Below the pieces are notes generated by a model, which ran no database searches, was not told the origin of the DNA, and was given only the letters and a program-made list of their open reading frames with translations. Below are positions 1 through 64,000 of a stretch of 64,000 bases of DNA, piece after piece (positions within the stretch are counted from its first letter, which is position 1; every line of letters begins with the position of its first letter). The position numbers and the translations under genes were made by a program. Origin of the DNA: Acidimicrobiales bacterium (lineage in GTDB: Bacteria; Actinomycetota; Acidimicrobiia; Acidimicrobiales; Aldehydirespiratoraceae); assembly GCA_022425325.1 (NCBI GenBank), contig JAKMFW010000083.1, forward strand, positions 1-64,000, written 5' to 3'.

Positions 1-649
1 GCGCCGGCCAGTCGAAGTAGTCGGGCCGGGCGAGGCCAGTCGAGATCCGGTCGTCGAGCTCGACCTCGAGTGACCGGACGCCGCTCTCGCTCGTGATCGC
101 TTGGCCGAGGTAGGTCGCCTGGCTGTCACCAGCCACGTACACCCGCAGCGGGGCGTCGTCCGTGACGACCCGACCGGCGGGCACGGTTGTCGTGGCAGGT
201 GCCGCAGTCGTGCTCGTCGTCGCCTCCGACAACGAGTCGTTCGCCGCAGGGACGGTGGTCGTTGTCGTGGTTGTCGTGGCCGGGATCGTCGTCGTGACGA
301 CGGCCAGGGTCTCGCTCCGGCCATTGTTGGCATCACGCAGGTCGCGGAGTGCGTCGTAGGGCCGGTTCAACGACAAGAAGTTGGCGGCCCGGTCGATGCC
401 TTCAGCAACGGCGAGATTCCGGTCACGAGCGTCGCCGAACTCCTGGCGCTCGGCGATCCCGACCACCTTGCCGGAGGTCAACAGCAGCGCAAGAAGTAGG
501 CATCCGAGCACGGCCAACACGGCACGAAGAACCGGGGTGGTTCGTTCGGTCAGGTCGTGTTCGCGAGCTGCCCGGAACTGTTCGTCGGTCCAGATTTCGC
601 CCCGTTCCCGGGGGCGGACGGCTCGTTCGAGGGGGTCGTTGGTATCCAT
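1..649 (-). CDS. Membrane-anchored SGNH-hydrolase-like protein (DUF459-type), partial at 3' end
   Basis: Translating the minus strand from the ATG at 649 gives an open frame of 216 codons running off the window. It has a short acidic/basic cytoplasmic N-terminus, one membrane segment (about residues 40-58), a soluble stretch, a low-complexity Thr-rich linker (about 119-155), and then VYVAGDSQ at about 169-176, which fits SGNH block I with the nucleophile Ser. The gene starts 1 nt after the stop of the MBOAT acyltransferase. MBOAT plus SGNH partner is the usual arrangement for O-acetylation of exported polysaccharide (AlgI/AlgJ-AlgX, PatA/PatB), so this is probably the extracytoplasmic transferase or esterase. 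Substrate unknown. The C-terminal Asp/His motif lies outside the window. Confidence 0.75.
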   Translation of the reverse strand, partial: MDTNDPLERAVRPRERGEIWTDEQFRAAREHDLTERTTPVLRAVLAVLGCLLLALLLTSGKVVGIAERQEFGDARDRNLAVAEGIDRAANFLSLNRPYDALRDLRDANNGRSETLAVVTTTIPATTTTTTTTVPAANDSLSEATTSTTAAPATTTVPAGRVVTDDAPLRVYVAGDSQATYLGQAITSESGVRSLEVELDDRISTGLARPDYFDWPA

Positions 650-650
650 G

Positions 651-2174
651 TCAGAACTGGAAGTAGATGAACTCGGAGACCCCTTCGGGTCCGAGCGCGA
701 CGACCACCATGATCCACAGCGCAAGGCCGATCGCCATTGCGGGTGCAGGCACGGTGGAGAACATGGCGGAGAGTTGGCGGGCGAGCAGAGGCGGAAGGAA
801 CTGGACGGCGATCGCGAGAACGATCACCACCGCGACAAGGGGGTTGAGCAGTTCGGGGGCCTGGGTCCAGCCCGAACCGAGCGCTGCAAAGACGTCGAGT
901 GCGGTGTCGATTCCACCACCGGTCACCGTGCCGGCGAAGAACACAACCCAACCGACACAGACGAAATGGAAGGTGACGACCCGGCCGAGCCAAAGGCGGC
1001 GCACCGCCAGCGGTGAGAACGGCACCGGCGAGGTCGGATCTTCTCGCCACGCGTCGATCTCGGCGCCGCTGTGGAGACGGGCGAGTTCTCGGATGCGGAC
1101 ATCGGTGGCATCAAACTCGACATCGGGTTCGCCTCGCGCCTCGCTCAGCGCTCGTTCGATGGCGAGACCGAGTCCCTGGTAGAGACCCCACACGACGAAC
1201 ACCCACGCTGCGCCGTGCCACAGCCCGCCGAGACCCATCGTGATCACGAGGTTGCGATAGGTCGCTGCCCGACCGCTGCGGTTTCCGCCGAGCGGCACAT
1301 AGAGATAGTCACGAAGCCACCGCGACAGGGTCATGTGCCAACGACGCCAGAAGTCCTGAACCGACACGGCGGCATAGGGCCGATCGAAGTTCTGCGGGAA
1401 CCGGAAGCCGAGCAGCAGGGCAAGCCCGATCGCCATGTCGGTGTAGCCGGAGAAGTCGGCATAGATCTGGATTGCGTAGCCATAGATCCCGAACAGGACA
1501 TCCCACGCCGAGTACTCCCCCGGCGTGCCGAAAGCGTCAGTGACGATTGCCCGGCCGATGAAGTCCGCGATCACGACCTTCTTGACGAGGCCTCGTGCGA
1601 TCAGCAGTGCCGCTCGGCTTGCTTCGACTCGGTCCGGTGTTCGACTCGCCCGGAGCTCAGGAAGGAACTCCGTGGCCCGAACGATCGGCCCGGCGACAAG
1701 CTGGGGAAAGAACGAGAGGTACACGGCGAAATCGAGCAGCGGCGCCGGAGCTGCCTCCTGGCGATGGACATCGACGACATAGCTGATCGCCTGGAAGGTG
1801 AAGAACGAGACACCCACCGGCAAGACGATGTCGAGGGCGGGCCCCTCGAGCCCGAAGGAATCCTCCAGGCTCGACACGAAGAAGCCGTAGTACTTGAACA
1901 CGCCGAGCACGGCGAGATCGAACACGACGGCCGTTCCCGTGAGTCGTTTGCGGCGTGCCGGCTCGGGCTGACGGTGCACGGCGACCGCGGCGACCTCGTT
2001 GACCAGGATCATGAGGGCGAGAAGGCCGAGGAAACGCCAGTCCCAGTAGCCGTAGAACACCGCAGAGGCGGTGAGGATCAGGATCTTCCATGCCGTGGCG
2101 CGTCCACGCAGCGCCCAGCTGAGGGGCAACACCACGGCGAAAAACACCGCGAACGTGAACGTGGGAAAGAGCAC
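651..2174 (-). CDS. MBOAT family membrane O-acyltransferase (AlgI-like)
   Basis: A 507-residue polytopic membrane protein. The family hallmarks are present: the region around the WRRWH motif (residues 276-280), YVPLGGNR just after it, and the conserved membrane His in GLWHG (His320). Family knowledge: MBOAT proteins such as AlgI, PatA and DltB pass acyl groups across the membrane to a periplasmic or extracellular partner, here probably the SGNH protein that follows immediately. The GTG start at 2174 is preceded by GGAG about 6 nt upstream, and a TACGAT -10-like box lies at 2203-2208 (minus strand), so this gene has a short leader with a ribosome site, unlike many neighbours. Probably acetylates a surface polysaccharide; donor and acceptor cannot be read from sequence. 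Confidence 0.9.
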   Translation of the reverse strand: MLFPTFTFAVFFAVVLPLSWALRGRATAWKILILTASAVFYGYWDWRFLGLLALMILVNEVAAVAVHRQPEPARRKRLTGTAVVFDLAVLGVFKYYGFFVSSLEDSFGLEGPALDIVLPVGVSFFTFQAISYVVDVHRQEAAPAPLLDFAVYLSFFPQLVAGPIVRATEFLPELRASRTPDRVEASRAALLIARGLVKKVVIADFIGRAIVTDAFGTPGEYSAWDVLFGIYGYAIQIYADFSGYTDMAIGLALLLGFRFPQNFDRPYAAVSVQDFWRRWHMTLSRWLRDYLYVPLGGNRSGRAATYRNLVITMGLGGLWHGAAWVFVVWGLYQGLGLAIERALSEARGEPDVEFDATDVRIRELARLHSGAEIDAWREDPTSPVPFSPLAVRRLWLGRVVTFHFVCVGWVVFFAGTVTGGGIDTALDVFAALGSGWTQAPELLNPLVAVVIVLAIAVQFLPPLLARQLSAMFSTVPAPAMAIGLALWIMVVVALGPEGVSEFIYFQF

Positions 2175-2249
2175 CTGGTCTCCAACTGCGCCCGCTTCGG
2201 AGATCGTACCGCGACCGCCCAGTGCCCCCGGTGATGCCGGATCGTCCGC

Positions 2250-3017
2250 CTAGTCGACGGGTGCGCCGTGGCGGCCTGCCCCCTCGGCGAACCGGGCGGC
2301 ACCTGCCTGTGTCTCGCCCGAGGCCACCGTCTCACGTCCGAGGAGGGTTTCGTGCAACAGTGCCTCCGCCATTGAGAGCGACCATTGGTCCTTCGTCGAG
2401 CGCAGATCGCTGCGCAGACACCGCTGGGGGAAGGCAGCGAGTTGCCGGGCAAGGCTGAGCGCGTCGTCGAGCGCCTGACCCGGTGCGCTCAACCGGTTGA
2501 CGAGACCGATGTGCGCGGCCTCGGGTCCCTCGACGGCGCGTCCGGTCAAAATCATGTCGTTGGCGAGCGACGAGCCGATGAGCCGGGGCAGGCGGATCGT
2601 GCCGCCGTCCACGAGGGGTACGCCCCATCGCCGGCAGTACACGCCGAACGTGGCGTTCTCGGCGGCGACTCGCAGATCGCACCACACCGCCAGTTCGAGT
2701 CCTCCGGCGACGGCGAAGCCCTCGACAGCAGCGATGACCGGCTTTGAGAGGTCCAGGCGGGTCGGGCCCATCGGTCCGGGACCGGTGCGATCGATCCGGT
2801 TGCCGTCCCCGGTCGAGATCGCCTTGAGATCCGCACCCGCACAGAACGTGCCGTTCGCTCCGGTGAGGATCGCCACCGAGAGCGAATCGTTCTCCTCGAA
2901 GGCGGTGAAGGCCTCGAACAGTTCGGTCGCCGTCGGCCCGTCGACTGCGTTGCGACGCTCGGGACGATCGATGGTGACCACGAGGACGGCGTCATGAATG
3001 TCGGTGTGGACGGTCAT
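2250..3017 (-). CDS. Enoyl-CoA hydratase/isomerase family protein (crotonase fold)
   Basis: A 255-residue crotonase-fold protein. The oxyanion-hole segments CAGADLKA and VAGGLELAV are clear. The position that carries the first catalytic Glu in classic hydratases reads WGVPLVDGGT, with Asp instead of Glu, so the reaction may not be simple hydration. The ATG at 3017 is chosen over an upstream in-frame start at 3074 because a TACCGT -10 box lies just 6 nt before it (3024-3029) and the protein aligns from MTVHTD. Divergent from the AlkB gene with 77 bp between starts. Probably acts in fatty-acid or branched-acid CoA catabolism; substrate unknown. Confidence 0.88.
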   Translation of the reverse strand: MTVHTDIHDAVLVVTIDRPERRNAVDGPTATELFEAFTAFEENDSLSVAILTGANGTFCAGADLKAISTGDGNRIDRTGPGPMGPTRLDLSKPVIAAVEGFAVAGGLELAVWCDLRVAAENATFGVYCRRWGVPLVDGGTIRLPRLIGSSLANDMILTGRAVEGPEAAHIGLVNRLSAPGQALDDALSLARQLAAFPQRCLRSDLRSTKDQWSLSMAEALLHETLLGRETVASGETQAGAARFAEGAGRHGAPVD

Positions 3018-3023
3018 GGTCGG

Positions 3024-3029
3024 ACGGTA
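3024..3029 (-). promoter_or_regulatory. Leaderless -10 box of the enoyl-CoA hydratase gene
   Basis: TACCGT on the minus strand, 6 nt before the ATG at 3017 with no ribosome-binding sequence between. Transcription would start at the start codon. Confidence 0.55.
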
Positions 3030-3066
3030 GTGCCGCTCCCCCGGTGATCCCAAGCGTTCTGGCGGA

Positions 3067-3094
3067 GCGAACACCTGTTCGCTATCATGCGGGG
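3067..3094 (+). promoter_or_regulatory. alkB promoter with LexA-like SOS box
   Basis: GCGAACACCTGTTCGC (3067-3082) is a perfect inverted repeat of two 6-bp arms separated by 4 nt. It matches the Gram-positive/actinobacterial LexA box core GAAC-N4-GTTC. It is followed at once by a TATCAT -10 box (3083-3088), 6 nt before the ATG at 3095. A LexA dimer here would cover the spacer of a leaderless promoter. Sequence match seen; regulation inferred. Confidence 0.65.
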
Positions 3095-3763
3095 ATGCTG
3101 GCGTATCAGACGAGCGTCTTCGGGCAAGGAGTACCGACCGTGCTCGATGCCGGGGTCGAGCGCACCTGGCTCGATGAGTTCACCTGGGTCGACCACGCCC
3201 ACACGTGGCTCGCCGGTGCCGACGAGCTGCTCGCCGACCTGGCCCACTCGCTGCCCTGGCGACATTCGCGACGCCCCATGTATGGGCGACTCGTCGACGA
3301 ACCTCGACTCCACGCCATGCTCGATGCCGACAGCCGCTGCAGGTATCCGGTACTCGACGACATCACCGAGGCGCTCGAATCCCGTTACGGCGAGGGCCTG
3401 TCGCCGGGTTTCGTGAACTACTACCGCTCGGGCTCGGACTCGGTCGCCTGGCATGCCGACAAGATCGGGATCCACGAGGTGAACCCGATCGTTGCCATCG
3501 TCTCGCTCGGAGGACCCCGCACCTTCGGATTACGGCCGATGGGGGGAGGAAACGCCCACCGATGGGAGCTGGGATCCGGCGACCTGTTGGTGATGGGCGG
3601 CGCCTGCCAGCACGCCTGGGAACATGCCGTTCCCAAGATGGCGAGCGCTCCACCACGGATGAGCCTCAGCTACCGCCACGTCATCGATCGGCCCGCCGGG
3701 CCCCGGTGGTCGATCACGGTCGGGACACCCGTCGACGAGATCGGCTGGCAGCCAGGGCGATGA
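3095..3763 (+). CDS. alkB: AlkB-like Fe(II)/2-oxoglutarate-dependent DNA repair dioxygenase
   Basis: A 222-residue protein with the full AlkB core: NYYRSGSDSVAWHAD at about residues 108-122 (Fe ligands His120 and Asp122), a distal His in CQHAWEH (His177), and the 2-oxoglutarate-binding Arg pair in PPRMSLSYR (Arg188, Arg194). AlkB enzymes oxidatively remove methyl groups from N1-methyladenine and N3-methylcytosine in DNA or RNA. The ATG at 3095 is preferred over an upstream in-frame start at 3044 because a LexA-like palindrome and TATCAT -10 box sit directly before it, making a leaderless and probably damage-inducible gene. It stands alone; the next gene starts 17 nt after its stop. Family assignment is firm; exact lesion specificity is not. 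Confidence 0.9.
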   Translation: MLAYQTSVFGQGVPTVLDAGVERTWLDEFTWVDHAHTWLAGADELLADLAHSLPWRHSRRPMYGRLVDEPRLHAMLDADSRCRYPVLDDITEALESRYGEGLSPGFVNYYRSGSDSVAWHADKIGIHEVNPIVAIVSLGGPRTFGLRPMGGGNAHRWELGSGDLLVMGGACQHAWEHAVPKMASAPPRMSLSYRHVIDRPAGPRWSITVGTPVDEIGWQPGR

Positions 3764-3780
3764 TCGGGCACCATGCCCCG

Positions 3781-4890
3781 ATGAAGATCACCGAGGTTCG
3801 GGTCTACGGACACTCGATCACCGTCGCCGACGGCCGCTACCAGATGTCGCTGAGCGAGGTCGACGCCCTCGACTGCACCGTCGTCGAAGTAGTCACCGAT
3901 GCCGGTCTGGTCGGCTACGGCGAGACGACTCCCCTCGGCCCGACCTACCAGGAGCAGCATGCCGCCGGAGCCCGGGCCGCCATCGCCGCGGTTGCGCCGG
4001 CCCTGATCGGCCTCGACCCTCGCCGCAGCAGCCTCGTCTACGAGCGCATGGACCAAGCCCTCAACGGGCACCGCTACGCGAAATCCGCACTCGATGTCGC
4101 CTGCTGGGATCTCATCGGGAAGTCGTACGGCGAACGGGTCTGTGATCTGCTCGGCGGGGCCGAGCGCAGCAGCGTGCCCTCGTATTTCGGCGTGATGCCG
4201 GCCACGACGACGGAGACCGCCGATGCGGCTCGACGCCGCGAACACGAGGGCTACCCTCGAATCCAGGTGAAAGCAGGCGGCCGCGCCCTCGCCGACGACA
4301 TCGACGCAGTACGGGCCGTTGCCGAGGCCCTCTCCCCCACCACCAAACTGCTCGTCGACCCCAACCGGGGGTGGACCACGCGCGACACGATGGAGTTCAG
4401 CGTCGCGTGTCGCGACATCGCCCTCACGATCGAGCAGCCCTGCCGAACCTTCGACGAGCACTGCCGCATCGCCGACAAAATCCACCACCCGCTCTTCCTC
4501 GACGAGTCGACCGTCGACATCCCCACGATCGTGCGGGCGGTGACCGACGGAGTCGCCCAGGGGTTCGGGATGAAGTTGTCCCGCGTCGGTGGACTCTCAC
4601 CGCTGCGGGTGGTGCGCGACCTGTGTGTCGAACTCGGCGTCCCCCTCACCATCGACGACACCTGGGGCGGGGACATCACCGCAGCAGCGACGGTGCATAT
4701 GGGCGCCACGGTGCCCGACGCGTTCTACGAAGGCACCTGGATCTCCGAGCCGTACCAGAAACCGGCCTATGGCTGCCTTACCCCGCCGATCCGCCACGTT
4801 GGGGGCCACATCCCGGTTCCCACCGGTGTCGGCCTCGGCGTCGAACCCGATCTGGCGACGTGGGCTGACCCGGTCGCCATCTATCGCTGA
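3781..4890 (+). CDS. Mandelate racemase/muconate lactonizing enzyme family protein (enolase superfamily)
   Basis: A 369-residue enolase-superfamily enzyme, starting at the ATG that opens MKITEV. The N-terminal capping domain contains GYGETTPLGP. The barrel carries the general-base region RIQVKAG (only the second Lys of the usual KxK is kept), metal ligands in LLVDPN, IEQPC and FLDES, and the opposing base Lys in GFGMKLSRVGG. The Lys/Lys arrangement points to the MLE subgroup, and the overall pattern resembles proline-derivative epimerases or dehydratases (hydroxyproline-betaine epimerase, cis-3-hydroxyproline dehydratase), but substrate cannot be fixed from sequence. Followed after 4 nt by gluconokinase, so likely co-transcribed. 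Confidence 0.85.
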   Translation: MKITEVRVYGHSITVADGRYQMSLSEVDALDCTVVEVVTDAGLVGYGETTPLGPTYQEQHAAGARAAIAAVAPALIGLDPRRSSLVYERMDQALNGHRYAKSALDVACWDLIGKSYGERVCDLLGGAERSSVPSYFGVMPATTTETADAARRREHEGYPRIQVKAGGRALADDIDAVRAVAEALSPTTKLLVDPNRGWTTRDTMEFSVACRDIALTIEQPCRTFDEHCRIADKIHHPLFLDESTVDIPTIVRAVTDGVAQGFGMKLSRVGGLSPLRVVRDLCVELGVPLTIDDTWGGDITAAATVHMGATVPDAFYEGTWISEPYQKPAYGCLTPPIRHVGGHIPVPTGVGLGVEPDLATWADPVAIYR

Positions 4891-4894
4891 GCCG

Positions 4895-5383
4895 ATGGGC
4901 CATCGACCGGTCGTCGTGATGGGCGTTGCCGGATCCGGCAAGTCGGTGGTCGGGCAGGGAATCGCCGTCGCGCTCGCTCGCCCGTTCATCGACGCCGACG
5001 ATCTCCATCCCCGCACCAACATCGACAAGATGCGACGGGGCGAACCCCTCGACGACATCGATCGAGCGCCATGGCTCGACACTGTCGGTGCCGCCCTCGT
5101 CGCCGACCCGGCGACCGTCGTCGCCTGTTCGGCGCTCAAGCGCACGTACCGTGATCATCTGCGGTCGTGTGCGCCGAGGCTCACGTTCGTGCACCTTGCA
5201 GGCCCCCGGGCGCTGATCGCCGAGCGGATGGCCGATCGAGCCGATCACTTCATGCCGCTGAGCCTGCTCGACGACCAGTTGGCGACGCTCCAGCCGCTCG
5301 AGGCCGACGAGGTCGGAACGACCGTGTCGATCGACGGCCCAGTCGAGACCGTCCTTCGCCGCGCCCTCGATGCCCTGGCTTAG
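4895..5383 (+). CDS. gntK: Gluconokinase (GntK-type carbohydrate kinase)
   Basis: A 162-residue P-loop kinase: GVAGSGKS at residues 10-17, DADDLHP just after, CSALKRTYR in the middle and the LID-type region RADHFMP. Length and motifs match thermoresistant gluconokinase, which phosphorylates D-gluconate to 6-phosphogluconate with ATP (EC 2.7.1.12). It begins 4 nt after the stop of the enolase-superfamily gene and is therefore probably in the same transcript, suggesting a small sugar-acid utilisation unit. The 3' end overlaps the convergent thioesterase gene by 4 nt (5380-5383). No transporter or GntR regulator is next to it. Confidence 0.88.
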   Translation: MGHRPVVVMGVAGSGKSVVGQGIAVALARPFIDADDLHPRTNIDKMRRGEPLDDIDRAPWLDTVGAALVADPATVVACSALKRTYRDHLRSCAPRLTFVHLAGPRALIAERMADRADHFMPLSLLDDQLATLQPLEADEVGTTVSIDGPVETVLRRALDALA

Positions 5384-6039
5384 GCCGCGGTCCTCGGGCC
5401 GATGAAGATCCCTTCGGCCGTGGCGCACAGCGTTTCGCCATGGTGGAACGTTCCGGTGGCAAAGGTCTTGCGGCCCTCGACTCGGTCGATCCAGCCCCGC
5501 ATGGTGATCGGCACACCGAGCGGGGTGAGCGAGGCATACCGGATGGAGAGTGTTCCCGTGAAGCCCGAGACGTCGTTCACGACGCATGTGCAGCCCAACA
5601 ATTCGTCGAACACACCGGCGACGACGCCACCGTGTACCCCACCGGGTGGGCCATTCACGATCGCCTCGAACGTGTGCGTGGCGTGCACCTCGGCACCCTC
5701 GCCGACCTCGACAGTCGCAAAGTCGATCGGCGGGGCGATCGGGTTCAGCGTGCCGACATAGGGGCTGTAGGGAAAGAAACCCGCAATCCCGACCTCGAGC
5801 GCCCGGTTGATCCGGCCCTTCGGTCCGGCGGTGAGATTCTCGGCCATGCGTTCGGCGAGATCGTCGTGCCACAACGAAGCTTGCATCCGGATGTCGTCGA
5901 CCGCGAAGGCGTCGAGTCGATCAGAGAGCGCCTGCAACTGTTGGATCTCGGAGGTGAAGTCCTCGCCGTCCAGTTCGGCGATTCGGGCGGCCGTGTTGAC
6001 CCGCCGCATCGCGTCGATGAGATCTCGGGGTTCGTGCAT
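5380..6039 (-). CDS. PaaI-type hotdog-fold thioesterase family protein
   Basis: A 219-residue protein. Its C-terminal ~130 residues form a hotdog thioesterase domain with the family signature GGVHGGVVAGVFDELLG; the N-terminal ~85 residues are a helical extension. PaaI/YbgC-like enzymes hydrolyse acyl-CoA thioesters; the substrate is unknown here. The ATG at 6039 lies 7 nt after a TACCGT -10 box (6047-6052, minus strand), so the mRNA is probably leaderless and the gene monocistronic. Divergent from the SDR gene and convergent with gluconokinase. The same TACCGT box precedes two crotonase genes nearby, which is mild evidence of shared expression. Confidence 0.82.
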   Translation of the reverse strand: MHEPRDLIDAMRRVNTAARIAELDGEDFTSEIQQLQALSDRLDAFAVDDIRMQASLWHDDLAERMAENLTAGPKGRINRALEVGIAGFFPYSPYVGTLNPIAPPIDFATVEVGEGAEVHATHTFEAIVNGPPGGVHGGVVAGVFDELLGCTCVVNDVSGFTGTLSIRYASLTPLGVPITMRGWIDRVEGRKTFATGTFHHGETLCATAEGIFIGPRTAA

Positions 6040-6046
6040 CGGCGGG

Positions 6047-6052
6047 ACGGTA
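6047..6052 (-). promoter_or_regulatory. Leaderless -10 box of the thioesterase gene
   Basis: TACCGT on the minus strand, 7 nt before the ATG at 6039; no Shine-Dalgarno sequence lies between. Confidence 0.5.
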
Positions 6053-6100
6053 GGCGGCGATCGTCACCGTCACCGAATCGCCCGCTCGCCGGCCGACCGG

Positions 6101-6106
6101 TACCAT
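6101..6106 (+). promoter_or_regulatory. Leaderless -10 box of the SDR gene
   Basis: TACCAT, 8 nt before the ATG at 6115, with no ribosome-binding sequence. Only 61 bp separate this from the divergent thioesterase start-side box's far edge and gene. Confidence 0.5.
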
Positions 6107-6114
6107 CGCCCCCG

Positions 6115-6867
6115 ATGAGCCGCTTTACCAACCGCATCGCATTTCTGACCGGCGCCGCCAGCGGCGTCGGCCGGGCAACCACCATCCGCCTCGCCTCCGA
6201 GGGCGCCGCCGTGTTCGCGGTCGACGTCAACACCGATGGCCTTGCCGAGACCGCCGAGCTCGCCGACAACCTCGAGGGGTCGGTCACAACCCGCCGCCTC
6301 GATGTCACCGATGTCGCCGACATCGCCGCCGCGGTGACCGAATGCGTCGATGCCCTCGGCGGCATCGACATCGTCGGCAACATCGCCGGCATCGCCCGCC
6401 ACCATCACATCGCCCAGGTGAGCGAGGCCGACTGGGACGTGATGAACAGCATCAACCTGAAGGGTCCCTTCTTCGTCGCCCAGGCGACCATGCCGCACCT
6501 GCTCGAACGCAACGGTGCGCTGATCAACATCGCGTCGAACGCCGGGTTGATGGGCCAGGCGTACACCGTGCCCTACTGCGCCACGAAGGGCGGCGTGGTC
6601 AATCTGACCCGTGCGCTCGCCATGGAGTTCGTGAAGACGGGTGTGCGCATCAACGCCATCGCACCCGGCGGAATCGACACGCCCCTGGTGCACAACTTCC
6701 AGTTGGCCGACGACATCGACTTCTCGCTGATGCAGAACCACATCGGCTACCGCGACCCGAGCTCCGCCGAGCAGATCGCTGCCTTCTTCGCCTTCCTCGC
6801 AAGCGACGAGGCGGCCAACATCCACGGCAGCATTCTCAGCGCCGACGGCGGCCTCACCACTGCCTGA
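6115..6867 (+). CDS. Short-chain dehydrogenase/reductase (SDR), classical type
   Basis: A 250-residue Rossmann-fold oxidoreductase. The NAD(P)-binding motif TGAASGVG is at about residues 11-18, an acidic residue (AVDVN) at the end of beta-2 favours NAD, NIAG follows beta-4, and the catalytic Ser and YxxxK are in IASNAG and YCATK. Length is standard. The closing GGLTTA is typical of the FabG/BDH-like group. The start fits a TACCAT -10 box 8 nt upstream. The GTG of the next gene begins 1 nt after the stop, so the two are translationally coupled. Substrate unknown; these enzymes oxidise secondary alcohols of many kinds. Confidence 0.88.
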   Translation: MSRFTNRIAFLTGAASGVGRATTIRLASEGAAVFAVDVNTDGLAETAELADNLEGSVTTRRLDVTDVADIAAAVTECVDALGGIDIVGNIAGIARHHHIAQVSEADWDVMNSINLKGPFFVAQATMPHLLERNGALINIASNAGLMGQAYTVPYCATKGGVVNLTRALAMEFVKTGVRINAIAPGGIDTPLVHNFQLADDIDFSLMQNHIGYRDPSSAEQIAAFFAFLASDEAANIHGSILSADGGLTTA

Positions 6868-6868
6868 C

Positions 6869-7525
6869 GTGGCCGATCTCGACGCCTTCATCTTCGGTGT
6901 CGACCTCGATGGCGTCTGCGCCGACTACACGCTCGGTTTGCAGGGCAGCGTTTCTGCACACACCGGTCGGCCGCGCACCGACTTTCCGATCGAGCGCGAC
7001 TGGGACTTCACCCAGTGGGGTTTCGGGCCGGGCGACTTCGAGTACCACCATCGGCGTGCCGTCGCGACCGAGCGTATGTTCCGCACCCTCGAGGTGATCC
7101 CCGGCGCGGCAGAAGCACTGTGGAGTCTGAGCGATGCGGGCGTCTGGATCCGTGTCATCACCCATCGGCTCTACGTGAACTGGGGACATCAGGCGGCCGT
7201 CGCCGACACCGTCGCATGGCTCGACGACGCCCGCATCCCCTACCGAGACCTGTGCTTCCTCGGCGCCAAACCGCAGGTGGAGGCCGATCTCTACATCGAC
7301 GATTCGCCCAGCAACATCACCGGCCTGCGCAAGGCCGGCAACGACGTCATCGTGTTCGATCAGCCGTACAACCGCGACATGGCCGGGCCCCGTGCGGGCA
7401 ACTGGAGCGAGGTCGAGGAGATCGTCATGGATCGGTACACGGCGTGGTCCGGCGTCCACGGGGTGCAGCCGGTGCTACCCGGAGTCACCGGCGGCGACCG
7501 ATTACACGGTCAGCGACCCACCTGA
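6869..7525 (+). CDS. HAD-superfamily 5'-nucleotidase-like phosphatase (NT5C family)
   Basis: A 218-residue HAD-fold protein starting at GTG. Motif I is DLDGVCADY near residue 11, motif II is the Thr in VITHR, and motifs III/IV are the Lys in GAKPQ and the Asp pair in YIDDSP. The arrangement matches the 5'(3')-deoxyribonucleotidase (NT5C) family, which dephosphorylates nucleoside monophosphates. It starts 1 nt after the SDR stop and is probably co-transcribed. The last ~25 residues are not conserved-looking. Substrate assignment is by family only. Confidence 0.8.
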   Translation: MADLDAFIFGVDLDGVCADYTLGLQGSVSAHTGRPRTDFPIERDWDFTQWGFGPGDFEYHHRRAVATERMFRTLEVIPGAAEALWSLSDAGVWIRVITHRLYVNWGHQAAVADTVAWLDDARIPYRDLCFLGAKPQVEADLYIDDSPSNITGLRKAGNDVIVFDQPYNRDMAGPRAGNWSEVEEIVMDRYTAWSGVHGVQPVLPGVTGGDRLHGQRPT

Positions 7526-7531
7526 CTTCGG

Positions 7532-7537
7532 TAGGTT
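7532..7537 (+). promoter_or_regulatory. Leaderless -10 box of the PEP carboxylase gene
   Basis: TAGGTT, 6 nt before the GTG at 7544, directly after the stop of the nucleotidase gene. No Shine-Dalgarno sequence is visible, consistent with a separate leaderless transcript. Confidence 0.5.
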
Positions 7538-7543
7538 GGGATC

Positions 7544-10258
7544 GTGACCGACGATCTCGATCAACTCGACGCCGCCCTTCGACGCGACATCCGCCGGCTG
7601 GGCACACAGCTCGGCGACACCCTCGTGCGTCAAGTCGGGCCGGATCTGCTCGAGCAGGTCGAGCAGGTGCGCACGCTCGCCCGTGCGCTGCGCGAGGGCG
7701 ACGACTCCGTCGGAGAAGAGCTCACCGACCGACTCGGCAACACCGACGTCGTCCGAGCGATCGAGCTCGTGCGGGCCTTCACGACCTACTTTCATCTTGC
7801 GAACACGGCGGAGCAGGTCCACCGCATCGACGACCTCGCCGAGAATCGCACCACCCGGTCCAAGCGAATCGCCGAAACGGTCTCCCGTCTCGGCGAACTG
7901 GGTTTCACCCCGAACGACGTCGCCGCCGCCGTCAACAAGGTGCAGCTGTATCCCGTGTTCACCGCGCACCCGACCGAGGCCTCGCGTCGGTCGATCCTCG
8001 ACAAGCTCGCCGAGGTCGCCCTACTCATCGAACAGCGGATGACCGAGAACGACGAGCCTGTCGTCACTCGCATCGATCGCCGCATCGACGAACTCCTCGA
8101 CATGATCTGGCAGACCGACGAGCTTCGACGCGAGAAACCGGATCCCGTCGACGAGGCCCGATCCATCCTGTACTTCCTCGGCGAGATGCTGGAGGAGGGG
8201 GTGCCTGAACTCCTCGACGACATCGACGCAGCCCTTCGCTCCCTCGGTTTTCAGCTCGATGCCGGAGCCCAGCCGGTGCGCTTCGGGTCGTGGGTCGGCG
8301 GTGATCGCGACGGCAACCCCAACGTGAAACCGCAGACCACCTGCGAGGTGCTCGACTTCCAACGGGCCCGGGCGCTGCGGCTGCTGGTCGGAGAGATCGA
8401 GGAGCTGTCGGCCGAGCTCAGCATCGCCAGTGCGATTCGCCCGATCTCGCCCGAACTGCAAGCCCAACTCGAGGCCGACGACGAGAACTTCCCGAAGGTT
8501 CGGGCCAGATTCCGGGCGTTGAGTGCCGGCGAGCCCTACCGGCAACGCCTCGCCGTCATGCATCAGCGTCTGCTGGAGGCCGCCGAGACCCCGCCCGGGC
8601 CTCGGGCCTACAGCCGCCCGTCCGAGCTCACCGAGGATCTCGACGTGCTCGCTCGTTCGCTGGAGGCCGCCGGTGGCGCGCTGATCGCCAACGGACGCCT
8701 CGCCCGGGTGCGACGTCTCGTCGGGCTCGTCGGCTTCCATCTCGCCACGCTCGACATCCGTCAGCACGCCGCGAAACATCACGCCACACTTTCCGAGCTC
8801 TTCGAAGCGGTCGGCACGGACTACGCCGGGCTCGACAAGCCGGGTCGGGCGGCGCTGCTCGCCGACGAACTCGGCTCGCCCCGGCCGCTCGCCGCACCCC
8901 AGACGGGCGAGGCCGACGAGACCCGGGCATTGTTCCAGGTCCTGCGCGACCGCATGGACGAGCACGGCGACGACATCATCGAGAGCTACATCATCTCGAT
9001 GACCCAGGGCGTCGACGACATCCTCGCCCCGGCGGTTCTCGCCCGCGACGTCGGCTTGATCGATCTCTCCGCCGGGATCGCCCGACTCGGTTTCGTGCCC
9101 CTGTTCGAGACGATCGGCGATCTGCAGGCGATCGGGCCCGTCTTGCGCGAGCTGTTCGCCATCCCGTCGTATCGAGCCCTCGTCGAGCTGCGCGGCAATG
9201 TGCAAGAAGTGATGGTGGGCTACTCCGATTCCAACAAGGACGGCGGGATCACGACCTCACAGTGGGAGATTCACAAGGCCCTGCGCACGATCTCCGACGT
9301 CGCCGACGAGAGCGGGATCGAGATCACGGTCTTCCACGGTCGTGGTGGCACCGTCGGGCGAGGCGGGGGCCCGACCCACGCGGCGATTCTTTCCCAGCCC
9401 GCCGGCGCGATTCGCGGAGCCATGAAGACCACCGAGCAAGGCGAGGTCATCGCCGACAAGTTCGGCTTGCCGGAGATCGCCAACCGCAACCTCGATCTCG
9501 CCTTTTCTGCCGTCGTCGAGGCATCACTCGCTCATCGCAAGCCCCGGAATGCCCCAGAGGACGTGGCTGCGTGGAACAGCGTGATGGAAACCATGTCGAC
9601 GGCTGCCTTCGCCCGGTACCGGGCGTTCGTCGAGCAGGACGGACTGGTCGAGTACTTCAACACCGCCACCCCGGTCGAAGAACTCGGCGCGATGAACATC
9701 GGCTCGAGGCCGTCACGCCGCAAAGGCGGCGGCGATCTCTCCGATCTCCGTGCGATCCCCTGGGTGTTCGGCTGGACCCAGTCCCGCCAGATCATCCCTG
9801 GCTGGTTCGGTGTCGGTACCGCTCTCCATACGGCGGTCGAGGCCGGTCATGGCGACGTCCTCGCACAGATGTACGGCAACTGGCAGTTCTTCCGCACGTT
9901 CATCTCGAACGTCGAGATGACCCTCGCCAAGACCGACCTGGCGATCGCTCGACACTATGTCACCACCCTGGTCGACCCGGCGCTTCACCACATCCTCGAT
10001 GACGTCGCCGCCGAACACGCACTGACGCTCCAGCAGCTCAGCCTCATCACCGGCGGCGAACTGCTCGATGATCTCCCGATCCTGCGCCGCACCCTCAACG
10101 TGCGCGACATCTACCTGGACCCGATCAACATCCTTCAGGTCGACCTGCTCGCCCGCAGCCGAGCAGCCGATGTCGACCCGGCGCAGCAGGCCCGACTCCA
10201 ACGAGCGCTTCTGCTCACGATCAACGGCGTCGCCGCGGGACTGCGCAACACGGGCTGA
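7544..10258 (+). CDS. ppc: Phosphoenolpyruvate carboxylase
   Basis: A 904-residue protein of normal family length. The catalytic His motif TAHPTE is at residues 140-145; GSWVGGDRDGNPNV, the substrate loop GYSDSNKDGG, FHGRGGTVGRGGGP and GSRPSRR all follow in the expected order, and the protein ends INGVAAGLRNTG, the usual NTG C-terminus. It carboxylates PEP to oxaloacetate to refill the TCA cycle (EC 4.1.1.31). GTG start with a TAGGTT box 6 nt upstream. It is its own unit, followed by a hairpin and then a convergent crotonase gene. Confidence 0.97.
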   Translation: MTDDLDQLDAALRRDIRRLGTQLGDTLVRQVGPDLLEQVEQVRTLARALREGDDSVGEELTDRLGNTDVVRAIELVRAFTTYFHLANTAEQVHRIDDLAENRTTRSKRIAETVSRLGELGFTPNDVAAAVNKVQLYPVFTAHPTEASRRSILDKLAEVALLIEQRMTENDEPVVTRIDRRIDELLDMIWQTDELRREKPDPVDEARSILYFLGEMLEEGVPELLDDIDAALRSLGFQLDAGAQPVRFGSWVGGDRDGNPNVKPQTTCEVLDFQRARALRLLVGEIEELSAELSIASAIRPISPELQAQLEADDENFPKVRARFRALSAGEPYRQRLAVMHQRLLEAAETPPGPRAYSRPSELTEDLDVLARSLEAAGGALIANGRLARVRRLVGLVGFHLATLDIRQHAAKHHATLSELFEAVGTDYAGLDKPGRAALLADELGSPRPLAAPQTGEADETRALFQVLRDRMDEHGDDIIESYIISMTQGVDDILAPAVLARDVGLIDLSAGIARLGFVPLFETIGDLQAIGPVLRELFAIPSYRALVELRGNVQEVMVGYSDSNKDGGITTSQWEIHKALRTISDVADESGIEITVFHGRGGTVGRGGGPTHAAILSQPAGAIRGAMKTTEQGEVIADKFGLPEIANRNLDLAFSAVVEASLAHRKPRNAPEDVAAWNSVMETMSTAAFARYRAFVEQDGLVEYFNTATPVEELGAMNIGSRPSRRKGGGDLSDLRAIPWVFGWTQSRQIIPGWFGVGTALHTAVEAGHGDVLAQMYGNWQFFRTFISNVEMTLAKTDLAIARHYVTTLVDPALHHILDDVAAEHALTLQQLSLITGGELLDDLPILRRTLNVRDIYLDPINILQVDLLARSRAADVDPAQQARLQRALLLTINGVAAGLRNTG

Positions 10259-10260
10259 CC

Positions 10261-10278
10261 TCGGGCGCGGATGCCCGA
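10261..10278. terminator. Hairpin between convergent ppc and crotonase genes
   Basis: TCGGGC-GCGGAT-GCCCGA: a perfect 6-bp stem with a 6-nt loop in the 25-bp gap between the two convergent stops. No T-tract follows on either strand, so termination activity is uncertain. Confidence 0.4.
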
Positions 10279-10283
10279 CCTGG

Positions 10284-11084
10284 CTACTTCTTCTGGAAGT
10301 TCGGGGTGCGCTTCTCCGCAAAGGCCCGAGGACCTTCCTTCGCATCGTCGGACTGCATGACGGCGTTGGCATACGCGTCTTCGTGCGCCCACGCCTCAGC
10401 CTCGGTCATACCCGACGTCTCGTGCATGGTTCGCAGGACGGCCTCGACCGCAAGCGGGCCGTTCCCGGCGACGATCTCGGCGACCTCGAGTGCGTGTTCG
10501 AAGGCGGTGCCGTCCGGCACGACGCGACTGATGAGCCCCATCGCTTTCGCTTCGGCAGCGGTGATGTGCTTGCCGGTGAGGAGGATGTCGGCCGCTTCGG
10601 CATAACCGATCTGGCGCGGGAGACGAACAGGAGAGCCACCAGCCGGGTACAGCGACCAGCGCACCTCGGAAACGCCGAACTTCGCCGACTCAGCGGCGAT
10701 GCGGATATCGGTTCCCTGCAGGATCTCCGTACCGCCGGCGATCGCGACACCCTCGACAGCGGCGATGATCGGTTTCGTCGGCCGATACGTCTTGGTGAGA
10801 CCGTCGTAGATCCAGGCGGCGCCGTGCTCGGCCATCGCCCCCTTTACGTCCCAGTCGTCGTGCTCGTCGGCGTCGCCGGCAAGGCTGCGCAAGTCCATGC
10901 CGGCGCTGAAGTCACCGCCGGTACCCGTGAGCACGATGCAACGGATGTCGTCGTCGGCCGAGGCTTCTTTCCAGGCATCACGCATGCGACCGAACATCTG
11001 CAGCGTCATGGCGTTCTTGCGTTGCGGACGGTTCATGGTGGCGATCATCACGTGACCGCGCTTCTCGACGAGCAAGTCAGGCAT
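10284..11084 (-). CDS. Enoyl-CoA hydratase/isomerase family protein (second paralogue)
   Basis: A 266-residue crotonase-fold protein starting at the ATG of [10 protein letters not shown]. Oxyanion-hole segments [10 protein letters not shown] and [10 protein letters not shown] are present. The region [16 protein letters not shown] keeps acidic residues near the active site but differs from classic mitochondrial-type hydratase spacing. The start at 11084 is preferred over an upstream in-frame start (11120) because a TACCGT -10 box (11091-11096, minus) lies 6 nt before it. Monocistronic, convergent with ppc. Probably acyl-CoA degradation; substrate unknown. Confidence 0.88.
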
Positions 11085-11090
11085 ACCTGG

Positions 11091-11096
11091 ACGGTA
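11091..11096 (-). promoter_or_regulatory. Leaderless -10 box of the second crotonase gene
   Basis: TACCGT on the minus strand, 6 nt before the ATG at 11084. It is the same hexamer as before the first crotonase and the thioesterase genes. Confidence 0.5.
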
Positions 11097-11162
11097 GAAC
11101 GATCCGACCCCCTGGACCAAACGGCTCCGTACGGCGGCTACGGCGCCGGATACTCGACGGAC

Positions 11163-11546
11163 TCACTCGCCCCCGGGTGCCGTGCCGGCCGTCCGCACTG
11201 CGTGGATGAACCCGGCGATTGCGCCGACTGCCGCAACGGCGACGTGTTCGACGAGGACAGCCACGGTTCCCTGCGTTGCCCAGAGTGTCGGGCCGTCGAG
11301 ATCGCCCTTCACCCCGAGAATGATCGCCGTCGCCGTGGCCAGCACAAATCCGCCGAGCGCGGCATTCACCGATCGGCGCTGGGTCAGACCGGCGCCGACC
11401 GACCCATCGATCGCGGGCCAGGCTGACGCCACGATCAGCGGGACGACGTGATAGGTGGTGGTCGGTGTGCGGGCTGCCAGGAGGGCCCACACCACGGCGG
11501 CCAGGAGGGTCACCGCCAGCCCGGCCAGCCGGAGCACCTCACGCAC
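11163..11546 (-). CDS. Small four-helix membrane protein of unknown function
   Basis: A 127-residue protein with four probable membrane segments: LAGLAVTLLAAVVWALLAA near the N-terminus, VVPLIVASAWPAI, ALGGFVLATATAIILGV, and VLVEHVAVAAVGAIAGFI near the C-terminus. No family recognised. The GTG at 11546 is chosen because it overlaps the end of the FAD reductase gene by only 8 nt and begins right before the first hydrophobic helix; a longer upstream in-frame reading is just the complement of coding sequence. Last gene of the trp-FAD reductase transcript on the minus strand. Function unknown; it could be a membrane partner of the reductase. Confidence 0.6.
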   Translation of the reverse strand: MREVLRLAGLAVTLLAAVVWALLAARTPTTTYHVVPLIVASAWPAIDGSVGAGLTQRRSVNAALGGFVLATATAIILGVKGDLDGPTLWATQGTVAVLVEHVAVAAVGAIAGFIHAVRTAGTAPGGE

Positions 11547-12894
11547 GCGCCGGCCTCCATGTTCGTCCCTCCACCTCACCGAAGAGTTGCCCTGCGGTCT
11601 TCTGCAGCCCGTAGGACCAGGTGGGATAGGCGTGGACAGTCTGGGCGAGGCGACCGGCGAATGCTCGGGTGCGCATCGCAAACGCGACCTCGTGGATCAT
11701 CTCACCAGCCCGCTCGGCGACGATGGTTGCGCCGATCACGTTGCCGCCGGCCAGATGCCGGGTGATGCGCTTCGGACCGGTGATCAACTTGATGAAGCCG
11801 TCCTCTCGACCGTCGGTCACGGCGCGATCCATCTCGCTCATCGGCAGCTCACAGACCCGTCCGCCTCGAGCGCTCGCCTCGGCCTCGGTGACACCCACCC
11901 GGGCCACCTCGGGACTCGTGAAGGTGACCCACGGCGTGTGATGGGTGCGGTAGCGGCCTCGATAGCCCTTCTTGAGTGCGTTGCCGGCAGCGATACGGCC
12001 CATCTCATCGGCCGCATGGGTGAACGGCAGCTTTCCGGTCACGTCGCCGACGGCATACACGCCCGGAATGGCGGTGCGAAGCCGGTCGTCCGTCTCGACG
12101 TGACCGTCGGCGTCAAACGACGCTCCGAGCTGTTCGAGACCGAGGCCCTCGGTATTCGGGGCGCGGCCGGCGGCGACCAGTACCTCGTCGACCTTGATGG
12201 TGCGGCCGGCCAGGCGGAGTTCGACCCCGACGGACGATCGACCGACCGATTCGATTCCGGTACCCGTGATCACCGTGACACCGCGTGCCGCGAGCGAGGC
12301 CTCGACGATCGCCGACGCCTCGGCTTCCTCCTGCGGCAGGAGCCGTTCAGCACCCTCGACGAGCACGACCTCGCTGCCGAGCATGGCGAACGCCTCAGCC
12401 ATCTCACAGCCGATCGTCCCGCCCCCGATGACCCCCAGGCGACGAGGCCTATGGACCAGCGAAAAAATGGTCTCGTTGGTGTGATGGGGTGTCGTCGCAA
12501 GGCCTGGGATCGGCGGGATGGAGGGGAGCCCACCGGTTGCGACGATGATCCGAGGTGCGGTGATGCGGCGCTCACCGACTGCCACCGTGTCGTGGGTGAC
12601 GAGCCGGGCCCGATCCTTGATGAACGACGCGCCGTGCTCCATCAGAACGTCGGCGCTCTCGGTGGCTGCGATGCGTTCGATCGTGGCGCGAACACGAGCC
12701 ATGGCCTCGCCGAAGGAAGCGCCGTTGCGTGCAGCCGAGAGCATCGTCTTGGAAGGCACACAGCCGGTGAACGTGCAGTCGCCCCCAGGAGGGCCGTCAT
12801 TGATCATGAGCACGTCGGCCTTCGACCAGAGCGCGGCGCGCAGCGCGCCGAGGCCACCGGCACCACCACCGATGATGATCAGATCGTGATCCAT
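11539..12894 (-). CDS. FAD-dependent pyridine nucleotide-disulfide oxidoreductase (LpdA/MerA-like)
   Basis: A 451-residue flavoprotein disulfide reductase. FAD-binding GGGAGGLGAL is at residues 9-18, the redox pair is in GGDCTFTGCVPSK (Cys40 and Cys45), an NAD(P)-binding GGGTIGCEMAE lies mid-protein, and the C-terminal dimer domain contains HAYPTWSYG. The usual dyad is H-x-x-P-T-x-x-E; the His is kept but the Glu is replaced by Tyr, so it is unlikely to be a standard dihydrolipoamide dehydrogenase and may be a quinone or other NAD(P)H-dependent reductase. A GGAGG sequence lies about 11 nt before the ATG. It follows trpA by 60 nt on the same strand. Confidence 0.88.
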   Translation of the reverse strand: MDHDLIIIGGGAGGLGALRAALWSKADVLMINDGPPGGDCTFTGCVPSKTMLSAARNGASFGEAMARVRATIERIAATESADVLMEHGASFIKDRARLVTHDTVAVGERRITAPRIIVATGGLPSIPPIPGLATTPHHTNETIFSLVHRPRRLGVIGGGTIGCEMAEAFAMLGSEVVLVEGAERLLPQEEAEASAIVEASLAARGVTVITGTGIESVGRSSVGVELRLAGRTIKVDEVLVAAGRAPNTEGLGLEQLGASFDADGHVETDDRLRTAIPGVYAVGDVTGKLPFTHAADEMGRIAAGNALKKGYRGRYRTHHTPWVTFTSPEVARVGVTEAEASARGGRVCELPMSEMDRAVTDGREDGFIKLITGPKRITRHLAGGNVIGATIVAERAGEMIHEVAFAMRTRAFAGRLAQTVHAYPTWSYGLQKTAGQLFGEVEGRTWRPARA

Positions 12895-12954
12895 GGGCTG
12901 GACACCTCCCCCGCTCCGTCGCGACCGTCGGCGCCGACGGACCCGCAGACCAGC

Positions 12955-13734
12955 TCAGGCCTCGTCGAGTGCAGCCCGGAATTCGCCGACGAGGGCCGCG
13001 ACCCCTTCGGGCCCAGCGTGGTCGAGCATGCGCTGCACGACCGCCGAACCGACGACAACGCCGTCGGACACCTGCGAGACCTCAACCGCCTGCTCGGGCG
13101 TGCCGACACCGACGCCGACGAGCACCGGCTTGTCGGTGACGCCCTTCAGACGCCCGGCGATCTCGACCGCCGATGCCGCAAGGGCGGAACGAACTCCGGT
13201 GATACCGAGCAGACCGACGCCGTAGACGAAGCCTCGCGCCCGCTCGACAATCAGGGGCAGCCGTTCGTCAGGCGCAGTCGGCGCCGCCAGCATGACGGTC
13301 TCGACACCGGCCTCATCGGCCGCTGACGCCCATTCCCCCACTTCCTCGAGGGGGACGTCGGGCAGGATGCACCCGGACACCCCGGCCGCGGCAAGCGAGT
13401 TCGCGAACCGCTCAAAACCCATGTGGTAGGCGATGTTGCCGTAGGTCATCACGGCGGTCGGCACACCGATGTCGGCGTGACGCAGGTCGTCGAGGATGGT
13501 CTGCGGCGTGACCCCGGCCTCGAGTGCCCGATCATTGGCTTCCTGGATGGTCGGACCGTCCATGACCGGGTCCGAGAAGGGCATGCCGATCTCGATCACA
13601 TCGGCACCTGCGGCGGCAACGGCACGCACCGTGTCGAGCCAGTCGTCGCCGAGTCCACCCGTGATGTAGGGAACCAGGCACTTGCCACCCGCATCGATAC
13701 GAGCACGCAGGGCCGTTTCCACGGCGCCGGTCAT
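12955..13734 (-). CDS. trpA: Tryptophan synthase alpha chain
   Basis: A 259-residue TIM-barrel protein. The catalytic Glu and Asp are in [16 protein letters not shown] (Glu48, Asp59). It cleaves indole-3-glycerol phosphate and passes indole to the beta subunit through the TrpAB tunnel (EC 4.2.1.20). Its ATG overlaps the TGA of trpB by 4 nt (ATGA), which favours equal synthesis of the two subunits. Last trp gene of the ABM-trpC-trpF-trpB-trpA cluster. Confidence 0.97.
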
Positions 13735-14891
13735 GATCCGAGAACGTCCATCATCTGGTTGACGTCCTTGTCGCCGCGACCGCTCATGTTGACCAGGATG
13801 GTCTTGCCGGCGACCTCGTCACGCATCTTGGCGATCCAGGCGAGCGCATGGGCGGATTCGAGAGCGGGAATGATGCCCTCGGTGCGGGAGCACAGCTGGA
13901 ACGCCTCCACGACCTCGGCATCGGTGACAGGTTCGTATCGGGCGCGGCCGCTGGCGGCGAGGTGCGCGTGCTCGGGACCGATGCCCGGGTAGTCGAGCCC
14001 GGCCGAGATCGATTCGGCTTCGAGCACCTGTCCCCACTCGTCCTGCATGAGGTAACTCTTCGAGCCGTGCACGATGCCGGGAACGGCTCGGCCGACCGCA
14101 GCACCACCGGCCGGCTCGGCACCGATCAGCTGAGCGTCGGTGTCGGCAAACCCGGCGAAGATGCCCGCGGCGTTGGAGCCGCCACCGACGCAGGCGACGA
14201 CATAGTCGGGCACGCCGCCGTCGAGGAGCTCGGCGCACTGCTCGCGGGACTCGTCACCGATGACACGGTGGAACTCGCGGACCATCCACGGGTACGGGTG
14301 CGGCCCCATGACCGAGCCAAGGCAGTAGTGGGTGTCCTCGACCGCAGACACCCAGTAGCGCATTGCCTCGTTGACGGCGTCCTTGAGCGTCTGGCTGCCC
14401 GTCTCGGCGGCCCGAACCTCGGCGCCGAGCAGCTGCATCCGAAAGACGTTGAGCTTCTGGCGCTCGATGTCGACGGTGCCCATGTAGACGACACACTCCA
14501 TGCCGAACAGGGCGGCGGCCGTCGCGCTGGCGACACCGTGCTGACCGGCGCCGGTCTCGGCGACGATGCGGGTCTTGCCCATGCGCTTGGCGAGCAGGGC
14601 CTGGCCGAGCACACTGTTGATCTTGTGGCTGCCGGTGTGGTTGAGGTCCTCTCGCTTGAAGAGGATACGGCAGCCGAGTTCTTCGCCGAGACGATGACAT
14701 TCCGTCAGCGGCGACGGACGGCCCGCATAGGTGCGCAGCAGATGATCGAGTTCATTGCGGAAGGCGGGATCACCCCAGGCATCGCGGAAGGCCCGGTCGA
14801 GTTCCTGACACGCAGGAACCAGGGTCTCCGGGACGTACATGCCGCCGAAGTCGCCGAAGCGACCCGACTCGGTGGGTTCGGCCATGGTCAT
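13731..14891 (-). CDS. trpB: Tryptophan synthase beta chain
   Basis: A 386-residue PLP enzyme. The PLP lysine is in NHTGSHKIN (Lys90), followed by [10 protein letters not shown] and the phosphate-binding CVGGGSNA. It condenses indole with L-serine to make tryptophan. The start ATG at 14891 overlaps the trpF stop (ATGA), supporting it over the second Met two codons later. The 3' end overlaps trpA by 4 nt. Confidence 0.97.
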
Positions 14892-15571
14892 GACAAAAAA
14901 TCCTCTTCCCAGTTGTATGGAATATCGTCGGTTTGCACGCTCGACGCATCGTCGGGCAGTTCTGTGGCTGCGGCGCGAGCGTTGGCGATGAACTCGCGGA
15001 GCTTGACCGGGTCCTTGCGGCCCGGTGCAGACTCGACGCCTGTGGCGACATCAACGCCCCATGGGCGGACCCGGGTGATGGCATCAGCGACATTGCCCGG
15101 ATGCAGTCCTCCGGCGAGCAGCACTCGGTGTCCAGCCGACGGCGCACCTTCGGCAAGCGACCAGTCGAAGACCTCGCCGCTGCCCGGTTCGGCGCCGTCG
15201 ATCATGATGGCGTCGGCGCCGAAATCGGCGACCCGCGAGAGGGCGGGGTGGCCGGCGGCGAACGCCTTGATCACGACGGGAATTCGGGACCGGACTCGAC
15301 GGGCATCCTCGGCGGATTCGTCGCCGTGGAGTTGGGCGGCGCGCAGGCCCGCACGCTGGACGATCTCGACCACCCGCTCGGGCAGTTCGTTGCGAAAGAT
15401 CCCGACGGTCATCGTTTCGGGCGGGAGGCGGCGAACGATGTCACGAGCCCGGTCGACGGCAATCTGGCGCTTCGACCCAGGGACAAAGTTCAGCCCGATC
15501 GCGTCGGCTCCCATTCCAACGGCGAGGAGGCCGTCCTCCTCGCTCGTGACGCCGCAGATTTTCACGAACAC
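14888..15571 (-). CDS. trpF: Phosphoribosylanthranilate isomerase
   Basis: A 227-residue TIM barrel beginning with the diagnostic VFVKICGVT. The GTG at 15571 is chosen because family members start right before the FVKICG strand; the frame is open further upstream but that extension is not conserved-looking. The catalytic Cys is in KICG and the general-acid Asp in [15 protein letters not shown] and LLAGGL are also visible. It performs the Amadori rearrangement of PRA to CdRP. It lies 46 nt after trpC and overlaps trpB by 4 nt. Confidence 0.95.
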
Positions 15572-15617
15572 CCTGTGGAAACTACTCGCCCGCTCGGGTG
15601 GAGCGCCCACCTTTGCG

Positions 15618-16400
15618 TCAGGCGAGTCCGCGAAGGCGACGGATCTCCTCCGCCGGGTCACCCGAGGTCACGAGGGTTTCGCCGACGAGAAGTGCGTGAT
15701 AGCCGGCCTCAGCAAGCGCTGCGGCATCGCTGCGATCCCGCACGCCGGACTCTGCGACGCGCACCACGCCTGCCGGCATCTGTGGGGCCATGCGGATCGC
15801 TCGCTCCTGGTCGACTTCGAAGGTCACCAGGTCGCGCTGGTTCACACCGACGAGATCGCCCCCGACCACGAGGGCTCGTTCCAACTCGTGCTCGTCGTGA
15901 ATCTCGATCAAGGCATCGAGACCCACCTGTTTGGCGAGCGCATGGAAGTCGCTCAACTCTGCATCGTCGAGGGCGGCAGCGATCAGCAGGACACAGTCGG
16001 CGCCCATGAGCCGGGCATCGACCACATCGCGGGGGTCGACCGTGAAGTCCTTTCTGATGACCGGCAGCGAGACCGCTGCACGGGCCGCCTGGAGATCCTC
16101 CACCGACCCACCGAACCAGTCGACATCGGTGAGAACCGACAGACACGATGCTCCACCCGCGTCATAGGTGCGGGCGAGTGCAGCGGCGTCGAGGTCGGCG
16201 AAGAGATCGCCCTTGCTCGGCGAGCGTCGCTTGACTTCGCTGACCACGGCGATCGGATCCGTTCCGGCCAATGCAGCGCGGAAACCCCGCGTCGGAGGCA
16301 GGGCTGCGCACTGCTCGACGAGCGCGTCGATCGATCGGGTGTCCGCAGCCGCCGACGCCCGGTGTGCCTCGAGGATCCGGTCGAGATAGGTCTCGGGCAG
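15618..16400 (-). CDS. trpC: Indole-3-glycerol phosphate synthase, probable CTG start
   Basis: Reading back from the clear core (VVSEVKRRSPSKG, IRKDFTVDP, VGVNQRDL, VAESGV) the frame stays open and encodes the conserved N-terminal helix: YLDRILEAHRAS, then PTRGFRAAL. The first in-frame ATG, GTG or TTG is at 16271, which would delete about 43 residues including the substrate-closing N-terminal helix. Upstream to the in-frame TGA there is no ATG, GTG or TTG. The best start is CTG at 16400, giving LPETYLDRI..., 260 residues, normal family length. AAGGG lies 9 nt before it and the preceding gene ends 2 nt before it. The enzyme closes CdRP to indole-3-glycerol phosphate (EC 4.1.1.48). Confidence 0.9.
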   Translation of the reverse strand: MPETYLDRILEAHRASAAADTRSIDALVEQCAALPPTRGFRAALAGTDPIAVVSEVKRRSPSKGDLFADLDAAALARTYDAGGASCLSVLTDVDWFGGSVEDLQAARAAVSLPVIRKDFTVDPRDVVDARLMGADCVLLIAAALDDAELSDFHALAKQVGLDALIEIHDEHELERALVVGGDLVGVNQRDLVTFEVDQERAIRMAPQMPAGVVRVAESGVRDRSDAAALAEAGYHALLVGETLVTSGDPAEEIRRLRGLA

Positions 16401-16402
16401 GG

Positions 16403-16711
16403 CTACAGGCCCTTGCCGGCAGCCGGCGTGAGCATGACGAGCTCTGGCGCGCCGGCCATGACGCCACCGAGGGCGCCCATCAGTGCCTTCATGGCATCGG
16501 AACCGCTGTGCACGGCGAGAGCATCACCGTCGGCGTACAGCTCATAGATGTACGCCGTGTTCTCGTCGTCGTTCTGACCCCAGTTGAGGATGTAGATCTC
16601 GGTACCCGCCTCGGACTCGACGGCCTCGAGCATGGCGCCGAACGCGTCGAGGAAGGTGTCCTTGGCGTCGGGCTTGATGGGGAGCTTGGCGAGAACAGCG
16701 GTCTTTGACAT
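16403..16711 (-). CDS. Antibiotic biosynthesis monooxygenase (ABM) domain protein
   Basis: A 102-residue protein with the ABM ferredoxin-like fold pattern: AVLAKLPIKPDAKDTF at the start, then EIYILNWGQND and IYELYADGDALAVHSGS. ABM proteins include quinol monooxygenases (YgiN type) and heme-degrading enzymes; no specific substrate is visible. The ATG at 16711 is supported by a TAGCAT -10 box 7 nt upstream, making this the first gene of a leaderless transcript. trpC begins 2 nt after its stop, so this protein is probably co-expressed with tryptophan biosynthesis; the reason is unknown. Confidence 0.8.
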   Translation of the reverse strand: MSKTAVLAKLPIKPDAKDTFLDAFGAMLEAVESEAGTEIYILNWGQNDDENTAYIYELYADGDALAVHSGSDAMKALMGALGGVMAGAPELVMLTPAAGKGL

Positions 16712-16718
16712 GGCCTGC

Positions 16719-16724
16719 ATGCTA
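16719..16724 (-). promoter_or_regulatory. Leaderless promoter of the ABM-trpCFBA operon
   Basis: TAGCAT on the minus strand, 7 nt before the ATG at 16711. With transcription starting at the first codon there is no room for a leader-peptide attenuator, T-box or other leader RNA ahead of the operon. Confidence 0.5.
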
Positions 16725-16771
16725 CGCCGCACACTGCGCAGGAACGAACCCTGCTCGTGGGGCCGGGGCGA

Positions 16772-17323
16772 TCAGGAGCGGCGCTCGTGTCTGGCCGCCA
16801 TGCCGACGGCGATGATCGGAGCGATCATGAACGACAGGCCACCGAACACCATCGCAATCAACCCGAGGGTCACAACTTCGAGGATCCCGACGAGTGCACC
16901 GATGGCCAGCGACACGAACCCACCGACGATGAGGGCCGCAGGCATGAGCTGGAACCAACGGGGCAACGAGCTGTCGGTGATCGGGCGATCATCTCGCTCG
17001 TCGAATGGGTCCTCGTCGTCGTCGCTGTCGTCGAAGGGCCGAAAGGTCTGCCCCGCAGTCGTCGACGCCTGGAACCCGCCACTCGGGCGTTGCCCACGCT
17101 CCGCCCGAAGGCGCTGCCGGTCGTAGCGCGAACGTTCGTCGACATCGCCCAGCACCGACCATGCTGCGTTGATCTCGCGCATGCGATCCTCCGCCGAGAG
17201 ACGAGCGACCTCGGACTCGGTGTGGAAGTCAGGATGCGCATCGCGAGCGGCCTGCAAGTACGCCTTCTTGATCTCCGTCATCGATGCGTCAGGCGTGACA
17301 CCCAGGACCTCGTAGTGACCCAC
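16772..17323 (-). CDS. DnaJ-domain membrane protein
   Basis: A 183-residue protein. The N-terminal ~65 residues are a J domain with HYEVLGVTPDAS and the HPD triad at residues 30-32. An acidic, charged linker (about 95-125) follows, then two membrane helices near the C-terminus (PAALIVGGFVSLAIGAL and IAMVFGGLSFMIAPIIAV) and a short basic tail. It lacks the G/F and zinc-finger regions of true DnaJ, so it is a type-III J protein that would recruit DnaK to the membrane. The GTG at 17323 is chosen from the J-domain start and a TACGCT -10 box 6 nt upstream (17330-17335). Confidence 0.8.
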   Translation of the reverse strand: MGHYEVLGVTPDASMTEIKKAYLQAARDAHPDFHTESEVARLSAEDRMREINAAWSVLGDVDERSRYDRQRLRAERGQRPSGGFQASTTAGQTFRPFDDSDDDEDPFDERDDRPITDSSLPRWFQLMPAALIVGGFVSLAIGALVGILEVVTLGLIAMVFGGLSFMIAPIIAVGMAARHERRS

Positions 17324-17353
17324 GGGGGCAGCGTAGGGCCTGAACCGACCCGT

Positions 17354-17382
17354 CCTCACACGGGCATCACACGTTCATCACA
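17354..17382 (+). promoter_or_regulatory. Three 11-bp-phased direct repeats before the response regulator
   Basis: CCTCACA (17354), CATCACA (17365) and CATCACA (17376) start exactly 11 bp apart. OmpR/PhoB-family regulators bind head-to-tail direct repeats with 11-bp periodicity, so this may be the site for autoregulation by the gene that starts at 17405. Repeats seen; binding inferred. Confidence 0.5.
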
Positions 17383-17404
17383 TCTATGAGGCACGATCAA
17401 GGAC

Positions 17405-18091
17405 ATGAGCGACGAACCGGCCATCGTCATCGTCGAAGACGACCCCAACATCGCCGACCTCGTCGAGCTGTACCTACGGCGCGACGGCTACCGGCCCTAC
17501 CAGGCCTCCACCGGCGAGCGTGCGCTACAGGTGATCGCCGAACGGAACCCCGAACTCGTCCTGCTCGACGTCGGCCTCCCGGGCGAACTCGACGGCCTCG
17601 ACGTCTGCCGCGCCATTCGGGCCGAGTCCGACATCCCGATCATCTTCCTCACCGCTCGCGACGCAGAGATCGACCGAGTCCTCGGGCTCGAACTCGGCGC
17701 CGACGACTATGTCACCAAACCGTTTTCGCCCCGTGAACTTGTCGCCCGCGTCAAGGCGATCCTCCGTCGCAGCAGCGGCGCAAGCTCCTCCGCAGGCCGG
17801 CCGACACCGATCGACCTCGGCTGGGAGATCGTCGTCGATCCCGGGCGACGCGAAGTGACCCTCGCAGGTGAGCCGGTCGCCCTCGCCACCCGCGAGTTCG
17901 ACCTGCTGCACTACCTCGCCGAACACCGAGGACTCGCGCTAAGCCGCCTCCAACTGCTCGACGGCGTTTGGGGTGTGGGGTGGGTCGGCGACGACCGGAC
18001 CGTCGATGTCCACGTCCGCCAGCTTCGCAAGAAGCTCGGCGACGCACTTCGACTCGAGACGGTCTGGGGCGTGGGGTACCGCCTTGACTGA
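17405..18091 (+). CDS. OmpR/PhoB-family two-component response regulator
   Basis: A 228-residue regulator. The receiver domain has the acidic pocket VEDDP (residues 10-14), phospho-acceptor Asp55 in LLDVGLPG, Thr83 in FLTARD and Lys105 in YVTKPFSP. The C-terminal winged helix contains TREFDLLHYLAEH, VDVHVRQLRKKL and the closing WGVGYRLD. Phosphorylated OmpR-type regulators bind DNA repeats to control transcription. The cognate histidine kinase begins 12 nt after its stop. Three 11-bp-phased repeats lie 22-51 nt before the start codon. Signal and target genes unknown. Confidence 0.95.
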   Translation: MSDEPAIVIVEDDPNIADLVELYLRRDGYRPYQASTGERALQVIAERNPELVLLDVGLPGELDGLDVCRAIRAESDIPIIFLTARDAEIDRVLGLELGADDYVTKPFSPRELVARVKAILRRSSGASSSAGRPTPIDLGWEIVVDPGRREVTLAGEPVALATREFDLLHYLAEHRGLALSRLQLLDGVWGVGWVGDDRTVDVHVRQLRKKLGDALRLETVWGVGYRLD

Positions 18092-18103
18092 ACGGGAACG
18101 CTC

Positions 18104-19483
18104 GTGAGGCGCCGACTGACCGCCGCAACCGTCGGGATGGTCGTCGCCGCGCTCTTGCTCGTCGGCGCTGGCACCACCGTGCTCACGGCGGTCAACGCCC
18201 GGGCCGACACCGAAGCTGATCTGCGCGAAACGGTCGAATCGCTGAGCGAACTGCTCGCCGAGCTCACGATCGTGCCCGCTGCCGACGAGACCGGCCGGGA
18301 CATCCGGGCTCGGCTCCAAGCCCTCGCCGACTCCCTCAGCGTCGACGGCATCGGCATCCTGGTGCTCCCGCGCAACCGCGACCCGATCGGCAACCTTCCT
18401 GAAGGTCTCACGGTCGAAGACCTCGACACCGACCTACTTCGAGCCGGCGAGACGCAGAGCAACCGGGATGGCGACCTCCTCTGGGCGGCGCGCGGGAACG
18501 TCAGCAGGAACGGCACTCAACAAGTCGTCGTGATGACCGACGAACCCGATCCGCTTCTGATGCCGTCGTTTCGTTGGTTCCTCCTGGCCTCGCTGGCGAC
18601 CATCGTCGTCGCCGCGCTCGTCGCTGGACGGTTCAGCCGATCGCTCACCGGACCCATCCGGGCATCCCGTGATGTCGCCCGACGCATCGCCGCCGGTGAC
18701 CTCGACGCCCGGATCCCCGACGGGACAGCCGCCGGCCGAGACGAGGTCGGCGAGCTGGTCGCCTCGATCAACTCGATGGCCGACAACCTCCAACGATCGA
18801 ACGCACTTGAACGCCAGTTCCTCATGTCCGTGAGCCACGATCTCCGCACCCCACTCACCTCGATCAAGGGCTATGCAGAGGCACTCACCGACGGAGCGAT
18901 CGTCGACCAGCAGCAGGCCGGCCGGGTCATCGAGACTGAGGCGGACCGCCTGGAGCGTCTGGTCGGCGACCTTTTGCTCCTCGCCCGGCTCGAAAGCACC
19001 GACTTCCCCCTCAATCGGCGCACGGTCGCGCTCAACGATCTAGTCGATGCCACCGTCGCCGGCCTTCAACACGAGGCTCGCGGGCGCGAGGTGACCCTCA
19101 CCGCCCGGATCGCCGACACCCCACTCTGGGCCGATCTCGACCCCGACCGCTACGGACAGATCATCGGCAACCTCGTCGGCAACGCACTGCGGTTCGCCGA
19201 CCGTGAGGTCGTCGTGACCCTCTGGTCAGCCGAGGGCGGCACCCACCTGTCGGTGGGCGACGACGGCCCGGGCATCGCCGAAGCCGATCTGCCCCACGTG
19301 TTCGAGCGTCTCTATGTCGCCGAGCACAGTCCGGCGGTGCAGGAGAGCGGCAGCGGCCTCGGCCTCGCCATCGTGCGTGATCTCACCGAGCGCATGGGCG
19401 GTTCGGTGACTGCTCGGCGATCGTCGCTCGGAGGGGCCGAGTTCGTGGTCAGCTTTGCGCCGGCGCCACCACCGACGCCGTGA
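18104..19483 (+). CDS. HAMP-domain sensor histidine kinase
   Basis: A 459-residue membrane kinase starting at GTG. Membrane helix 1 is at about residues 8-29, an extracytoplasmic sensor region of ~125 residues follows, helix 2 is at about 157-175, a HAMP domain at about 176-230, and the dimerisation box SVSHDLRTPLTS carries the phospho-acceptor His245. N box (NLVGNALRF), G1 (DDGPGIAEADL), F and G2 (GSGLGLAIV) boxes complete the ATPase domain. The sensor region resembles nothing I can name. Co-transcribed with the response regulator before it. The last 35 nt overlap the convergent ygfZ gene. Confidence 0.94.
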   Translation: MRRRLTAATVGMVVAALLLVGAGTTVLTAVNARADTEADLRETVESLSELLAELTIVPAADETGRDIRARLQALADSLSVDGIGILVLPRNRDPIGNLPEGLTVEDLDTDLLRAGETQSNRDGDLLWAARGNVSRNGTQQVVVMTDEPDPLLMPSFRWFLLASLATIVVAALVAGRFSRSLTGPIRASRDVARRIAAGDLDARIPDGTAAGRDEVGELVASINSMADNLQRSNALERQFLMSVSHDLRTPLTSIKGYAEALTDGAIVDQQQAGRVIETEADRLERLVGDLLLLARLESTDFPLNRRTVALNDLVDATVAGLQHEARGREVTLTARIADTPLWADLDPDRYGQIIGNLVGNALRFADREVVVTLWSAEGGTHLSVGDDGPGIAEADLPHVFERLYVAEHSPAVQESGSGLGLAIVRDLTERMGGSVTARRSSLGGAEFVVSFAPAPPPTP

Positions 19484-20144
19484 CCGCACCGACCATGACC
19501 TGATCCCCGATCTCGACCTTGCGCATCAGCGGCGCGAGCGCGACATCGCCGGCGGCGGACGTGACCACCCCCACGAGGTCATCACCGACGGTGACCTCAT
19601 CGCCGACGTTGACATCACCCGAGGCCTGCAGCACTCGCACCGGTCGGGGCACGTTGCCGCCCCGGCTGTCGATGCGAGCAACGAGTTCTTGTCCGGTGTA
19701 GCAGCCCTTGGTGAAGCTCACCGAGAGATCGATCAGCTGCTGACCTCCCTCTCCCGGGATGGTCTCGTCGGTGAGCTCAGCGCCCATGCGCGGCATGCCC
19801 GCACGAATGCGTTGGCGCTCGTCGGTGGGATCGACGACGCCTGGCCACGTGAGCGGCGAATCGATCATGTCGTCGACCGCCTCGATCGTGGCGTCGGTAC
19901 GAAGAAGGAAACGACGGAGTCGGGCGACGAGGGTGTCACGGTGGCCTGCGTCGATGTCGAGGAGGAACGTCTCGTCATTCACCCGCTGGATTCGGAACCA
20001 GGCGTCGAGCTTGCCCGTCGGCTGCAGGACGAGCGACCAGGCCACCTCGCCGGCGGCCAGCGACTCGATGTCCTGACTGATCTGCCCCTGGAGGTAGGCG
20101 GCAGCATCGGGACCGCTGACCCGAACGGCATCACGGATTGTCAC
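19449..20144 (-). CDS. ygfZ: YgfZ/GcvT-type folate-binding protein (iron-sulfur cluster assembly related)
   Basis: A 231-residue protein with the YgfZ signature KGCYTGQELVARIDSRG (Lys146-Cys148 region). YgfZ/IBA57 proteins use folate and the conserved Cys to help maintain certain Fe-S enzymes such as MiaB. The GTG at 20144 overlaps the trpE stop by 4 nt (GTGA), so it is the third gene of hisI-trpE-ygfZ. The 3' end overlaps the convergent sensor-kinase gene by 35 nt. Shorter than E. coli YgfZ (about 326 residues), as is common for actinobacterial versions. Confidence 0.85.
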   Translation of the reverse strand: MTIRDAVRVSGPDAAAYLQGQISQDIESLAAGEVAWSLVLQPTGKLDAWFRIQRVNDETFLLDIDAGHRDTLVARLRRFLLRTDATIEAVDDMIDSPLTWPGVVDPTDERQRIRAGMPRMGAELTDETIPGEGGQQLIDLSVSFTKGCYTGQELVARIDSRGGNVPRPVRVLQASGDVNVGDEVTVGDDLVGVVTSAAGDVALAPLMRKVEIGDQVMVGAVTASVVAPAQS

Positions 20145-21661
20145 GACGATGCCTCCTGACGGGCGTGCCGACGCGCTGCGCTCATTCGCCGCGCTGCAGG
20201 CACTGCGGCGAGCAACGCCTTGGCCTTATTCTGACACTCGAGATGCTCGTCGACCGCAACGGAGTCGGCCACGACACCGGCACCGGCCTGCACCGAAGCG
20301 GTGCCGTTGCTGACGAGCATCGTGCGGATCGTGATCGCCGTGTCGATGTTGCCGGAGAAGTCGAGATAGCCGACGACACCGCCGTACGGACCCCGCTTCA
20401 CCGGTTCGAGTTCGTCGATGATCTCCATCGCCCGCACCTTCGGTGCTCCCGAGAGCGTGCCCGCGGGAAGGGTGGCTCGCAGCACGTCGATCGCCGTACA
20501 GCCTTCTGCGAGTGCGCCACTCACCTGCGACGTGAGGTGCATGACGTGGCTGTACTTCTCAAGCGTCATCATCTCGTCGATCTGGAGCGAGCCGAACTCG
20601 ACCACGCGGCCGACATCGTTACGGGCAAGGTCGACGAGCATGACGTGCTCGGCGATTTCCTTGGGGTGCTCGATGAGCTCGGCCGCCAGGCGGCGGTCGT
20701 GTTCCTCGGTTTTGCCGCGCTTACGGGTACCGGCGATCGGGCGGCTGATGACCCGATTGTCGAGCAACTGCACCATCGGCTCCGGTGAACCCCCGACGAC
20801 TTCGAGGTCGCCATGCCGCAGGAAGTACATGTACGGGCTCGGGTTGACCTGACGAAGGACCCGGTAGAGATCAAAGGCCTCCGCCTCAAGATCGAGGTCG
20901 AAGCGCTGGGCGAGGACAACCTGGAAGATGTCGCCCGCAAGGATGTACTCACGGGCCGTCTCGACAGCAGCGCAGTACTCGGCCTCTCCCATCGTCGAGG
21001 TGACCTCGGGAATCGGGTCGGAGGGGTCCGGGAGCGACATCAGCGGTTCGTCGATGGCTCGGGCACCGTCATTGGCGAGCTGATGGATCTGGGCGACCGC
21101 CGTGTCATAGGCGGCCCGGAGATCGGTGTCGTCGTTGATGACGACGTTGGCAAGCAGCGTGACCCGCTGTCGCCAGTGGTCGTACACGGCGAGTTCGCCG
21201 ATCATCGAGATCACGGCATCGGGATGACCGAGATCATCGGTGGGCACGTCGGGGAGATGCTCGACCTCACGCACGACGTCGTAGCCGAGATAGCCGATCA
21301 GGCCGCCGTGCAGCGGCGGCAGATCGTCGAGTTCGGGCGACCGATAGTGCGCGAGCAGACGCTCGAGGGCCGTGAGCATCCCCTCTTCGGGATCGATGTC
21401 GATACCGAGGTCACCGATCACCTGCAGCCGGCCGTCCTTCGACACCAGGGTTCCCTGTGGGCGTCGACCGATGAACGACCACCGACTCCACCGGTCGCCG
21501 TTATCGACCGACTCGAGCAGGAATCCTTCGTCGTCGCCGACGACTCGGGCGAATGCGGCGACGGGTGTGGTGAGATCCGCCAGGACCTCAGCCCAGACCG
21601 GCACCACCGTGTGGTCGGCTGCCAGCGCGGCGAACTCGTCGAAGTCGGGGCAGATCCGCAT
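20141..21661 (-). CDS. trpE: Anthranilate synthase component I
   Basis: A 506-residue protein of the chorismate-binding family. The feedback site motif LLES is seen in FLLESVDNGDRWSRWS (about residues 45-60). The catalytic core includes AGDIFQVVLAQRF, RPIAGTRKRG, HVMLVDLARNDVGRV and LPAGTLSGAPKVRAMEII. It makes anthranilate from chorismate with ammonia supplied by a TrpG glutaminase not found in this window. The ATG at 21661 shares one base with the hisI stop (TGATG), which settles the start over an in-frame upstream extension. Confidence 0.97.
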   Translation of the reverse strand: MRICPDFDEFAALAADHTVVPVWAEVLADLTTPVAAFARVVGDDEGFLLESVDNGDRWSRWSFIGRRPQGTLVSKDGRLQVIGDLGIDIDPEEGMLTALERLLAHYRSPELDDLPPLHGGLIGYLGYDVVREVEHLPDVPTDDLGHPDAVISMIGELAVYDHWRQRVTLLANVVINDDTDLRAAYDTAVAQIHQLANDGARAIDEPLMSLPDPSDPIPEVTSTMGEAEYCAAVETAREYILAGDIFQVVLAQRFDLDLEAEAFDLYRVLRQVNPSPYMYFLRHGDLEVVGGSPEPMVQLLDNRVISRPIAGTRKRGKTEEHDRRLAAELIEHPKEIAEHVMLVDLARNDVGRVVEFGSLQIDEMMTLEKYSHVMHLTSQVSGALAEGCTAIDVLRATLPAGTLSGAPKVRAMEIIDELEPVKRGPYGGVVGYLDFSGNIDTAITIRTMLVSNGTASVQAGAGVVADSVAVDEHLECQNKAKALLAAVPAARRMSAARRHARQEASS

Positions 21662-22068
21662 CAGGTGAAGCGGAGCGTCTCCGCGTCCTCGACCGCCCGG
21701 TAGTAACAGGTCTGACGAGTCTGGCCGGCCTCGTCTTTGGTGTGGCACACACCGGTGCCGGCCTTGCGGACCTTGTAGATCAGGCTGTTCTGTTCGCAGT
21801 TCACGGCGACCTCGACCAGGTCGAGCACGTCGCCCGATGTGGCGCCCTTGTGCCAGATCTGTTCGCGAGACGTGCTGTAGAGCACGGCGGAACCGCGGGC
21901 GAGGGTCTCGCGGTAGGCCTCTTCGTTGGCGTAGCCGATGAAGAGCACATCGCCGGAGTCGGCGTCCTGCAGCACGACCGGAACCACCTGATGCCCTGCT
22001 CGACCGATCTTGCCGACCTTGTCGAAATCGAGTTGGACCTCGAGGCCCTCTTCAAGCGCTTCGCTCAT
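21661..22068 (-). CDS. hisI: Phosphoribosyl-AMP cyclohydrolase
   Basis: A 135-residue enzyme with the zinc- and magnesium-binding core: EQIWHKGATSG, VNCEQNSLIYKV, GVCHT and RQTCYYRAV. It opens the purine ring of PR-AMP in histidine synthesis (EC 3.5.4.19). It is the cyclohydrolase only; no HisE pyrophosphohydrolase domain is fused and no hisE gene is in the window. The ATG at 22068 is supported by a TACGCT -10 box 7 nt upstream. First gene of hisI-trpE-ygfZ and divergent from an amidase. Confidence 0.95.
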   Translation of the reverse strand: MSEALEEGLEVQLDFDKVGKIGRAGHQVVPVVLQDADSGDVLFIGYANEEAYRETLARGSAVLYSTSREQIWHKGATSGDVLDLVEVAVNCEQNSLIYKVRKAGTGVCHTKDEAGQTRQTCYYRAVEDAETLRFT

Positions 22069-22075
22069 GATGTGC

Positions 22076-22081
22076 AGCGTA
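22076..22081 (-). promoter_or_regulatory. Leaderless promoter of the hisI-trpE-ygfZ operon
   Basis: TACGCT on the minus strand, 7 nt before the hisI ATG. The divergent amidase -10 box lies only 25 nt away. Confidence 0.5.
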
Positions 22082-22106
22082 TTGGGTCCGACCGCCCGCC
22101 CCTGCC

Positions 22107-22112
22107 TAGATT
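22107..22112 (+). promoter_or_regulatory. Leaderless -10 box of the amidase gene
   Basis: TAGATT, 7 nt before the ATG at 22120, with no ribosome-binding sequence between. Confidence 0.55.
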
Positions 22113-22119
22113 TCGCCGT

Positions 22120-23553
22120 ATGGATGCCGAACTCGCCCGCCTCGATGCCGTTGGTCTTGCCGAGGCCATCCGAACCGGTCAGCTGTCCCCCGCGGAGGCA
22201 CTCGAGTCGAGTATCCGACGCATGGAGGCCGTCGATGGTGACATCAACGCGGTGATCCATCGCCACCTCGACGAGGCGATCGCATCGATCGACTCGCTCG
22301 CCGACGGCCCCTTCCGTGGCGTGCCGATGTTGATGAAGGATCTGTGGGCCTGCGAAGCCGGACGTCCCCATCACCAGGGCGTTCAGGCGCTCAAGGTTCA
22401 CGGAGCCGTCGCCGACCGAGACTCCCATCTCGTCGAGGCCTACCGCGATGCAGGCTTCGTCTCCTTCGGTCGAACGAATACCCCCGAGCTCGGCGCCGGC
22501 GCCACCACCGAGCCGCTCGCCTACGGGCCGACCCGCAACCCGTGGGATCTCGCCCGTGGACCGGGCGGTTCGTCCGGCGGTGCAGCTGCTGCGGTCGCTG
22601 CCGGTGTCCTGCCGGCGGCCAACGCAAGCGACGGCGGCGGTTCGATCCGCATCCCCGCAGCGATGTGTGGCCTGGTCGGCCTCAAGCCGAGCCGCGGCCG
22701 CATCTCGATGGGCCCGCACATGGACGAGTGGGGCAACTCGGTCCAGCACGTCGTGTGCCACACGGTGCGGGACTCGGCGGCGATTCTCGACGCCACCATC
22801 GTGCACGTTCCCGGCGATGGCGTCATCGCACCGCGTCAGGACGAACCCTACGCCGACCTCGTCGGCCGGGATCCCGGCCGGCTCCGTATCGGGTTCCTCG
22901 ATCACGCCATCCGCACAAACACCGAGATCGACCCCGACGTCGCCGACGCGGTTCGTGCGACCGCCGCCCGACTCGAGGCGCTCGGCCACGATGTCGAGCC
23001 GAGCGTGCCCGCTCCCCTACTCGACGAATCCCGCATCACGGCGTGGGGTCCCGCCTTTGCCGCCGGCACCGCGGCTTCCGTGGCGGCGATCGCCGCAGAG
23101 GTCGGCCGAGAGCTCGACGATGGCGACATCGAACCCTGGACCATGTTCATCGCCGAGCGGGCCTCGATGTTCCCACCGGCGGCCGTGATCGGCGCCCAAA
23201 AGGCGATGACGACGTTCCGGCGCGACACGGCGACATGGTGGGCCGACGGCTTCGACCTGCTGCTCACCCCCACCTGTCTGCGTCCGGCACCGATGCTCGG
23301 CGAGATGGCCCCCGACAACGACGACCTGATGGGTGTGCAGGTGACGACCTTGCACTATTCGCAGCTGACCCAGCCCTTCAACGTCACCGGTCAACCGGCG
23401 ATCTCGTTGCCGCTCGCCCGCAGCCGTGAGGGTCTGCCCATCGGGCTGCAGTTCGTGGCGCCGTACGCCCGCGAGGATCTGTTGCTGTCGCTCGCCGGGC
23501 AGTTGGAGAGCGAGTACCGCTGGGCTGACGAACGAGCTCCTCTGCACCCCTGA
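22120..23553 (+). CDS. Amidase signature family hydrolase
   Basis: A 477-residue amidase with the Ser-cis-Ser-Lys triad: Lys73 in LMKDLWA, Ser151 in GPGGSSGGAAAAVAAG, and nucleophile Ser175 in DGGGSIRIPAA. Length is normal. It resembles single-chain amidases and enantioselective amidases rather than GatA: no gatB or gatC lies nearby. Substrate unknown; candidates include 6-aminohexanoate-type and short aliphatic or aromatic amides. The ATG is supported by TAGATT 7 nt upstream. A GC-rich inverted repeat lies just after the stop before convergent groES. Confidence 0.88.
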   Translation: MDAELARLDAVGLAEAIRTGQLSPAEALESSIRRMEAVDGDINAVIHRHLDEAIASIDSLADGPFRGVPMLMKDLWACEAGRPHHQGVQALKVHGAVADRDSHLVEAYRDAGFVSFGRTNTPELGAGATTEPLAYGPTRNPWDLARGPGGSSGGAAAAVAAGVLPAANASDGGGSIRIPAAMCGLVGLKPSRGRISMGPHMDEWGNSVQHVVCHTVRDSAAILDATIVHVPGDGVIAPRQDEPYADLVGRDPGRLRIGFLDHAIRTNTEIDPDVADAVRATAARLEALGHDVEPSVPAPLLDESRITAWGPAFAAGTAASVAAIAAEVGRELDDGDIEPWTMFIAERASMFPPAAVIGAQKAMTTFRRDTATWWADGFDLLLTPTCLRPAPMLGEMAPDNDDLMGVQVTTLHYSQLTQPFNVTGQPAISLPLARSREGLPIGLQFVAPYAREDLLLSLAGQLESEYRWADERAPLHP

Positions 23554-23555
23554 CG

Positions 23556-23569
23556 GCGGCCGAGGCCGC
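23556..23569. terminator. Inverted repeat between convergent amidase and groES-like genes
   Basis: GCGGCC-GA-GGCCGC fills most of the 30-bp gap between the two stops. Taking a 4-nt loop leaves a 5-bp GC stem. No T-tract follows, so it is a weak terminator candidate. Confidence 0.35.
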
Positions 23570-23583
23570 GGCGAGCGAGAGGA

Positions 23584-23928
23584 TCAGAGGTACAGGCCGG
23601 TGGAACCCTCATCGAGGCGTTCCGCGGCAACGGCGTGGATATCGCGTTCGCGAAGCACGATGTAGTCGGTGCCGTTGACCTCGACCTCGTACCGGTCTTC
23701 AGGGTTGAAGAGCACTTGGTCACCGGACTCGATCGTGCGGACGTTGGGGCCGACGGCGACGATCTCGGCCCAGGTCAGGCGCTTGCCGACCTGAGCGGTC
23801 GCCGGGATGAGGATGCCGCCGCTGCTGCGGCGCTCCCCTTCGGCGTCGCCCAGCTTCACCAGGATCCGGTCGTTCAGCATCTTGACCGGAAGACGGTCGT
23901 CATCGTGCAGGGAGTTCTCGGCGGTCAC
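23584..23928 (-). CDS. groES: GroES-family co-chaperonin
   Basis: A 114-residue Cpn10-fold protein. The pattern LNDRILVKL, GGILIPATAQ, AEIVAVGPN, GDQVLFNPEDRYEVEVNGTDYIVLRERDI is that of GroES with the mobile loop in RRSSGGILIP. It has an acidic N-terminal extension of ~16 residues and a C-terminal tail of ~15 residues compared with usual ~95-residue GroES. No groEL lies next to it, so it is probably a second, orphan GroES-like protein. GTG start at 23928; an internal Met at MLNDRIL would give a standard-length protein and cannot be excluded. Confidence 0.85.
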   Translation of the reverse strand: MTAENSLHDDDRLPVKMLNDRILVKLGDAEGERRSSGGILIPATAQVGKRLTWAEIVAVGPNVRTIESGDQVLFNPEDRYEVEVNGTDYIVLRERDIHAVAAERLDEGSTGLYL

Positions 23929-23945
23929 CCGGGGAACGCTACCGG

Positions 23946-23951
23946 TACGGT
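23946..23951 (+). promoter_or_regulatory. Leaderless -10 box of the alpha/beta hydrolase gene
   Basis: TACGGT, 6 nt before the ATG at 23958, in a 29-bp gap shared with the divergent groES-like gene. Confidence 0.5.
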
Positions 23952-23957
23952 GTCGGC

Positions 23958-24566
23958 ATGGAACCTGTCGAGGTCGAGACCATCCGGTTCGAGGTCGATG
24001 CAGGCGTCACCCTCGAGGGCGACCGACTCACCCCTACCCACCCCGTGGGCGGAGCCGTCGTCTGTCACCCCCACCCGCTCTACGGCGGCTCTCGCCGAGA
24101 TGTGGTCGTCGATTCGGCCACCCGAGCGCTCGTCGACGCCGGCTGGGATGTACTCCGCTTCGACTTTCGCGGCGCGGGAGGCTCGACCGGCAACCACGGA
24201 GGCGGGATACCGGAGCAGTTCGATGTGCGGGCAGCGATCGACGTTGTCGCCGCTGACCGACCTGTGATCGTCGCCGGGTACAGCTTCGGTGCCGATGTCG
24301 CGCTCTCGGTGACCGACCCGCGGATCAGCCGCTGGATCGCCGTCGCCCCGGTGCTGTCGATCTTCACCGAGTTCGCCGCCGCCCACGATGCCCGCCCCAA
24401 GACACTGATCGCCGCCGCCCACGACCAGTTCCGGCCGGCGGCTGATCTCAGCTCGGCGGTAGACGCCTGGAGCGCGACCGACGTCGTCGTGGTCGAGGGA
24501 GCCGATCACTTCTTCCACGGTGCCCAGCGAGCAATCATCGACGCCATCGGCGCCGTCCTCGCCTGA
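23958..24566 (+). CDS. Alpha/beta hydrolase family protein
   Basis: A 202-residue single-domain alpha/beta hydrolase. [11 protein letters not shown] near residue 36 forms the oxyanion region, [11 protein letters not shown] follows, and the nucleophile elbow is GYSFGAD. A late Asp in AAAHDQFRP and His in GADHFFHG can complete the triad. This compact HPHP-containing type resembles the dienelactone-hydrolase-like/CocE-like small hydrolases. Substrate unknown. Its TGA abuts the hisF stop of the opposite strand with no spacer, inside the 12-bp palindrome GCCTGATCAGGC. Confidence 0.82.
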
Positions 24567-25346
24567 TCAGGCGTCGGGCGGTCGAACGGTCACGCCCGAC
24601 TCGAGCATCAACGCCTTCGCCTCGCCGACGGTGTGCTCGCCGAAGTGGAAGATGCTGGCGGCCAAGACGGCATCGGCTCCACCCTCCGTAACGCCTTCGA
24701 CGAGATGCTCGAGTGCGCCAACACCTCCCGAGGCGATGACCGGCACGGCGACCGCCGCCGTGATCGCCGAGGTGAGCGGCAGATCGAAGCCGTTTTTGGT
24801 GCCGTCACGATCCATCGACGTGAGCAGGATCTCCCCGGCACCGAGACGCACGACTTCCTTGGCCCACACGACGGCATCGATGCCAGTGCGGGTGCGTCCT
24901 CCATGCGTGAAGACCTCAAAGCCCGACGGAGTGTCGTCACTGCTGCGTGCATCGACCGCGACGACACAGCACTGAGCCCCGAACTCCCGGCTGATCTCAC
25001 GGATCAGCTCGGGCCGCTTCACGGCCGCCGTGTTGACCGACACCTTGTCGGCGCCAGCCATCAACAAGCGACGGGCATCGTCGACCGTGCGGATACCTCC
25101 ACCGATCGTGAACGGAATGAAGACCTGTTCCGCAACCGCACGAGCCATCTCCACGGTGGTGTCGCGCTCACCGGACGACGCCGTGATGTCGAGGAACACG
25201 AGTTCGTCGGCGCCCTGCTCGTCGTAGCGGGCAGCGAGCTCGACGGGATCGCCGGCATCGCGGATATCGACGAAGTTGACGCCCTTCACGACCCGTCCGT
25301 CGTCGACGTCGAGACACGGGATCACCCGGATGGCACGAACGCTCAC
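24567..25346 (-). CDS. hisF: Imidazole glycerol phosphate synthase cyclase subunit
   Basis: A 259-residue (beta/alpha)8 barrel. The two catalytic Asp residues are in [15 protein letters not shown] and [11 protein letters not shown], with phosphate sites in FTIGGGIRT and IASGGVG. It takes ammonia from HisH and converts PRFAR to IGP and AICAR. The GTG start overlaps the hisA stop by 4 nt. Last gene of the hisDCBHAF operon. Confidence 0.97.
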
Positions 25347-26074
25347 GACTCGATCTCCAGCGCTGCCACACCCTCGGCGACGGTGAAGCGACCTTCGTAC
25401 ATCGCCTTCCCGGTGATCACACCGGCAAGACGACGCCCTCCGACATCGATTTCGGCGAGCGCACGTAGGTCGGCGATGGTGCCGACACCACCGGACGCAA
25501 TGACGTCGACCGGTGTCGCCTCCACGACCTCACGAAGGCCCACCAGGTCGGGACCCTCAAGGGTTCCGTCGCGGGAGATGTCGGTGACGACGAACGCGTC
25601 GACGCCCGCATCGGCGAACGAGCGGGCCACGTCGAGCACGCTGCGACCGCTGCCGACGAGCCAACCATCGGTGGCGACCTCGCCGGCCTTCGCATCGAGA
25701 CCAACCGCCACCCGATGGTCGGCGGCGAGATCCCGGACGAAATCCGGATCGGCGAGGGCGGCGGTGCCGATCACGACCCGCTCCACGCCAGCATCGAAGA
25801 GGGCGAGCGCGGCATCCCGGTTGCGAACGCCGCCACCGGTCTGCACGGGGACGGGCACGGCCGCCGCAATGGCCGCAACGACGTCGTGGTTCTCCGGCAC
25901 GCCGGTGCGGGCCGCGTCGAGGTCGACGACGTGGATCCAGCCGGCTCCTGCGTCAGCGAAGGCGAGCGCTTGGGCGACAGGATCGTCGCCATAGACGGTC
26001 TCCTGGCCGTAGTCGCCCTGGTGGAGCCGGACGCACTTGCCGTTCCGGAGATCGATGGCGGGAAACAGGTCCAT
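25343..26074 (-). CDS. hisA: Phosphoribosylformimino-5-aminoimidazole carboxamide ribotide isomerase
   Basis: A 243-residue TIM barrel homologous to HisF. Catalytic Asp residues are in [13 protein letters not shown] and [14 protein letters not shown]. The ATG at 26074 follows hisH by 1 nt; an upstream in-frame extension is rejected as antisense-like sequence inside hisH. In actinobacteria a HisA homologue (PriA) also does the TrpF reaction, but a separate trpF exists here, so this is probably a histidine-only HisA. Confidence 0.95.
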
Positions 26075-26075
26075 G

Positions 26076-26696
26076 TCAGGCCTCTCGAGCCGCAGCGACG
26101 AAGTTCTCGAGGATCCGGAGACCGTTCCGCCCCGATTTCTCGGGATGAAACTGGCAGGCCCACACATGGTCGCGTCCGACCGCGGCCACGAGGTCGTCGC
26201 CGTACGCGCAGGTCGCCACCACGTCGGGTCCTGGCTCAGCGGCATACGAGTGCACGAAGTACACCCAGGCGTCGTCGGCCAGACCCTCGAACATCGGATG
26301 ATCGACAACCGTGCGGTCGATCATGTTCCACTGCATCTGCGGGCGCTTGACCGTGTCGGGAAGCGCAATGATGCGCTCGTCGAAGACACCGAGACCATCG
26401 ACGCCCGGCGATTCGTCGGATCCCGAGAACAGCACCTGCATCCCGACACAGATACCGAAGAACGGAACGCCCGCCGCGATTCGTTCGTGGGTGACCTTGT
26501 CGAGTCCGACGGAGCGGATCGCCTCGACACACGGGCCGAACGCTCCGACGCCGGGCAGCACGACACCGTCGGCCGCTGCGATGACGGCTGGGTCACGGGT
26601 CAGCACGGCGTTGGCGCCGGCCTGCGCGAACCCCTTGTGGGCCGAGTGCAGGTTGCCGATCCCGTAGTCCAGGATCGCGATCGTGGGTTCGCTCAC
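26076..26696 (-). CDS. hisH: Imidazole glycerol phosphate synthase glutaminase subunit
   Basis: A 206-residue class-I glutamine amidotransferase. The nucleophile Cys83 is in FFGICVGMQ, the His-Glu of the triad in CQFHPEKSG, and the start reads AILDYGIGNLHS as expected. It supplies ammonia to HisF. GTG start, 12 nt after hisB. Confidence 0.97.
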   Translation of the reverse strand: MSEPTIAILDYGIGNLHSAHKGFAQAGANAVLTRDPAVIAAADGVVLPGVGAFGPCVEAIRSVGLDKVTHERIAAGVPFFGICVGMQVLFSGSDESPGVDGLGVFDERIIALPDTVKRPQMQWNMIDRTVVDHPMFEGLADDAWVYFVHSYAAEPGPDVVATCAYGDDLVAAVGRDHVWACQFHPEKSGRNGLRILENFVAAAREA

Positions 26697-26708
26697 GACC
26701 CGCCCCGC

Positions 26709-27299
26709 TCAGAGGGTGCCCTTGGTGGAGGGCAGCGTGTCGCCTTCGACCCGCACGGCGTCGCGCAGCGCTCGGGCCACTCCCTTGAAGTTCGCCTCGA
26801 TGATGTGATGCGTGTTCTTCCCGCGCCGACATACGACGTGCAGGGTGATTCCGGACGACATCACGAAGGCGCGCCAGAACTCCTCGACCAGCTGAGGATC
26901 GAACGGCGGATCGCCGAGGATCTTCTCGCCTGGAAACTCGACCTCGTAGTGCAGGTAGGGACGACCAGAGAGGTCGAGCACGACCTCGACGGCGGCTTCG
27001 TCGAGCGGGACACAGTTCGATGCGAACCGGCGAACGCCTCGCTTGTCGCCCCAGGCCACCCGGAAGGTCTCCCCGAGCGCGATCCCGACGTCTTCGACCG
27101 TGTGGTGGGCGTCGATCTCGAGATCGCCCGTGGCGTGGACCTTGAGATCGAAGCCCCCGTGACGACCAAGCTGGTCAAGCATGTGGCTGAAGAAGGGCAG
27201 GCCGGTATCGATGTCGGTCTGACCGGAGCCATCGAGATCGAGCGCAATGTCGATCTCGGTCTCCTTGGTGGTGCGCTGGTTGGCAGCAGTACGGCTCAC
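26709..27299 (-). CDS. hisB: Imidazoleglycerol-phosphate dehydratase
   Basis: A 196-residue monofunctional HisB. The manganese-binding His motifs are in FFSHMLDQLGRHGGFDL, IDAHHTVEDVGIALGE and THHIIEANFK. There is no N-terminal phosphatase domain as in E. coli HisB, so histidinol phosphatase must come from another gene not in this window. The GTG start overlaps the hisC stop by 4 nt (GTGA). Confidence 0.97.
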   Translation of the reverse strand: MSRTAANQRTTKETEIDIALDLDGSGQTDIDTGLPFFSHMLDQLGRHGGFDLKVHATGDLEIDAHHTVEDVGIALGETFRVAWGDKRGVRRFASNCVPLDEAAVEVVLDLSGRPYLHYEVEFPGEKILGDPPFDPQLVEEFWRAFVMSSGITLHVVCRRGKNTHHIIEANFKGVARALRDAVRVEGDTLPSTKGTL

Positions 27300-28366
27300 G
27301 TGAGGACCTCCGTGAGAGCTTCGAGGAATCGGTCGTCTTCGTCGGGCGTGCCGATCGTGACGCGCAGACAGCCCTGAAGGCGGGGCCAACTGGCGCAGTT
27401 ACGCACGAGTACGGATCGGTCGACAAGACCCTGCCACACGTCGTCACCGGAGAGGTGCTGGGGTCGGAGGAGAACAAAATTCGAACCTGACGGCCACACG
27501 TCGACCGGCAGGTCGGCGAGACCGGCCAGCAGCCGCTCGCGCTCGTCGACCAGACGGGCGACCCGATCGTTCATGGCGTCGAGATGGTCGAGTGCGACCT
27601 CGCCGGCGATCTGGGTCATGGCGTCGAGGTGATACGGCAGGACGACCTTCTCGAGTTCGTCGATGACCCACGACGGGGCGAGGAGATAGCCGAGACGAAC
27701 GGCTGCCATCGCCCAGGTCTTGGAGTAGGTGCGACTGACGACGAGCGGGGTGTCGTCGCCGAGCAGCGTGACGGCAGAGAAGTCGGCGAACTGCCCGTAG
27801 GCCTCGTCGACGCAGAGCAGGCCGCCGTTCGCCGCCGTGAGTTCGAGCACCCGCCGGATCGATGCTTCCGGATCGACGACGCCGGTCGGGTTGTTGGGTG
27901 AGCAGAGAAACACCACGTCCGGTCGGTCTTCGACGATGACTCGCTCCACTTCGTCGAGATCGAGCGAGAAGTCGTCGTTGCGTTCGCCTTCGATCACTGC
28001 AGTACCGGTGATGCGGCTGAGATGACTGTGCAGCGCATAGGTCGGTTCGAAGACGGCGGCGCTGCGACCCGGACCGGCGAAGGTCAACAGCAGGGTCTGC
28101 AAGACCTCGTTGGAACCGTTGGCGGCGAAGACCTGCGAAGCGGAAAGGCCGTAGTTCGCGCCGATGCGCGAGCGGAGTTCGGATGCGCTGCGCTGCGGAT
28201 AGCGGTGCCAGGCGATCTCCGCGACACGCGCGGCGACGGCATCGGCGAAGCCTTCCGGTGGCGGCTCAGGACTTTCGTTGGTGTTGAGCCGGACATCGAC
28301 GTCGATCTGGGGCGAGTGGTAGCCCGCCATCAGCGCAACGGACTCTCGGGCCGTGGGCCGACTCAT
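27296..28366 (-). CDS. hisC: Histidinol-phosphate aminotransferase
   Basis: A 356-residue fold-type I PLP enzyme. Visible motifs are LNTNESPEPPP at the N-terminus, ANGSNEVLQ, SPNNPTG, VDEAYGQF, the PLP Lys in SRTYSKTWAMAAVRLGY, and a C-terminal Arg in GCLRVTIGT. It makes histidinol phosphate from imidazole acetol phosphate. Overlaps hisD and hisB by 4 nt each. Confidence 0.96.
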   Translation of the reverse strand: MSRPTARESVALMAGYHSPQIDVDVRLNTNESPEPPPEGFADAVAARVAEIAWHRYPQRSASELRSRIGANYGLSASQVFAANGSNEVLQTLLLTFAGPGRSAAVFEPTYALHSHLSRITGTAVIEGERNDDFSLDLDEVERVIVEDRPDVVFLCSPNNPTGVVDPEASIRRVLELTAANGGLLCVDEAYGQFADFSAVTLLGDDTPLVVSRTYSKTWAMAAVRLGYLLAPSWVIDELEKVVLPYHLDAMTQIAGEVALDHLDAMNDRVARLVDERERLLAGLADLPVDVWPSGSNFVLLRPQHLSGDDVWQGLVDRSVLVRNCASWPRLQGCLRVTIGTPDEDDRFLEALTEVLT

Positions 28367-29652
28367 CGTTCGGCTCCTCGACGCAGGCGGATCGAGGCGG
28401 CGTGAGCGTCGAGACCCTCAGCGCCGGCGAGTGCCTCGACGGCGTCGCCCATGGCCTCGAGACCCGCTTGTTCCACGAAGACGATGTGCACGTCCTTCAT
28501 GAAGTCGTGCACGGTCAGGGCACTCGCAAAGCGGGCGGTGCCGTTGGTGGGCAGCACATGGCTGGGCCCGGCGACATAGTCGCCAAGCGAGGCCGGCGCG
28601 TAGCGGCCACAGAACACCGCACCGGCGTTGCGCACCATGGCGACGAGTGCCTCATTGTCGGCTGTCTGGATCTCGAGATGCTCGGGCGCGATGAAATTAG
28701 AGACGGCCATGGCCTGCTCCGGCGAGTCGGTGACGACCACCATGCCGCTCGTGCTGAGGGTCGATTCGATCTCGGCACGACGCAGGGCGTCGGCGACGAG
28801 CCGCTCGATCGATGCCGTGACCTCGTCGGCGAATGCGTCGTTCCAGGTGATGAACCAGGCGAGGCCGTCGGGGCCGTGCTCGGCCTGCAAAATCACATCG
28901 ACGGCCGCGAAATCGGCCGGATCGGTGCCGTCGGCGACGACAACCACCTCGGATGGTCCGGCAAAGGACGACGGGACGCCGACCGTGCCTGCGACCTCCT
29001 GTTTGGCGAGCGCGACGTAGATGTTGCCTGGACCGACGATGACGTCGACGGGCCGAATCGACTCGGTGCCATGCGCGACTGCGCCGATCGCCTGCGCACC
29101 GCCGACCGACACGACCTCGTGAGCGCCTGCGATCTTCGCCGCAGCAAGCACGATGTCGGGGACCTTGCCGTCAGGGCCGGGAGGGACACACACGACGATC
29201 TGTTCAACGCCCGCCACCCGCGCCGGTACTGCGGTCATGAGCACGGTCGAGGGATAGACGGCCCGACCCCCGGGGACGTAGCAGGCGGCCCGCTCCACGG
29301 CGCGGTGCATGCCACGAATCGACACACCGGGCTGCTCCACCCGGACATCGGCCGGCATCTGGGCCTCGTGGTAGGCCGCGATCCGATCGGCGGCGAGTTC
29401 GAGGGCGGCTCGTACGTCGGGTTCGATGCGCTCCATGGCAGCCGCGAGTTCGGCATCAGCGACCACGAGGGAGTCGAGTTCGACACCGTCGAAGCGACTC
29501 GTGTACTCACGAACGGCGGCGTCGCCCCGCTCGGCCACCGTGGCGAGAATGTCCCGCACGACGTCGACGGGCCCGCCGGACGGCGTCTCGGGCCGCGGCA
29601 GGACGTCGCTCAGGTCACCGGTGAAACCTCGCAGGTCGATGCGTCGAAGCAC
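28363..29652 (-). CDS. hisD: Histidinol dehydrogenase
   Basis: A 429-residue zinc enzyme. Key segments: PGGRAVYPSTVLM, GGAQAIGAVAHGT, DVIVGPGNIYVALAK, GPSEVVVVAD, DVILQAEHGPDG, NFIAPEHLEI and GPSHVLPTNGTARF, the last containing catalytic and zinc-binding His. Normal length. It oxidises histidinol to histidine in two NAD-dependent steps. The GTG at 29652 follows a TAGCGT -10 box by 6 nt, making the hisDCBHAF mRNA leaderless. Confidence 0.97.
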   Translation of the reverse strand: MLRRIDLRGFTGDLSDVLPRPETPSGGPVDVVRDILATVAERGDAAVREYTSRFDGVELDSLVVADAELAAAMERIEPDVRAALELAADRIAAYHEAQMPADVRVEQPGVSIRGMHRAVERAACYVPGGRAVYPSTVLMTAVPARVAGVEQIVVCVPPGPDGKVPDIVLAAAKIAGAHEVVSVGGAQAIGAVAHGTESIRPVDVIVGPGNIYVALAKQEVAGTVGVPSSFAGPSEVVVVADGTDPADFAAVDVILQAEHGPDGLAWFITWNDAFADEVTASIERLVADALRRAEIESTLSTSGMVVVTDSPEQAMAVSNFIAPEHLEIQTADNEALVAMVRNAGAVFCGRYAPASLGDYVAGPSHVLPTNGTARFASALTVHDFMKDVHIVFVEQAGLEAMGDAVEALAGAEGLDAHAASIRLRRGAER

Positions 29653-29658
29653 CCGATC

Positions 29659-29664
29659 ACGCTA
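29659..29664 (-). promoter_or_regulatory. Leaderless promoter of the hisDCBHAF operon
   Basis: TAGCGT on the minus strand, 6 nt before the hisD GTG. Transcription from here starts at the first codon, leaving no leader for classic his attenuation. Confidence 0.55.
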
Positions 29665-29711
29665 TCGCCCGGGCTGTGCGGCCCCTGCGGGTTTCCCGGC
29701 ATGATGCACCC

Positions 29712-29903
29712 ATGGATTCCGACGCCGCCGAACTCTCCTCGATCACCACCGTGGTCTCCGACCTTGCCCTGCGGGTCGCCGGGGTCGCCGAGCGCCGCCA
29801 ACACGATCCTGATGATCCGATCGTTGCCCGCCTTCACGAGATCGAGCGCAGCCTGGTCACAGCGCAGCGACGCCTCCGCGACGTCGCCCGAGCACTCGAC
29901 TGA
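29712..29903 (+). CDS. Small acidic/helical hypothetical protein
   Basis: A 63-residue open frame from the ATG at 29712. The protein is predicted helical (SSITTVVSDLALRVAGVAER... IERSLVTAQRRLRDVARALD) with heptad-like spacing, so it may form a coiled coil. GC-rich third positions and a CATGAT box 6 nt before the ATG support it being real; short length and no recognised family argue caution. It sits between divergent hisD and the candidate small RNA, on the opposite strand to both. Confidence 0.5.
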   Translation: MDSDAAELSSITTVVSDLALRVAGVAERRQHDPDDPIVARLHEIERSLVTAQRRLRDVARALD

Positions 29904-29950
29904 GGCGGGCAAGTTCACGCCGCCGGGCCTCGGTCCGCGACGCCCTCGCC

Positions 29951-30051
29951 GAAAAGGAAAGCGGCCACCCCCGAAGAGGTGGCCGCCAGGCGACACAGGG
30001 CGGCGGATCCCTCGTGTCGCAGTGGGATCGAGCGGCGGGTGCTCGATCCGG
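29951..30051 (-). ncRNA. Candidate ~100-nt structured small RNA with intrinsic terminator
   Basis: On the minus strand, a TTCGCG -35-like box (30081-30086) is 17 bp from a TACAGT -10 box (30058-30063). Just downstream come three hairpins: GGATCGAGC/GCTCGATCC, 9 bp with loop ACCCGCC (30025-30049); GCGACAC/GTGTCGC plus GGG/CCC across a small bulge (29990-30020); and GCGGCCACC/GGTGGCCGC, 9 bp (29961-29986), followed by TTTCCTTTTC. No protein is encoded on this strand. The first two loops are C-rich, as in actinobacterial 6C-type sRNAs, but lack six consecutive C. The his operon has its own leaderless promoter, so this is more likely a separate RNA than a his leader. Confidence 0.55.
29961..29986 (-). 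terminator. Intrinsic terminator of the candidate sRNA
   Basis: A 9-bp perfect GC-rich stem with an 8-nt loop followed on the minus strand by TTTCCTTTTC (29960-29951). On the plus strand no T-run follows, so its direction is minus. Confidence 0.65.
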
Positions 30052-30057
30052 GTGGCG

Positions 30058-30086
30058 ACTGTAACAGAGCCGATTGCCTTCGCGAA
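30058..30086 (-). promoter_or_regulatory. Promoter of the candidate sRNA
   Basis: TTCGCG (-35-like) and TACAGT (-10) on the minus strand with an exact 17-bp spacer. The expected start, about 30051, falls at the foot of the first 9-bp hairpin. Confidence 0.5.
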
Positions 30087-30127
30087 CCGTCGCGGGCGAC
30101 GTTTCGCCGGCTCGATCGGACCGCAGT

Positions 30128-30140
30128 CGACGTCACGTCG
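30128..30140. promoter_or_regulatory. 13-bp palindrome between divergent sRNA and mshD promoters
   Basis: CGACGT-C-ACGTCG is a perfect inverted repeat, 42 bp from the sRNA -35-like box and 55 bp from the mshD -10 box. It could be an operator for either gene. No factor can be named. Confidence 0.35.
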
Positions 30141-30195
30141 GCAACGATGTTCCCGGTACCGAGCCGAGGGTCCAGAGCCTCCGCTGATCGCTCGC

Positions 30196-30201
30196 TAGCC
30201 T
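30196..30201 (+). promoter_or_regulatory. Leaderless -10 box of mshD-rlmN
   Basis: TAGCCT, 6 nt before the GTG at 30208. An ATG two nt earlier is followed at once by TGA and cannot be the start. Confidence 0.5.
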
Positions 30202-30207
30202 GACCAT

Positions 30208-30912
30208 GTGACCATCACCGTCGACGGGCCGCTTCCGGGCCCTTTCCGTTGGAGCATCGTCGTCTCGGAGCATCGAGATGGCTTTGCCCTCGACGACGCA
30301 CTCACGCACGCCCTGCGCGAGATCGACGATCACGAGAATGCCAATGGCCGGATCCAACTCTGGATCCGGCACGTCGACGACGAGGCCGACACGATCGCTG
30401 CAGCCCTCGGTTTTCGCCGATACCGAGACCTCTGGCAGCTGCGCTGTGCCTTGCCCAACCGCGACAGCGGTCTCGTCACCCGGGCGTTCACACCTGATGA
30501 TCTCGACGATTTCATCGCCGTCAACAACCGGGCGTTCCACTGGCACCCCGAGCAGGGTGGGCTCACCCGAGCGGCAGTCGAGGCCACCATGCAAGAACCG
30601 TGGTTCGACCCCGATGGGTTCCGCCTGCTGCACGAAGGCGACGAGCTCGTCGGATTCTGCTGGACCAAGGTCCATCGCGACACCGACCCCAATCTCGGTG
30701 AGATCTACGTCATCGCCATCGACCCGAGCCGTCACGGCAAGGGGCTGGGCAAACCGATGACGCTCGCCGGACTTGCCTGGCTCGCCGACCACGGCCTCGA
30801 GCACGGAATGCTGTACGTCGAGTCCGACAACGACCCGGCCAACGCGACCTACGCGACAATTGGGTTCTCGCGCCATCACACGGACCGGGCCTATGAACTG
30901 GAGCGCGCATGA
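30208..30912 (+). CDS. mshD: Mycothiol synthase-like GNAT acetyltransferase
   Basis: A 234-residue protein whose second half carries the MshD pattern: VNNRAFHWHPEQGG, EPWFDPDGF, LVGFCWTKVH, GEIYVIAIDPSRHGKGLG (acetyl-CoA loop) and MLYVESDNDPANATY. MshD acetylates cysteinyl-glucosaminyl-inositol to finish mycothiol, the main actinobacterial thiol (EC 2.3.1.189). Canonical MshD has two GNAT domains and about 300 residues; here the N-terminal domain is reduced to about 80 residues. The GTG at 30208 fits a TAGCCT box 6 nt upstream. Overlaps rlmN by 4 nt. Confidence 0.82.
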   Translation: MTITVDGPLPGPFRWSIVVSEHRDGFALDDALTHALREIDDHENANGRIQLWIRHVDDEADTIAAALGFRRYRDLWQLRCALPNRDSGLVTRAFTPDDLDDFIAVNNRAFHWHPEQGGLTRAAVEATMQEPWFDPDGFRLLHEGDELVGFCWTKVHRDTDPNLGEIYVIAIDPSRHGKGLGKPMTLAGLAWLADHGLEHGMLYVESDNDPANATYATIGFSRHHTDRAYELERA

Positions 30913-31982
30913 CCTCACTCGACGTCATCGGCCGTTCCCACCGCGAGGCGCCGGTGCTGCGGTACGACCCGAATCGGGACGAGCTCGCCGCCCTGCTCGA
31001 CGGCGAGCCCCGGTACCGGGTCGACCAGGTGTGGGCCGGCATCCACGAGCGGGGCGAGGAGATCGACGACCTCACCAACCTCCCCAAGGCGCTCCGGGCC
31101 CGCCTTACCGACGAACTCCCGCTCGCACTCACCCCCGAGGTCGAGTCAATCAGCGACGACGGCGCCACGGTCAAGTGGCTGTGGCGACTCCACGACGGAC
31201 ACAAGATCGAGACCGTGCTGATGCACTACGACGACCGCACGACCGTCTGCGTGTCGTCCCAGGCCGGCTGCGCGATGGCGTGCGGCTTCTGCGCCACCGG
31301 CCAGTCCGGCTTCGATCGCCACCTGTCCGTCGGCGAGATCGTCGAACAGATCGTCCGTGCCCGACGCCAATCGGCGCCTCGTCGCGTCTCGAACATCGTC
31401 TTCATGGGGATGGGCGAACCATTCGCCAACTACGACCGCACATGGGCTGCGGTCGAACGCATCAACAAGGACCTCGGTATCGGCGCTCGACACATCACGA
31501 TCTCGACCGTCGGTGTCGTTCCCGGGATCGAGCGACTCGCCGAGGAGGACCTTCCCGTCAACCTGGCCGTGTCGCTTCACGTCGCCAACGACCGGGATCG
31601 AGACGAACTCGTCCCCCTGAACAAGCGCTATCCCCTCGACCGTCTTCACGAAGCCTGCCGGCGCTACCTCGACGCCAAGAACCGGCGTCTCTCCTTCGAG
31701 TGGGCCCTGATCGACGGTGTCAACGACCGAGACTCCGATGTCGACGAACTCGCCGACTACGCCCGGTCACTGCGCGCCCACATCAACCTGATCCCCCTCA
31801 ACCCCACCCCGGGCTATCTCACCCGCGGGACCCCACTCGACCGGGTCTACGCCTTCCGCGATGCCCTCAACGACCGGGGCGCGAACGCCACCGTGCGACG
31901 CACGCGCGGTACCGAGATCGACGCTGCCTGCGGCCAGCTGCGAGCCAGCCGTCAGCTCGTCGATCCACCGAAAAGACGCTGA
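30909..31982 (+). CDS. rlmN: Dual-specificity RNA methyltransferase RlmN
   Basis: A 357-residue radical-SAM enzyme. The cluster motif CAMACGFC has Cys121, Cys125 and Cys128. GMGEPFANY, TISTVGVVPGI and LAVSLHVAND are typical of RlmN, which methylates C2 of A2503 in 23S rRNA and A37 in some tRNAs. The expected late Cys is seen in AACGQL near the C-terminus. ATG overlaps the mshD stop (ATGA), so it is co-transcribed with that gene. Confidence 0.96.
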   Translation: MTSLDVIGRSHREAPVLRYDPNRDELAALLDGEPRYRVDQVWAGIHERGEEIDDLTNLPKALRARLTDELPLALTPEVESISDDGATVKWLWRLHDGHKIETVLMHYDDRTTVCVSSQAGCAMACGFCATGQSGFDRHLSVGEIVEQIVRARRQSAPRRVSNIVFMGMGEPFANYDRTWAAVERINKDLGIGARHITISTVGVVPGIERLAEEDLPVNLAVSLHVANDRDRDELVPLNKRYPLDRLHEACRRYLDAKNRRLSFEWALIDGVNDRDSDVDELADYARSLRAHINLIPLNPTPGYLTRGTPLDRVYAFRDALNDRGANATVRRTRGTEIDAACGQLRASRQLVDPPKRR

Positions 31983-32028
31983 CCCGCCGGTGTGCGACTC
32001 GCCGCCCGCGAGCGCCCATACTGGAGCC

Positions 32029-32433
32029 ATGTCCGACCAAATCTGGGTCAACAACCGTCAACCACAAACGCTCTACATCGCGCAGGTCATCATGTACTTC
32101 CGCGGCGTCATGGCGATCCTGCTCGGCGGCGCCCTGTTCTCGCTCGGGAGCGTCAGCCTCTTCGGCTCCACGCTGCTCGGCGCCGTCTACACACTGCTCA
32201 TCACCGTCGGCGTGATCGCCGGCGCGTTCGGCATCGCCAACGAAAAGGCATGGGGCTACAAACTTGGCGTTGCGGCCGCAGCCGCACCACTTGCGCTTCG
32301 GGTCGTCGTGCTGTTCATCGCCGGACTCGAGGCCCTCACCTTCGACACCGTGGGACTTCTGTTCGACATCGCCCTGATTGCGCTGCTGCTTCATCCGATG
32401 AGCAGGGACTACCAGAAGGTCTGGTTCCGATGA
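32029..32433 (+). CDS. Four-helix membrane protein of unknown function
   Basis: A 134-residue protein with four hydrophobic segments: VIMYFRGVMAILLGGALFS, AVYTLLITVGVIAGAFGIA, AAAAPLALRVVVLFIAG and FDIALIALLLHP. The N-terminus is polar and the C-terminus ends in a short charged tail. No family recognised. It starts 46 nt after rlmN; GGAG lies just before the ATG. menG starts inside its stop codon (ATGA), so the two are translationally coupled, hinting at a membrane or quinone-related role. Confidence 0.75.
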   Translation: MSDQIWVNNRQPQTLYIAQVIMYFRGVMAILLGGALFSLGSVSLFGSTLLGAVYTLLITVGVIAGAFGIANEKAWGYKLGVAAAAAPLALRVVVLFIAGLEALTFDTVGLLFDIALIALLLHPMSRDYQKVWFR

Positions 32434-33155
32434 GCCCCTCCTCCCCCATTCTCGACGAGGGCGTCAACGTCGACCCGGACAATCTGCCGAGCGGCGAGGA
32501 GAAACGCCATCAGGTGCGGTCGCTGTTCGACACGATCGCTCCCCGCTACGACCTGGTGAACCGCATCATGTCGTTCGGCCTCGACGTCCGCTGGCGCAAG
32601 GCCTCGATGAAGAAACTGGCGGCGCCTGGAGGTTCGGTCGTCATCGATCTCGCCTGCGGAACGGGAGACTTCTGTCGCGAGATCGAGAAGGCCGGAATGG
32701 TGCCCGTCGGACTTGATCTCTCCATGGGCATGCTCGCCGCCGCCCGCACCGGAGCACCGCTGGCGCACGCCGACATCCTCGCCATGCCCCTTGCGGACGG
32801 TTCGGTCGACGGCGCCACGTGCGGCTTCGCGCTCCGCAACCTGATCGAATTGCCAGGCTTCTTCGACGAGGTCGCTCGCGTCGTGCGTCCAGGCGGACGG
32901 ATTGCATTTCTGGATGCCTCACCGCCCGAGAACCCGATCCTGCGGTTCGGACACGGCATCTACTTCAATCGAATCGTCCCGGTCATCGGCGGCCTGCTGA
33001 GCGAGGGTCGGGCCTACAAGTATCTCCCGAAGTCGGTCGCCTATCTGCCGCCCTGGCCCGAGCTGCGCGCCCAGCTCGAAGCGGCAGGGTTCGTCGACAT
33101 CGAACGCAAGGTGTTCACCGGCGCTCACCTCTTCACGGCGACCCGGGGCGGCTGA
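32430..33155 (+). CDS. menG: Demethylmenaquinone methyltransferase
   Basis: A 241-residue class-I SAM methyltransferase of the UbiE/MenG family: LFDTIAPRYDLVNRIMSFG near residue 30, SAM motif I VIDLACGTGDFC, GLDLSMGML, and GFALRNLIELP. It makes the last methylation of menaquinone (EC 2.1.1.163). Start overlaps the upstream membrane gene by 4 nt; the VOC gene begins on its last base. menA, the preceding enzyme of the pathway, is the convergent gene 400 bp further on. Confidence 0.94.
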   Translation: MSPSSPILDEGVNVDPDNLPSGEEKRHQVRSLFDTIAPRYDLVNRIMSFGLDVRWRKASMKKLAAPGGSVVIDLACGTGDFCREIEKAGMVPVGLDLSMGMLAAARTGAPLAHADILAMPLADGSVDGATCGFALRNLIELPGFFDEVARVVRPGGRIAFLDASPPENPILRFGHGIYFNRIVPVIGGLLSEGRAYKYLPKSVAYLPPWPELRAQLEAAGFVDIERKVFTGAHLFTATRGG

Positions 33156-33505
33156 TGGTCGGCAAGGCACTCCACCATGTCTCACTCAACGTCACCGACG
33201 TTCGAGCGTGTGTGGCGTTCTACGAAGCGATGGGGTTCCGTGAGATCGACCGCCCCGAACTCGGCTTCGACGGCGCGTGGATGCGCATCGGCGACGACGG
33301 TGAGCTCCACCTCCTCGGCTTTCCACCACCGGAGGCGGTCGGTCAACACTTCGCTGTCCACGTCGACGATCTCGACGAGGCGCTGAGCGCTCTCGCCGCC
33401 AACGACATCACCCCCGACCGCACCAGCGAGATCGACGGCATCTGCCGCCAGGCCTTTCTCACCGACCCTGCTGGAAATCAGGTCGAACTCAACCAGCCCC
33501 TCTAA
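33155..33505 (+). CDS. Glyoxalase/VOC-superfamily protein
   Basis: A 116-residue protein of one VOC module pair: LHHVSLNVTDVRACVAFYEAMGF, then AVHVDDLDEALSAL and DPAGNQVELNQ. Potential metal ligands are the first His and the Glu near the end. Function unspecified: VOC proteins include lyases, dioxygenases and resistance proteins. Its ATG shares one base with the menG stop (TGATG), so it is the last gene of mshD-rlmN-membrane protein-menG-VOC. Confidence 0.85.
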   Translation: MVGKALHHVSLNVTDVRACVAFYEAMGFREIDRPELGFDGAWMRIGDDGELHLLGFPPPEAVGQHFAVHVDDLDEALSALAANDITPDRTSEIDGICRQAFLTDPAGNQVELNQPL

Positions 33506-33516
33506 GCGGCCGAATC

Positions 33517-33563
33517 GACACGATCACGCTGCCGCCAGGAGAGGCACGCAGGCGGCTCGTGTC
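33517..33563. terminator. Bidirectional hairpin between convergent VOC and menA genes
   Basis: GACACGA (33517-33523) and GCCGCC (33531-33536) pair with GGCGGC (33551-33556) and TCGTGTC (33557-33563), giving 13 bp with a 7-nt bulge and a 14-nt loop. It lies in the gap between two long convergent operons and touches the menA stop. No T-tract on either side. Confidence 0.5.
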
Positions 33564-34458
33564 AGCCGGTCAGGGCCACGCCGATGGCGAAACCCAGCCC
33601 GGAGACCATCTGGACCGACGCGGTGAGCCCGAGCACCTTGACGAGCTCGGGGCCGGTAGCGCCCTTCTGCACGTCGACGACGGCCTGGATCATCTGGCCG
33701 AGACCGAGCACCACCATGAGGCCACCCCAGCGACCGAAGCCGAAGGCGGCCCACAGAGCGAAGCCCAGCGCAGCGACGTGCATGGCAGCGAACATGACGC
33801 GCGTCGCTCGGTCGCCGATGCGCACCGCGAGTGTGTTCTTGCCGGCATCGGTATCCCCCGGAATGTCGCGCAGGTTGTTGATCACCAGCAGCGCGGTGGC
33901 CCACAGGCCCACCGCCACGCTCGCCACGAGCGACAGGGTCTGTACCTCTTCGAGGAGGACGTAGGTGGTGCCGACCGTGGCGACCACACCAAAGAACACG
34001 AAGACGAAGATCTCGCCGAGACCGAGATAGCCGTACGGCTTCGGCCCCCCGGTGTAGGTCCACCCGGCGATGATCGACAGCGCACCGACGACAAAGAGCT
34101 CAGGGCCGACGACGAGTGCGAGCACGCCACCGAACACACCTGCGGTTGCGAACGAGAGCTGCGCAGCGCGCTTCACCGAAGCGGCAGGGGCGAGCCCTGA
34201 GCCGACCAGACGAAGCGGGCCGACACGACGTTCGTCGTCGGTTCCTCGCACACCGTCGCTGTAGTCGTTGGCGTAATTGACACCGACCTGCAGTGCGAGT
34301 GCGACGATCAGGGCGAAGATCGCCCGCCACCAGGCGTCGACGCCCTCCCCCACGGCACATGCCGCCCCGACCGCGACCGGCACGACCGCAGCGGGCAGCG
34401 TGCGGGGCCGCGCACCGGCGATCCATAGAGCCCGGCCGATCGGTGGTGCGTCGTTCAT
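33562..34458 (-). CDS. menA: 1,4-dihydroxy-2-naphthoate polyprenyltransferase
   Basis: A 298-residue UbiA-superfamily membrane enzyme with about eight hydrophobic segments. The prenyl-diphosphate/Mg site NYANDYSDGVRGTDDERR is near residue 62 and the second motif NNLRDIPGDTDAGK in the middle. It prenylates DHNA to demethylmenaquinone. The ATG overlaps the purN stop by 4 nt, so this menaquinone gene is the last member of the purine operon. Confidence 0.94.
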   Translation of the reverse strand: MNDAPPIGRALWIAGARPRTLPAAVVPVAVGAACAVGEGVDAWWRAIFALIVALALQVGVNYANDYSDGVRGTDDERRVGPLRLVGSGLAPAASVKRAAQLSFATAGVFGGVLALVVGPELFVVGALSIIAGWTYTGGPKPYGYLGLGEIFVFVFFGVVATVGTTYVLLEEVQTLSLVASVAVGLWATALLVINNLRDIPGDTDAGKNTLAVRIGDRATRVMFAAMHVAALGFALWAAFGFGRWGGLMVVLGLGQMIQAVVDVQKGATGPELVKVLGLTASVQMVSGLGFAIGVALTG

Positions 34459-35069
34459 CGAGTCCTCAGATAGTCGCCGATGGTGGCCACGAACAACTCG
34501 TGCTCGACCTCGTGGAGGCGGGCCTCGAGCGTCTCACGAGTGTCGTCGACCATGATCGGCACCCGTTGCGAGGCGAGCACCGGCCCGTCGTCGACACCCT
34601 CGTCGGGGACGAGATGCACCATGACCCCGGTGTGATCGAGCCCGTCGGTCTCGTGTGCTGCCCAGGCGTCGTCGATCGCATGCGCACCGGGAAACGCCCC
34701 GGGAAGCGCTGGGTGCAGGTTGACGACCATCCCGGGGAAGCGATCGAGGAAGGTCGACGTGAACAGGTGCATCCACCCGGCCTGCACGATCAGGTCGGGG
34801 CGGGCGTCGGCGATCTCCGCCGCCAACGCAGCGTCGTAGCGTTCGCGGGCTCGGCGAGGATCGTCGGGGACGGCCTCCCGGAACGGGCCCATCGGCCGGT
34901 ACACGGATGGCACTCCGGCGGCGGCGGCCCGCTCCGCGGCGTACGCAGTGCGACGGTTGACCACGACGAGCACAACCTCGGCCTCGAGCGTGCCGTCGGC
35001 GCAGGCATCGAGGATGGCCTGCAGGTTGGAGCCGGACCCCGTCGCCAGGACGACGAGACGCGAGGTCAC
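34455..35069 (-). CDS. purN: Phosphoribosylglycinamide formyltransferase (folate-dependent)
   Basis: A 204-residue GAR transformylase. ATGSGSNLQAILD binds the phosphate; catalytic Asn and His are in MVVNLHPALPGAFPG and the Asp in HLVPDEGVDDGP. It formylates GAR with 10-formyl-THF. GTG start overlapping purM by 4 nt. Confidence 0.96.
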   Translation of the reverse strand: MTSRLVVLATGSGSNLQAILDACADGTLEAEVVLVVVNRRTAYAAERAAAAGVPSVYRPMGPFREAVPDDPRRARERYDAALAAEIADARPDLIVQAGWMHLFTSTFLDRFPGMVVNLHPALPGAFPGAHAIDDAWAAHETDGLDHTGVMVHLVPDEGVDDGPVLASQRVPIMVDDTRETLEARLHEVEHELFVATIGDYLRTR

Positions 35070-36067
35070 CGCCAGTCCCCGACCAGCTCCACCTCGCCGG
35101 AATCGGACTCGACGAGCCGGCCGATCACGGGATGGCCGGAGGCGGACGCCGCTTCGGCATCGTCAGCATCGATCGCGACGATCAGGCCCATGCCCATGTT
35201 CCACGTTCGGAACGACTCGCTGTCGGGCACATCGCCGAGCTCGACGAGGTGACGGAAACCGGCAGGCACGTCCCAGGTGCCGAGCTGGATCTCGGCGCCG
35301 ATGCCGTCGGGCAGCACCCGCGGGATGTTCTCGAAGAACCCACCGCCGGTGATGTGGGCGAGCGCCTTCGGCTCGACCCCGAGTGCTCGGAGCTCGTCAA
35401 CCTCACCGAGGTAGCTCTTGTGCGGCGTGAGGAGCCACTCGATCAAGTCGTCGGACGGGTCGTCGTCTTGACGATCGAGCAGAAGCCGAATGAGCGAATA
35501 GCCGTTGGTGTGAGGACTGTCGCTCGCCATGCCGAGTAGCACGTCGCCCGGTTGGAGATCATCCGTGCGAGGCCACAGCGCATCACGGTGCACGGCTCCA
35601 ACGATCGTCCCGGCAATATCGACCGAACCTTCGGTGTAGACGCCCGGCATCTCGGCGGTCTCGCCACCGAGCAGCGCGCAGCCGACCTCCTTGCACGCCT
35701 CGGCCATCCCGGTGACGATCTCGGCCACGATTTCGGGGACGAGTTTGGCCGTGGCGATGTAATCGAGAAAGAACAGCGGACGGGCGCCCTGCACGAGGAT
35801 GTCGTCGACACAGTGGTTGACGAGATCACGGCCCACGCCATTCCAGCCGCCGTGGCGGGCAGCGAGTTCGACCTTCGTGCCTACACCATCGGTGGAGGCG
35901 ACCAGAACGGATCCATCACCGAGGCCCACCGTCGAGAACAGGCCGCCGAAGGCGCCGAGTTCGGAAAGCACGGCAGGAGTGTTGGTCGAGCGAACGGCGT
36001 CGCCCATCAGCTTCACGGCACGGTTGCCGGCGTCGATGTCGACGCCTGCGTCGGCGTAGTTGGTCAT
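35066..36067 (-). CDS. purM: Phosphoribosylformylglycinamidine cyclo-ligase (AIR synthetase)
   Basis: A 333-residue ATP-dependent enzyme: NYADAGVDIDAGNRAV, VASTDGVGTKVELA, VNHCVDDILVQGARPLFFLDY, CALLGGETAEMPGVY and HITGGGFFENIPRVLP. Makes AIR from FGAM. ATGA overlap with purD. Confidence 0.97.
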   Translation of the reverse strand: MTNYADAGVDIDAGNRAVKLMGDAVRSTNTPAVLSELGAFGGLFSTVGLGDGSVLVASTDGVGTKVELAARHGGWNGVGRDLVNHCVDDILVQGARPLFFLDYIATAKLVPEIVAEIVTGMAEACKEVGCALLGGETAEMPGVYTEGSVDIAGTIVGAVHRDALWPRTDDLQPGDVLLGMASDSPHTNGYSLIRLLLDRQDDDPSDDLIEWLLTPHKSYLGEVDELRALGVEPKALAHITGGGFFENIPRVLPDGIGAEIQLGTWDVPAGFRHLVELGDVPDSESFRTWNMGMGLIVAIDADDAEAASASGHPVIGRLVESDSGEVELVGDWR

Positions 36068-37350
36068 GCACGCACCTCGGCGGTGGCTCGGGCGATGTCG
36101 GTGCGTCGCTGCGCACCCTCGAACGTGATGGCGTCGACGCCGGCATGGGCAGCCTCGGCGGCCTCGCTCAGCGTCGGACGAACGGCGGTCACCGCAAGTA
36201 CCCGACCACCGGTGGCGAGGATGTCGTCGCCGGCGGCGGTGGTACCTGCGTGAAAGACGGTGGTGCCGAGCGTTGCTGCGTCGGCCAGGCCGGAAATGGC
36301 GGCAGGTGCAGCGCTACTCACGGGATACCCCGCAGACGCCATCACCACCGTCGCCGCAGCGGCATCGGCCCAGGTGGGCTGATTGGCCGCCAGCGTGCCG
36401 GTCACACAGGCCTCGAATGCGTCGAGGAGATCCGAGGTGAGCAGCGGCAACACGACCTGCGTTTCAGGGTCGCCGAATCGACAGTTGAACTCGATGACCT
36501 TGGGGCCGCTGGCGGTGAGCATCATCCCCGCGTACAGCACACCCTTGTACGGGCGACCCTCCGCAGCGAGCGCAGCAAGGGTCGGCGCGATCACGTCACG
36601 ACCGACGTCGGCGAGCAAAGCATCGTCGGCGATCGGTGACGGGTGGAACGCCCCCATGCCCCCCGTGTTGGGGCCCTCGTCTCCGTCGAGCAGGCGTTTG
36701 TGGTCTTGAGCGGCGGGCATGACCGAGAAGTCAGTGCCGTCACAGAAGGCGAGCACGCTGACCTCGGTGCCGAACAACCGTTCCTCGAGCAACACCTCGG
36801 CGCCGGCGGCCCCAAACCGGCCATCCACGAGGATGTCGTGGATGGCGTCGGCGGCTTCCTGCTTCGACTCGGCAACGATCACGCCCTTGCCTGCGGCGAG
36901 CCCGCTCGCCTTGATGACGGGCACGGCATCGAGCGTGGCGAGATGCGCACGTGCGGCCTCGGCGTCGGTGAAGGTCTCGGCCGCGCCGGTCGGGATGCCG
37001 TGCTCCAGCAGAAACGCCTTGCAATGCGACTTCGAACCCTCCAGCTGTGCGGCAGCAGCGGACGGACCGAACGCCGGGATACCGGCGACCTCGCAGGCGT
37101 CGACGAGTCCGTCGACGAGGGGATCCTCGGGACCGACGACCACGAGGCGCACCTCGTGCTCCCGTGCGGCGGCGACGACGCCCTCGATGTCGCTGGCCTT
37201 CACGTCCAGGTTGCGACAACCCGGCTCGACCGCAGTACCGGCATTGCCCGGTGCGAGCAGGACCTCGTCGACCTGAGGCGACTGTGCGAGCGACCAGGCG
37301 AGGGCGTGCTCTCGGCCACCACCGCCGACGACCAGAACGGTGTCACCCAT
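36064..37350 (-). CDS. purD: Phosphoribosylamine-glycine ligase (GAR synthetase)
   Basis: A 428-residue ATP-grasp enzyme. VVGGGGREHALAW opens the N domain, VVGPEDPLVDG and KSHCKAFLLEHGIPT follow, the grasp core has VIKASGLAAGKGVIVA and the metal site is near EFNCRFGDPETQ. Start codon shares one base with the purF stop. Confidence 0.97.
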   Translation of the reverse strand: MGDTVLVVGGGGREHALAWSLAQSPQVDEVLLAPGNAGTAVEPGCRNLDVKASDIEGVVAAAREHEVRLVVVGPEDPLVDGLVDACEVAGIPAFGPSAAAAQLEGSKSHCKAFLLEHGIPTGAAETFTDAEAARAHLATLDAVPVIKASGLAAGKGVIVAESKQEAADAIHDILVDGRFGAAGAEVLLEERLFGTEVSVLAFCDGTDFSVMPAAQDHKRLLDGDEGPNTGGMGAFHPSPIADDALLADVGRDVIAPTLAALAAEGRPYKGVLYAGMMLTASGPKVIEFNCRFGDPETQVVLPLLTSDLLDAFEACVTGTLAANQPTWADAAAATVVMASAGYPVSSAAPAAISGLADAATLGTTVFHAGTTAAGDDILATGGRVLAVTAVRPTLSEAAEAAHAGVDAITFEGAQRRTDIARATAEVRA

Positions 37351-38804
37351 CAGTCGCCCCAGACCGAGGCGAACTGTTCCTTCGTCTTCAGCGTCAGCTG
37401 GACGAAGCGCTCTTCCTCGAACGGGTAGACCCCGGTGAAACAGGCGTTGCAGTACCCCTCCTGCGTCTCGAGACCTCGCATGAGCGCCTCGATCGAGAGG
37501 AAGGCGAGCGAGTCGGCGCCGATGTGTTCGGCGATGGACTCGACATCCATGTTGGCGGCGATGAGATCCTCACGAGCCGCCATGTCGACACCCATGTAGC
37601 AGGGGTCGGTGATCGCCGGGCAGGCCACCCGGACATGGACCTCGCTGGCGCCGGCATCCCGCAACATCTGCACGAGGGGGCCAGAGGTCGTGCCCCGCAC
37701 GATCGAATCGTCGACCATGACCACGCGCTTGCCGGCGAGGTTGTCGGCGAGCGGGTTGAACTTCATCCGGACTTTCGACTCGCGAAGCTCCTGGGTGGGC
37801 TCGATGAACGTACGCCCGACATAGCGGTTCTTGGTGAATCCCTCGGTGTACGGGATGCCCGCTTCCTGGGCGAATCCGACGGCGTGCGGGGTCCCCGAGT
37901 CGGGTACGGCGACGACGACGTCGGCGTCGACCGGCGCCTCGCGAGCCAACTCCCGACCGAGGCGCTGACGGGTGCTGTGCACCAGCTTCCCTTCATAGAT
38001 CGAGTCGGGCCGGGAGAAGTAGATCTGCTCGAACGTGCAGAAGGCGCGTTGCTTGGGCACGGCACCTTGCTCGATGCGGTAGCCGTCGGCGTCCAGTCGG
38101 CAGATTTCGCCGGGTGCGAGTTCGTGGACCAGTTCGGCACCGATAGCGGAGAACGCACAGGTTTCCGAGGCGAGCAGGTAACCGCCCTCGAACTTGCCGA
38201 GGACCAGCGGACGGAAACCCCACGGATCCCGGACCCCGAAGACCGCATCGCGGGTGATGATCGTCAGGGCGAAGGCGCCTTCGGCCTGGGCCATCAGCAT
38301 CTTGATCCGGTTCATCCAGTCGCCGGACCCTCCGGTGAGCAGATGAATCATCACTTCGGTGTCCGACGAGGTCTGCAGCCCCACGCCCCGCTCCAGGAGT
38401 TGGCGACGAAGGATGTGCGCGTTCACGAGGTTGCCGTTGTGGGCAATGCCCAACGGACCATCGATCGTCTCGATGACGTGCGGCTGGGCATTTCGCAGCC
38501 CGGTGCCGCCGGTGGTGCTGTATCGGGTGTGGCCGATTGCGAACTCCCCCTTCAGCGTGGAGAGGTTGTCCTCGTTAAAGACGGCGGGAACAAGACCTTG
38601 CCCCTTGTGGACATGCGCAACGCCGTGGTCAACCGACGCCATGCCGGCCGCCTCTTGGCCCCGATGCTGGAGGGTGTAGAGCGCGAAGAACGCTAGGCGG
38701 GCCGCGTCCTGATCGGGGGCGTGGATGCCGACGACACCGCACTCCTCCTTCAGTTCGTCGCCGTCGGCGTCGTCGCCCCAAATCTCAGAATCGTTGGGAA
38801 ACAT
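37350..38804 (-). CDS. purF: Amidophosphoribosyltransferase
   Basis: A 484-residue enzyme with an N-terminal glutaminase preceded by a short propeptide: the nucleophile Cys is in KEECGVVGIHAP, so about 21 residues must be removed. The PRPP site VMVDDSIVRGTTSGPLV and the C-terminal Cys residues in YCNACFTG fit the Fe-S-containing Bacillus-type enzyme. First committed step of purine synthesis, feedback-inhibited by nucleotides. Follows purK by 3 nt. Confidence 0.97.
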   Translation of the reverse strand: MFPNDSEIWGDDADGDELKEECGVVGIHAPDQDAARLAFFALYTLQHRGQEAAGMASVDHGVAHVHKGQGLVPAVFNEDNLSTLKGEFAIGHTRYSTTGGTGLRNAQPHVIETIDGPLGIAHNGNLVNAHILRRQLLERGVGLQTSSDTEVMIHLLTGGSGDWMNRIKMLMAQAEGAFALTIITRDAVFGVRDPWGFRPLVLGKFEGGYLLASETCAFSAIGAELVHELAPGEICRLDADGYRIEQGAVPKQRAFCTFEQIYFSRPDSIYEGKLVHSTRQRLGRELAREAPVDADVVVAVPDSGTPHAVGFAQEAGIPYTEGFTKNRYVGRTFIEPTQELRESKVRMKFNPLADNLAGKRVVMVDDSIVRGTTSGPLVQMLRDAGASEVHVRVACPAITDPCYMGVDMAAREDLIAANMDVESIAEHIGADSLAFLSIEALMRGLETQEGYCNACFTGVYPFEEERFVQLTLKTKEQFASVWGD

Positions 38805-38807
38805 GGT

Positions 38808-39947
38808 TCACCGTTCGTTGAGTGCCGCTCGGGCGTCGAGTACTCGTTGTAGTGCATCGGTGGCGTCGTCGCCGACCACCGTGAGATGCCCCATCTTTCG
38901 GCCCGTGCAGGCCTCGCGCTTTCCGTACAGGTGCAGGTGCACACCGGGTCGGGCGAGCGCCGCAGTCCAGTCGGGTTCGCCGTCGTCCCACAGGTCGCCC
39001 AGCAGCTGGGCCATGGCAGCCGGGGCACAGCTGCCGTCACCGAGGGGCTGACCGGTGACCGCCCGCAACTGCTGCTCGAACTGGCTTGCGGCCGCTGCCT
39101 CGATCGTGCAGTGCCCGGAGTTGTGGGGTCGAGGGGCGATCTCGTTGACGAGGATTCCCTCGGCGGTGTCGAAGAGTTCGACGCACAACACGCCGACGAG
39201 TTCGAGCCCCGATGCAACGAGGTGAGCGGTCGCACGGGCAGCTTCGGCGGTGGCGTCCGGCACTCGGGCGGGGACGGTCGTCGTGTCGAGGATGTGGTTG
39301 GCGTGGGTGTTCTCCATCACGCCGTGGTCGACGATGTCGCCATCGACCCCGCGAGCGACGACGACACTGAGTTCGCGTTCGAACGCGATGACCGACTCGA
39401 CGACGAGGCGCTCGCCACCGAGCGAATCCCACACCGCAGCGACGTCGGCCGGATCGGTGATCCGCACCTGCCCCTTCCCGTCGTAGCCGAATCGGGCGGT
39501 CTTGGCGATCACCGGCACGCCGAGCTCGGCGACGGCCGCTGCGAGCTCCGCTCGGGTTTCGGCCGACCGCCACGGGGCGACTGCGACACCGGCTGCCGTG
39601 AGTGCTTCCTTTTCGAGCTTCCGGTCTTGGGCAGCGGCGATGATTGAGCCCGCGGGACGAGCGGGCACACCTGCGGCTTCGGCTGCATCGGCGATGGCGG
39701 GGTCGACATTCTCGAACTCCCAGGTCATCGCGTCGATCATCTGGAGGAAGGTGGCGACGGCGGCCGGATCGTCGAACGCGCCCGTGATCTCCTGGTCGGC
39801 CAGCACGCCGGCGGGCGTCTTCTCGGCGCCACCGGTGAGCACGACGACGCCGTACCCGTGCTGCCGGGCACTCTGCGCGAGCATGCGGCCCAACTGGCCC
39901 CCGCCGACGATGCCGATCGTGCTTCCGGGAGCGAGTGGGGTGGTCAC
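38808..39947 (-). CDS. purK: 5-(carboxyamino)imidazole ribonucleotide synthase
   Basis: A 379-residue ATP-grasp enzyme. STIGIVGGGQLGRML is near the N-terminus, VIAKTARFGYDGKGQ and EIAPRPHNSGHCTIEAA follow. It makes N5-CAIR from AIR, bicarbonate and ATP. The GTG at 39947, 4 nt after the purE stop, is chosen over an in-frame upstream extension lying inside purE. Pairs with PurE class I. Confidence 0.95.
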   Translation of the reverse strand: MTTPLAPGSTIGIVGGGQLGRMLAQSARQHGYGVVVLTGGAEKTPAGVLADQEITGAFDDPAAVATFLQMIDAMTWEFENVDPAIADAAEAAGVPARPAGSIIAAAQDRKLEKEALTAAGVAVAPWRSAETRAELAAAVAELGVPVIAKTARFGYDGKGQVRITDPADVAAVWDSLGGERLVVESVIAFERELSVVVARGVDGDIVDHGVMENTHANHILDTTTVPARVPDATAEAARATAHLVASGLELVGVLCVELFDTAEGILVNEIAPRPHNSGHCTIEAAAASQFEQQLRAVTGQPLGDGSCAPAAMAQLLGDLWDDGEPDWTAALARPGVHLHLYGKREACTGRKMGHLTVVGDDATDALQRVLDARAALNER

Positions 39948-39951
39948 GGCC

Positions 39952-40443
39952 TCAGTGCTCGAGTTCGATCGACCGGACCTGGGCGGCTCGTTCGGCCCGG
40001 AAGGCGGTGAGCGTTGCCGCCAAGGCATCGTCGTGACGGGCCAATATCGCCACGGCGAAGAGTCCGGCGTTGGTGGCGCCCGCGTCTCCGATCGCCATGG
40101 TGGCGACGGGAACGCCGCCGGGCATCTGCACGATCGACAGCAAGGAGTCCATGCCGTTGAGCGCCCGACTCTTGATCGGCACACCGATCACCGGGACGAT
40201 CGTGTGGCCGGCCACCATGCCCGGGAGATGGGCAGCTCCACCGGCGCCGGCGATGATGATCTCGATGCCGCGCTGCTCGGCGGTCTCGGCGTATTCGACC
40301 ATCCAGTCAGGCGTGCGATGTGCGCTGACGACCTTCGCCTCGAACGGCACACCGAACTGTTCGAGGATGTCGGCGGCCCGCGACATCGTCTCCCAATCGG
40401 AGTCGCTGCCCATGATCACGCCGACACGCGCACCGTCTTGCAC
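39952..40443 (-). CDS. purE: N5-carboxyaminoimidazole ribonucleotide mutase
   Basis: A 163-residue class-I Pur[14 protein letters not shown] near the start, [10 protein letters not shown] with the catalytic His, and [17 protein letters not shown]. It converts N5-CAIR to CAIR. GTG start at 40443 with AAGGGAACGG just upstream. The 95-bp gap to purC is the largest inside the pur operon. Confidence 0.95.
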
Positions 40444-40538
40444 GGAACCCGTTCCTTCCCTGGAAGCCCGTCTCCAGTCTGCATGTTCGCGCGGCAGCTG
40501 CGTCTCGCGTGGGACGGTAAAAACGGAAAATCGTTGGC

Positions 40539-41525
40539 TCAGCCGTGGTTGGCGAACAGCGCCGCCGTGACCCGCTCGGCGGCGGGATATCCGGCAGGCT
40601 CGAACGCTCGGCGGGTGAGGGCGGCGTAGGTCTCCTGGTAGACACCTGCAGCTTCCAACGCCAGCTGCTCGGGCAGCGGCCACGGCTCGGAGACCTTGTC
40701 GTAGCCGTCGCGCACGTACGCGAGGCGAACGTATTCCTTGTCGAGGTTCTCCGGCTCGTCTCCTGCCGCTCGGCGCTCCTCGACCGTGGACGCTCGCCAG
40801 TAACGGGACGAGTCCGGGGTGTGGACCTCGTCGATGATCGTGAGCACCCCGTCGGCGTCGAGGCCGAACTCGTACTTGGTGTCGACGAGCACCAGACCCG
40901 CCTCGGCGGCGATCTGTTGTCCCCGTTCGAAGATCGCAAGCGCGACGGTGCGCGTTTGGTCCCACAGCTCGGCGTCGACGATGCCACGTTCGACGATCTC
41001 GAGTTCCGTGATCGGTTCGTCGTGGCCGCCCTGTTCGGCTTTGGTCGTGGGGGTGATGATCGCCTCGGGCAATGGGTCGTTCTTCTGCATCCCATCGGGG
41101 AAGTCGAGCCCGTAGATCGTGCGGGCACCAGCGTCGTACTGCGTCCACAGCGCGGTGGAGGTCGAGCCGGACAGTCGGCCTCGCACGACGACCTCGACCG
41201 GCAGCGTGTTGCACTTCTTTCCGATCGTGACGTTGGCGTCCGGAACCGAGACGACGTGCGACGGCACAAGATCGGCGATCTGTTCGAACCACCACGCAGC
41301 GAGCTCGTTCAGCACCTGACCCCGATACGGAACGGTGCCCAGGACATAGTCGAATGCCGAGATGCGATCGGTGGCGATCAGGGCGAGGGTGTCGCCGAGA
41401 TCGACGATGTCACGCACCTTGCCGACGGTGAGCGGACCGAGACCGGCGACAGCACCGGCCTCGATGCCCGTGAACGGACAAGCGAGGCCGGGACCGAAGT
41501 CCGTCGTGCTCGAGCCACCGCTCAT
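40539..41525 (-). CDS. purC: SAICAR synthetase
   Basis: A 328-residue protein, longer than the ~240-residue bacterial form and closer to the ~300-residue yeast-like form. [51 protein letters not shown] and [12 protein letters not shown] are the hallmarks. Adds aspartate to CAIR. ATGA overlap with purQ. After its stop the minus strand is T-rich (ATTTTCCGTTTTTACC), which may give partial termination before purE. Confidence 0.95.
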
Positions 41526-42307
41526 CGGGCAGCGGCCACAAGGGCTTCGAACAACGGCAGACCGGAGCCACCCTCGGGGCCCGATGGGCGCTGCCAGTCG
41601 AGGACATGATCCTCGGGATGCGGCATCAGCCCGACGATGGTGCCGGTGTCGTCGCAGATGCCGGCGATGTCGTTGACCGAGCCGTTGGGATTGGCCGGGT
41701 ACGCCCCGCCAGCGACGACGGGGTCATCGCTCGTGGGGCGGGCACCATCGGCCAGATACCGGAACGCGACGAGGCCGTCCTCAAGGCGAGCAGCCGTGGT
41801 GTCGTCGCTGACGGCCACCCGACCTTCGCCGTGCGCGATCGGACAGCGGATCGTCGTGCCGCCCACCGCCCCGAGCCAGCCCGACCGACACGAGGGTTCG
41901 ACCTGCAACGTGACCCAGCGACATTCGAAGCGGCCCTCGGCGTTTTCCGTGAGCGTCACCGACCGGGGCTCGCCCATGGGGCCCGGCAACAGCCCAGCCT
42001 TCACCAGCACCTGGAAGCCGTTGCAGATGCCGAGCATCGGTCGAGATGCCTCGGCTGCAGCCGCAAGCTCGTCGGCGAACCAGGTGCGCAGCTCGAGCGC
42101 CAGACGACCACCGGCACCGAGTGCGTCGCCGTAGCTGAAACCTCCGGGCAAGAGGATCGCGGCGTGGTCAGCGATCCGCACCGAGCCGCTGCGCAGCTCG
42201 TTGATGTGAGCGATGGTGGGGGTTCCCCCAGCGAGTTCGATCGCCTGGGCAGCCTCGAGATCGCGATTGGTGCCCGAGGCGTGCGGGATCAGGATCGGAA
42301 CACTCAT
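41522..42307 (-). CDS. purQ: Phosphoribosylformylglycinamidine synthase subunit PurQ (glutaminase)
   Basis: A 261-residue class-I glutaminase. Nucleophile Cys95 in [11 protein letters not shown]; His and Glu in [24 protein letters not shown] is the oxyanion region. It feeds ammonia to PurL. Longer than Bacillus PurQ (~227 residues). ATG overlaps the purL stop by 4 nt. Confidence 0.95.
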
Positions 42308-45168
42308 GCGGTCGCTCCTCTGGTCGGTCCGGACGGGCCGTGCGTCGAAGCCGATACCGCATCGGCGAGTGGGATCCGGATGGGTTCGAGATTCGAGTCC
42401 TCACCTCGTGCAGGGTCGAGCAGATGGAAGACGATGTCGTCGCCGGCGGTGACCTCACCGATGCGGCGACCATGATCGCCGAGGAACGCTCCCACGGCGT
42501 CCCGGTGCTCCGGAGCCACACTGAGCACGAGGCGACCCGGTGCTTCGTTGACAAGCGCAGTGAACGGGTCGAGTCCGTCGAGCGGTACCACCACCGACAC
42601 GCCGAGCCGCGCTGCGATCGCCATCTCGCTGACGGCAACCGCAAGGCCGCCCTCACTGCAGTCATGGGCCGCGGTGACCTTGCCGTCGCAGATCACAGCG
42701 TGGATCGCCCGGTAACGCGGCAGTGGGTCATCGAGCGGGGTGGGCACCCGAGTGGCGCCGAGATCAAAAAGATCCGACGCAAGCGAGCCGCCGAGCGCGC
42801 CTTCGTTCGCGCCGACCAACCAGAGGTCGTCACCGATCTGCATGCCAGCCGAATCGACCGCTCGACGCAGGTCGGGCACGAGGCCGAGCGCCGAGATCAG
42901 CAAGGTGCCGGGGATTGCTTCACCGTCGAACTCGTTGAACAGCGAGTCCTTGCCGGAGATGAACGGCATCCGATAGGCGCGAGCGCCGTCGGTGCAACCC
43001 TGCACGGCGCGAACGAGCGAACCGAGCCGGTCGGGCTTGGTCGGGTCACCCCAACAGAAGTTGTCGAGCACGGCGACCTGATCGGGATCGCCACCGACGG
43101 CCACGAGGTTGCGCACCGCTTCGTCCATCGCGAGCAGTGCCATCGCGCGCGGGTCGTGGCGGCCGACGGACGGGCAGATGCCGTTGGAGAGCACGACGGC
43201 TTTGTGGCCTTCGGTGCCGAGCGGCTTGAGTACCGCTGCGTCGGCGGGACCATCGGCCTCGGGGCCGACATAGGGACGGACCACGGTGCCACCACGGACC
43301 TCGTGGTCGTAGCGGCGGATGATGTCTTCCTTGGAGGCGACGTTCGGATGTGCCAGCAGTTGCAGCACCTGGGCGGCGGTGGGCACGGGGGTGGTGACCT
43401 CGACCGGAGCCGGGTCGGCCCATGCGCCGACGAGCTCCTGACGAGGAATGCCGTCGTGCAGGAACGCCATCGGCATGTCGACCACGCCCGTGTCACCATG
43501 GCGAACCACCAGGCGTTGGTCGCCGGTGAAACGTCCGAGATCGGTCACCTCGACGTCCCATGCGTCGCAGAGCGCCTGGAGCGCTTCGAGCTTGGCGGGC
43601 GGCACCGCGATGACGATGCGCTCTTGGGCTTCGCTGATCCAGATCTCCCATGGCTGCAGACCGGGGTACTTGAGCGGCACGACCGACAGGTCGACCTCGA
43701 CGCCGAGATCCTCACCCATCTCGCCGACCGACGACGAGAACCCGCCGGCGCCACAGTCGGTGATGGCGTTGTAGAGCTTGGCGTCGCGGGCCCGCTCGAT
43801 GACCTCGATCAGGCCCTTTTCGGTGATCGGGTCGCCGATCTGTACGGCGGAGCCGACATGATCGACCGTGGAGGCATCCATACCGGCCGATGAGAACGTG
43901 GCGCCGTGAATGCCATCGCGGCCGACCCGCCCACCGAGGCTGATGATGCGGTCGCCGACCTGCGGCTCGGTCGGGTGCGAGCCGTGCGGGAGGATGCCGA
44001 GGGCACCGCAATAGACCAGCGGGTTGCCGACATAGCCGGGGTCGTAGAGCACCGAGCCGTTGACGGTGGGCAGCCCGAGTTTGTTTCCGTAATCACCGAT
44101 GCCGGCGACGACACCATCGCGGATGCGACGGGGATGCAGCACTCCGGTGGGCAACTCGTCGTCGGGTAGATCGGCCGGACCGAAGCACAGAACATCGGTG
44201 CAGGCGATCGGACGGGCCGACACACCGATGACGTCGCGGACCACACCACCGACGCCGGTGTTGGCGCCGCCGAACGGTTCAAGCGCCGACGGGTGGTTGT
44301 GGGTCTCGACCTTGAACGCAACATCGTGGTGGTCGTCGAAGGCCACGATCCCGGCGTCGTCGACGAACGCCGAACGCAGCCACGGTGGATCGAGTTCCTC
44401 CGTGACCTCACGCAGCGCCGGAAGCAGGCCGTCGTGAAAGCTGACGGTGACCTCGCCGTCGGACGAGGTGTGCGTGAGCGTGATCCGGGCCCGGAACGTC
44501 TTGTGCACACAGTGCTCGGACCAGGTCTGGGCGAGGGTCTCGAGTTCGGCGTCGCTGGGCGGACGTCCCTCGGCGGCGAAGTGCGCCTGGATCGCCTGCA
44601 TTTCGGTCAGATCGAGGGAGAGGACCCGATCCTTGGACAGGCGGAGGAGGTCGTCGTCGCTCAACTCGGCGAGCGGCACGTCGTCGACCCGCACATCGGC
44701 TGCTGCCGCCCCGGCGAACTCGGCAGGCAGCTCACCCTCGGTCGAGATTTCGATGGTGTCGTTCGCGAGCAACCGCCGGGTGAGGGTGGCCACGTCGGTG
44801 TCGGAGAGGTCACCGATGAGGTCGTAGCGACGAGCCGTGACCACCCGGATCTCCGGCAGGCCGAGATTGGCCGCCGCTCGTTCGAGTTCTCGAGCGTCGG
44901 GGTCGGTCGCACCCGGCATCAGCGCCACCTCGACCACACGCCCCTGTGCCGGTGTGACGCCGTCGATCACGGCCTCGTCGACAACGGGGTCGATCAGCAC
45001 TTCCCGACAGAGCCGATCGAGCTCATCGGGGCTCAGCGATCCGTCGACGTGATGCACCCGTGTGACCCGGCACGAGGTCAGCCCATCCACGCCGACCAAC
45101 CGGGCGTTCGCGACGACCGAGCCGCCTCGTGGGTCGTCGGGGGCGGTGACGTCGATGCGCACGGTCAT
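42304..45168 (-). CDS. purL: Phosphoribosylformylglycinamidine synthase PurL with two N-terminal PurS-like modules
   Basis: A 954-residue protein. The PurL core starts near residue 190 ([36 protein letters not shown]-type loops, [14 protein letters not shown]) and spans two AIRS repeats. Ahead of it are two consecutive ~75-residue segments with PurS-like spacing: residues ~1-70 ending [14 protein letters not shown], and ~85-150 with [20 protein letters not shown] ending [10 protein letters not shown]. No separate purS is present. The ATG at 45168 is chosen from a TAGGTT -10 box 8 nt upstream. First gene of the pur operon; divergent from hrpA. Confidence 0.93.
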
Positions 45169-45176
45169 AGGCCTGG

Positions 45177-45182
45177 AACCTA
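45177..45182 (-). promoter_or_regulatory. Leaderless promoter of the purine operon
   Basis: TAGGTT on the minus strand, 8 nt before the purL ATG. A purine riboswitch or PurR leader cannot fit between it and the start codon. Confidence 0.5.
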
Positions 45183-45260
45183 GACGGGCCACCTCCCGCG
45201 CGGTTGGCATTCCGACGCTTTCCACAGGCCGGAATTATCCGACCGTTCAGCAGACGTTTT

Positions 45261-45281
45261 CGAGCCATCGAGACCGGCTCG
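45261..45281. repeat. Inverted repeat in the purL-hrpA intergenic region
   Basis: CGAGCC-atcgagacc-GGCTCG: 6-bp arms, 9-nt spacer, 22 bp upstream of the hrpA -10 box and 78 bp upstream of that of purL. A possible operator for either gene; otherwise nothing else stands out in this 148-bp gap. Confidence 0.3.
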
Positions 45282-45303
45282 CCTGGCGCGCCTCATTCCT
45301 GCC

Positions 45304-45309
45304 TACCGT
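45304..45309 (+). promoter_or_regulatory. Leaderless -10 box of hrpA
   Basis: TACCGT, 7 nt before the ATG at 45317, with no ribosome-binding sequence between. Confidence 0.5.
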
Positions 45310-45316
45310 TGACCCC

Positions 45317-49078
<3,762 letters not shown>

Positions 49079-49099
49079 GTTGCTGCGGGAGTGACCGCC

Positions 49100-49105
49100 T
49101 AGCGT
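49100..49105 (+). promoter_or_regulatory. Leaderless -10 box of the PaaI-type thioesterase gene
   Basis: TAGCGT, 7 nt before the ATG at 49113 and 21 nt after the hrpA stop, suggesting the gene has its own transcript. Confidence 0.45.
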
Positions 49106-49112
49106 CTCGGAC

Positions 49113-49502
49113 ATGACCGATGAATGGACAGCGCCAGAGTTCGGGCTCAAGGCAGCGCTCGGCTTTGCGCTCGAGAACCGAGACGGCCACTCGATTGCGG
49201 TGCTCGAGATCTCGGATGTGCATCTCAACCCCAATGGCGTGGTCCACGGCGCCGTGCCGTTCACGATGATGGACACCGCCATGGGTGGCGCAGTGATGAA
49301 CACGATCGACGACGGTCGTCGGTGCGCGACCATCGAGATGCAGACCCGCTATCACCGGCCCGTCGCCGCCGGAACGCTCACGGCGACCGCCGAAGTGGTC
49401 ACCTCTGGGCGTCGGGTCGTACACCTGCGAGCCGAGACTCGCGATGGCGACGACCGCTTGGTCGCAAGCGCAACGGCGAGCTTCGCGATCTTCGAGCCCT
49501 GA
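49113..49502 (+). CDS. PaaI-family hotdog thioesterase
   Basis: A 129-residue hotdog-fold protein: LNPNGVVHGAVPFTMMDTAMGGAV carries the family HGG-like segment (here HGA) and the active-site Asp region, and TIEMQTRYHRPVAAGTL follows. Typical length for PaaI/YdiI acyl-CoA thioesterases such as phenylacetyl-CoA or DHNA-CoA thioesterase. A menaquinone role is conceivable because menA and menG are within 17 kb, but not supported by position. Function beyond thioesterase is unknown. Confidence 0.85.
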   Translation: MTDEWTAPEFGLKAALGFALENRDGHSIAVLEISDVHLNPNGVVHGAVPFTMMDTAMGGAVMNTIDDGRRCATIEMQTRYHRPVAAGTLTATAEVVTSGRRVVHLRAETRDGDDRLVASATASFAIFEP

Positions 49503-49543
49503 CGTTCAGCCTTCGCGGAAACCGCAGTAGGCCCCGATGAGCG

Positions 49544-49981
49544 TCACCTGGCTGCCTCGATCGTGAGCGAAGCAAGCCCTTGAAGCCGCACGGCGATGGC
49601 CTCTCGTGCCGTCTTCCACGTCCAGAACGCCGGCCCTCGGTGTTCGAGCTGTGGCCGAAGCGCCTCCAGGAACGGCATCACTGCGGCCGGGCGCCCTACC
49701 GGCAGCTCGGCTCGAACCACCTCGCCGTCGGTCGGGCCGGGTCGGACGAAGCAGCCCACACCGAAGAGATCGTCGATGATCGCGTGGAGCTCAGCGAGGT
49801 CCCCGGCGCCACGAACCACCGCGCCGGGCGGCACGAGGTCACCACCGAAACGAGCATCGACCGCGCCCGCATCGAGCCACGAGCGCGCCGGATCGACCGG
49901 CTCGACGAGCTGCCGGTACGCCAGACGGACGACGGGATCGTCGAGGCTCAGGCGGCCTTCTCGAGGATGTGCACACCGCAC
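49544..49981 (-). CDS. Hypothetical protein at the 3' end of the thiolase operon
   Basis: A 145-residue frame with actinobacterial codon bias: GC-rich third positions and no obvious complement partner gene. The predicted protein is soluble, Asp/Ala/Pro-rich, with DDPVVRLAYRQLVEPVDPARSW near the start and GPAFWTWKTAREAIAVRLQG near the end. No family recognised. The GTG at 49981 would overlap the thiolase gene by 34 nt; a later start near the thiolase stop is possible, since conserved-looking sequence begins around LSLDDP. Same strand and direct continuation of the thiolase transcript. Confidence 0.55.
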   Translation of the reverse strand: MRCAHPREGRLSLDDPVVRLAYRQLVEPVDPARSWLDAGAVDARFGGDLVPPGAVVRGAGDLAELHAIIDDLFGVGCFVRPGPTDGEVVRAELPVGRPAAVMPFLEALRPQLEHRGPAFWTWKTAREAIAVRLQGLASLTIEAAR

Positions 49982-51201
49982 GCCGAGCCGAGACCGATCA
50001 CGTGGGCGAGGCCGACCTTGGCGCCCTTCACCTGGCGATCGCCCGCCTCGCCACGAAGGTGGGTAGCGACTTCGTAGATATTGGCGATGCCGGTCGCGCC
50101 GATCGGGTGACCCTTGGAAATCAGGCCGCCCGACACATTGACCGGCGTGCGGCCGTCGCGGAACGGCGCACCGGAGTCGATGAAGTCACCGGCCCCGCCG
50201 GGCTCGCACAGGCCGAGGTTGTCGTAGTGGATCAACTCGGCGGTAGCGAAGCAGTCGTGGAGTTCGACGAGGTCGAGATCGTCGGGCCCAACCCCCGCCT
50301 GCTCATAGGCCTGAGCCGCAGCATTGCGGGTGAGCGTGTTGACGTCGGGCTGGACCTGGGCCGACGATGTCCACGGGTCCGACGTCAAGATGGAAGCGGA
50401 AATCTTTACGGCCCGCTTCTGGACCTTCTTCGGCATCGACTTGAGCCGCTCGCCGGAAACGAGCACCGCGGCCGCCGCCCCATCGCCGGTCGGGCAACAC
50501 ATGAGCAGGGTGTTCGGGTAACTCATCACGGGCGCGCCCATGACCTCGTCGAGGCTGAACTCCTTCTGGTACTGGGCCAGCGGGTTGAGTGTCGAATGCA
50601 GGTGGTTCTTGTACGCGACCTTGGCGAATTGCTCGAAGCCGACACCGTCGTTTTCGTAGGCGTACGCCATGCCCGCCTGCGCGAACACGCCTGGCATGCC
50701 GGCCGTGCCGATGTACCCGTCGGTTCCGGTGACGGCGCCATAGCGGCCTGACGGCGCAAAGACCTTGGCCTCCTTCTTCGAGCCTGCTCCACCGAGCAGC
50801 CCCATCTTCCCCATCTGCTCGACACCGACGGCGAGACCCATGTCGGCTTCGCCTGCCTTGATCGACAGCATCACGGTGCGCAGCGCCGTCGCACCGGTCG
50901 CGCAGGCGTTCGAGACGTTGTAGGCGGGGATCCCCGTCTGCCCGATCTGCTTCTGCACCTGCTGGGCCATGCCCGATGACGCCTGGAAGAGCGTGCCCGC
51001 AGCGAACACATCCATGTCGTGGATGGTGACGCCGCCGTCCTGGAGGGCGGCGATCGCGCTCATGGACGCGAGATCCACTGCGTCGTGGTCCGGGTAGCGC
51101 CCGAACTTTGTCATGTGGGTACCAAGAACCCAGACCGAATCGTCATCGATCATCGGGCCGGATGTCTTCGGCTTTGTCTTGCCCTTTGCGGACTTCGCCA
51201 T
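49948..51201 (-). CDS. Thiolase family protein (acetyl-CoA acetyltransferase / SCP2-thiolase-like)
   Basis: A 417-residue thiolase fold. The nucleophile Cys100 is in NVSNACATGA, with ELHDCFATAEL and GGLISKGHPIGATG (catalytic His) later. The lysine-rich N-terminal tail (about 15 residues) is unusual. This type, paired with a DUF35 zinc-ribbon protein, is found in actinobacterial steroid and fatty-acid side-chain degradation and in 3-ketoacyl-CoA cleavage. GAGGAGG lies 7 nt before the ATG, so translation here uses a ribosome site. Follows the DUF35 gene by 12 nt. Confidence 0.9.
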   Translation of the reverse strand: MAKSAKGKTKPKTSGPMIDDDSVWVLGTHMTKFGRYPDHDAVDLASMSAIAALQDGGVTIHDMDVFAAGTLFQASSGMAQQVQKQIGQTGIPAYNVSNACATGATALRTVMLSIKAGEADMGLAVGVEQMGKMGLLGGAGSKKEAKVFAPSGRYGAVTGTDGYIGTAGMPGVFAQAGMAYAYENDGVGFEQFAKVAYKNHLHSTLNPLAQYQKEFSLDEVMGAPVMSYPNTLLMCCPTGDGAAAAVLVSGERLKSMPKKVQKRAVKISASILTSDPWTSSAQVQPDVNTLTRNAAAQAYEQAGVGPDDLDLVELHDCFATAELIHYDNLGLCEPGGAGDFIDSGAPFRDGRTPVNVSGGLISKGHPIGATGIANIYEVATHLRGEAGDRQVKGAKVGLAHVIGLGSACGVHILEKAA

Positions 51202-51213
51202 GGTGCTGCCTCC

Positions 51214-51612
51214 TCAGGCGGGCTCGTAGCCGAACGCGATGGCTTCGGTGCCTTCATCGTCGGTGCCAATCGAATAGGTGGTGAGCTTGACCTTCATGCC
51301 GAGCTTCACCCGCTCGGGGTCCGGCTCACAGTTGACGACGTTGGATCGCACGCTCGTGCCGTCGTCGGTCTCGATGATCGCCGACACGTACGGCGCCGGG
51401 ATGCCCGGAGCGGCGCGGTGGACGATGGTGAACGACGTGACCACACCCTGATTGCGGACGCGTGCGTTCTCGAACTCCTGGGCGCCGCAGTTACCGCATG
51501 CGATGCGTCGGTCGAAGAACCGGGCACCACACGAGGTGCACGCCTTGGCCTTGAGATAGGGCCGGGCACCGATGTGCAGATAGTCGACGAGGGGGACCTG
51601 CTTGACGGTCAT
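51214..51612 (-). CDS. DUF35 / OB-fold zinc-ribbon protein, thiolase partner
   Basis: A 132-residue protein with a rubredoxin-like zinc ribbon (Cys25, Cys28, Cys39, Cys42 in CTSCG and CGNCG) and a C-terminal OB fold (VVTSFTIVHRAAPG, YVSAIIETDDGT). Known DUF35 proteins bind thiolases and provide part of the acyl-CoA site. The ATG at 51612 (MTVKQVP) is preferred to an upstream in-frame start. Directly before the thiolase gene. Confidence 0.88.
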   Translation of the reverse strand: MTVKQVPLVDYLHIGARPYLKAKACTSCGARFFDRRIACGNCGAQEFENARVRNQGVVTSFTIVHRAAPGIPAPYVSAIIETDDGTSVRSNVVNCEPDPERVKLGMKVKLTTYSIGTDDEGTEAIAFGYEPA

Positions 51613-51663
51613 CTCACTCCGTGGGTCGGGAACGCCCAACGGTAGTTCCTGCCGGTGGGGTGA

Positions 51664-52263
51664 TCACCAATCCCCGCGGTGCACGACCGTGTCGAACGGT
51701 GGCCGCTTCCGGCCTGCGGACATCGATGGGCGATCCGGAGCGGGATGGCCGAGCGAGATGGTTCCGATCGCGCGAAACCCATCGGGGACGCCGAACTCGC
51801 TCCGCACATCGTCCTCATGTTCGAACAGGCCGAAGAGCAACGCCCCGAGGCCGGCATCTGCGGCTGCGAGCAGGATGGTCATGGCCGCAGCGCCCCCATC
51901 GACCCACCAGTACGGCACCGACCAGGCGTCCGAGCCCTCGCCGAGCCCGGTGCGCACTTTGTCGGCTTCGCTGTATCGACGCACATAAGCACCCGGCTCC
52001 ACCCACGGGATGACCAAGACGGGAGCGTCGAGGAGCTGGGGCCACGGGAACGACGGCCGCGTGTCGACGGGGAGGGTGGTGTCCCAGTAGCGGGCGACGT
52101 CGGCACCGTCGAGCACGAGAAACTGCAGCGAGTCGGTCTTGCCGGCAGAGGGTCCACGACGGGCGAGATCGAGAATCTCATCGACGATGAGGGCGTCGAC
52201 CGGCTCGGCCGTGTAGGCGCGAGTCATCCTACGCCCTCGAACCAGGCGGCCGAAATCGCTCAC
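51664..52263 (-). CDS. Nitroreductase family FMN-dependent oxidoreductase
   Basis: A 199-residue protein: RGRRMTRAYTAEPVD at the start (FMN phosphate site), ARRGPSAGKTDSLQFLV, and the C-terminal AIGTISLGHPAPDRP with DVRSEFGVPDGFR. Members reduce nitro groups, flavins, quinones or act in F420/FMN chemistry; no specific substrate is shown. GTG start. It lies 51 nt upstream of the DUF35-thiolase pair on the same strand, so it may be co-expressed. Confidence 0.85.
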   Translation of the reverse strand: MSDFGRLVRGRRMTRAYTAEPVDALIVDEILDLARRGPSAGKTDSLQFLVLDGADVARYWDTTLPVDTRPSFPWPQLLDAPVLVIPWVEPGAYVRRYSEADKVRTGLGEGSDAWSVPYWWVDGGAAAMTILLAAADAGLGALLFGLFEHEDDVRSEFGVPDGFRAIGTISLGHPAPDRPSMSAGRKRPPFDTVVHRGDW

Positions 52264-52285
52264 GATCGTGATCCCCGGACGGAGA

Positions 52286-52954
52286 TCAGAGGAGCTTCTC
52301 GAGATCCTCGGTCATCGCCCAACCGAAGGCGATCAGCGTGTCGCCGGCGTCGATGTCGAGATCGGCGAACTGGGCGATGACAGCGGGATCGACCTTCTCG
52401 GGCTTCGAGCTCTCATGGTCGAGCACGACTGCCTGGCTGCCGTCGCCGCGCACGGTGAAGACACGGTCCTCGTACTTGGAGGCACCGATGCCGAAGCGCT
52501 TGGCGAGGCGACGCCCCCAGGCCCGTTCCTCGCCCGAGGCCTTGTGGCCAGGCCGCGGCACGATGTCGGTCAGGCTCTTGTAGGCCTCGAACGCGCCGGC
52601 GTCGTTCATCTGGGCGCCGACCAGGACGTCCTCGTCGGGGAAGGCGAGCACGGAGCGGCGCAGTTGGTCGGTGACGATCGCCCGCAGGACCGTGTCGCGC
52701 TTCGTGTTGCGACAGATGTGGGCGGCGCCGACGAGCACACTCGGCGTGCCGCCGATGCGTTCCAGGGTGCAGAACGAGAAGCCCCGAACCTTGCCGCCCT
52801 CGCTTGCCACGGTGCACAGGACCCATGCCTCGGCCTGCTTCGAGAGCATCCCGACCTCGAAGGCATTGGTGGAGTCAGCGCAAAGATCCGCCATCTCGGC
52901 GAGCTCAGCGTCGCTCAGCGCCGTGCAGTCCTTGGTGTCGACCTCGATTGCCAT
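52286..52954 (-). CDS. Hypothetical protein, possibly GNAT-like
   Basis: A 222-residue soluble protein, from the ATG of MAIEVDTKD. The centre (VRGFSFCTLERIGGTPSVLVGAA, then TVLRAIVTDQLRRSVLAFP and VLVGAQMNDAGAFEAYKSL) has the strand-helix pattern of an N-acetyltransferase, but the acetyl-CoA loop is not clear. No function assigned. It is 22 nt upstream of the nitroreductase gene on the same strand. An in-frame start six codons earlier also exists. Confidence 0.65.
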   Translation of the reverse strand: MAIEVDTKDCTALSDAELAEMADLCADSTNAFEVGMLSKQAEAWVLCTVASEGGKVRGFSFCTLERIGGTPSVLVGAAHICRNTKRDTVLRAIVTDQLRRSVLAFPDEDVLVGAQMNDAGAFEAYKSLTDIVPRPGHKASGEERAWGRRLAKRFGIGASKYEDRVFTVRGDGSQAVVLDHESSKPEKVDPAVIAQFADLDIDAGDTLIAFGWAMTEDLEKLL

Positions 52955-53066
52955 GCGATAAACCCCGCTCACTCGCCTCGTTACAGCCCAATCAGTTTTC
53001 AGGGGGAATGCGCGATTCGCAACCTGGGCGCCGCGCTTCGTTGCGGATCAACCCGGCGCCAGAGCA

Positions 53067-53089
53067 CCCGCCGGGGGACGTACGGCGGG
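53067..53089 (-). terminator. Hairpin downstream of dnaE
   Basis: CCCGCCG (53067-53073) pairs with CGGCGGG (53083-53089), 7 bp with a 9-nt loop, 10 nt after the dnaE stop. No T-tract. The rest of the 144-bp gap holds no gene I can support. Confidence 0.45.
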
Positions 53090-53098
53090 TTGTCGGCC

Positions 53099-56000
53099 TC
53101 AGACGAGGATCGAGTCGGGACCGAATGCGACCCGAAGTTCGGCCACCACCCCGTTTGCGCTGTTGACCGCGAAATCATCCGGAAGGCGCAGCACCTGGCG
53201 ATCGGAGAGATGCAACTCGACCGGGGCGTCCCCCGGATGTGCGCTCAGGATCAGCTTCAGCTCATCGATGCGCTCGGGCTTCTGGTTCTCGGCGGACAGC
53301 CGCAGCCGGACGGGCGCGTTGTCGCTCAGGTCTTCGACGATCTCGATGTCCTGGGCGAACATCTTCGGCAGGTCACCGTCGTTCTCGGTGCGTCCCCGGA
53401 CCAGGACGATCGCATCGTCCTGGAGCTTCGGGCCGTGCTCTTGCATCGTGCGGGGGAAGACCATGACCTCGACCGAACCCTCAAGATCCTCGAGCTCGAA
53501 TACCGCCATTAGGTCGCCCTTGCGGGTCCACTTGCGCTGCAGGTTGGTGATCACCCCGCCGACCTTGACGATCGCTCCGTCGGGGGTGTCGGCCAGCCCG
53601 GCCACCCCGGTGTCGGCCTTGCGCCGAACCTGCGCCTCGAAACCGAGCAGCGGATGGTCAGAGATGTAGAGGCCGAGCATCTCCTTTTCGTTCGCAAGGC
53701 GAGGCATCTTCTCGAACTCGACATCAGGAATCGACGGTCGTTCGTCGAAGGACGGGCCATCGTCGAGTTCGCCGAACAGCGACATGACCCCCATGTCGTG
53801 CTCCTTACGGCGCTGCACCGTCAGGTCGATGATCTGCTCGTACACCTGCAGCAGACCCTTCCGGGGATGACCGAGGCAGTCGAACGCGCCACCCTTGATC
53901 AGCGACTCGATCGTGCGCTTGTTGAGCGCCTCGATCTCGACCCGCTCGACGAAATCGATGAACGACTCGAAGGGGCCGCCCTCGTTCCGGGCAGCGAGAA
54001 TCTTCTCGACGATGCCCTCACCGACGTTCCGGATCGCCGACATTCCGAAGATGATGCTGCCCGGGGCGGTGCCCCGCTGCTCGCTTCCCTCGGCGTAGGG
54101 ACCACCGTCCCAGTCGGGGTTGGGCACCGGCGTGAAGTCCATTTCCGACCGGTTGATGTCGGGCACCTCGACGTCGATACCCATGAGGCGGCACTCGTTG
54201 AGATACACCGCTGCGGACTCGAGCTTGCTCTTCACCGACGTCAGCAGTGCCGACAGGTACTCGACCGGATGGTTCGCCTTGAGGTAGGCGATCTGGTACG
54301 CCACATAGCCGTAGCCGTAGGAGTGCGACTTGTTGAAGGCGTAGTCGGCGAACTGCGCAATGATGTCGAACATCTCGACGGCGAGCGACTGGTCGTAGCC
54401 CTGGTCGACCACACCGGTGGTGAACTTCTCCCGCTCCTTCTCCATCGCTTCGCGGATCTTCTTGCCCATCGCCTTGCGGAGGGAGTCCGCCTCGGCGAGT
54501 GAGTAGCCCGCGAACTTCTGCGCCATTCGCATGACGCTCTCCTGATAGATCATCAGGCCATAGGTGTCGCCGAGCAGCTCCTCGGCGTCGGGGTGGATGA
54601 ACTCGACCGGCTTTCGCCCGTTCTTGCGGTCGGCGTAGTCGTTGTGCATGTTCGCCGCCATCGGGCCGGGCCGATAGAGGGCGACGAGGGCGGCGACATC
54701 GTCGAACGAGTCGGGGGCGAGCGAGCGGATCAGGGCCCGCATGGGCGAGGACTCAAGCTGGAACACCCCGATGGTGTCGCCTCGCTTGAGCAGTTCGAAG
54801 GTCGGGCGATCGTCGAGCTCGATGGCGTCGATGTCGAGCTCAACGCCCTTCGTGTCCTTGATCAACTCGAGACAGTCGGAGATGACGTCGAGGTTTCGCA
54901 GGCCCAGGAAGTCCATCTTGAGCAGCCCGAGATCCTCAACGCCGTGCATCTCGTACTGGGTGACGACCGGCGCCTCCTCGATGGGCTTGCCGGACTCGGG
55001 CTTGCGCTGGATCGGGAGGTACTCGGTGAGCGGATCGTTGGTGATCACCACGGCGGCAGCGTGGATGCCGTCCTGACGGCGCAGACCCTCGAGGCCCTTG
55101 GCGACATCGACGACCCGGGCGACATCGGCGTCGGTGTTGACCATGTCGCGAAGCTCGCCCGCGGACTTGTAGCCGTCGAGATACTTCGGGTGCTCTTCGA
55201 AGCAGTACTTCAGCGGGGTGTCCCGGCCCATGATCAGCGGAGGCATCGCCTTCGCGACCTTGTCGCCAACGGAGTAGGGGTAGCCGAGCACGCGGGCCGC
55301 GTCGCGCACGGCGGCTCGGGCCTTGATCTGGCTGAAGGTCACGATCTGGGCGACACAGTCACGGCCGTACATGTCAGCGGCGTAGCGGATCATGTTGTCG
55401 CGGTAGCGGGTGTCGAAGTCCATGTCGATGTCGGGCATCGACACGCGCGACGGGTTGAGAAAGCGCTCGAAGAGGAGGTCGTACTCGATCGGGTCGAGAT
55501 CGGTGATCCAGAGCGTGTAGGCCACCGCACAGCCAGCGGCGGAGCCGCGACCGGGCCCGACTCGGATGTCGTTGTCGCGGGCGTAGCGGATGAGATCCCA
55601 GGTGATGAGGAAGTACGCCGAGAACCCCATGTTGTCGATAACGCCGAGTTCGTAGTCGAGACGTTCGACGACCTCGTCGCTGAGGTTGGCCCCCCAACGT
55701 TTGTGGGCGCCTTCGTGCGTGAGGTGGCGGAGGTACTCGGTGTCGGTCGCGAAGCCTTCGGGCAGCGGGAACTCGGGTAGCTGCGGTTTGCCGAACTCGA
55801 TCTCGACATCGCAGCGTTCGGCGATCCACAGCGTGTTGTCGCACGCTTCGGGGACCTCGCCGAAGAGTCGGCGCATCTCACCGGCGGTCTTGATGTAATG
55901 GCCGTCGCCGTGGAACTTGAAGCGATCGGTGTCGCTGAGCAGCGATCCGGTCTGCACGCACAACAGGGCGTCGTGGGCCTCGGCGTCGTGCTGATGGGTG

Positions 56001-56668
56001 TAGTGCGAGTCGTTCGTGGCGAGGATCGGCGCCTTGATCTTGCGAGCGATCTCGAGCAGCTGCGGGTTGGTGGTGCGCTGCTCGGGGATGCCCTGATCCT
56101 GCAGCTCGATGAAGAAGTTGTCGCGCCCGAAGATGTCCTGGAAACGAGCGGCGTGCTCGAGCGCAGCATCGTGTTGCCCCTGCATCAGTGACTGGAGGAC
56201 GTGGCCTCCGAGACAGCCCGACGTGGCGATGATGCCCTCGGCGTACTGCTCCATCAGTTCCCAGTCGGCCCGGGGCTTGTAGTGGTAGCCCTCCATATAA
56301 GCCTTGGAGGACAACTGGATCAGATTCTGGTAGCCGACATTGTTCTCCGCCATGAGGATGGCGTGGTAGTAGAGCTTCTTGCCGCCGCCGGTATCGCCGC
56401 CGGAGTCGTCGGCCCTGCCTCGACGACTGGGACGCTCGTGGCGGCTTTCGTGCGCAAGATAAATCTCGGTGCCGATGATCGGCTTGATGCCCTGATCCTT
56501 GCAGCCCCGGTAGAAGTCGAGGACGCCGTACATGTTGCCGTGGTCGGTGATCGCCATGGCGGGCTGGCCGTCGGCGGTCGCAGCAGCAATGGCCTCGTCG
56601 AGACGCGAAGCGCCGTCGAGCATCGAATACTCGGTGTGGACATGCAGATGAGCGAACGAATCCGCCAT
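53099..56668 (-). CDS. dnaE: DNA polymerase III alpha subunit
   Basis: A 1189-residue replicative C-family polymerase. The PHP domain opens with HLHVHTEYSMLDG; the active-site Asp pair is in SMPDIDMDFDTRYRD (about residue 415), and FAGYSLAEADSLRKAMGKK, FNKSHSYGYGYVAYQ and the C-terminal OB region (GGVITNLQRKWTRKG) follow. No intein. Unlike most genes here it has a Shine-Dalgarno sequence (GGGAGGAG about 9 nt before the ATG) and an ~80-nt leader with unusual repeats. Confidence 0.97.
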   Translation of the reverse strand: MADSFAHLHVHTEYSMLDGASRLDEAIAAATADGQPAMAITDHGNMYGVLDFYRGCKDQGIKPIIGTEIYLAHESRHERPSRRGRADDSGGDTGGGKKLYYHAILMAENNVGYQNLIQLSSKAYMEGYHYKPRADWELMEQYAEGIIATSGCLGGHVLQSLMQGQHDAALEHAARFQDIFGRDNFFIELQDQGIPEQRTTNPQLLEIARKIKAPILATNDSHYTHQHDAEAHDALLCVQTGSLLSDTDRFKFHGDGHYIKTAGEMRRLFGEVPEACDNTLWIAERCDVEIEFGKPQLPEFPLPEGFATDTEYLRHLTHEGAHKRWGANLSDEVVERLDYELGVIDNMGFSAYFLITWDLIRYARDNDIRVGPGRGSAAGCAVAYTLWITDLDPIEYDLLFERFLNPSRVSMPDIDMDFDTRYRDNMIRYAADMYGRDCVAQIVTFSQIKARAAVRDAARVLGYPYSVGDKVAKAMPPLIMGRDTPLKYCFEEHPKYLDGYKSAGELRDMVNTDADVARVVDVAKGLEGLRRQDGIHAAAVVITNDPLTEYLPIQRKPESGKPIEEAPVVTQYEMHGVEDLGLLKMDFLGLRNLDVISDCLELIKDTKGVELDIDAIELDDRPTFELLKRGDTIGVFQLESSPMRALIRSLAPDSFDDVAALVALYRPGPMAANMHNDYADRKNGRKPVEFIHPDAEELLGDTYGLMIYQESVMRMAQKFAGYSLAEADSLRKAMGKKIREAMEKEREKFTTGVVDQGYDQSLAVEMFDIIAQFADYAFNKSHSYGYGYVAYQIAYLKANHPVEYLSALLTSVKSKLESAAVYLNECRLMGIDVEVPDINRSEMDFTPVPNPDWDGGPYAEGSEQRGTAPGSIIFGMSAIRNVGEGIVEKILAARNEGGPFESFIDFVERVEIEALNKRTIESLIKGGAFDCLGHPRKGLLQVYEQIIDLTVQRRKEHDMGVMSLFGELDDGPSFDERPSIPDVEFEKMPRLANEKEMLGLYISDHPLLGFEAQVRRKADTGVAGLADTPDGAIVKVGGVITNLQRKWTRKGDLMAVFELEDLEGSVEVMVFPRTMQEHGPKLQDDAIVLVRGRTENDGDLPKMFAQDIEIVEDLSDNAPVRLRLSAENQKPERIDELKLILSAHPGDAPVELHLSDRQVLRLPDDFAVNSANGVVAELRVAFGPDSILV

Positions 56669-56703
56669 CTCGGCTCTCCTCCCGGCCGCCCGGTGACGCT
56701 GCC

Positions 56704-56761
56704 TGTGGACACCGATGTGGACGCCCTGTGGACGAGTTACACCGGTGTGATTTCGAACCTA
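56704..56761 (-). promoter_or_regulatory. dnaE control region: DnaA-box-like iterons and palindrome
   Basis: On the minus strand a TAGGTT -10 box (56756-56761) is followed by the near-perfect palindrome TCACACCGGTGTAA (56737-56750) at the likely start site, then three GTCCACA repeats inside TCGTCCACA (56727-56735), GCGTCCACA (56716-56724) and GTGTCCACA (56704-56712), 11-12 bp apart. The actinobacterial DnaA box is TTGTCCACA; the copies match 8, 7 and 8 of 9 positions. Possible DnaA or other regulator site; function inferred. Confidence 0.5.
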
Positions 56762-56801
56762 ACCGGCGAATCCTCGAGCCACAAGAGGGGGTTTGGCGAA
56801 C

Positions 56802-57320
56802 TCAGAGATAGGTGCCGGGACGGGTCTCGGCCGGCTCACCAACCGGCTCCTCTCCCCCGCCGCGACCGATCTGGCCCCGCAAGCCCTGGAGTTGCTGCTG
56901 CGCAGCCATCTGCTGCGCGAAGAGCATCGCCTGCATGCCTTGCACCAACCCCTCGAGCCAGCCGACGAGTTGCGCTTTGGCGATCTGAAGCTCGGCGGCG
57001 GTCGGGGTCTCCTCCGCGCTGAAGGGCAGGGCAAGACGATCAAGTTCCTCTCGCAGATCAGGGCTCAGCGCCCCACCGAGTTCGTTGACCGACGTCTCGT
57101 AGATGTCGCGGAGGCGATGCCGACTGGGCTCGTCGAGCTCCATCGTGCGCAGTTCCTCGAGCAGCTGCTTCATCATCGCCCCGATGCGCATGACCTTGGC
57201 CGGGTGGTCCACCGTCTCGTCGACCACCTGTTCATCGCGATGTTCGGGATCGACAAGCTCAACTTCGGCTCGCTCGACCAGATCGGTGCGGTCATTCGAT
57301 TCGGACTGCTGCTCGGTCAC
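56802..57320 (-). CDS. bpa: Bacterial proteasome activator (Bpa/PafE)
   Basis: A 172-residue helical protein. The conserved core MRIGAMMKQLLEELR, SPDLREELDRLALPF, and AKAQLVGWLEGLVQGMQAMLFAQQMAA forms the four-helix bundle of the Bpa dodecamer ring. It ends GTYL, close to the GQYL motif that docks into the 20S proteasome alpha ring. Bpa opens the proteasome gate without ATP for unfolded or damaged proteins. GAGAGGAG lies 5-6 nt before the GTG start. It sits between a phosphodiesterase-like gene and dnaE on one strand. prcBA is not in this window. Confidence 0.88.
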   Translation of the reverse strand: MTEQQSESNDRTDLVERAEVELVDPEHRDEQVVDETVDHPAKVMRIGAMMKQLLEELRTMELDEPSRHRLRDIYETSVNELGGALSPDLREELDRLALPFSAEETPTAAELQIAKAQLVGWLEGLVQGMQAMLFAQQMAAQQQLQGLRGQIGRGGGEEPVGEPAETRPGTYL

Positions 57321-57359
57321 GGGAACTCCTCTCGGTCAGGGGTAGTCAGGAGATGATGG

Positions 57360-58460
57360 TCACGAGGTGAAGGTGAGGAGCGGTACGTGCATCTCCTCCG
57401 GACTGAGTGAACCATGGCGGGCAACCAACCACGACGGTGTCCGGTCAGCCGGATCCGCAAAGCTCCAGTGATCGCGCGCCACGATGGCAACATCGCCGAG
57501 GCGGCGACGCGCCTGGTCATTCACCGTGGGCCCGAACCAACCCTCGTCGAGGATCTGCTCACAGGTCAGCACCCAGGCCTGGTGGCGGTGGGAGTCGGCA
57601 GCCGCAGCGAAGACATCCCGGTGACGACCCGGCTCGGCGTGCAACCAGCGGAACCGGCCCTCACCCGACACCTGACGGCACAACGATGTCGCCGACGGCG
57701 TCACGTCGAGTTCACCGTCGGGGCACGACACCAGACCGTGATCGGCAGTGACCACCAGGGCGGTGCCACGCGGCAGCACCGGTAACAGGTCGGCGACCAT
57801 CCGGTCGACGGCAGCCAGCTCGGCGTCGTAGTGCTCGCCGAAGCCGAACTCGTGGGCGATCTTGTCGATGCCGTCGTAGTAGGCGTACACGAAGGGTTCG
57901 CCTGCAGCGACCGCTCGCCGGATCTCGACCGGCAACGTCGGCAAGGTCCGCCATCCGTGCTGACGCCCACCGGCCTGATGGGCCCGGGTGAAGCCGGTGG
58001 CCGCAAACGGGGCGTTCTGCACCACGACCGGGCGCTGACCACAAAACGCCGGATGCGGTTGAAACTCCTCGGGAACGATGCGCTCTCGTGCATCCCCGTG
58101 CTTGGTCCTCCACGACAGAACATTCATCACGTCGTTGTCGACGGCAACGCGATAGCCGACCACGCCGTGCTCACCGGGAGGAAGCCCGGTGGTGATCGAG
58201 GTGAGCGCTGCACTGGTGGTCGACGGTGCGACGGTCGTGATCGAGCGTCCGGTCAACCCGGTGAGGGTCGGAGCAAGGTGGGCCCGGGCCTGGAGCTGGT
58301 GCCAGCCGAGACCGTCGATGACCAGGAGTACAACTGCCGACGCATCGAGCACCTCATCGTCGAAGAGCGGAGACGGGCCCGGCTCCGGTTCCAGCAGGCC
58401 CGGCACGATCTGGGTGACACAGCCGTCATTCCAGTTGGGAAGCACGAGAGAGGCGCTCAT
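57360..58460 (-). CDS. Alkaline phosphatase superfamily / type I phosphodiesterase-like protein
   Basis: A 366-residue protein. VVLLVIDGLGWHQL gives the first metal-binding Asp, TVAPSTTSAALTSITTG the nucleophile Thr region, YAYYDGIDKIAHEFG the central Asp/His ligands, and VVTADHGLVSC the last Asp-His pair, matching nucleotide pyrophosphatase/phosphodiesterases. No signal peptide is seen, so probably cytoplasmic. The ATG at 58460 fits a TAGCCT -10 box 8 nt upstream (58469-58474). Followed by bpa after 39 nt. Substrate unknown. Confidence 0.85.
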   Translation of the reverse strand: MSASLVLPNWNDGCVTQIVPGLLEPEPGPSPLFDDEVLDASAVVLLVIDGLGWHQLQARAHLAPTLTGLTGRSITTVAPSTTSAALTSITTGLPPGEHGVVGYRVAVDNDVMNVLSWRTKHGDARERIVPEEFQPHPAFCGQRPVVVQNAPFAATGFTRAHQAGGRQHGWRTLPTLPVEIRRAVAAGEPFVYAYYDGIDKIAHEFGFGEHYDAELAAVDRMVADLLPVLPRGTALVVTADHGLVSCPDGELDVTPSATSLCRQVSGEGRFRWLHAEPGRHRDVFAAAADSHRHQAWVLTCEQILDEGWFGPTVNDQARRRLGDVAIVARDHWSFADPADRTPSWLVARHGSLSPEEMHVPLLTFTS

Positions 58461-58468
58461 CGGGGATG

Positions 58469-58474
58469 AGGCTA
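58469..58474 (-). promoter_or_regulatory. Leaderless -10 box of the phosphodiesterase-like gene
   Basis: TAGCCT on the minus strand, 8 nt before the ATG at 58460; divergent from the Rrf2 promoter 35 bp away. Confidence 0.45.
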
Positions 58475-58509
58475 GCGACCGACAGCACGCTGGCACGGAC
58501 GTTCCGGCG

Positions 58510-58515
58510 TAGAGT
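58510..58515 (+). promoter_or_regulatory. Leaderless -10 box of the Rrf2 gene
   Basis: TAGAGT, 7 nt before the ATG at 58523. It supports that ATG over an in-frame upstream start at 58466. Confidence 0.5.
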
Positions 58516-58522
58516 CGGTCGT

Positions 58523-58978
58523 ATGCGCGTGTCGACCCGTGGGGATTATGCAGCCCGGGCACTGCTCTCGCTCGCGCTCCACAGCGAGACGTCGCCCACA
58601 TCGGTTCGCGAAATCGCCGAGCGCACGGCGCTTCCGCAGCCCTATCTCGAGCAGATCCTGCTGGCCTTGAAGGGCGCTGGACTCGTGCGTTCCAAGCGCG
58701 GCGTCGGCGGCGGCTACGTCCTGGCCCGAGATCCCGACGACATCAAGCTTTCCGAGATCATCCGAGCCGTCGACGGTCCGATCACTGCCGGCGACTTCGG
58801 TGAACCCCACACCGACGGCGCCTGTGACCATGAAGGCCAGTGCGTCCTTCTTGCGATCTGGGGTGCGGCGGGCTCGCACATGCGAACCTTCCTCGACAGC
58901 TTTTCGCTCGCCGACATCGCGGGCATGTCGCAGGGCCGGCAGTCCTGGCCTGCCACTGCGACTGATCAGGAGAGTTGA
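58523..58978 (+). CDS. Rrf2-family transcriptional regulator
   Basis: A 151-residue winged-helix regulator: MRVSTRGDYAARALLSLAL, VREIAERTALPQPYLEQIL (recognition helix) and the wing VRSKRGVGGGYVLARDP. In Fe-S members three Cys hold the cluster; here Cys101 and Cys107 (C-x5-C) are present but no third Cys follows, so cluster binding may use another residue or be absent. Family members such as IscR, NsrR and RsrR sense Fe-S status, NO or redox. No suf or isc genes are adjacent. The 3' end overlaps convergent rluD by 13 nt. Confidence 0.9.
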   Translation: MRVSTRGDYAARALLSLALHSETSPTSVREIAERTALPQPYLEQILLALKGAGLVRSKRGVGGGYVLARDPDDIKLSEIIRAVDGPITAGDFGEPHTDGACDHEGQCVLLAIWGAAGSHMRTFLDSFSLADIAGMSQGRQSWPATATDQES

Positions 58979-59889
58979 CCGAGCAAGGACGAGAGATCGT
59001 CCGGTAGCGCCGCCTCGAACGACAACGACTCATGACTCACCGGGTGCCGGAAGGACAACTGCGCCGCGTGCAGGAACGGGCGACCCGGATCCAGCCCCGG
59101 TCGGCCGCCGTCGTAGTCGCGATCGCCAACGACCGGATGGTTGATCGCCCGAAGATGCACTCGGATCTGATGGGTCCGCCCGGTCTCGAGTCGGCACTGA
59201 ACCAACGAGCAGGCGACCGGGGTCGCGAACCGTTGCTCGACGCGATAGTGGGTGATCGCGTGGCGCCCATTCTCGGTGACGGTCATGCGGGTGGGATGGC
59301 GCGAAGACCGCCCAATCGGGGCATCGATCGTGCCGGCGTCCGTCCCGAGATGGCCCCAGGCGAGGGCAAGGTAGACACGCTCGGGTTCGTGGGCGCTCAT
59401 CTGACCGACCAACTCGACATAGGCCTCCTCGCTGCGAGCAACGACCAGCAGGCCTGACGTTCCCCGGTCGAGTCGGTGCACGATGCCGGGACGGTGGATC
59501 TCACCGATCCGCAGGAGTTCCGGATAGCGCGCGACCAGGCCGTTCACGAGCGTTCCATCGGCCTGCCCGGCGCCAGGATGCACCACGAGGCCGGCCGGTT
59601 TGTCGACCACGATCACGTCGTCGTCTTCGTGGACGACGGTGAACTCGACATCGGCTTGGGGCGCCGGGGTTGGATCGTCGGGAGCCGGGAGTTCGATCGT
59701 GACGACCATTCCGGCGTCGACCTTGCGGCTCGCCGTCGTGATTGGTCGGCCGTCGACAACGACCTTGCTCCCGACGATCAGTTCCTTCGCAAGCGAGCGA
59801 CTGATCCCAGCGATCGCCGACACGACGCGGTCGATCCGCTCGCCGTGGAAGGCTTCGGGAAGCGTTTCGATCAGGTGCTGGTCGCTCAT
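58966..59889 (-). CDS. rluD: RluA-family pseudouridine synthase (RluD-like)
   Basis: A 307-residue protein with an N-terminal S4 RNA-binding domain (ERIDRVVSAIAGISRSLAKELI) and the catalytic motif GIVHRLDRGTSGLLVVA, whose Asp is the nucleophile. ETGRTHQIRVHL closes the active site. RluD modifies helix 69 of 23S rRNA; other RluA members have other targets. The ATG at 59889 is 25 nt after the DksA-like gene; an upstream in-frame reading is antisense-like. In many bacteria this gene follows lspA, which is not seen here. Confidence 0.92.
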   Translation of the reverse strand: MSDQHLIETLPEAFHGERIDRVVSAIAGISRSLAKELIVGSKVVVDGRPITTASRKVDAGMVVTIELPAPDDPTPAPQADVEFTVVHEDDDVIVVDKPAGLVVHPGAGQADGTLVNGLVARYPELLRIGEIHRPGIVHRLDRGTSGLLVVARSEEAYVELVGQMSAHEPERVYLALAWGHLGTDAGTIDAPIGRSSRHPTRMTVTENGRHAITHYRVEQRFATPVACSLVQCRLETGRTHQIRVHLRAINHPVVGDRDYDGGRPGLDPGRPFLHAAQLSFRHPVSHESLSFEAALPDDLSSLLGQLS

Positions 59890-59914
59890 GTCGGCCTCGT
59901 CGGCCCGGCCCGAC

Positions 59915-60574
59915 TCAGGGGCGGTTGCCGAGGCCGCCAACCTTGTACTCGACGCGTTCTGCGGCCCACGGGATCGCACGAAGGCGCTCTTGCGGGATCG
60001 ACTTCCCCGATGCGACACAGATGCCGTACGTACCGGCCTTGATGCGGTCGAGTGCGGCATCGATCTGCTCGACGGCCTGACGCGCCTGGTTGGACAGCGC
60101 AAGGTCGCGCTCACGCTCGACCGCAAGCGTGTCACCCTCGCCCGACTCCTCGTCGAACTGCACGTCGCCGGGCTCGCGCCCCTCGATCAGGGCGTCGGCT
60201 TCGGCCCGATAGGTCTCCTCGGAGTGCAAGTACTTGGCCCGCTCTTCCTCCAGACGGGCCTTCATTTCGCCGATGAACTTCTTGCCGAACGGCGATTTGG
60301 GCTTCTTGACGGCCTTCTTCGCCGCCGCCTTCTTGACAGGGGCCTTCTTCGCGGGAGCCTTCTTCGCAGGCGCCTTCTTAACCGCCTTCTTGACCGCCGC
60401 TTTCTTCGCAGGGGCCTTCTTGGCGGGCGCCTTCTTCGCAGGGGCCTTCTTCGCGGGAGCCTTCTTCGCAGGGGCCTTCTTCGCCGCCGCCTTCTTCGCA
60501 GGCGCCTTCTTGACGGCCTTCTTCGCGGCCTTTTTGGTGGCGGACTTCTTCGCCGCCTTCTTCGCCGTCGCCAT
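59915..60574 (-). CDS. DksA/TraR-like protein with histone H1-like Lys/Ala-rich N-terminal tail
   Basis: A 219-residue protein in two parts. Residues 1-92 are almost only Lys, Ala and Pro in KKAPA and KKAVA repeats, like histone H1, AlgP or the HupB tail, and would bind DNA. Residues ~95-219 fit the DksA/TraR family: coiled-coil helices, then YGICVASGKSIPQERLRAIPWA. Of four zinc Cys only Cys186 remains; the second is Ser and the last pair is lost, so no zinc site. ATG at 60574 opens MATAKKAAKK. Between divIVA and rluD, with its own TACAAT promoter. Confidence 0.85.
   Translation of the reverse strand: MATAKKAAKKSATKKAAKKAVKKAPAKKAAAKKAPAKKAPAKKAPAKKAPAKKAPAKKAAVKKAVKKAPAKKAPAKKAPVKKAAAKKAVKKPKSPFGKKFIGEMKARLEEERAKYLHSEETYRAEADALIEGREPGDVQFDEESGEGDTLAVERERDLALSNQARQAVEQIDAALDRIKAGTYGICVASGKSIPQERLRAIPWAAERVEYKVGGLGNRP
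60300..60560 (-). repeat. Low-complexity KKAPA-coding repeats
   Basis: Imperfect 15-bp units coding K-K-A-P-A-type pentapeptides fill this stretch of the DksA-like gene. They stay in frame and are under coding constraint; copy number may vary between strains by slippage. Confidence 0.7.
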
Positions 60575-60604
60575 TGCGCTCGTCCTCGTTTCGTCGCCAG
60601 TCCA

Positions 60605-60636
60605 CGCCTTGAACCGGCTCAAGGCGGCGAATTGTA
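60605..60636 (-). promoter_or_regulatory. Promoter and leader hairpin of the DksA-like gene
   Basis: TACAAT -10 box (60631-60636, minus), close to consensus, followed within 5 bp by the perfect inverted repeat CGCCTTGA-GCCGGT-TCAAGGCG (60605-60626). The repeat lies at the predicted start site: an operator or a 5'-end hairpin in a ~50-nt leader. Confidence 0.5.
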
Positions 60637-60677
60637 GGGCCGACGCGGACGTTTACCGCGAATACCCCGAGGAACGG

Positions 60678-61904
60678 TCAGCGACGGCGGTTGAACCAGC
60701 TCCGCCCGCCGTCGTCCTCCCGGTCGTCAAAGAACGTCGCCAGCGCGTCCTCGCCGAACTCGTCGGAACCTTCGCCGCTGGCCGCATCACGCAATTGCTC
60801 GAGAAAAGCATCGCTGCTCGCATCCGACTCGGGCTCGTCGAACAACGGGGGTTCGTCGCTCGGCGGCACCTCCTCAAGATCCGCCGACGTGACGAGCAGC
60901 GGTGGAGCATCGGCGGTGGACGGCTCGGCACCGTCCGATTCAACGACGGTCACCTCGTCTGGGATGTCGAATGCCGGCGCCTCGTCAGCGACCGTCAGCG
61001 AGGTGGGCTCGGCGTCCGGCATCGGGCTCGGCGCGAACGTGAACACGTCCGCTTCGGCCGTTTCGTCAGTTGGCTGCGGAGTGTCCTCAGCCAAGGCGTC
61101 CAAGCTCGTCACCTGTTCCTCCTCGACCGACGCCGTCTCGGCGGCACCATCCGATGCAGCCTCATCGGTGGTGGTGACGACATCGATGGCCTGGGTGATC
61201 TCCGAATCGGGAGCGGGCTCCGGCGCAAGGTCGCTCGAGCCAACCGCTTCGATGACCACGGGTTCGGCGACCGCCTCCGTCGATGTCCCGACATCGGCGG
61301 GGGCGACGACGCCGCTCGTTGCAGGCATCGCGGGGAGGCGGAACTGTTCAGGATCGTCGAGCAGGTGCTGAAGCGCAGCGGCTGACACCCCGAGCGCATC
61401 GCGAGCCTGCTCGAGATGCTGTTCGAGAATGGCGATGTCGTCGGTGAGGAACGCCCGGTAGCGCTCGAGTTCGGCGACTTCGGCGACAACACGTTCCCGC
61501 TCGGTGCGCACGCTTTCCTCGACGGCGGCCTCGGCTTCGGCGAGCATGCGACGACGATCGGTTTCGGCTTCGGCGACGACAAGCGAGGCGTGGTCGTCGG
61601 CCTGGCGGCGGATTTCGGCGGCTTCGGCCTGCGCCTCGTCAATCGCAGCGTCGGCGGTTCGCTGCGCCAACAGGAGCATCTTGGTCAGGCTCTCCTCCCC
61701 CGCCTCGACCGGATCGGCGCCGCTCGACCCGGCGGTATGCGCCTCGGCAGCCTCAGCCCGACGTTGCAGTTCAGCAATTCGGCCCTGCACGAGCGCAGCC
61801 GCCTTTGCCACTCGGTCGATGTAGGCGTCGACCTCGGCAACGTCGTAGCCGCGGAAGCGCTCGTTGAACGCAATGTCCTGGAAGAGCGGAGCAAGATCAT
61901 CCAT
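60678..61904 (-). CDS. DivIVA-domain protein (Wag31-like polar growth/division protein)
   Basis: A 408-residue protein. Residues ~1-60 are a DivIVA domain: IAFNERFRGYDVAEVDAYIDRV and a following coiled coil. A second long Ala/Glu/Arg-rich coiled coil spans ~75-190. Residues ~195-395 are an acidic, disordered tail, ending in the basic RSWFNRRR. DivIVA proteins mark curved membrane and recruit growth or division proteins. The ATG at 61904 (MDDLAP) is supported by TAGGAT 7 nt upstream (61912-61917). Confidence 0.85.
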   Translation of the reverse strand: MDDLAPLFQDIAFNERFRGYDVAEVDAYIDRVAKAAALVQGRIAELQRRAEAAEAHTAGSSGADPVEAGEESLTKMLLLAQRTADAAIDEAQAEAAEIRRQADDHASLVVAEAETDRRRMLAEAEAAVEESVRTERERVVAEVAELERYRAFLTDDIAILEQHLEQARDALGVSAAALQHLLDDPEQFRLPAMPATSGVVAPADVGTSTEAVAEPVVIEAVGSSDLAPEPAPDSEITQAIDVVTTTDEAASDGAAETASVEEEQVTSLDALAEDTPQPTDETAEADVFTFAPSPMPDAEPTSLTVADEAPAFDIPDEVTVVESDGAEPSTADAPPLLVTSADLEEVPPSDEPPLFDEPESDASSDAFLEQLRDAASGEGSDEFGEDALATFFDDREDDGGRSWFNRRR

Positions 61905-61911
61905 GTGGCGC

Positions 61912-61917
61912 ATCCTA
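61912..61917 (-). promoter_or_regulatory. Leaderless -10 box of the DivIVA gene
   Basis: TAGGAT on the minus strand, 7 nt before the ATG at 61904, between yggT and the DivIVA gene. Confidence 0.45.
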
Positions 61918-61970
61918 GATTCTGTGCCGGAGTTGAGGAGGGACCGCAGCGCGGCGTCCCGAGCCGGGAA

Positions 61971-62222
61971 TCAGCAGATGATGCCTCGCAGGACCTGCAC
62001 ACCGATGATCACGATGATCGGCGACAAATCGAGAGCGACAGAGCCCAGTCGCACGGCCGGGATCGCCCGGCGAAGCGGAGCCAGCACGGGGTCGGTGATC
62101 ATGAACAAGAAGCCCGCAATGGTCGCCATCGACCCATTCGGATCGAGTGGGAACCAGCTCAGGATGATCCGAGCGAAGATCGCGAGCAGATAGAGATCGA
62201 GAAGAAGACAGATGATGATCAC
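61971..62222 (-). CDS. YggT family membrane protein
   Basis: An 83-residue protein with two membrane helices: IIICLLLDLYLLAIFARIILSWF and SPIIVIIGVQVLRGIIC, and the conserved loop DPVLAPLRRAIP. YggT proteins lie in the division gene cluster next to sepF and divIVA in many Gram-positives; the role is unclear but linked to division or osmotic balance. Starts 6 nt after sepF. Confidence 0.9.
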   Translation of the reverse strand: MIIICLLLDLYLLAIFARIILSWFPLDPNGSMATIAGFLFMITDPVLAPLRRAIPAVRLGSVALDLSPIIVIIGVQVLRGIIC

Positions 62223-62228
62223 GATGAG

Positions 62229-62840
62229 TCACTCGAAGGCGCGACGAGTATCGGCGTCCGACACCTCGACGTCGGTGGGCACCAGCAGGTACACCTGGTC
62301 CGCAACCCGCTCCATACTGCCGCCGAGGGCGTAACAGAGCCCACTCGCAAAGTCGACGATGCGGCGACGCAAGTCACGATCGGCGTGCTGCAGGTTGACG
62401 ATCACGGCCTGGGCGGCCTTGAACCGGTCACCGATCAGTTGGGCGTCGTTGAAGGTCTCGGGGCTGATGGTGTGGGGGCTCGCCGCCCGACTGTCGACGA
62501 TGCGGACCGCCGGCGGTACCGGAGCGTTGGGGTCTGGCGTCTCGACACCCGGGGCAGGACTCGACGGGGCCGGTTCGGGGCGGGTTTCGCTCGGGACGAC
62601 GCGCACTGAGCCTGATGGGTCGGGACGCGAAGCGGCGGCAATCGGACGAACCGTCGCACTCTGAGGGCCGGGGGTGGGGTCGGCGACGGCCTGCACAGGG
62701 CGAGGGTTTCCCGACGCCGGCGCGGCGTGAACACCGCTGCTTTCGGGACCGGCGTCGATGGGCGCGTAGTCGTCGAACGAGTCGTATTCATCGTCAGGAC
62801 CAAGCCCGAGATAGATGAGTGTCTTCTTCAGCATGGACAC
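62229..62840 (-). CDS. sepF: Cell division protein SepF
   Basis: A 203-residue protein. Residues 1-15 (MLKKTLIYLGLG) are the amphipathic membrane-binding helix, ~20-120 a Pro/Ala/Ser-rich linker longer than in Bacillus, and ~120-203 the SepF fold (ETFNDAQLIGDRFKAAQAVIVNL, RRRIVDFASGLCYALGGSMERVADQVYLLVP). SepF anchors FtsZ to the membrane, essential in actinobacteria lacking FtsA. AAGGAGG is 6 nt before the GTG at 62840, favouring it over the ATG two codons later. Confidence 0.95.
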   Translation of the reverse strand: MSMLKKTLIYLGLGPDDEYDSFDDYAPIDAGPESSGVHAAPASGNPRPVQAVADPTPGPQSATVRPIAAASRPDPSGSVRVVPSETRPEPAPSSPAPGVETPDPNAPVPPAVRIVDSRAASPHTISPETFNDAQLIGDRFKAAQAVIVNLQHADRDLRRRIVDFASGLCYALGGSMERVADQVYLLVPTDVEVSDADTRRAFE

Positions 62841-62912
62841 GATTGCCCTCCTTGCCGAGAGGCTACTCCCGTCCCTGCGGCCGTCGGTGTCATCCCCACA
62901 CCCGGTGGACGG

Positions 62913-63560
62913 TCAGCCGAGCCGTTCGCCGAAGAGGTCACGGCCGATTCGAACCATCGTGGCGCCTTCGTCGACGGCAATCTCGAGATCAGCGCTCATC
63001 CCCATCGAGCACTCGTCGAGATCGAGGCGGTCAACGAGGCCGCGAAGCAACGAAAAGCCGGGGCGAGCCGCCTGTGGTTCGGCAAGCAGTGCGACCCCCA
63101 TCAGACCGATGACCTCGAGTCCGGCGTCGGTCGCATGCATGACGAGATCCTCGGTGGTGTCGGGGCTGCAGCCCCCCTTGCTCTCCTCACCGGAGATGTC
63201 GACCTGAATCATCACCTTGGCGCCAGGCGCTCGCTTGGCGATCTCGGTGGCGAGCTCAGGCCGATCGACGGTTTGCCACACGTCGACATGCGGGGCGAGG
63301 AGCCGAACCTTGTTGCGCTGCAGTCGGCCGATGAAATGCACCGTTGGTGCGCTGCTGATCTCGGAGAGCTTTGCCGCCGCTTCTTGGGCGTAGTTCTCGC
63401 CGACATCGCCGAGCCCGGCTGCGACAGCTGCGTCGACGGCCGACGGACCGAAGGTCTTGGTAACCGCCACGATGCGGACGTCGGCTCCACCCGCAGCATC
63501 GAGACGGGCCCGGACGGTTGCCGCCCGTTCGGCGACGACCGCCGGGTCGACCGGGGTCAT
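62913..63560 (-). CDS. yggS: YggS/PROSC family pyridoxal phosphate homeostasis protein
   Basis: A 215-residue fold-III PLP-binding barrel. The PLP Lys35 is in IVAVTKTF; GENYAQEAAAKL, HFIGRLQRNKV and LSMGMS-like DECSMGMSADLEIAV are typical. It buffers free PLP rather than doing catalysis. ATG overlaps the pgeF stop (ATGA). Part of the division-gene neighbourhood pgeF-yggS-sepF-yggT-divIVA. Confidence 0.95.
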   Translation of the reverse strand: MTPVDPAVVAERAATVRARLDAAGGADVRIVAVTKTFGPSAVDAAVAAGLGDVGENYAQEAAAKLSEISSAPTVHFIGRLQRNKVRLLAPHVDVWQTVDRPELATEIAKRAPGAKVMIQVDISGEESKGGCSPDTTEDLVMHATDAGLEVIGLMGVALLAEPQAARPGFSLLRGLVDRLDLDECSMGMSADLEIAVDEGATMVRIGRDLFGERLG

Positions 63561-64000
63561 GCGGTCACCAGCCGAGCCGCCGTGACCTGTCGGCCCCCAT
63601 CGCCGCGCACGCGGTGGGAGAAGAAGCGCTCGTCGGCGGTGTCGAAACCGAGATCGTCGACGATGTCGACACCCGCTCGGTGCAGCGCAAGCGTGGTCGC
63701 GGCAGCCATGTCGAGGGCGAGGGCACCGGTGGCCGTCTCACTGCGGCAGACGCCGCCGACGGCGGCCTCGACCTGCGCGAGTTCGTCGGCTCCGAACTCG
63801 TAGTGACCTGGCCGGATGCATGGTCCGATGACCGCCTGGAGCGGGCTGGATCCGAACGTCCGCAACGCCTCGACACCGCGATCGACCACGCCGGCGACGA
63901 GACCTCGCCACCCGGCGTGGATCACCCCGACGGCGTGTTCGCCGACGACGACGATCGGGACGCAATCAGCGGTCTGCACACACAGCACTGCGCCCAGCAG
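63557..64000 (-). CDS. Polyphenol oxidase/PgeF (YlmD/YfiH) family protein, 5' end missing
   Basis: The open frame runs off the right end of the window; 147 residues are present. VQTADCVPIVVV, IHAGWRGLVAGV and IGPCIRPGHYEFG carry the conserved Cys/His metal site of the DUF152 family. PgeF removes D-Ser from misbuilt peptidoglycan precursors in E. coli; others are called laccase-like or purine nucleoside-active. Probably downstream of ftsZ, which would lie just beyond 64000. Confidence 0.9.
   Translation of the reverse strand: MLGAVLCVQTADCVPIVVVGEHAVGVIHAGWRGLVAGVVDRGVEALRTFGSSPLQAVIGPCIRPGHYEFGADELAQVEAAVGGVCRSETATGALALDMAAATTLALHRAGVDIVDDLGFDTADERFFSHRVRGDGGRQVTAARLVTA

Follow-up and report, generated by a model that had tools for sequence, protein, structure and literature searches.

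The region studied here lies on contig JAKMFW010000083.1 of an Acidimicrobiales bacterium (assembly GCA_022425325.1), of which positions 1 to 64,000 were analysed; we refer to this whole 64,000-nt stretch as the window. Within it, hisD and the divergent mshD, the latter followed by rlmN, enclose an intergenic region that is predicted to hold the gene of a small RNA, here called the twin-loop RNA. The features of the locus are the following:

28363 to 29652, minus strand: hisD (TIGR00069), on the same strand as the RNA and downstream of it
29712 to 29903, plus strand: open reading frame of 63 aa between the RNA and hisD, followed in relatives by tblastn
29951 to 29959, minus strand: U-rich tail UUCCUUUUC, read from the sequence
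29952 to 30052, minus strand: twin-loop small RNA, a predicted transcript of ~100 nt
29960 to 29987, minus strand: terminator hairpin, 12 bp as folded and found by the terminator scan
29990 to 30020, minus strand: hairpin 2, from fold, loop conservation and covariation
30025 to 30049, minus strand: hairpin 1, from fold and covariation
30058 to 30063, minus strand: −10 hexamer TACAGT, at the position of TANNNT across members
30081 to 30086, minus strand: putative −35 TTCGCG, read from the sequence and weak on its own
30208 to 30912, plus strand: mshD (mycothiol synthase), from TIGR03448 above cut-off and synteny; divergent neighbour of the RNA

The 63-aa open reading frame (29712–29903) had no match in Pfam or NCBIfam, and it is kept in nearly all f1 relatives and in many other members of the order.

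Hairpin 1 consists of 9 bp and carries the loop ACCCGCC (30040–30034), and hairpin 2 consists of 7 bp, a one-base bulge and 4 bp, with the loop AUCCGCCG at 30008–30001. Folded as RNA, positions 30055–29951 reach −59.8 kcal/mol, compared with an average of −37.8 kcal/mol (sd 3.5) for 200 dinucleotide shuffles, none of which was as low (z −6.3). The start of the RNA was placed by inference 6–7 nt past the −10 hexamer, and a covariance model of the family (R2) matched the window at 29951–30052 with 90.8 bits. A terminator scan of positions 28000–32000 found three terminators, including that of the RNA itself, against 1.3 expected. An earlier note on this DNA had proposed a minus-strand structured small RNA of about 100 nt with a promoter, two hairpins and a terminator, and this proposal is borne out by the sequence, by the fold and by relatives; that it encodes no protein agrees with the lack of a closed open reading frame in 65 of 79 members. 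Two details of the proposal stood in part. The terminator hairpin and its U-rich tail are present, but the hairpin folds with 12 bp instead of the 9 bp described. The −35 and −10 sequences and the spacer of 17 nt between TTCGCG and TACAGT are as described, but a sigma-70 consensus scan did not return this pair at the RNA, so that in the window sequence alone the promoter is weak evidence, and its support comes from its fixed place across relatives.

Compensatory change and distribution in Acidimicrobiales

When the whole intergenic region was compared with 41 relatives by blastn, the conserved block of ~95 nt was exactly the predicted RNA; the block is kept within the same bacterial family, and its flanks were unaligned except in the two closest genomes. 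Seventeen sequences of this block formed alignment A2, and its RNAalifold consensus reproduces the three hairpins seen in the RNA of the window. In A2, an unfitted MAFFT alignment, 97.2% of the cells are paired and 12 of the 32 pairs have changed on both sides, and none of 500 shuffles reached either value. A larger alignment made with MAFFT only (A4, 54 sequences) has both-side changes at 22 of 28 pairs. In the alignment of 83 covariance-model matches (82 distinct), which is fitted to R2 and therefore biased towards the model, pairing holds in 94.7% of the cells, compared with 40–51% when the same alignment was slid, and both-side changes occur at 27 of the 28 pairs. Compensatory changes, G-U pairs included, occur in all three stems: all 10 modelled pairs of the terminator stem have both-side changes, and in an order-level example of hairpin 1, ACCAGGUUCCCGCCACCUGGU, the stem differs and the CCCGCC loop is the same. 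Compensatory changes, which the earlier note had named as possible support, were thus found in relatives keeping the flanking genes, in the A2, A4 and R2 alignments, and the covariance model that it had suggested building from homologous regions supported the structure and recovered members throughout the order.

A first covariance model, R1, found the RNA in 26 of 51 genomes of the family to which the window belongs and then in other families of the order, and had no credible match in other orders of the class. R2 extended this to 93 of 158 genomes of the order in ~38 family-level groups, a count that is a lower bound because few candidates were scored per genome; it found none in ~186 genomes outside Acidimicrobiales. 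In a pattern scan of named genomes, the members found were likewise nearly all from Acidimicrobiales MAGs, and by eye the matches outside the order look like chance. Judged from these genome comparisons, the RNA gene is conserved across the order Acidimicrobiales. The family now has more than 100 members and is easily recognised by the model together with synteny.

The most constant part of the RNA is in its loops. CCGCC is found in the hairpin 2 loop of all 82 distinct members recovered by the covariance model and in the hairpin 1 loop of 72 of them, counts that are not fully independent, as a model trained on the motif is more apt to find members that bear it; R2 did recover members without CCGCC in hairpin 1, and never any without it in hairpin 2. 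Since loop 2 varies beyond CCGCC (GGGUCCCGCCACCC, GGGCUCCCGCCGCCC, GGGAACCGCCGCCC and GGGUUCCGCCGCCC), what the two loops share in nearly all members is exactly YCCGCC, with ACCGCC in a few. Conserved loops on freely changing stems imply that the RNA works through its loops, for which the stems serve only as supports, and the presence of the same CCGCC motif in two hairpin tips suggests a shared binding partner.

Promoter, terminator and gene neighbourhood

A TANNNT hexamer precedes hairpin 1 by 2–12 nt in 67 of 78 named members, compared with 9 of 1257 control windows further upstream, and a run of at least four T stands at the 3′ end in 62 of 82 members; in one clade the terminator hairpin is present and the U-tract is absent. 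The twin-loop RNA is thus, as far as sequence comparison can tell, a stand-alone, non-coding RNA gene with its own promoter, its own intrinsic terminator and a conserved structure, and we regard it as almost certain that a structured small RNA gene is real. A clade-specific box, (A)TCACCCAC or ATCCACCA, was seen ~35 nt upstream of the RNA, near the −35 position (L140, L160, L185, L197 and others), and another clade has TGACTGG in place of that box and no TANNNT; these might be sites of a regulator or a sigma factor. As a separate observation, TANNNT occurs within ~20 nt of the start codon in ~20% of 435 predicted genes, compared with 0.3% in an in-gene control, in a survey of the G000 stretches and the window, pointing to many leaderless mRNAs, those of mshD and hisD apparently included.

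The surroundings of the RNA are conserved as well. In 65 of 79 members the RNA is followed on its own strand by the his operon, and in 62 of 79 mshD/rlmN lies upstream and divergent; most of the members without these neighbours are cut by the end of the locus. The distance from the RNA to hisD ranges from 116 to 1191 nt (median 390), often with an opposite-strand gene between, and in 58 of 78 cases the start of hisD is closely preceded by a −10-like TANNNT of its own. Second copies of the RNA away from his genes were found in three genomes (L309–L311) of one family-level group (f136). In seven sampled genomes of the family of the window that lack the RNA and keep hisD, R2 found nothing near hisD; an eighth RNA-less genome, G004, stops at a contig edge. 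By eye, several RNA-less family members (L329–L333) have an endonuclease III-like gene directly upstream of hisD, and it appears from this that loss of the RNA accompanies rearrangement. Two further loci, L172 (CAMAYJ010000022.1, titled Bifidobacterium breve) and L214 (JAGWNV010000026.1, titled Acidobacteriota), have the Acidimicrobiales his/sRNA/mshD arrangement, and these are probably mislabelled or contaminated MAGs.

Candidate partners and alternative readings

The comparative analysis thus establishes a structured RNA in a stand-alone gene, with conserved loops and a conserved place; expression of the RNA, action of its loops by base pairing and mRNAs as its targets are what we infer. We suggest that the RNA would be transcribed from its own promoter and end at its own terminator, and that its two hairpins, otherwise unrelated in appearance, would each display YCCGCC in the loop. 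Its most likely mode of action would then be in trans, as a riboregulator with two seeds, where either loop could pair with GGCGGR sites, be they in another RNA or in a limited group of mRNAs. It would work in the manner of αr14/NfeR1 and of 6C, whose C-rich loops bind mRNAs, but with a seed of its own. Taken as a whole, this statement, that is, a stand-alone small RNA with twin YCCGCC loops acting in trans by pairing, seems to us slightly favoured over its being wrong in some part.

The earlier note had likened the loops to those of 6C-type RNAs, which pair with G-rich translation starts; as a general mechanism for the twin-loop RNA, such pairing is not supported. GGCGG occurs upstream of the starts of 24 of 435 G000 genes (5.5%), which is at background (5.7% in-gene), whereas GGAGG reaches 9.7% upstream of the starts of the same 435 genes against 1.8% in-gene; without enrichment of GGCGG upstream of starts, general anti-Shine-Dalgarno pairing was rejected. 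Nor are complementary sites co-conserved: between G000 and G035, GGCGGR was kept at starts in 3 of 151 orthologue pairs, with 2.5 expected, in a comparison that drew on parts of each genome and thus had low power. Two individual candidates were also discarded, namely hisH as a cis-linked target, whose upstream GGCGGGU in the window recurs in the closest relatives only, and a sigma-factor gene, whose upstream CGGCGGA is present in three near-identical genomes only. The three attempts together (hisH, the sigma-factor gene and the 151 orthologues) found no conserved target, with limited power, and particular pairing targets are possible.

Another mechanism by which the loops could act is binding of a protein, in which case the YCCGCC loops would be held by an RNA-binding protein and the RNA would sequester it, or bring copies of it together, as decoy or scaffold. 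CsrA held by RsmY/RsmZ is the model for this idea, which would involve another protein and another motif here. In its favour, both hairpins present the same short loop, at a fixed size, although their stems vary, and complementary sites at gene starts are neither enriched nor conserved; the conservation of the loops would be accounted for just as well by a protein. However, no candidate protein has been identified, and 10 of the 82 members have no motif in hairpin 1, so that two sites are not obligatory. CsrA itself was rejected as the partner, since the GGA that CsrA-type binding involves is lost from loop 2 of diverged members. On balance, we consider a protein decoy a serious possibility that is nonetheless less likely than not, and base pairing with a limited group of RNAs appears somewhat more likely as the way in which the loops act in trans. 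We further speculate, tentatively and with rather more doubt than trust, that a single universal partner, either a protein that binds RNA or a structured RNA of high abundance, is bound by the twin loops of this order-wide RNA, and not the translation starts of mRNAs. If so, the RNA would be a decoy or effector with twin loops, of a type that is new and peculiar to Acidimicrobiales. The order is widespread and mostly uncultured, and a loop motif that stays nearly constant amid so much change makes the partner and the function directly testable in the small number of its members that are in culture.

The position of the RNA ahead of the his operon, on the same strand, raises the idea of a cis-acting his leader or attenuator, in which the terminator would be read through into hisD under some condition. 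This is unlikely: because hisD has its own TANNNT, because of the 116–1191 nt that separate it from the RNA, often with the opposite-strand gene between, and because second copies lie elsewhere, the RNA is probably not a his leader. In addition, no leader peptide was seen, and the terminator stems vary freely, with no conserved antiterminator pairing seen among them.

Membership in the 6C family, as a true but diverged member, has in its favour that both RNAs occur in Actinomycetota, are ~100 nt long and have two C-rich loops (for the C-rich loops of 6C, PMC4046766; PMC9569102). However, model searches in both directions gave no credible match. Rfam 15 at the gathering score had no match in the window, 6C included; the 6C model (RF01066) had none in positions 29700–30300 at E ≤ 5, none in 22 relative loci at E ≤ 1 and none in 119 genomes of the class, compared with 6 of 101 genomes in the phylum, and R2 had no credible match on 6C loci (best E 0.29). 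The builds differ as well. In 6C, two loops have C-runs of roughly six or longer, and in the 6C loci examined (L090–L095) these are the loops of the second hairpin and of the terminator, whereas the loops of the twin-loop RNA are ACCCGCC and the hairpin 2 loop given above, without six-C runs, and both are separate from the terminator, whose loop is unrelated; the gene neighbours also differ. We therefore reject 6C membership as very improbable, and the view of the earlier note that the RNA may be a distinct family is upheld by the 6C search that it had suggested. Least credible of all is a DNA element or chance structure, given the RNA-type compensatory changes, G-U included, in all three stems and a promoter and terminator in register. 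A phage origin of the RNA was also considered, and no match was found.

Comparison with other small RNAs

RsmY and RsmZ, which are decoys of CsrA, are like the twin-loop RNA in that a short motif recurs in their loops while the stems vary. Their motif is GGA, whereas the motif of the twin-loop RNA is not GGA and has no link to CsrA.

A closer likeness in form is found in αr14/NfeR1 of alpha-proteobacteria (the "cuckoo" RNAs), which are also stand-alone small RNAs, Hfq-independent in the case of NfeR1, and also have an identical C-rich loop on differing stems. The hairpins of αr14 carry an identical ultraconserved loop motif on divergent stems, and these loops are anti-Shine-Dalgarno seeds that silence ntrB (PMC10746234). 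The differences are that their motif, CCUCCUCCC, is a true anti-Shine-Dalgarno sequence where the twin-loop RNA has YCCGCC, that they have three loops instead of two loops plus a terminator, and that the bacteria are unrelated.

The literature searched, which did not cover a 2017 survey of 224 candidate RNAs, contained no earlier description of the twin-loop RNA and no described small RNA for Acidimicrobiales. We conclude that the twin-loop RNA is new to Rfam, and that it resembles the small RNAs with C-rich loops in kind and differs from them in motif and build.
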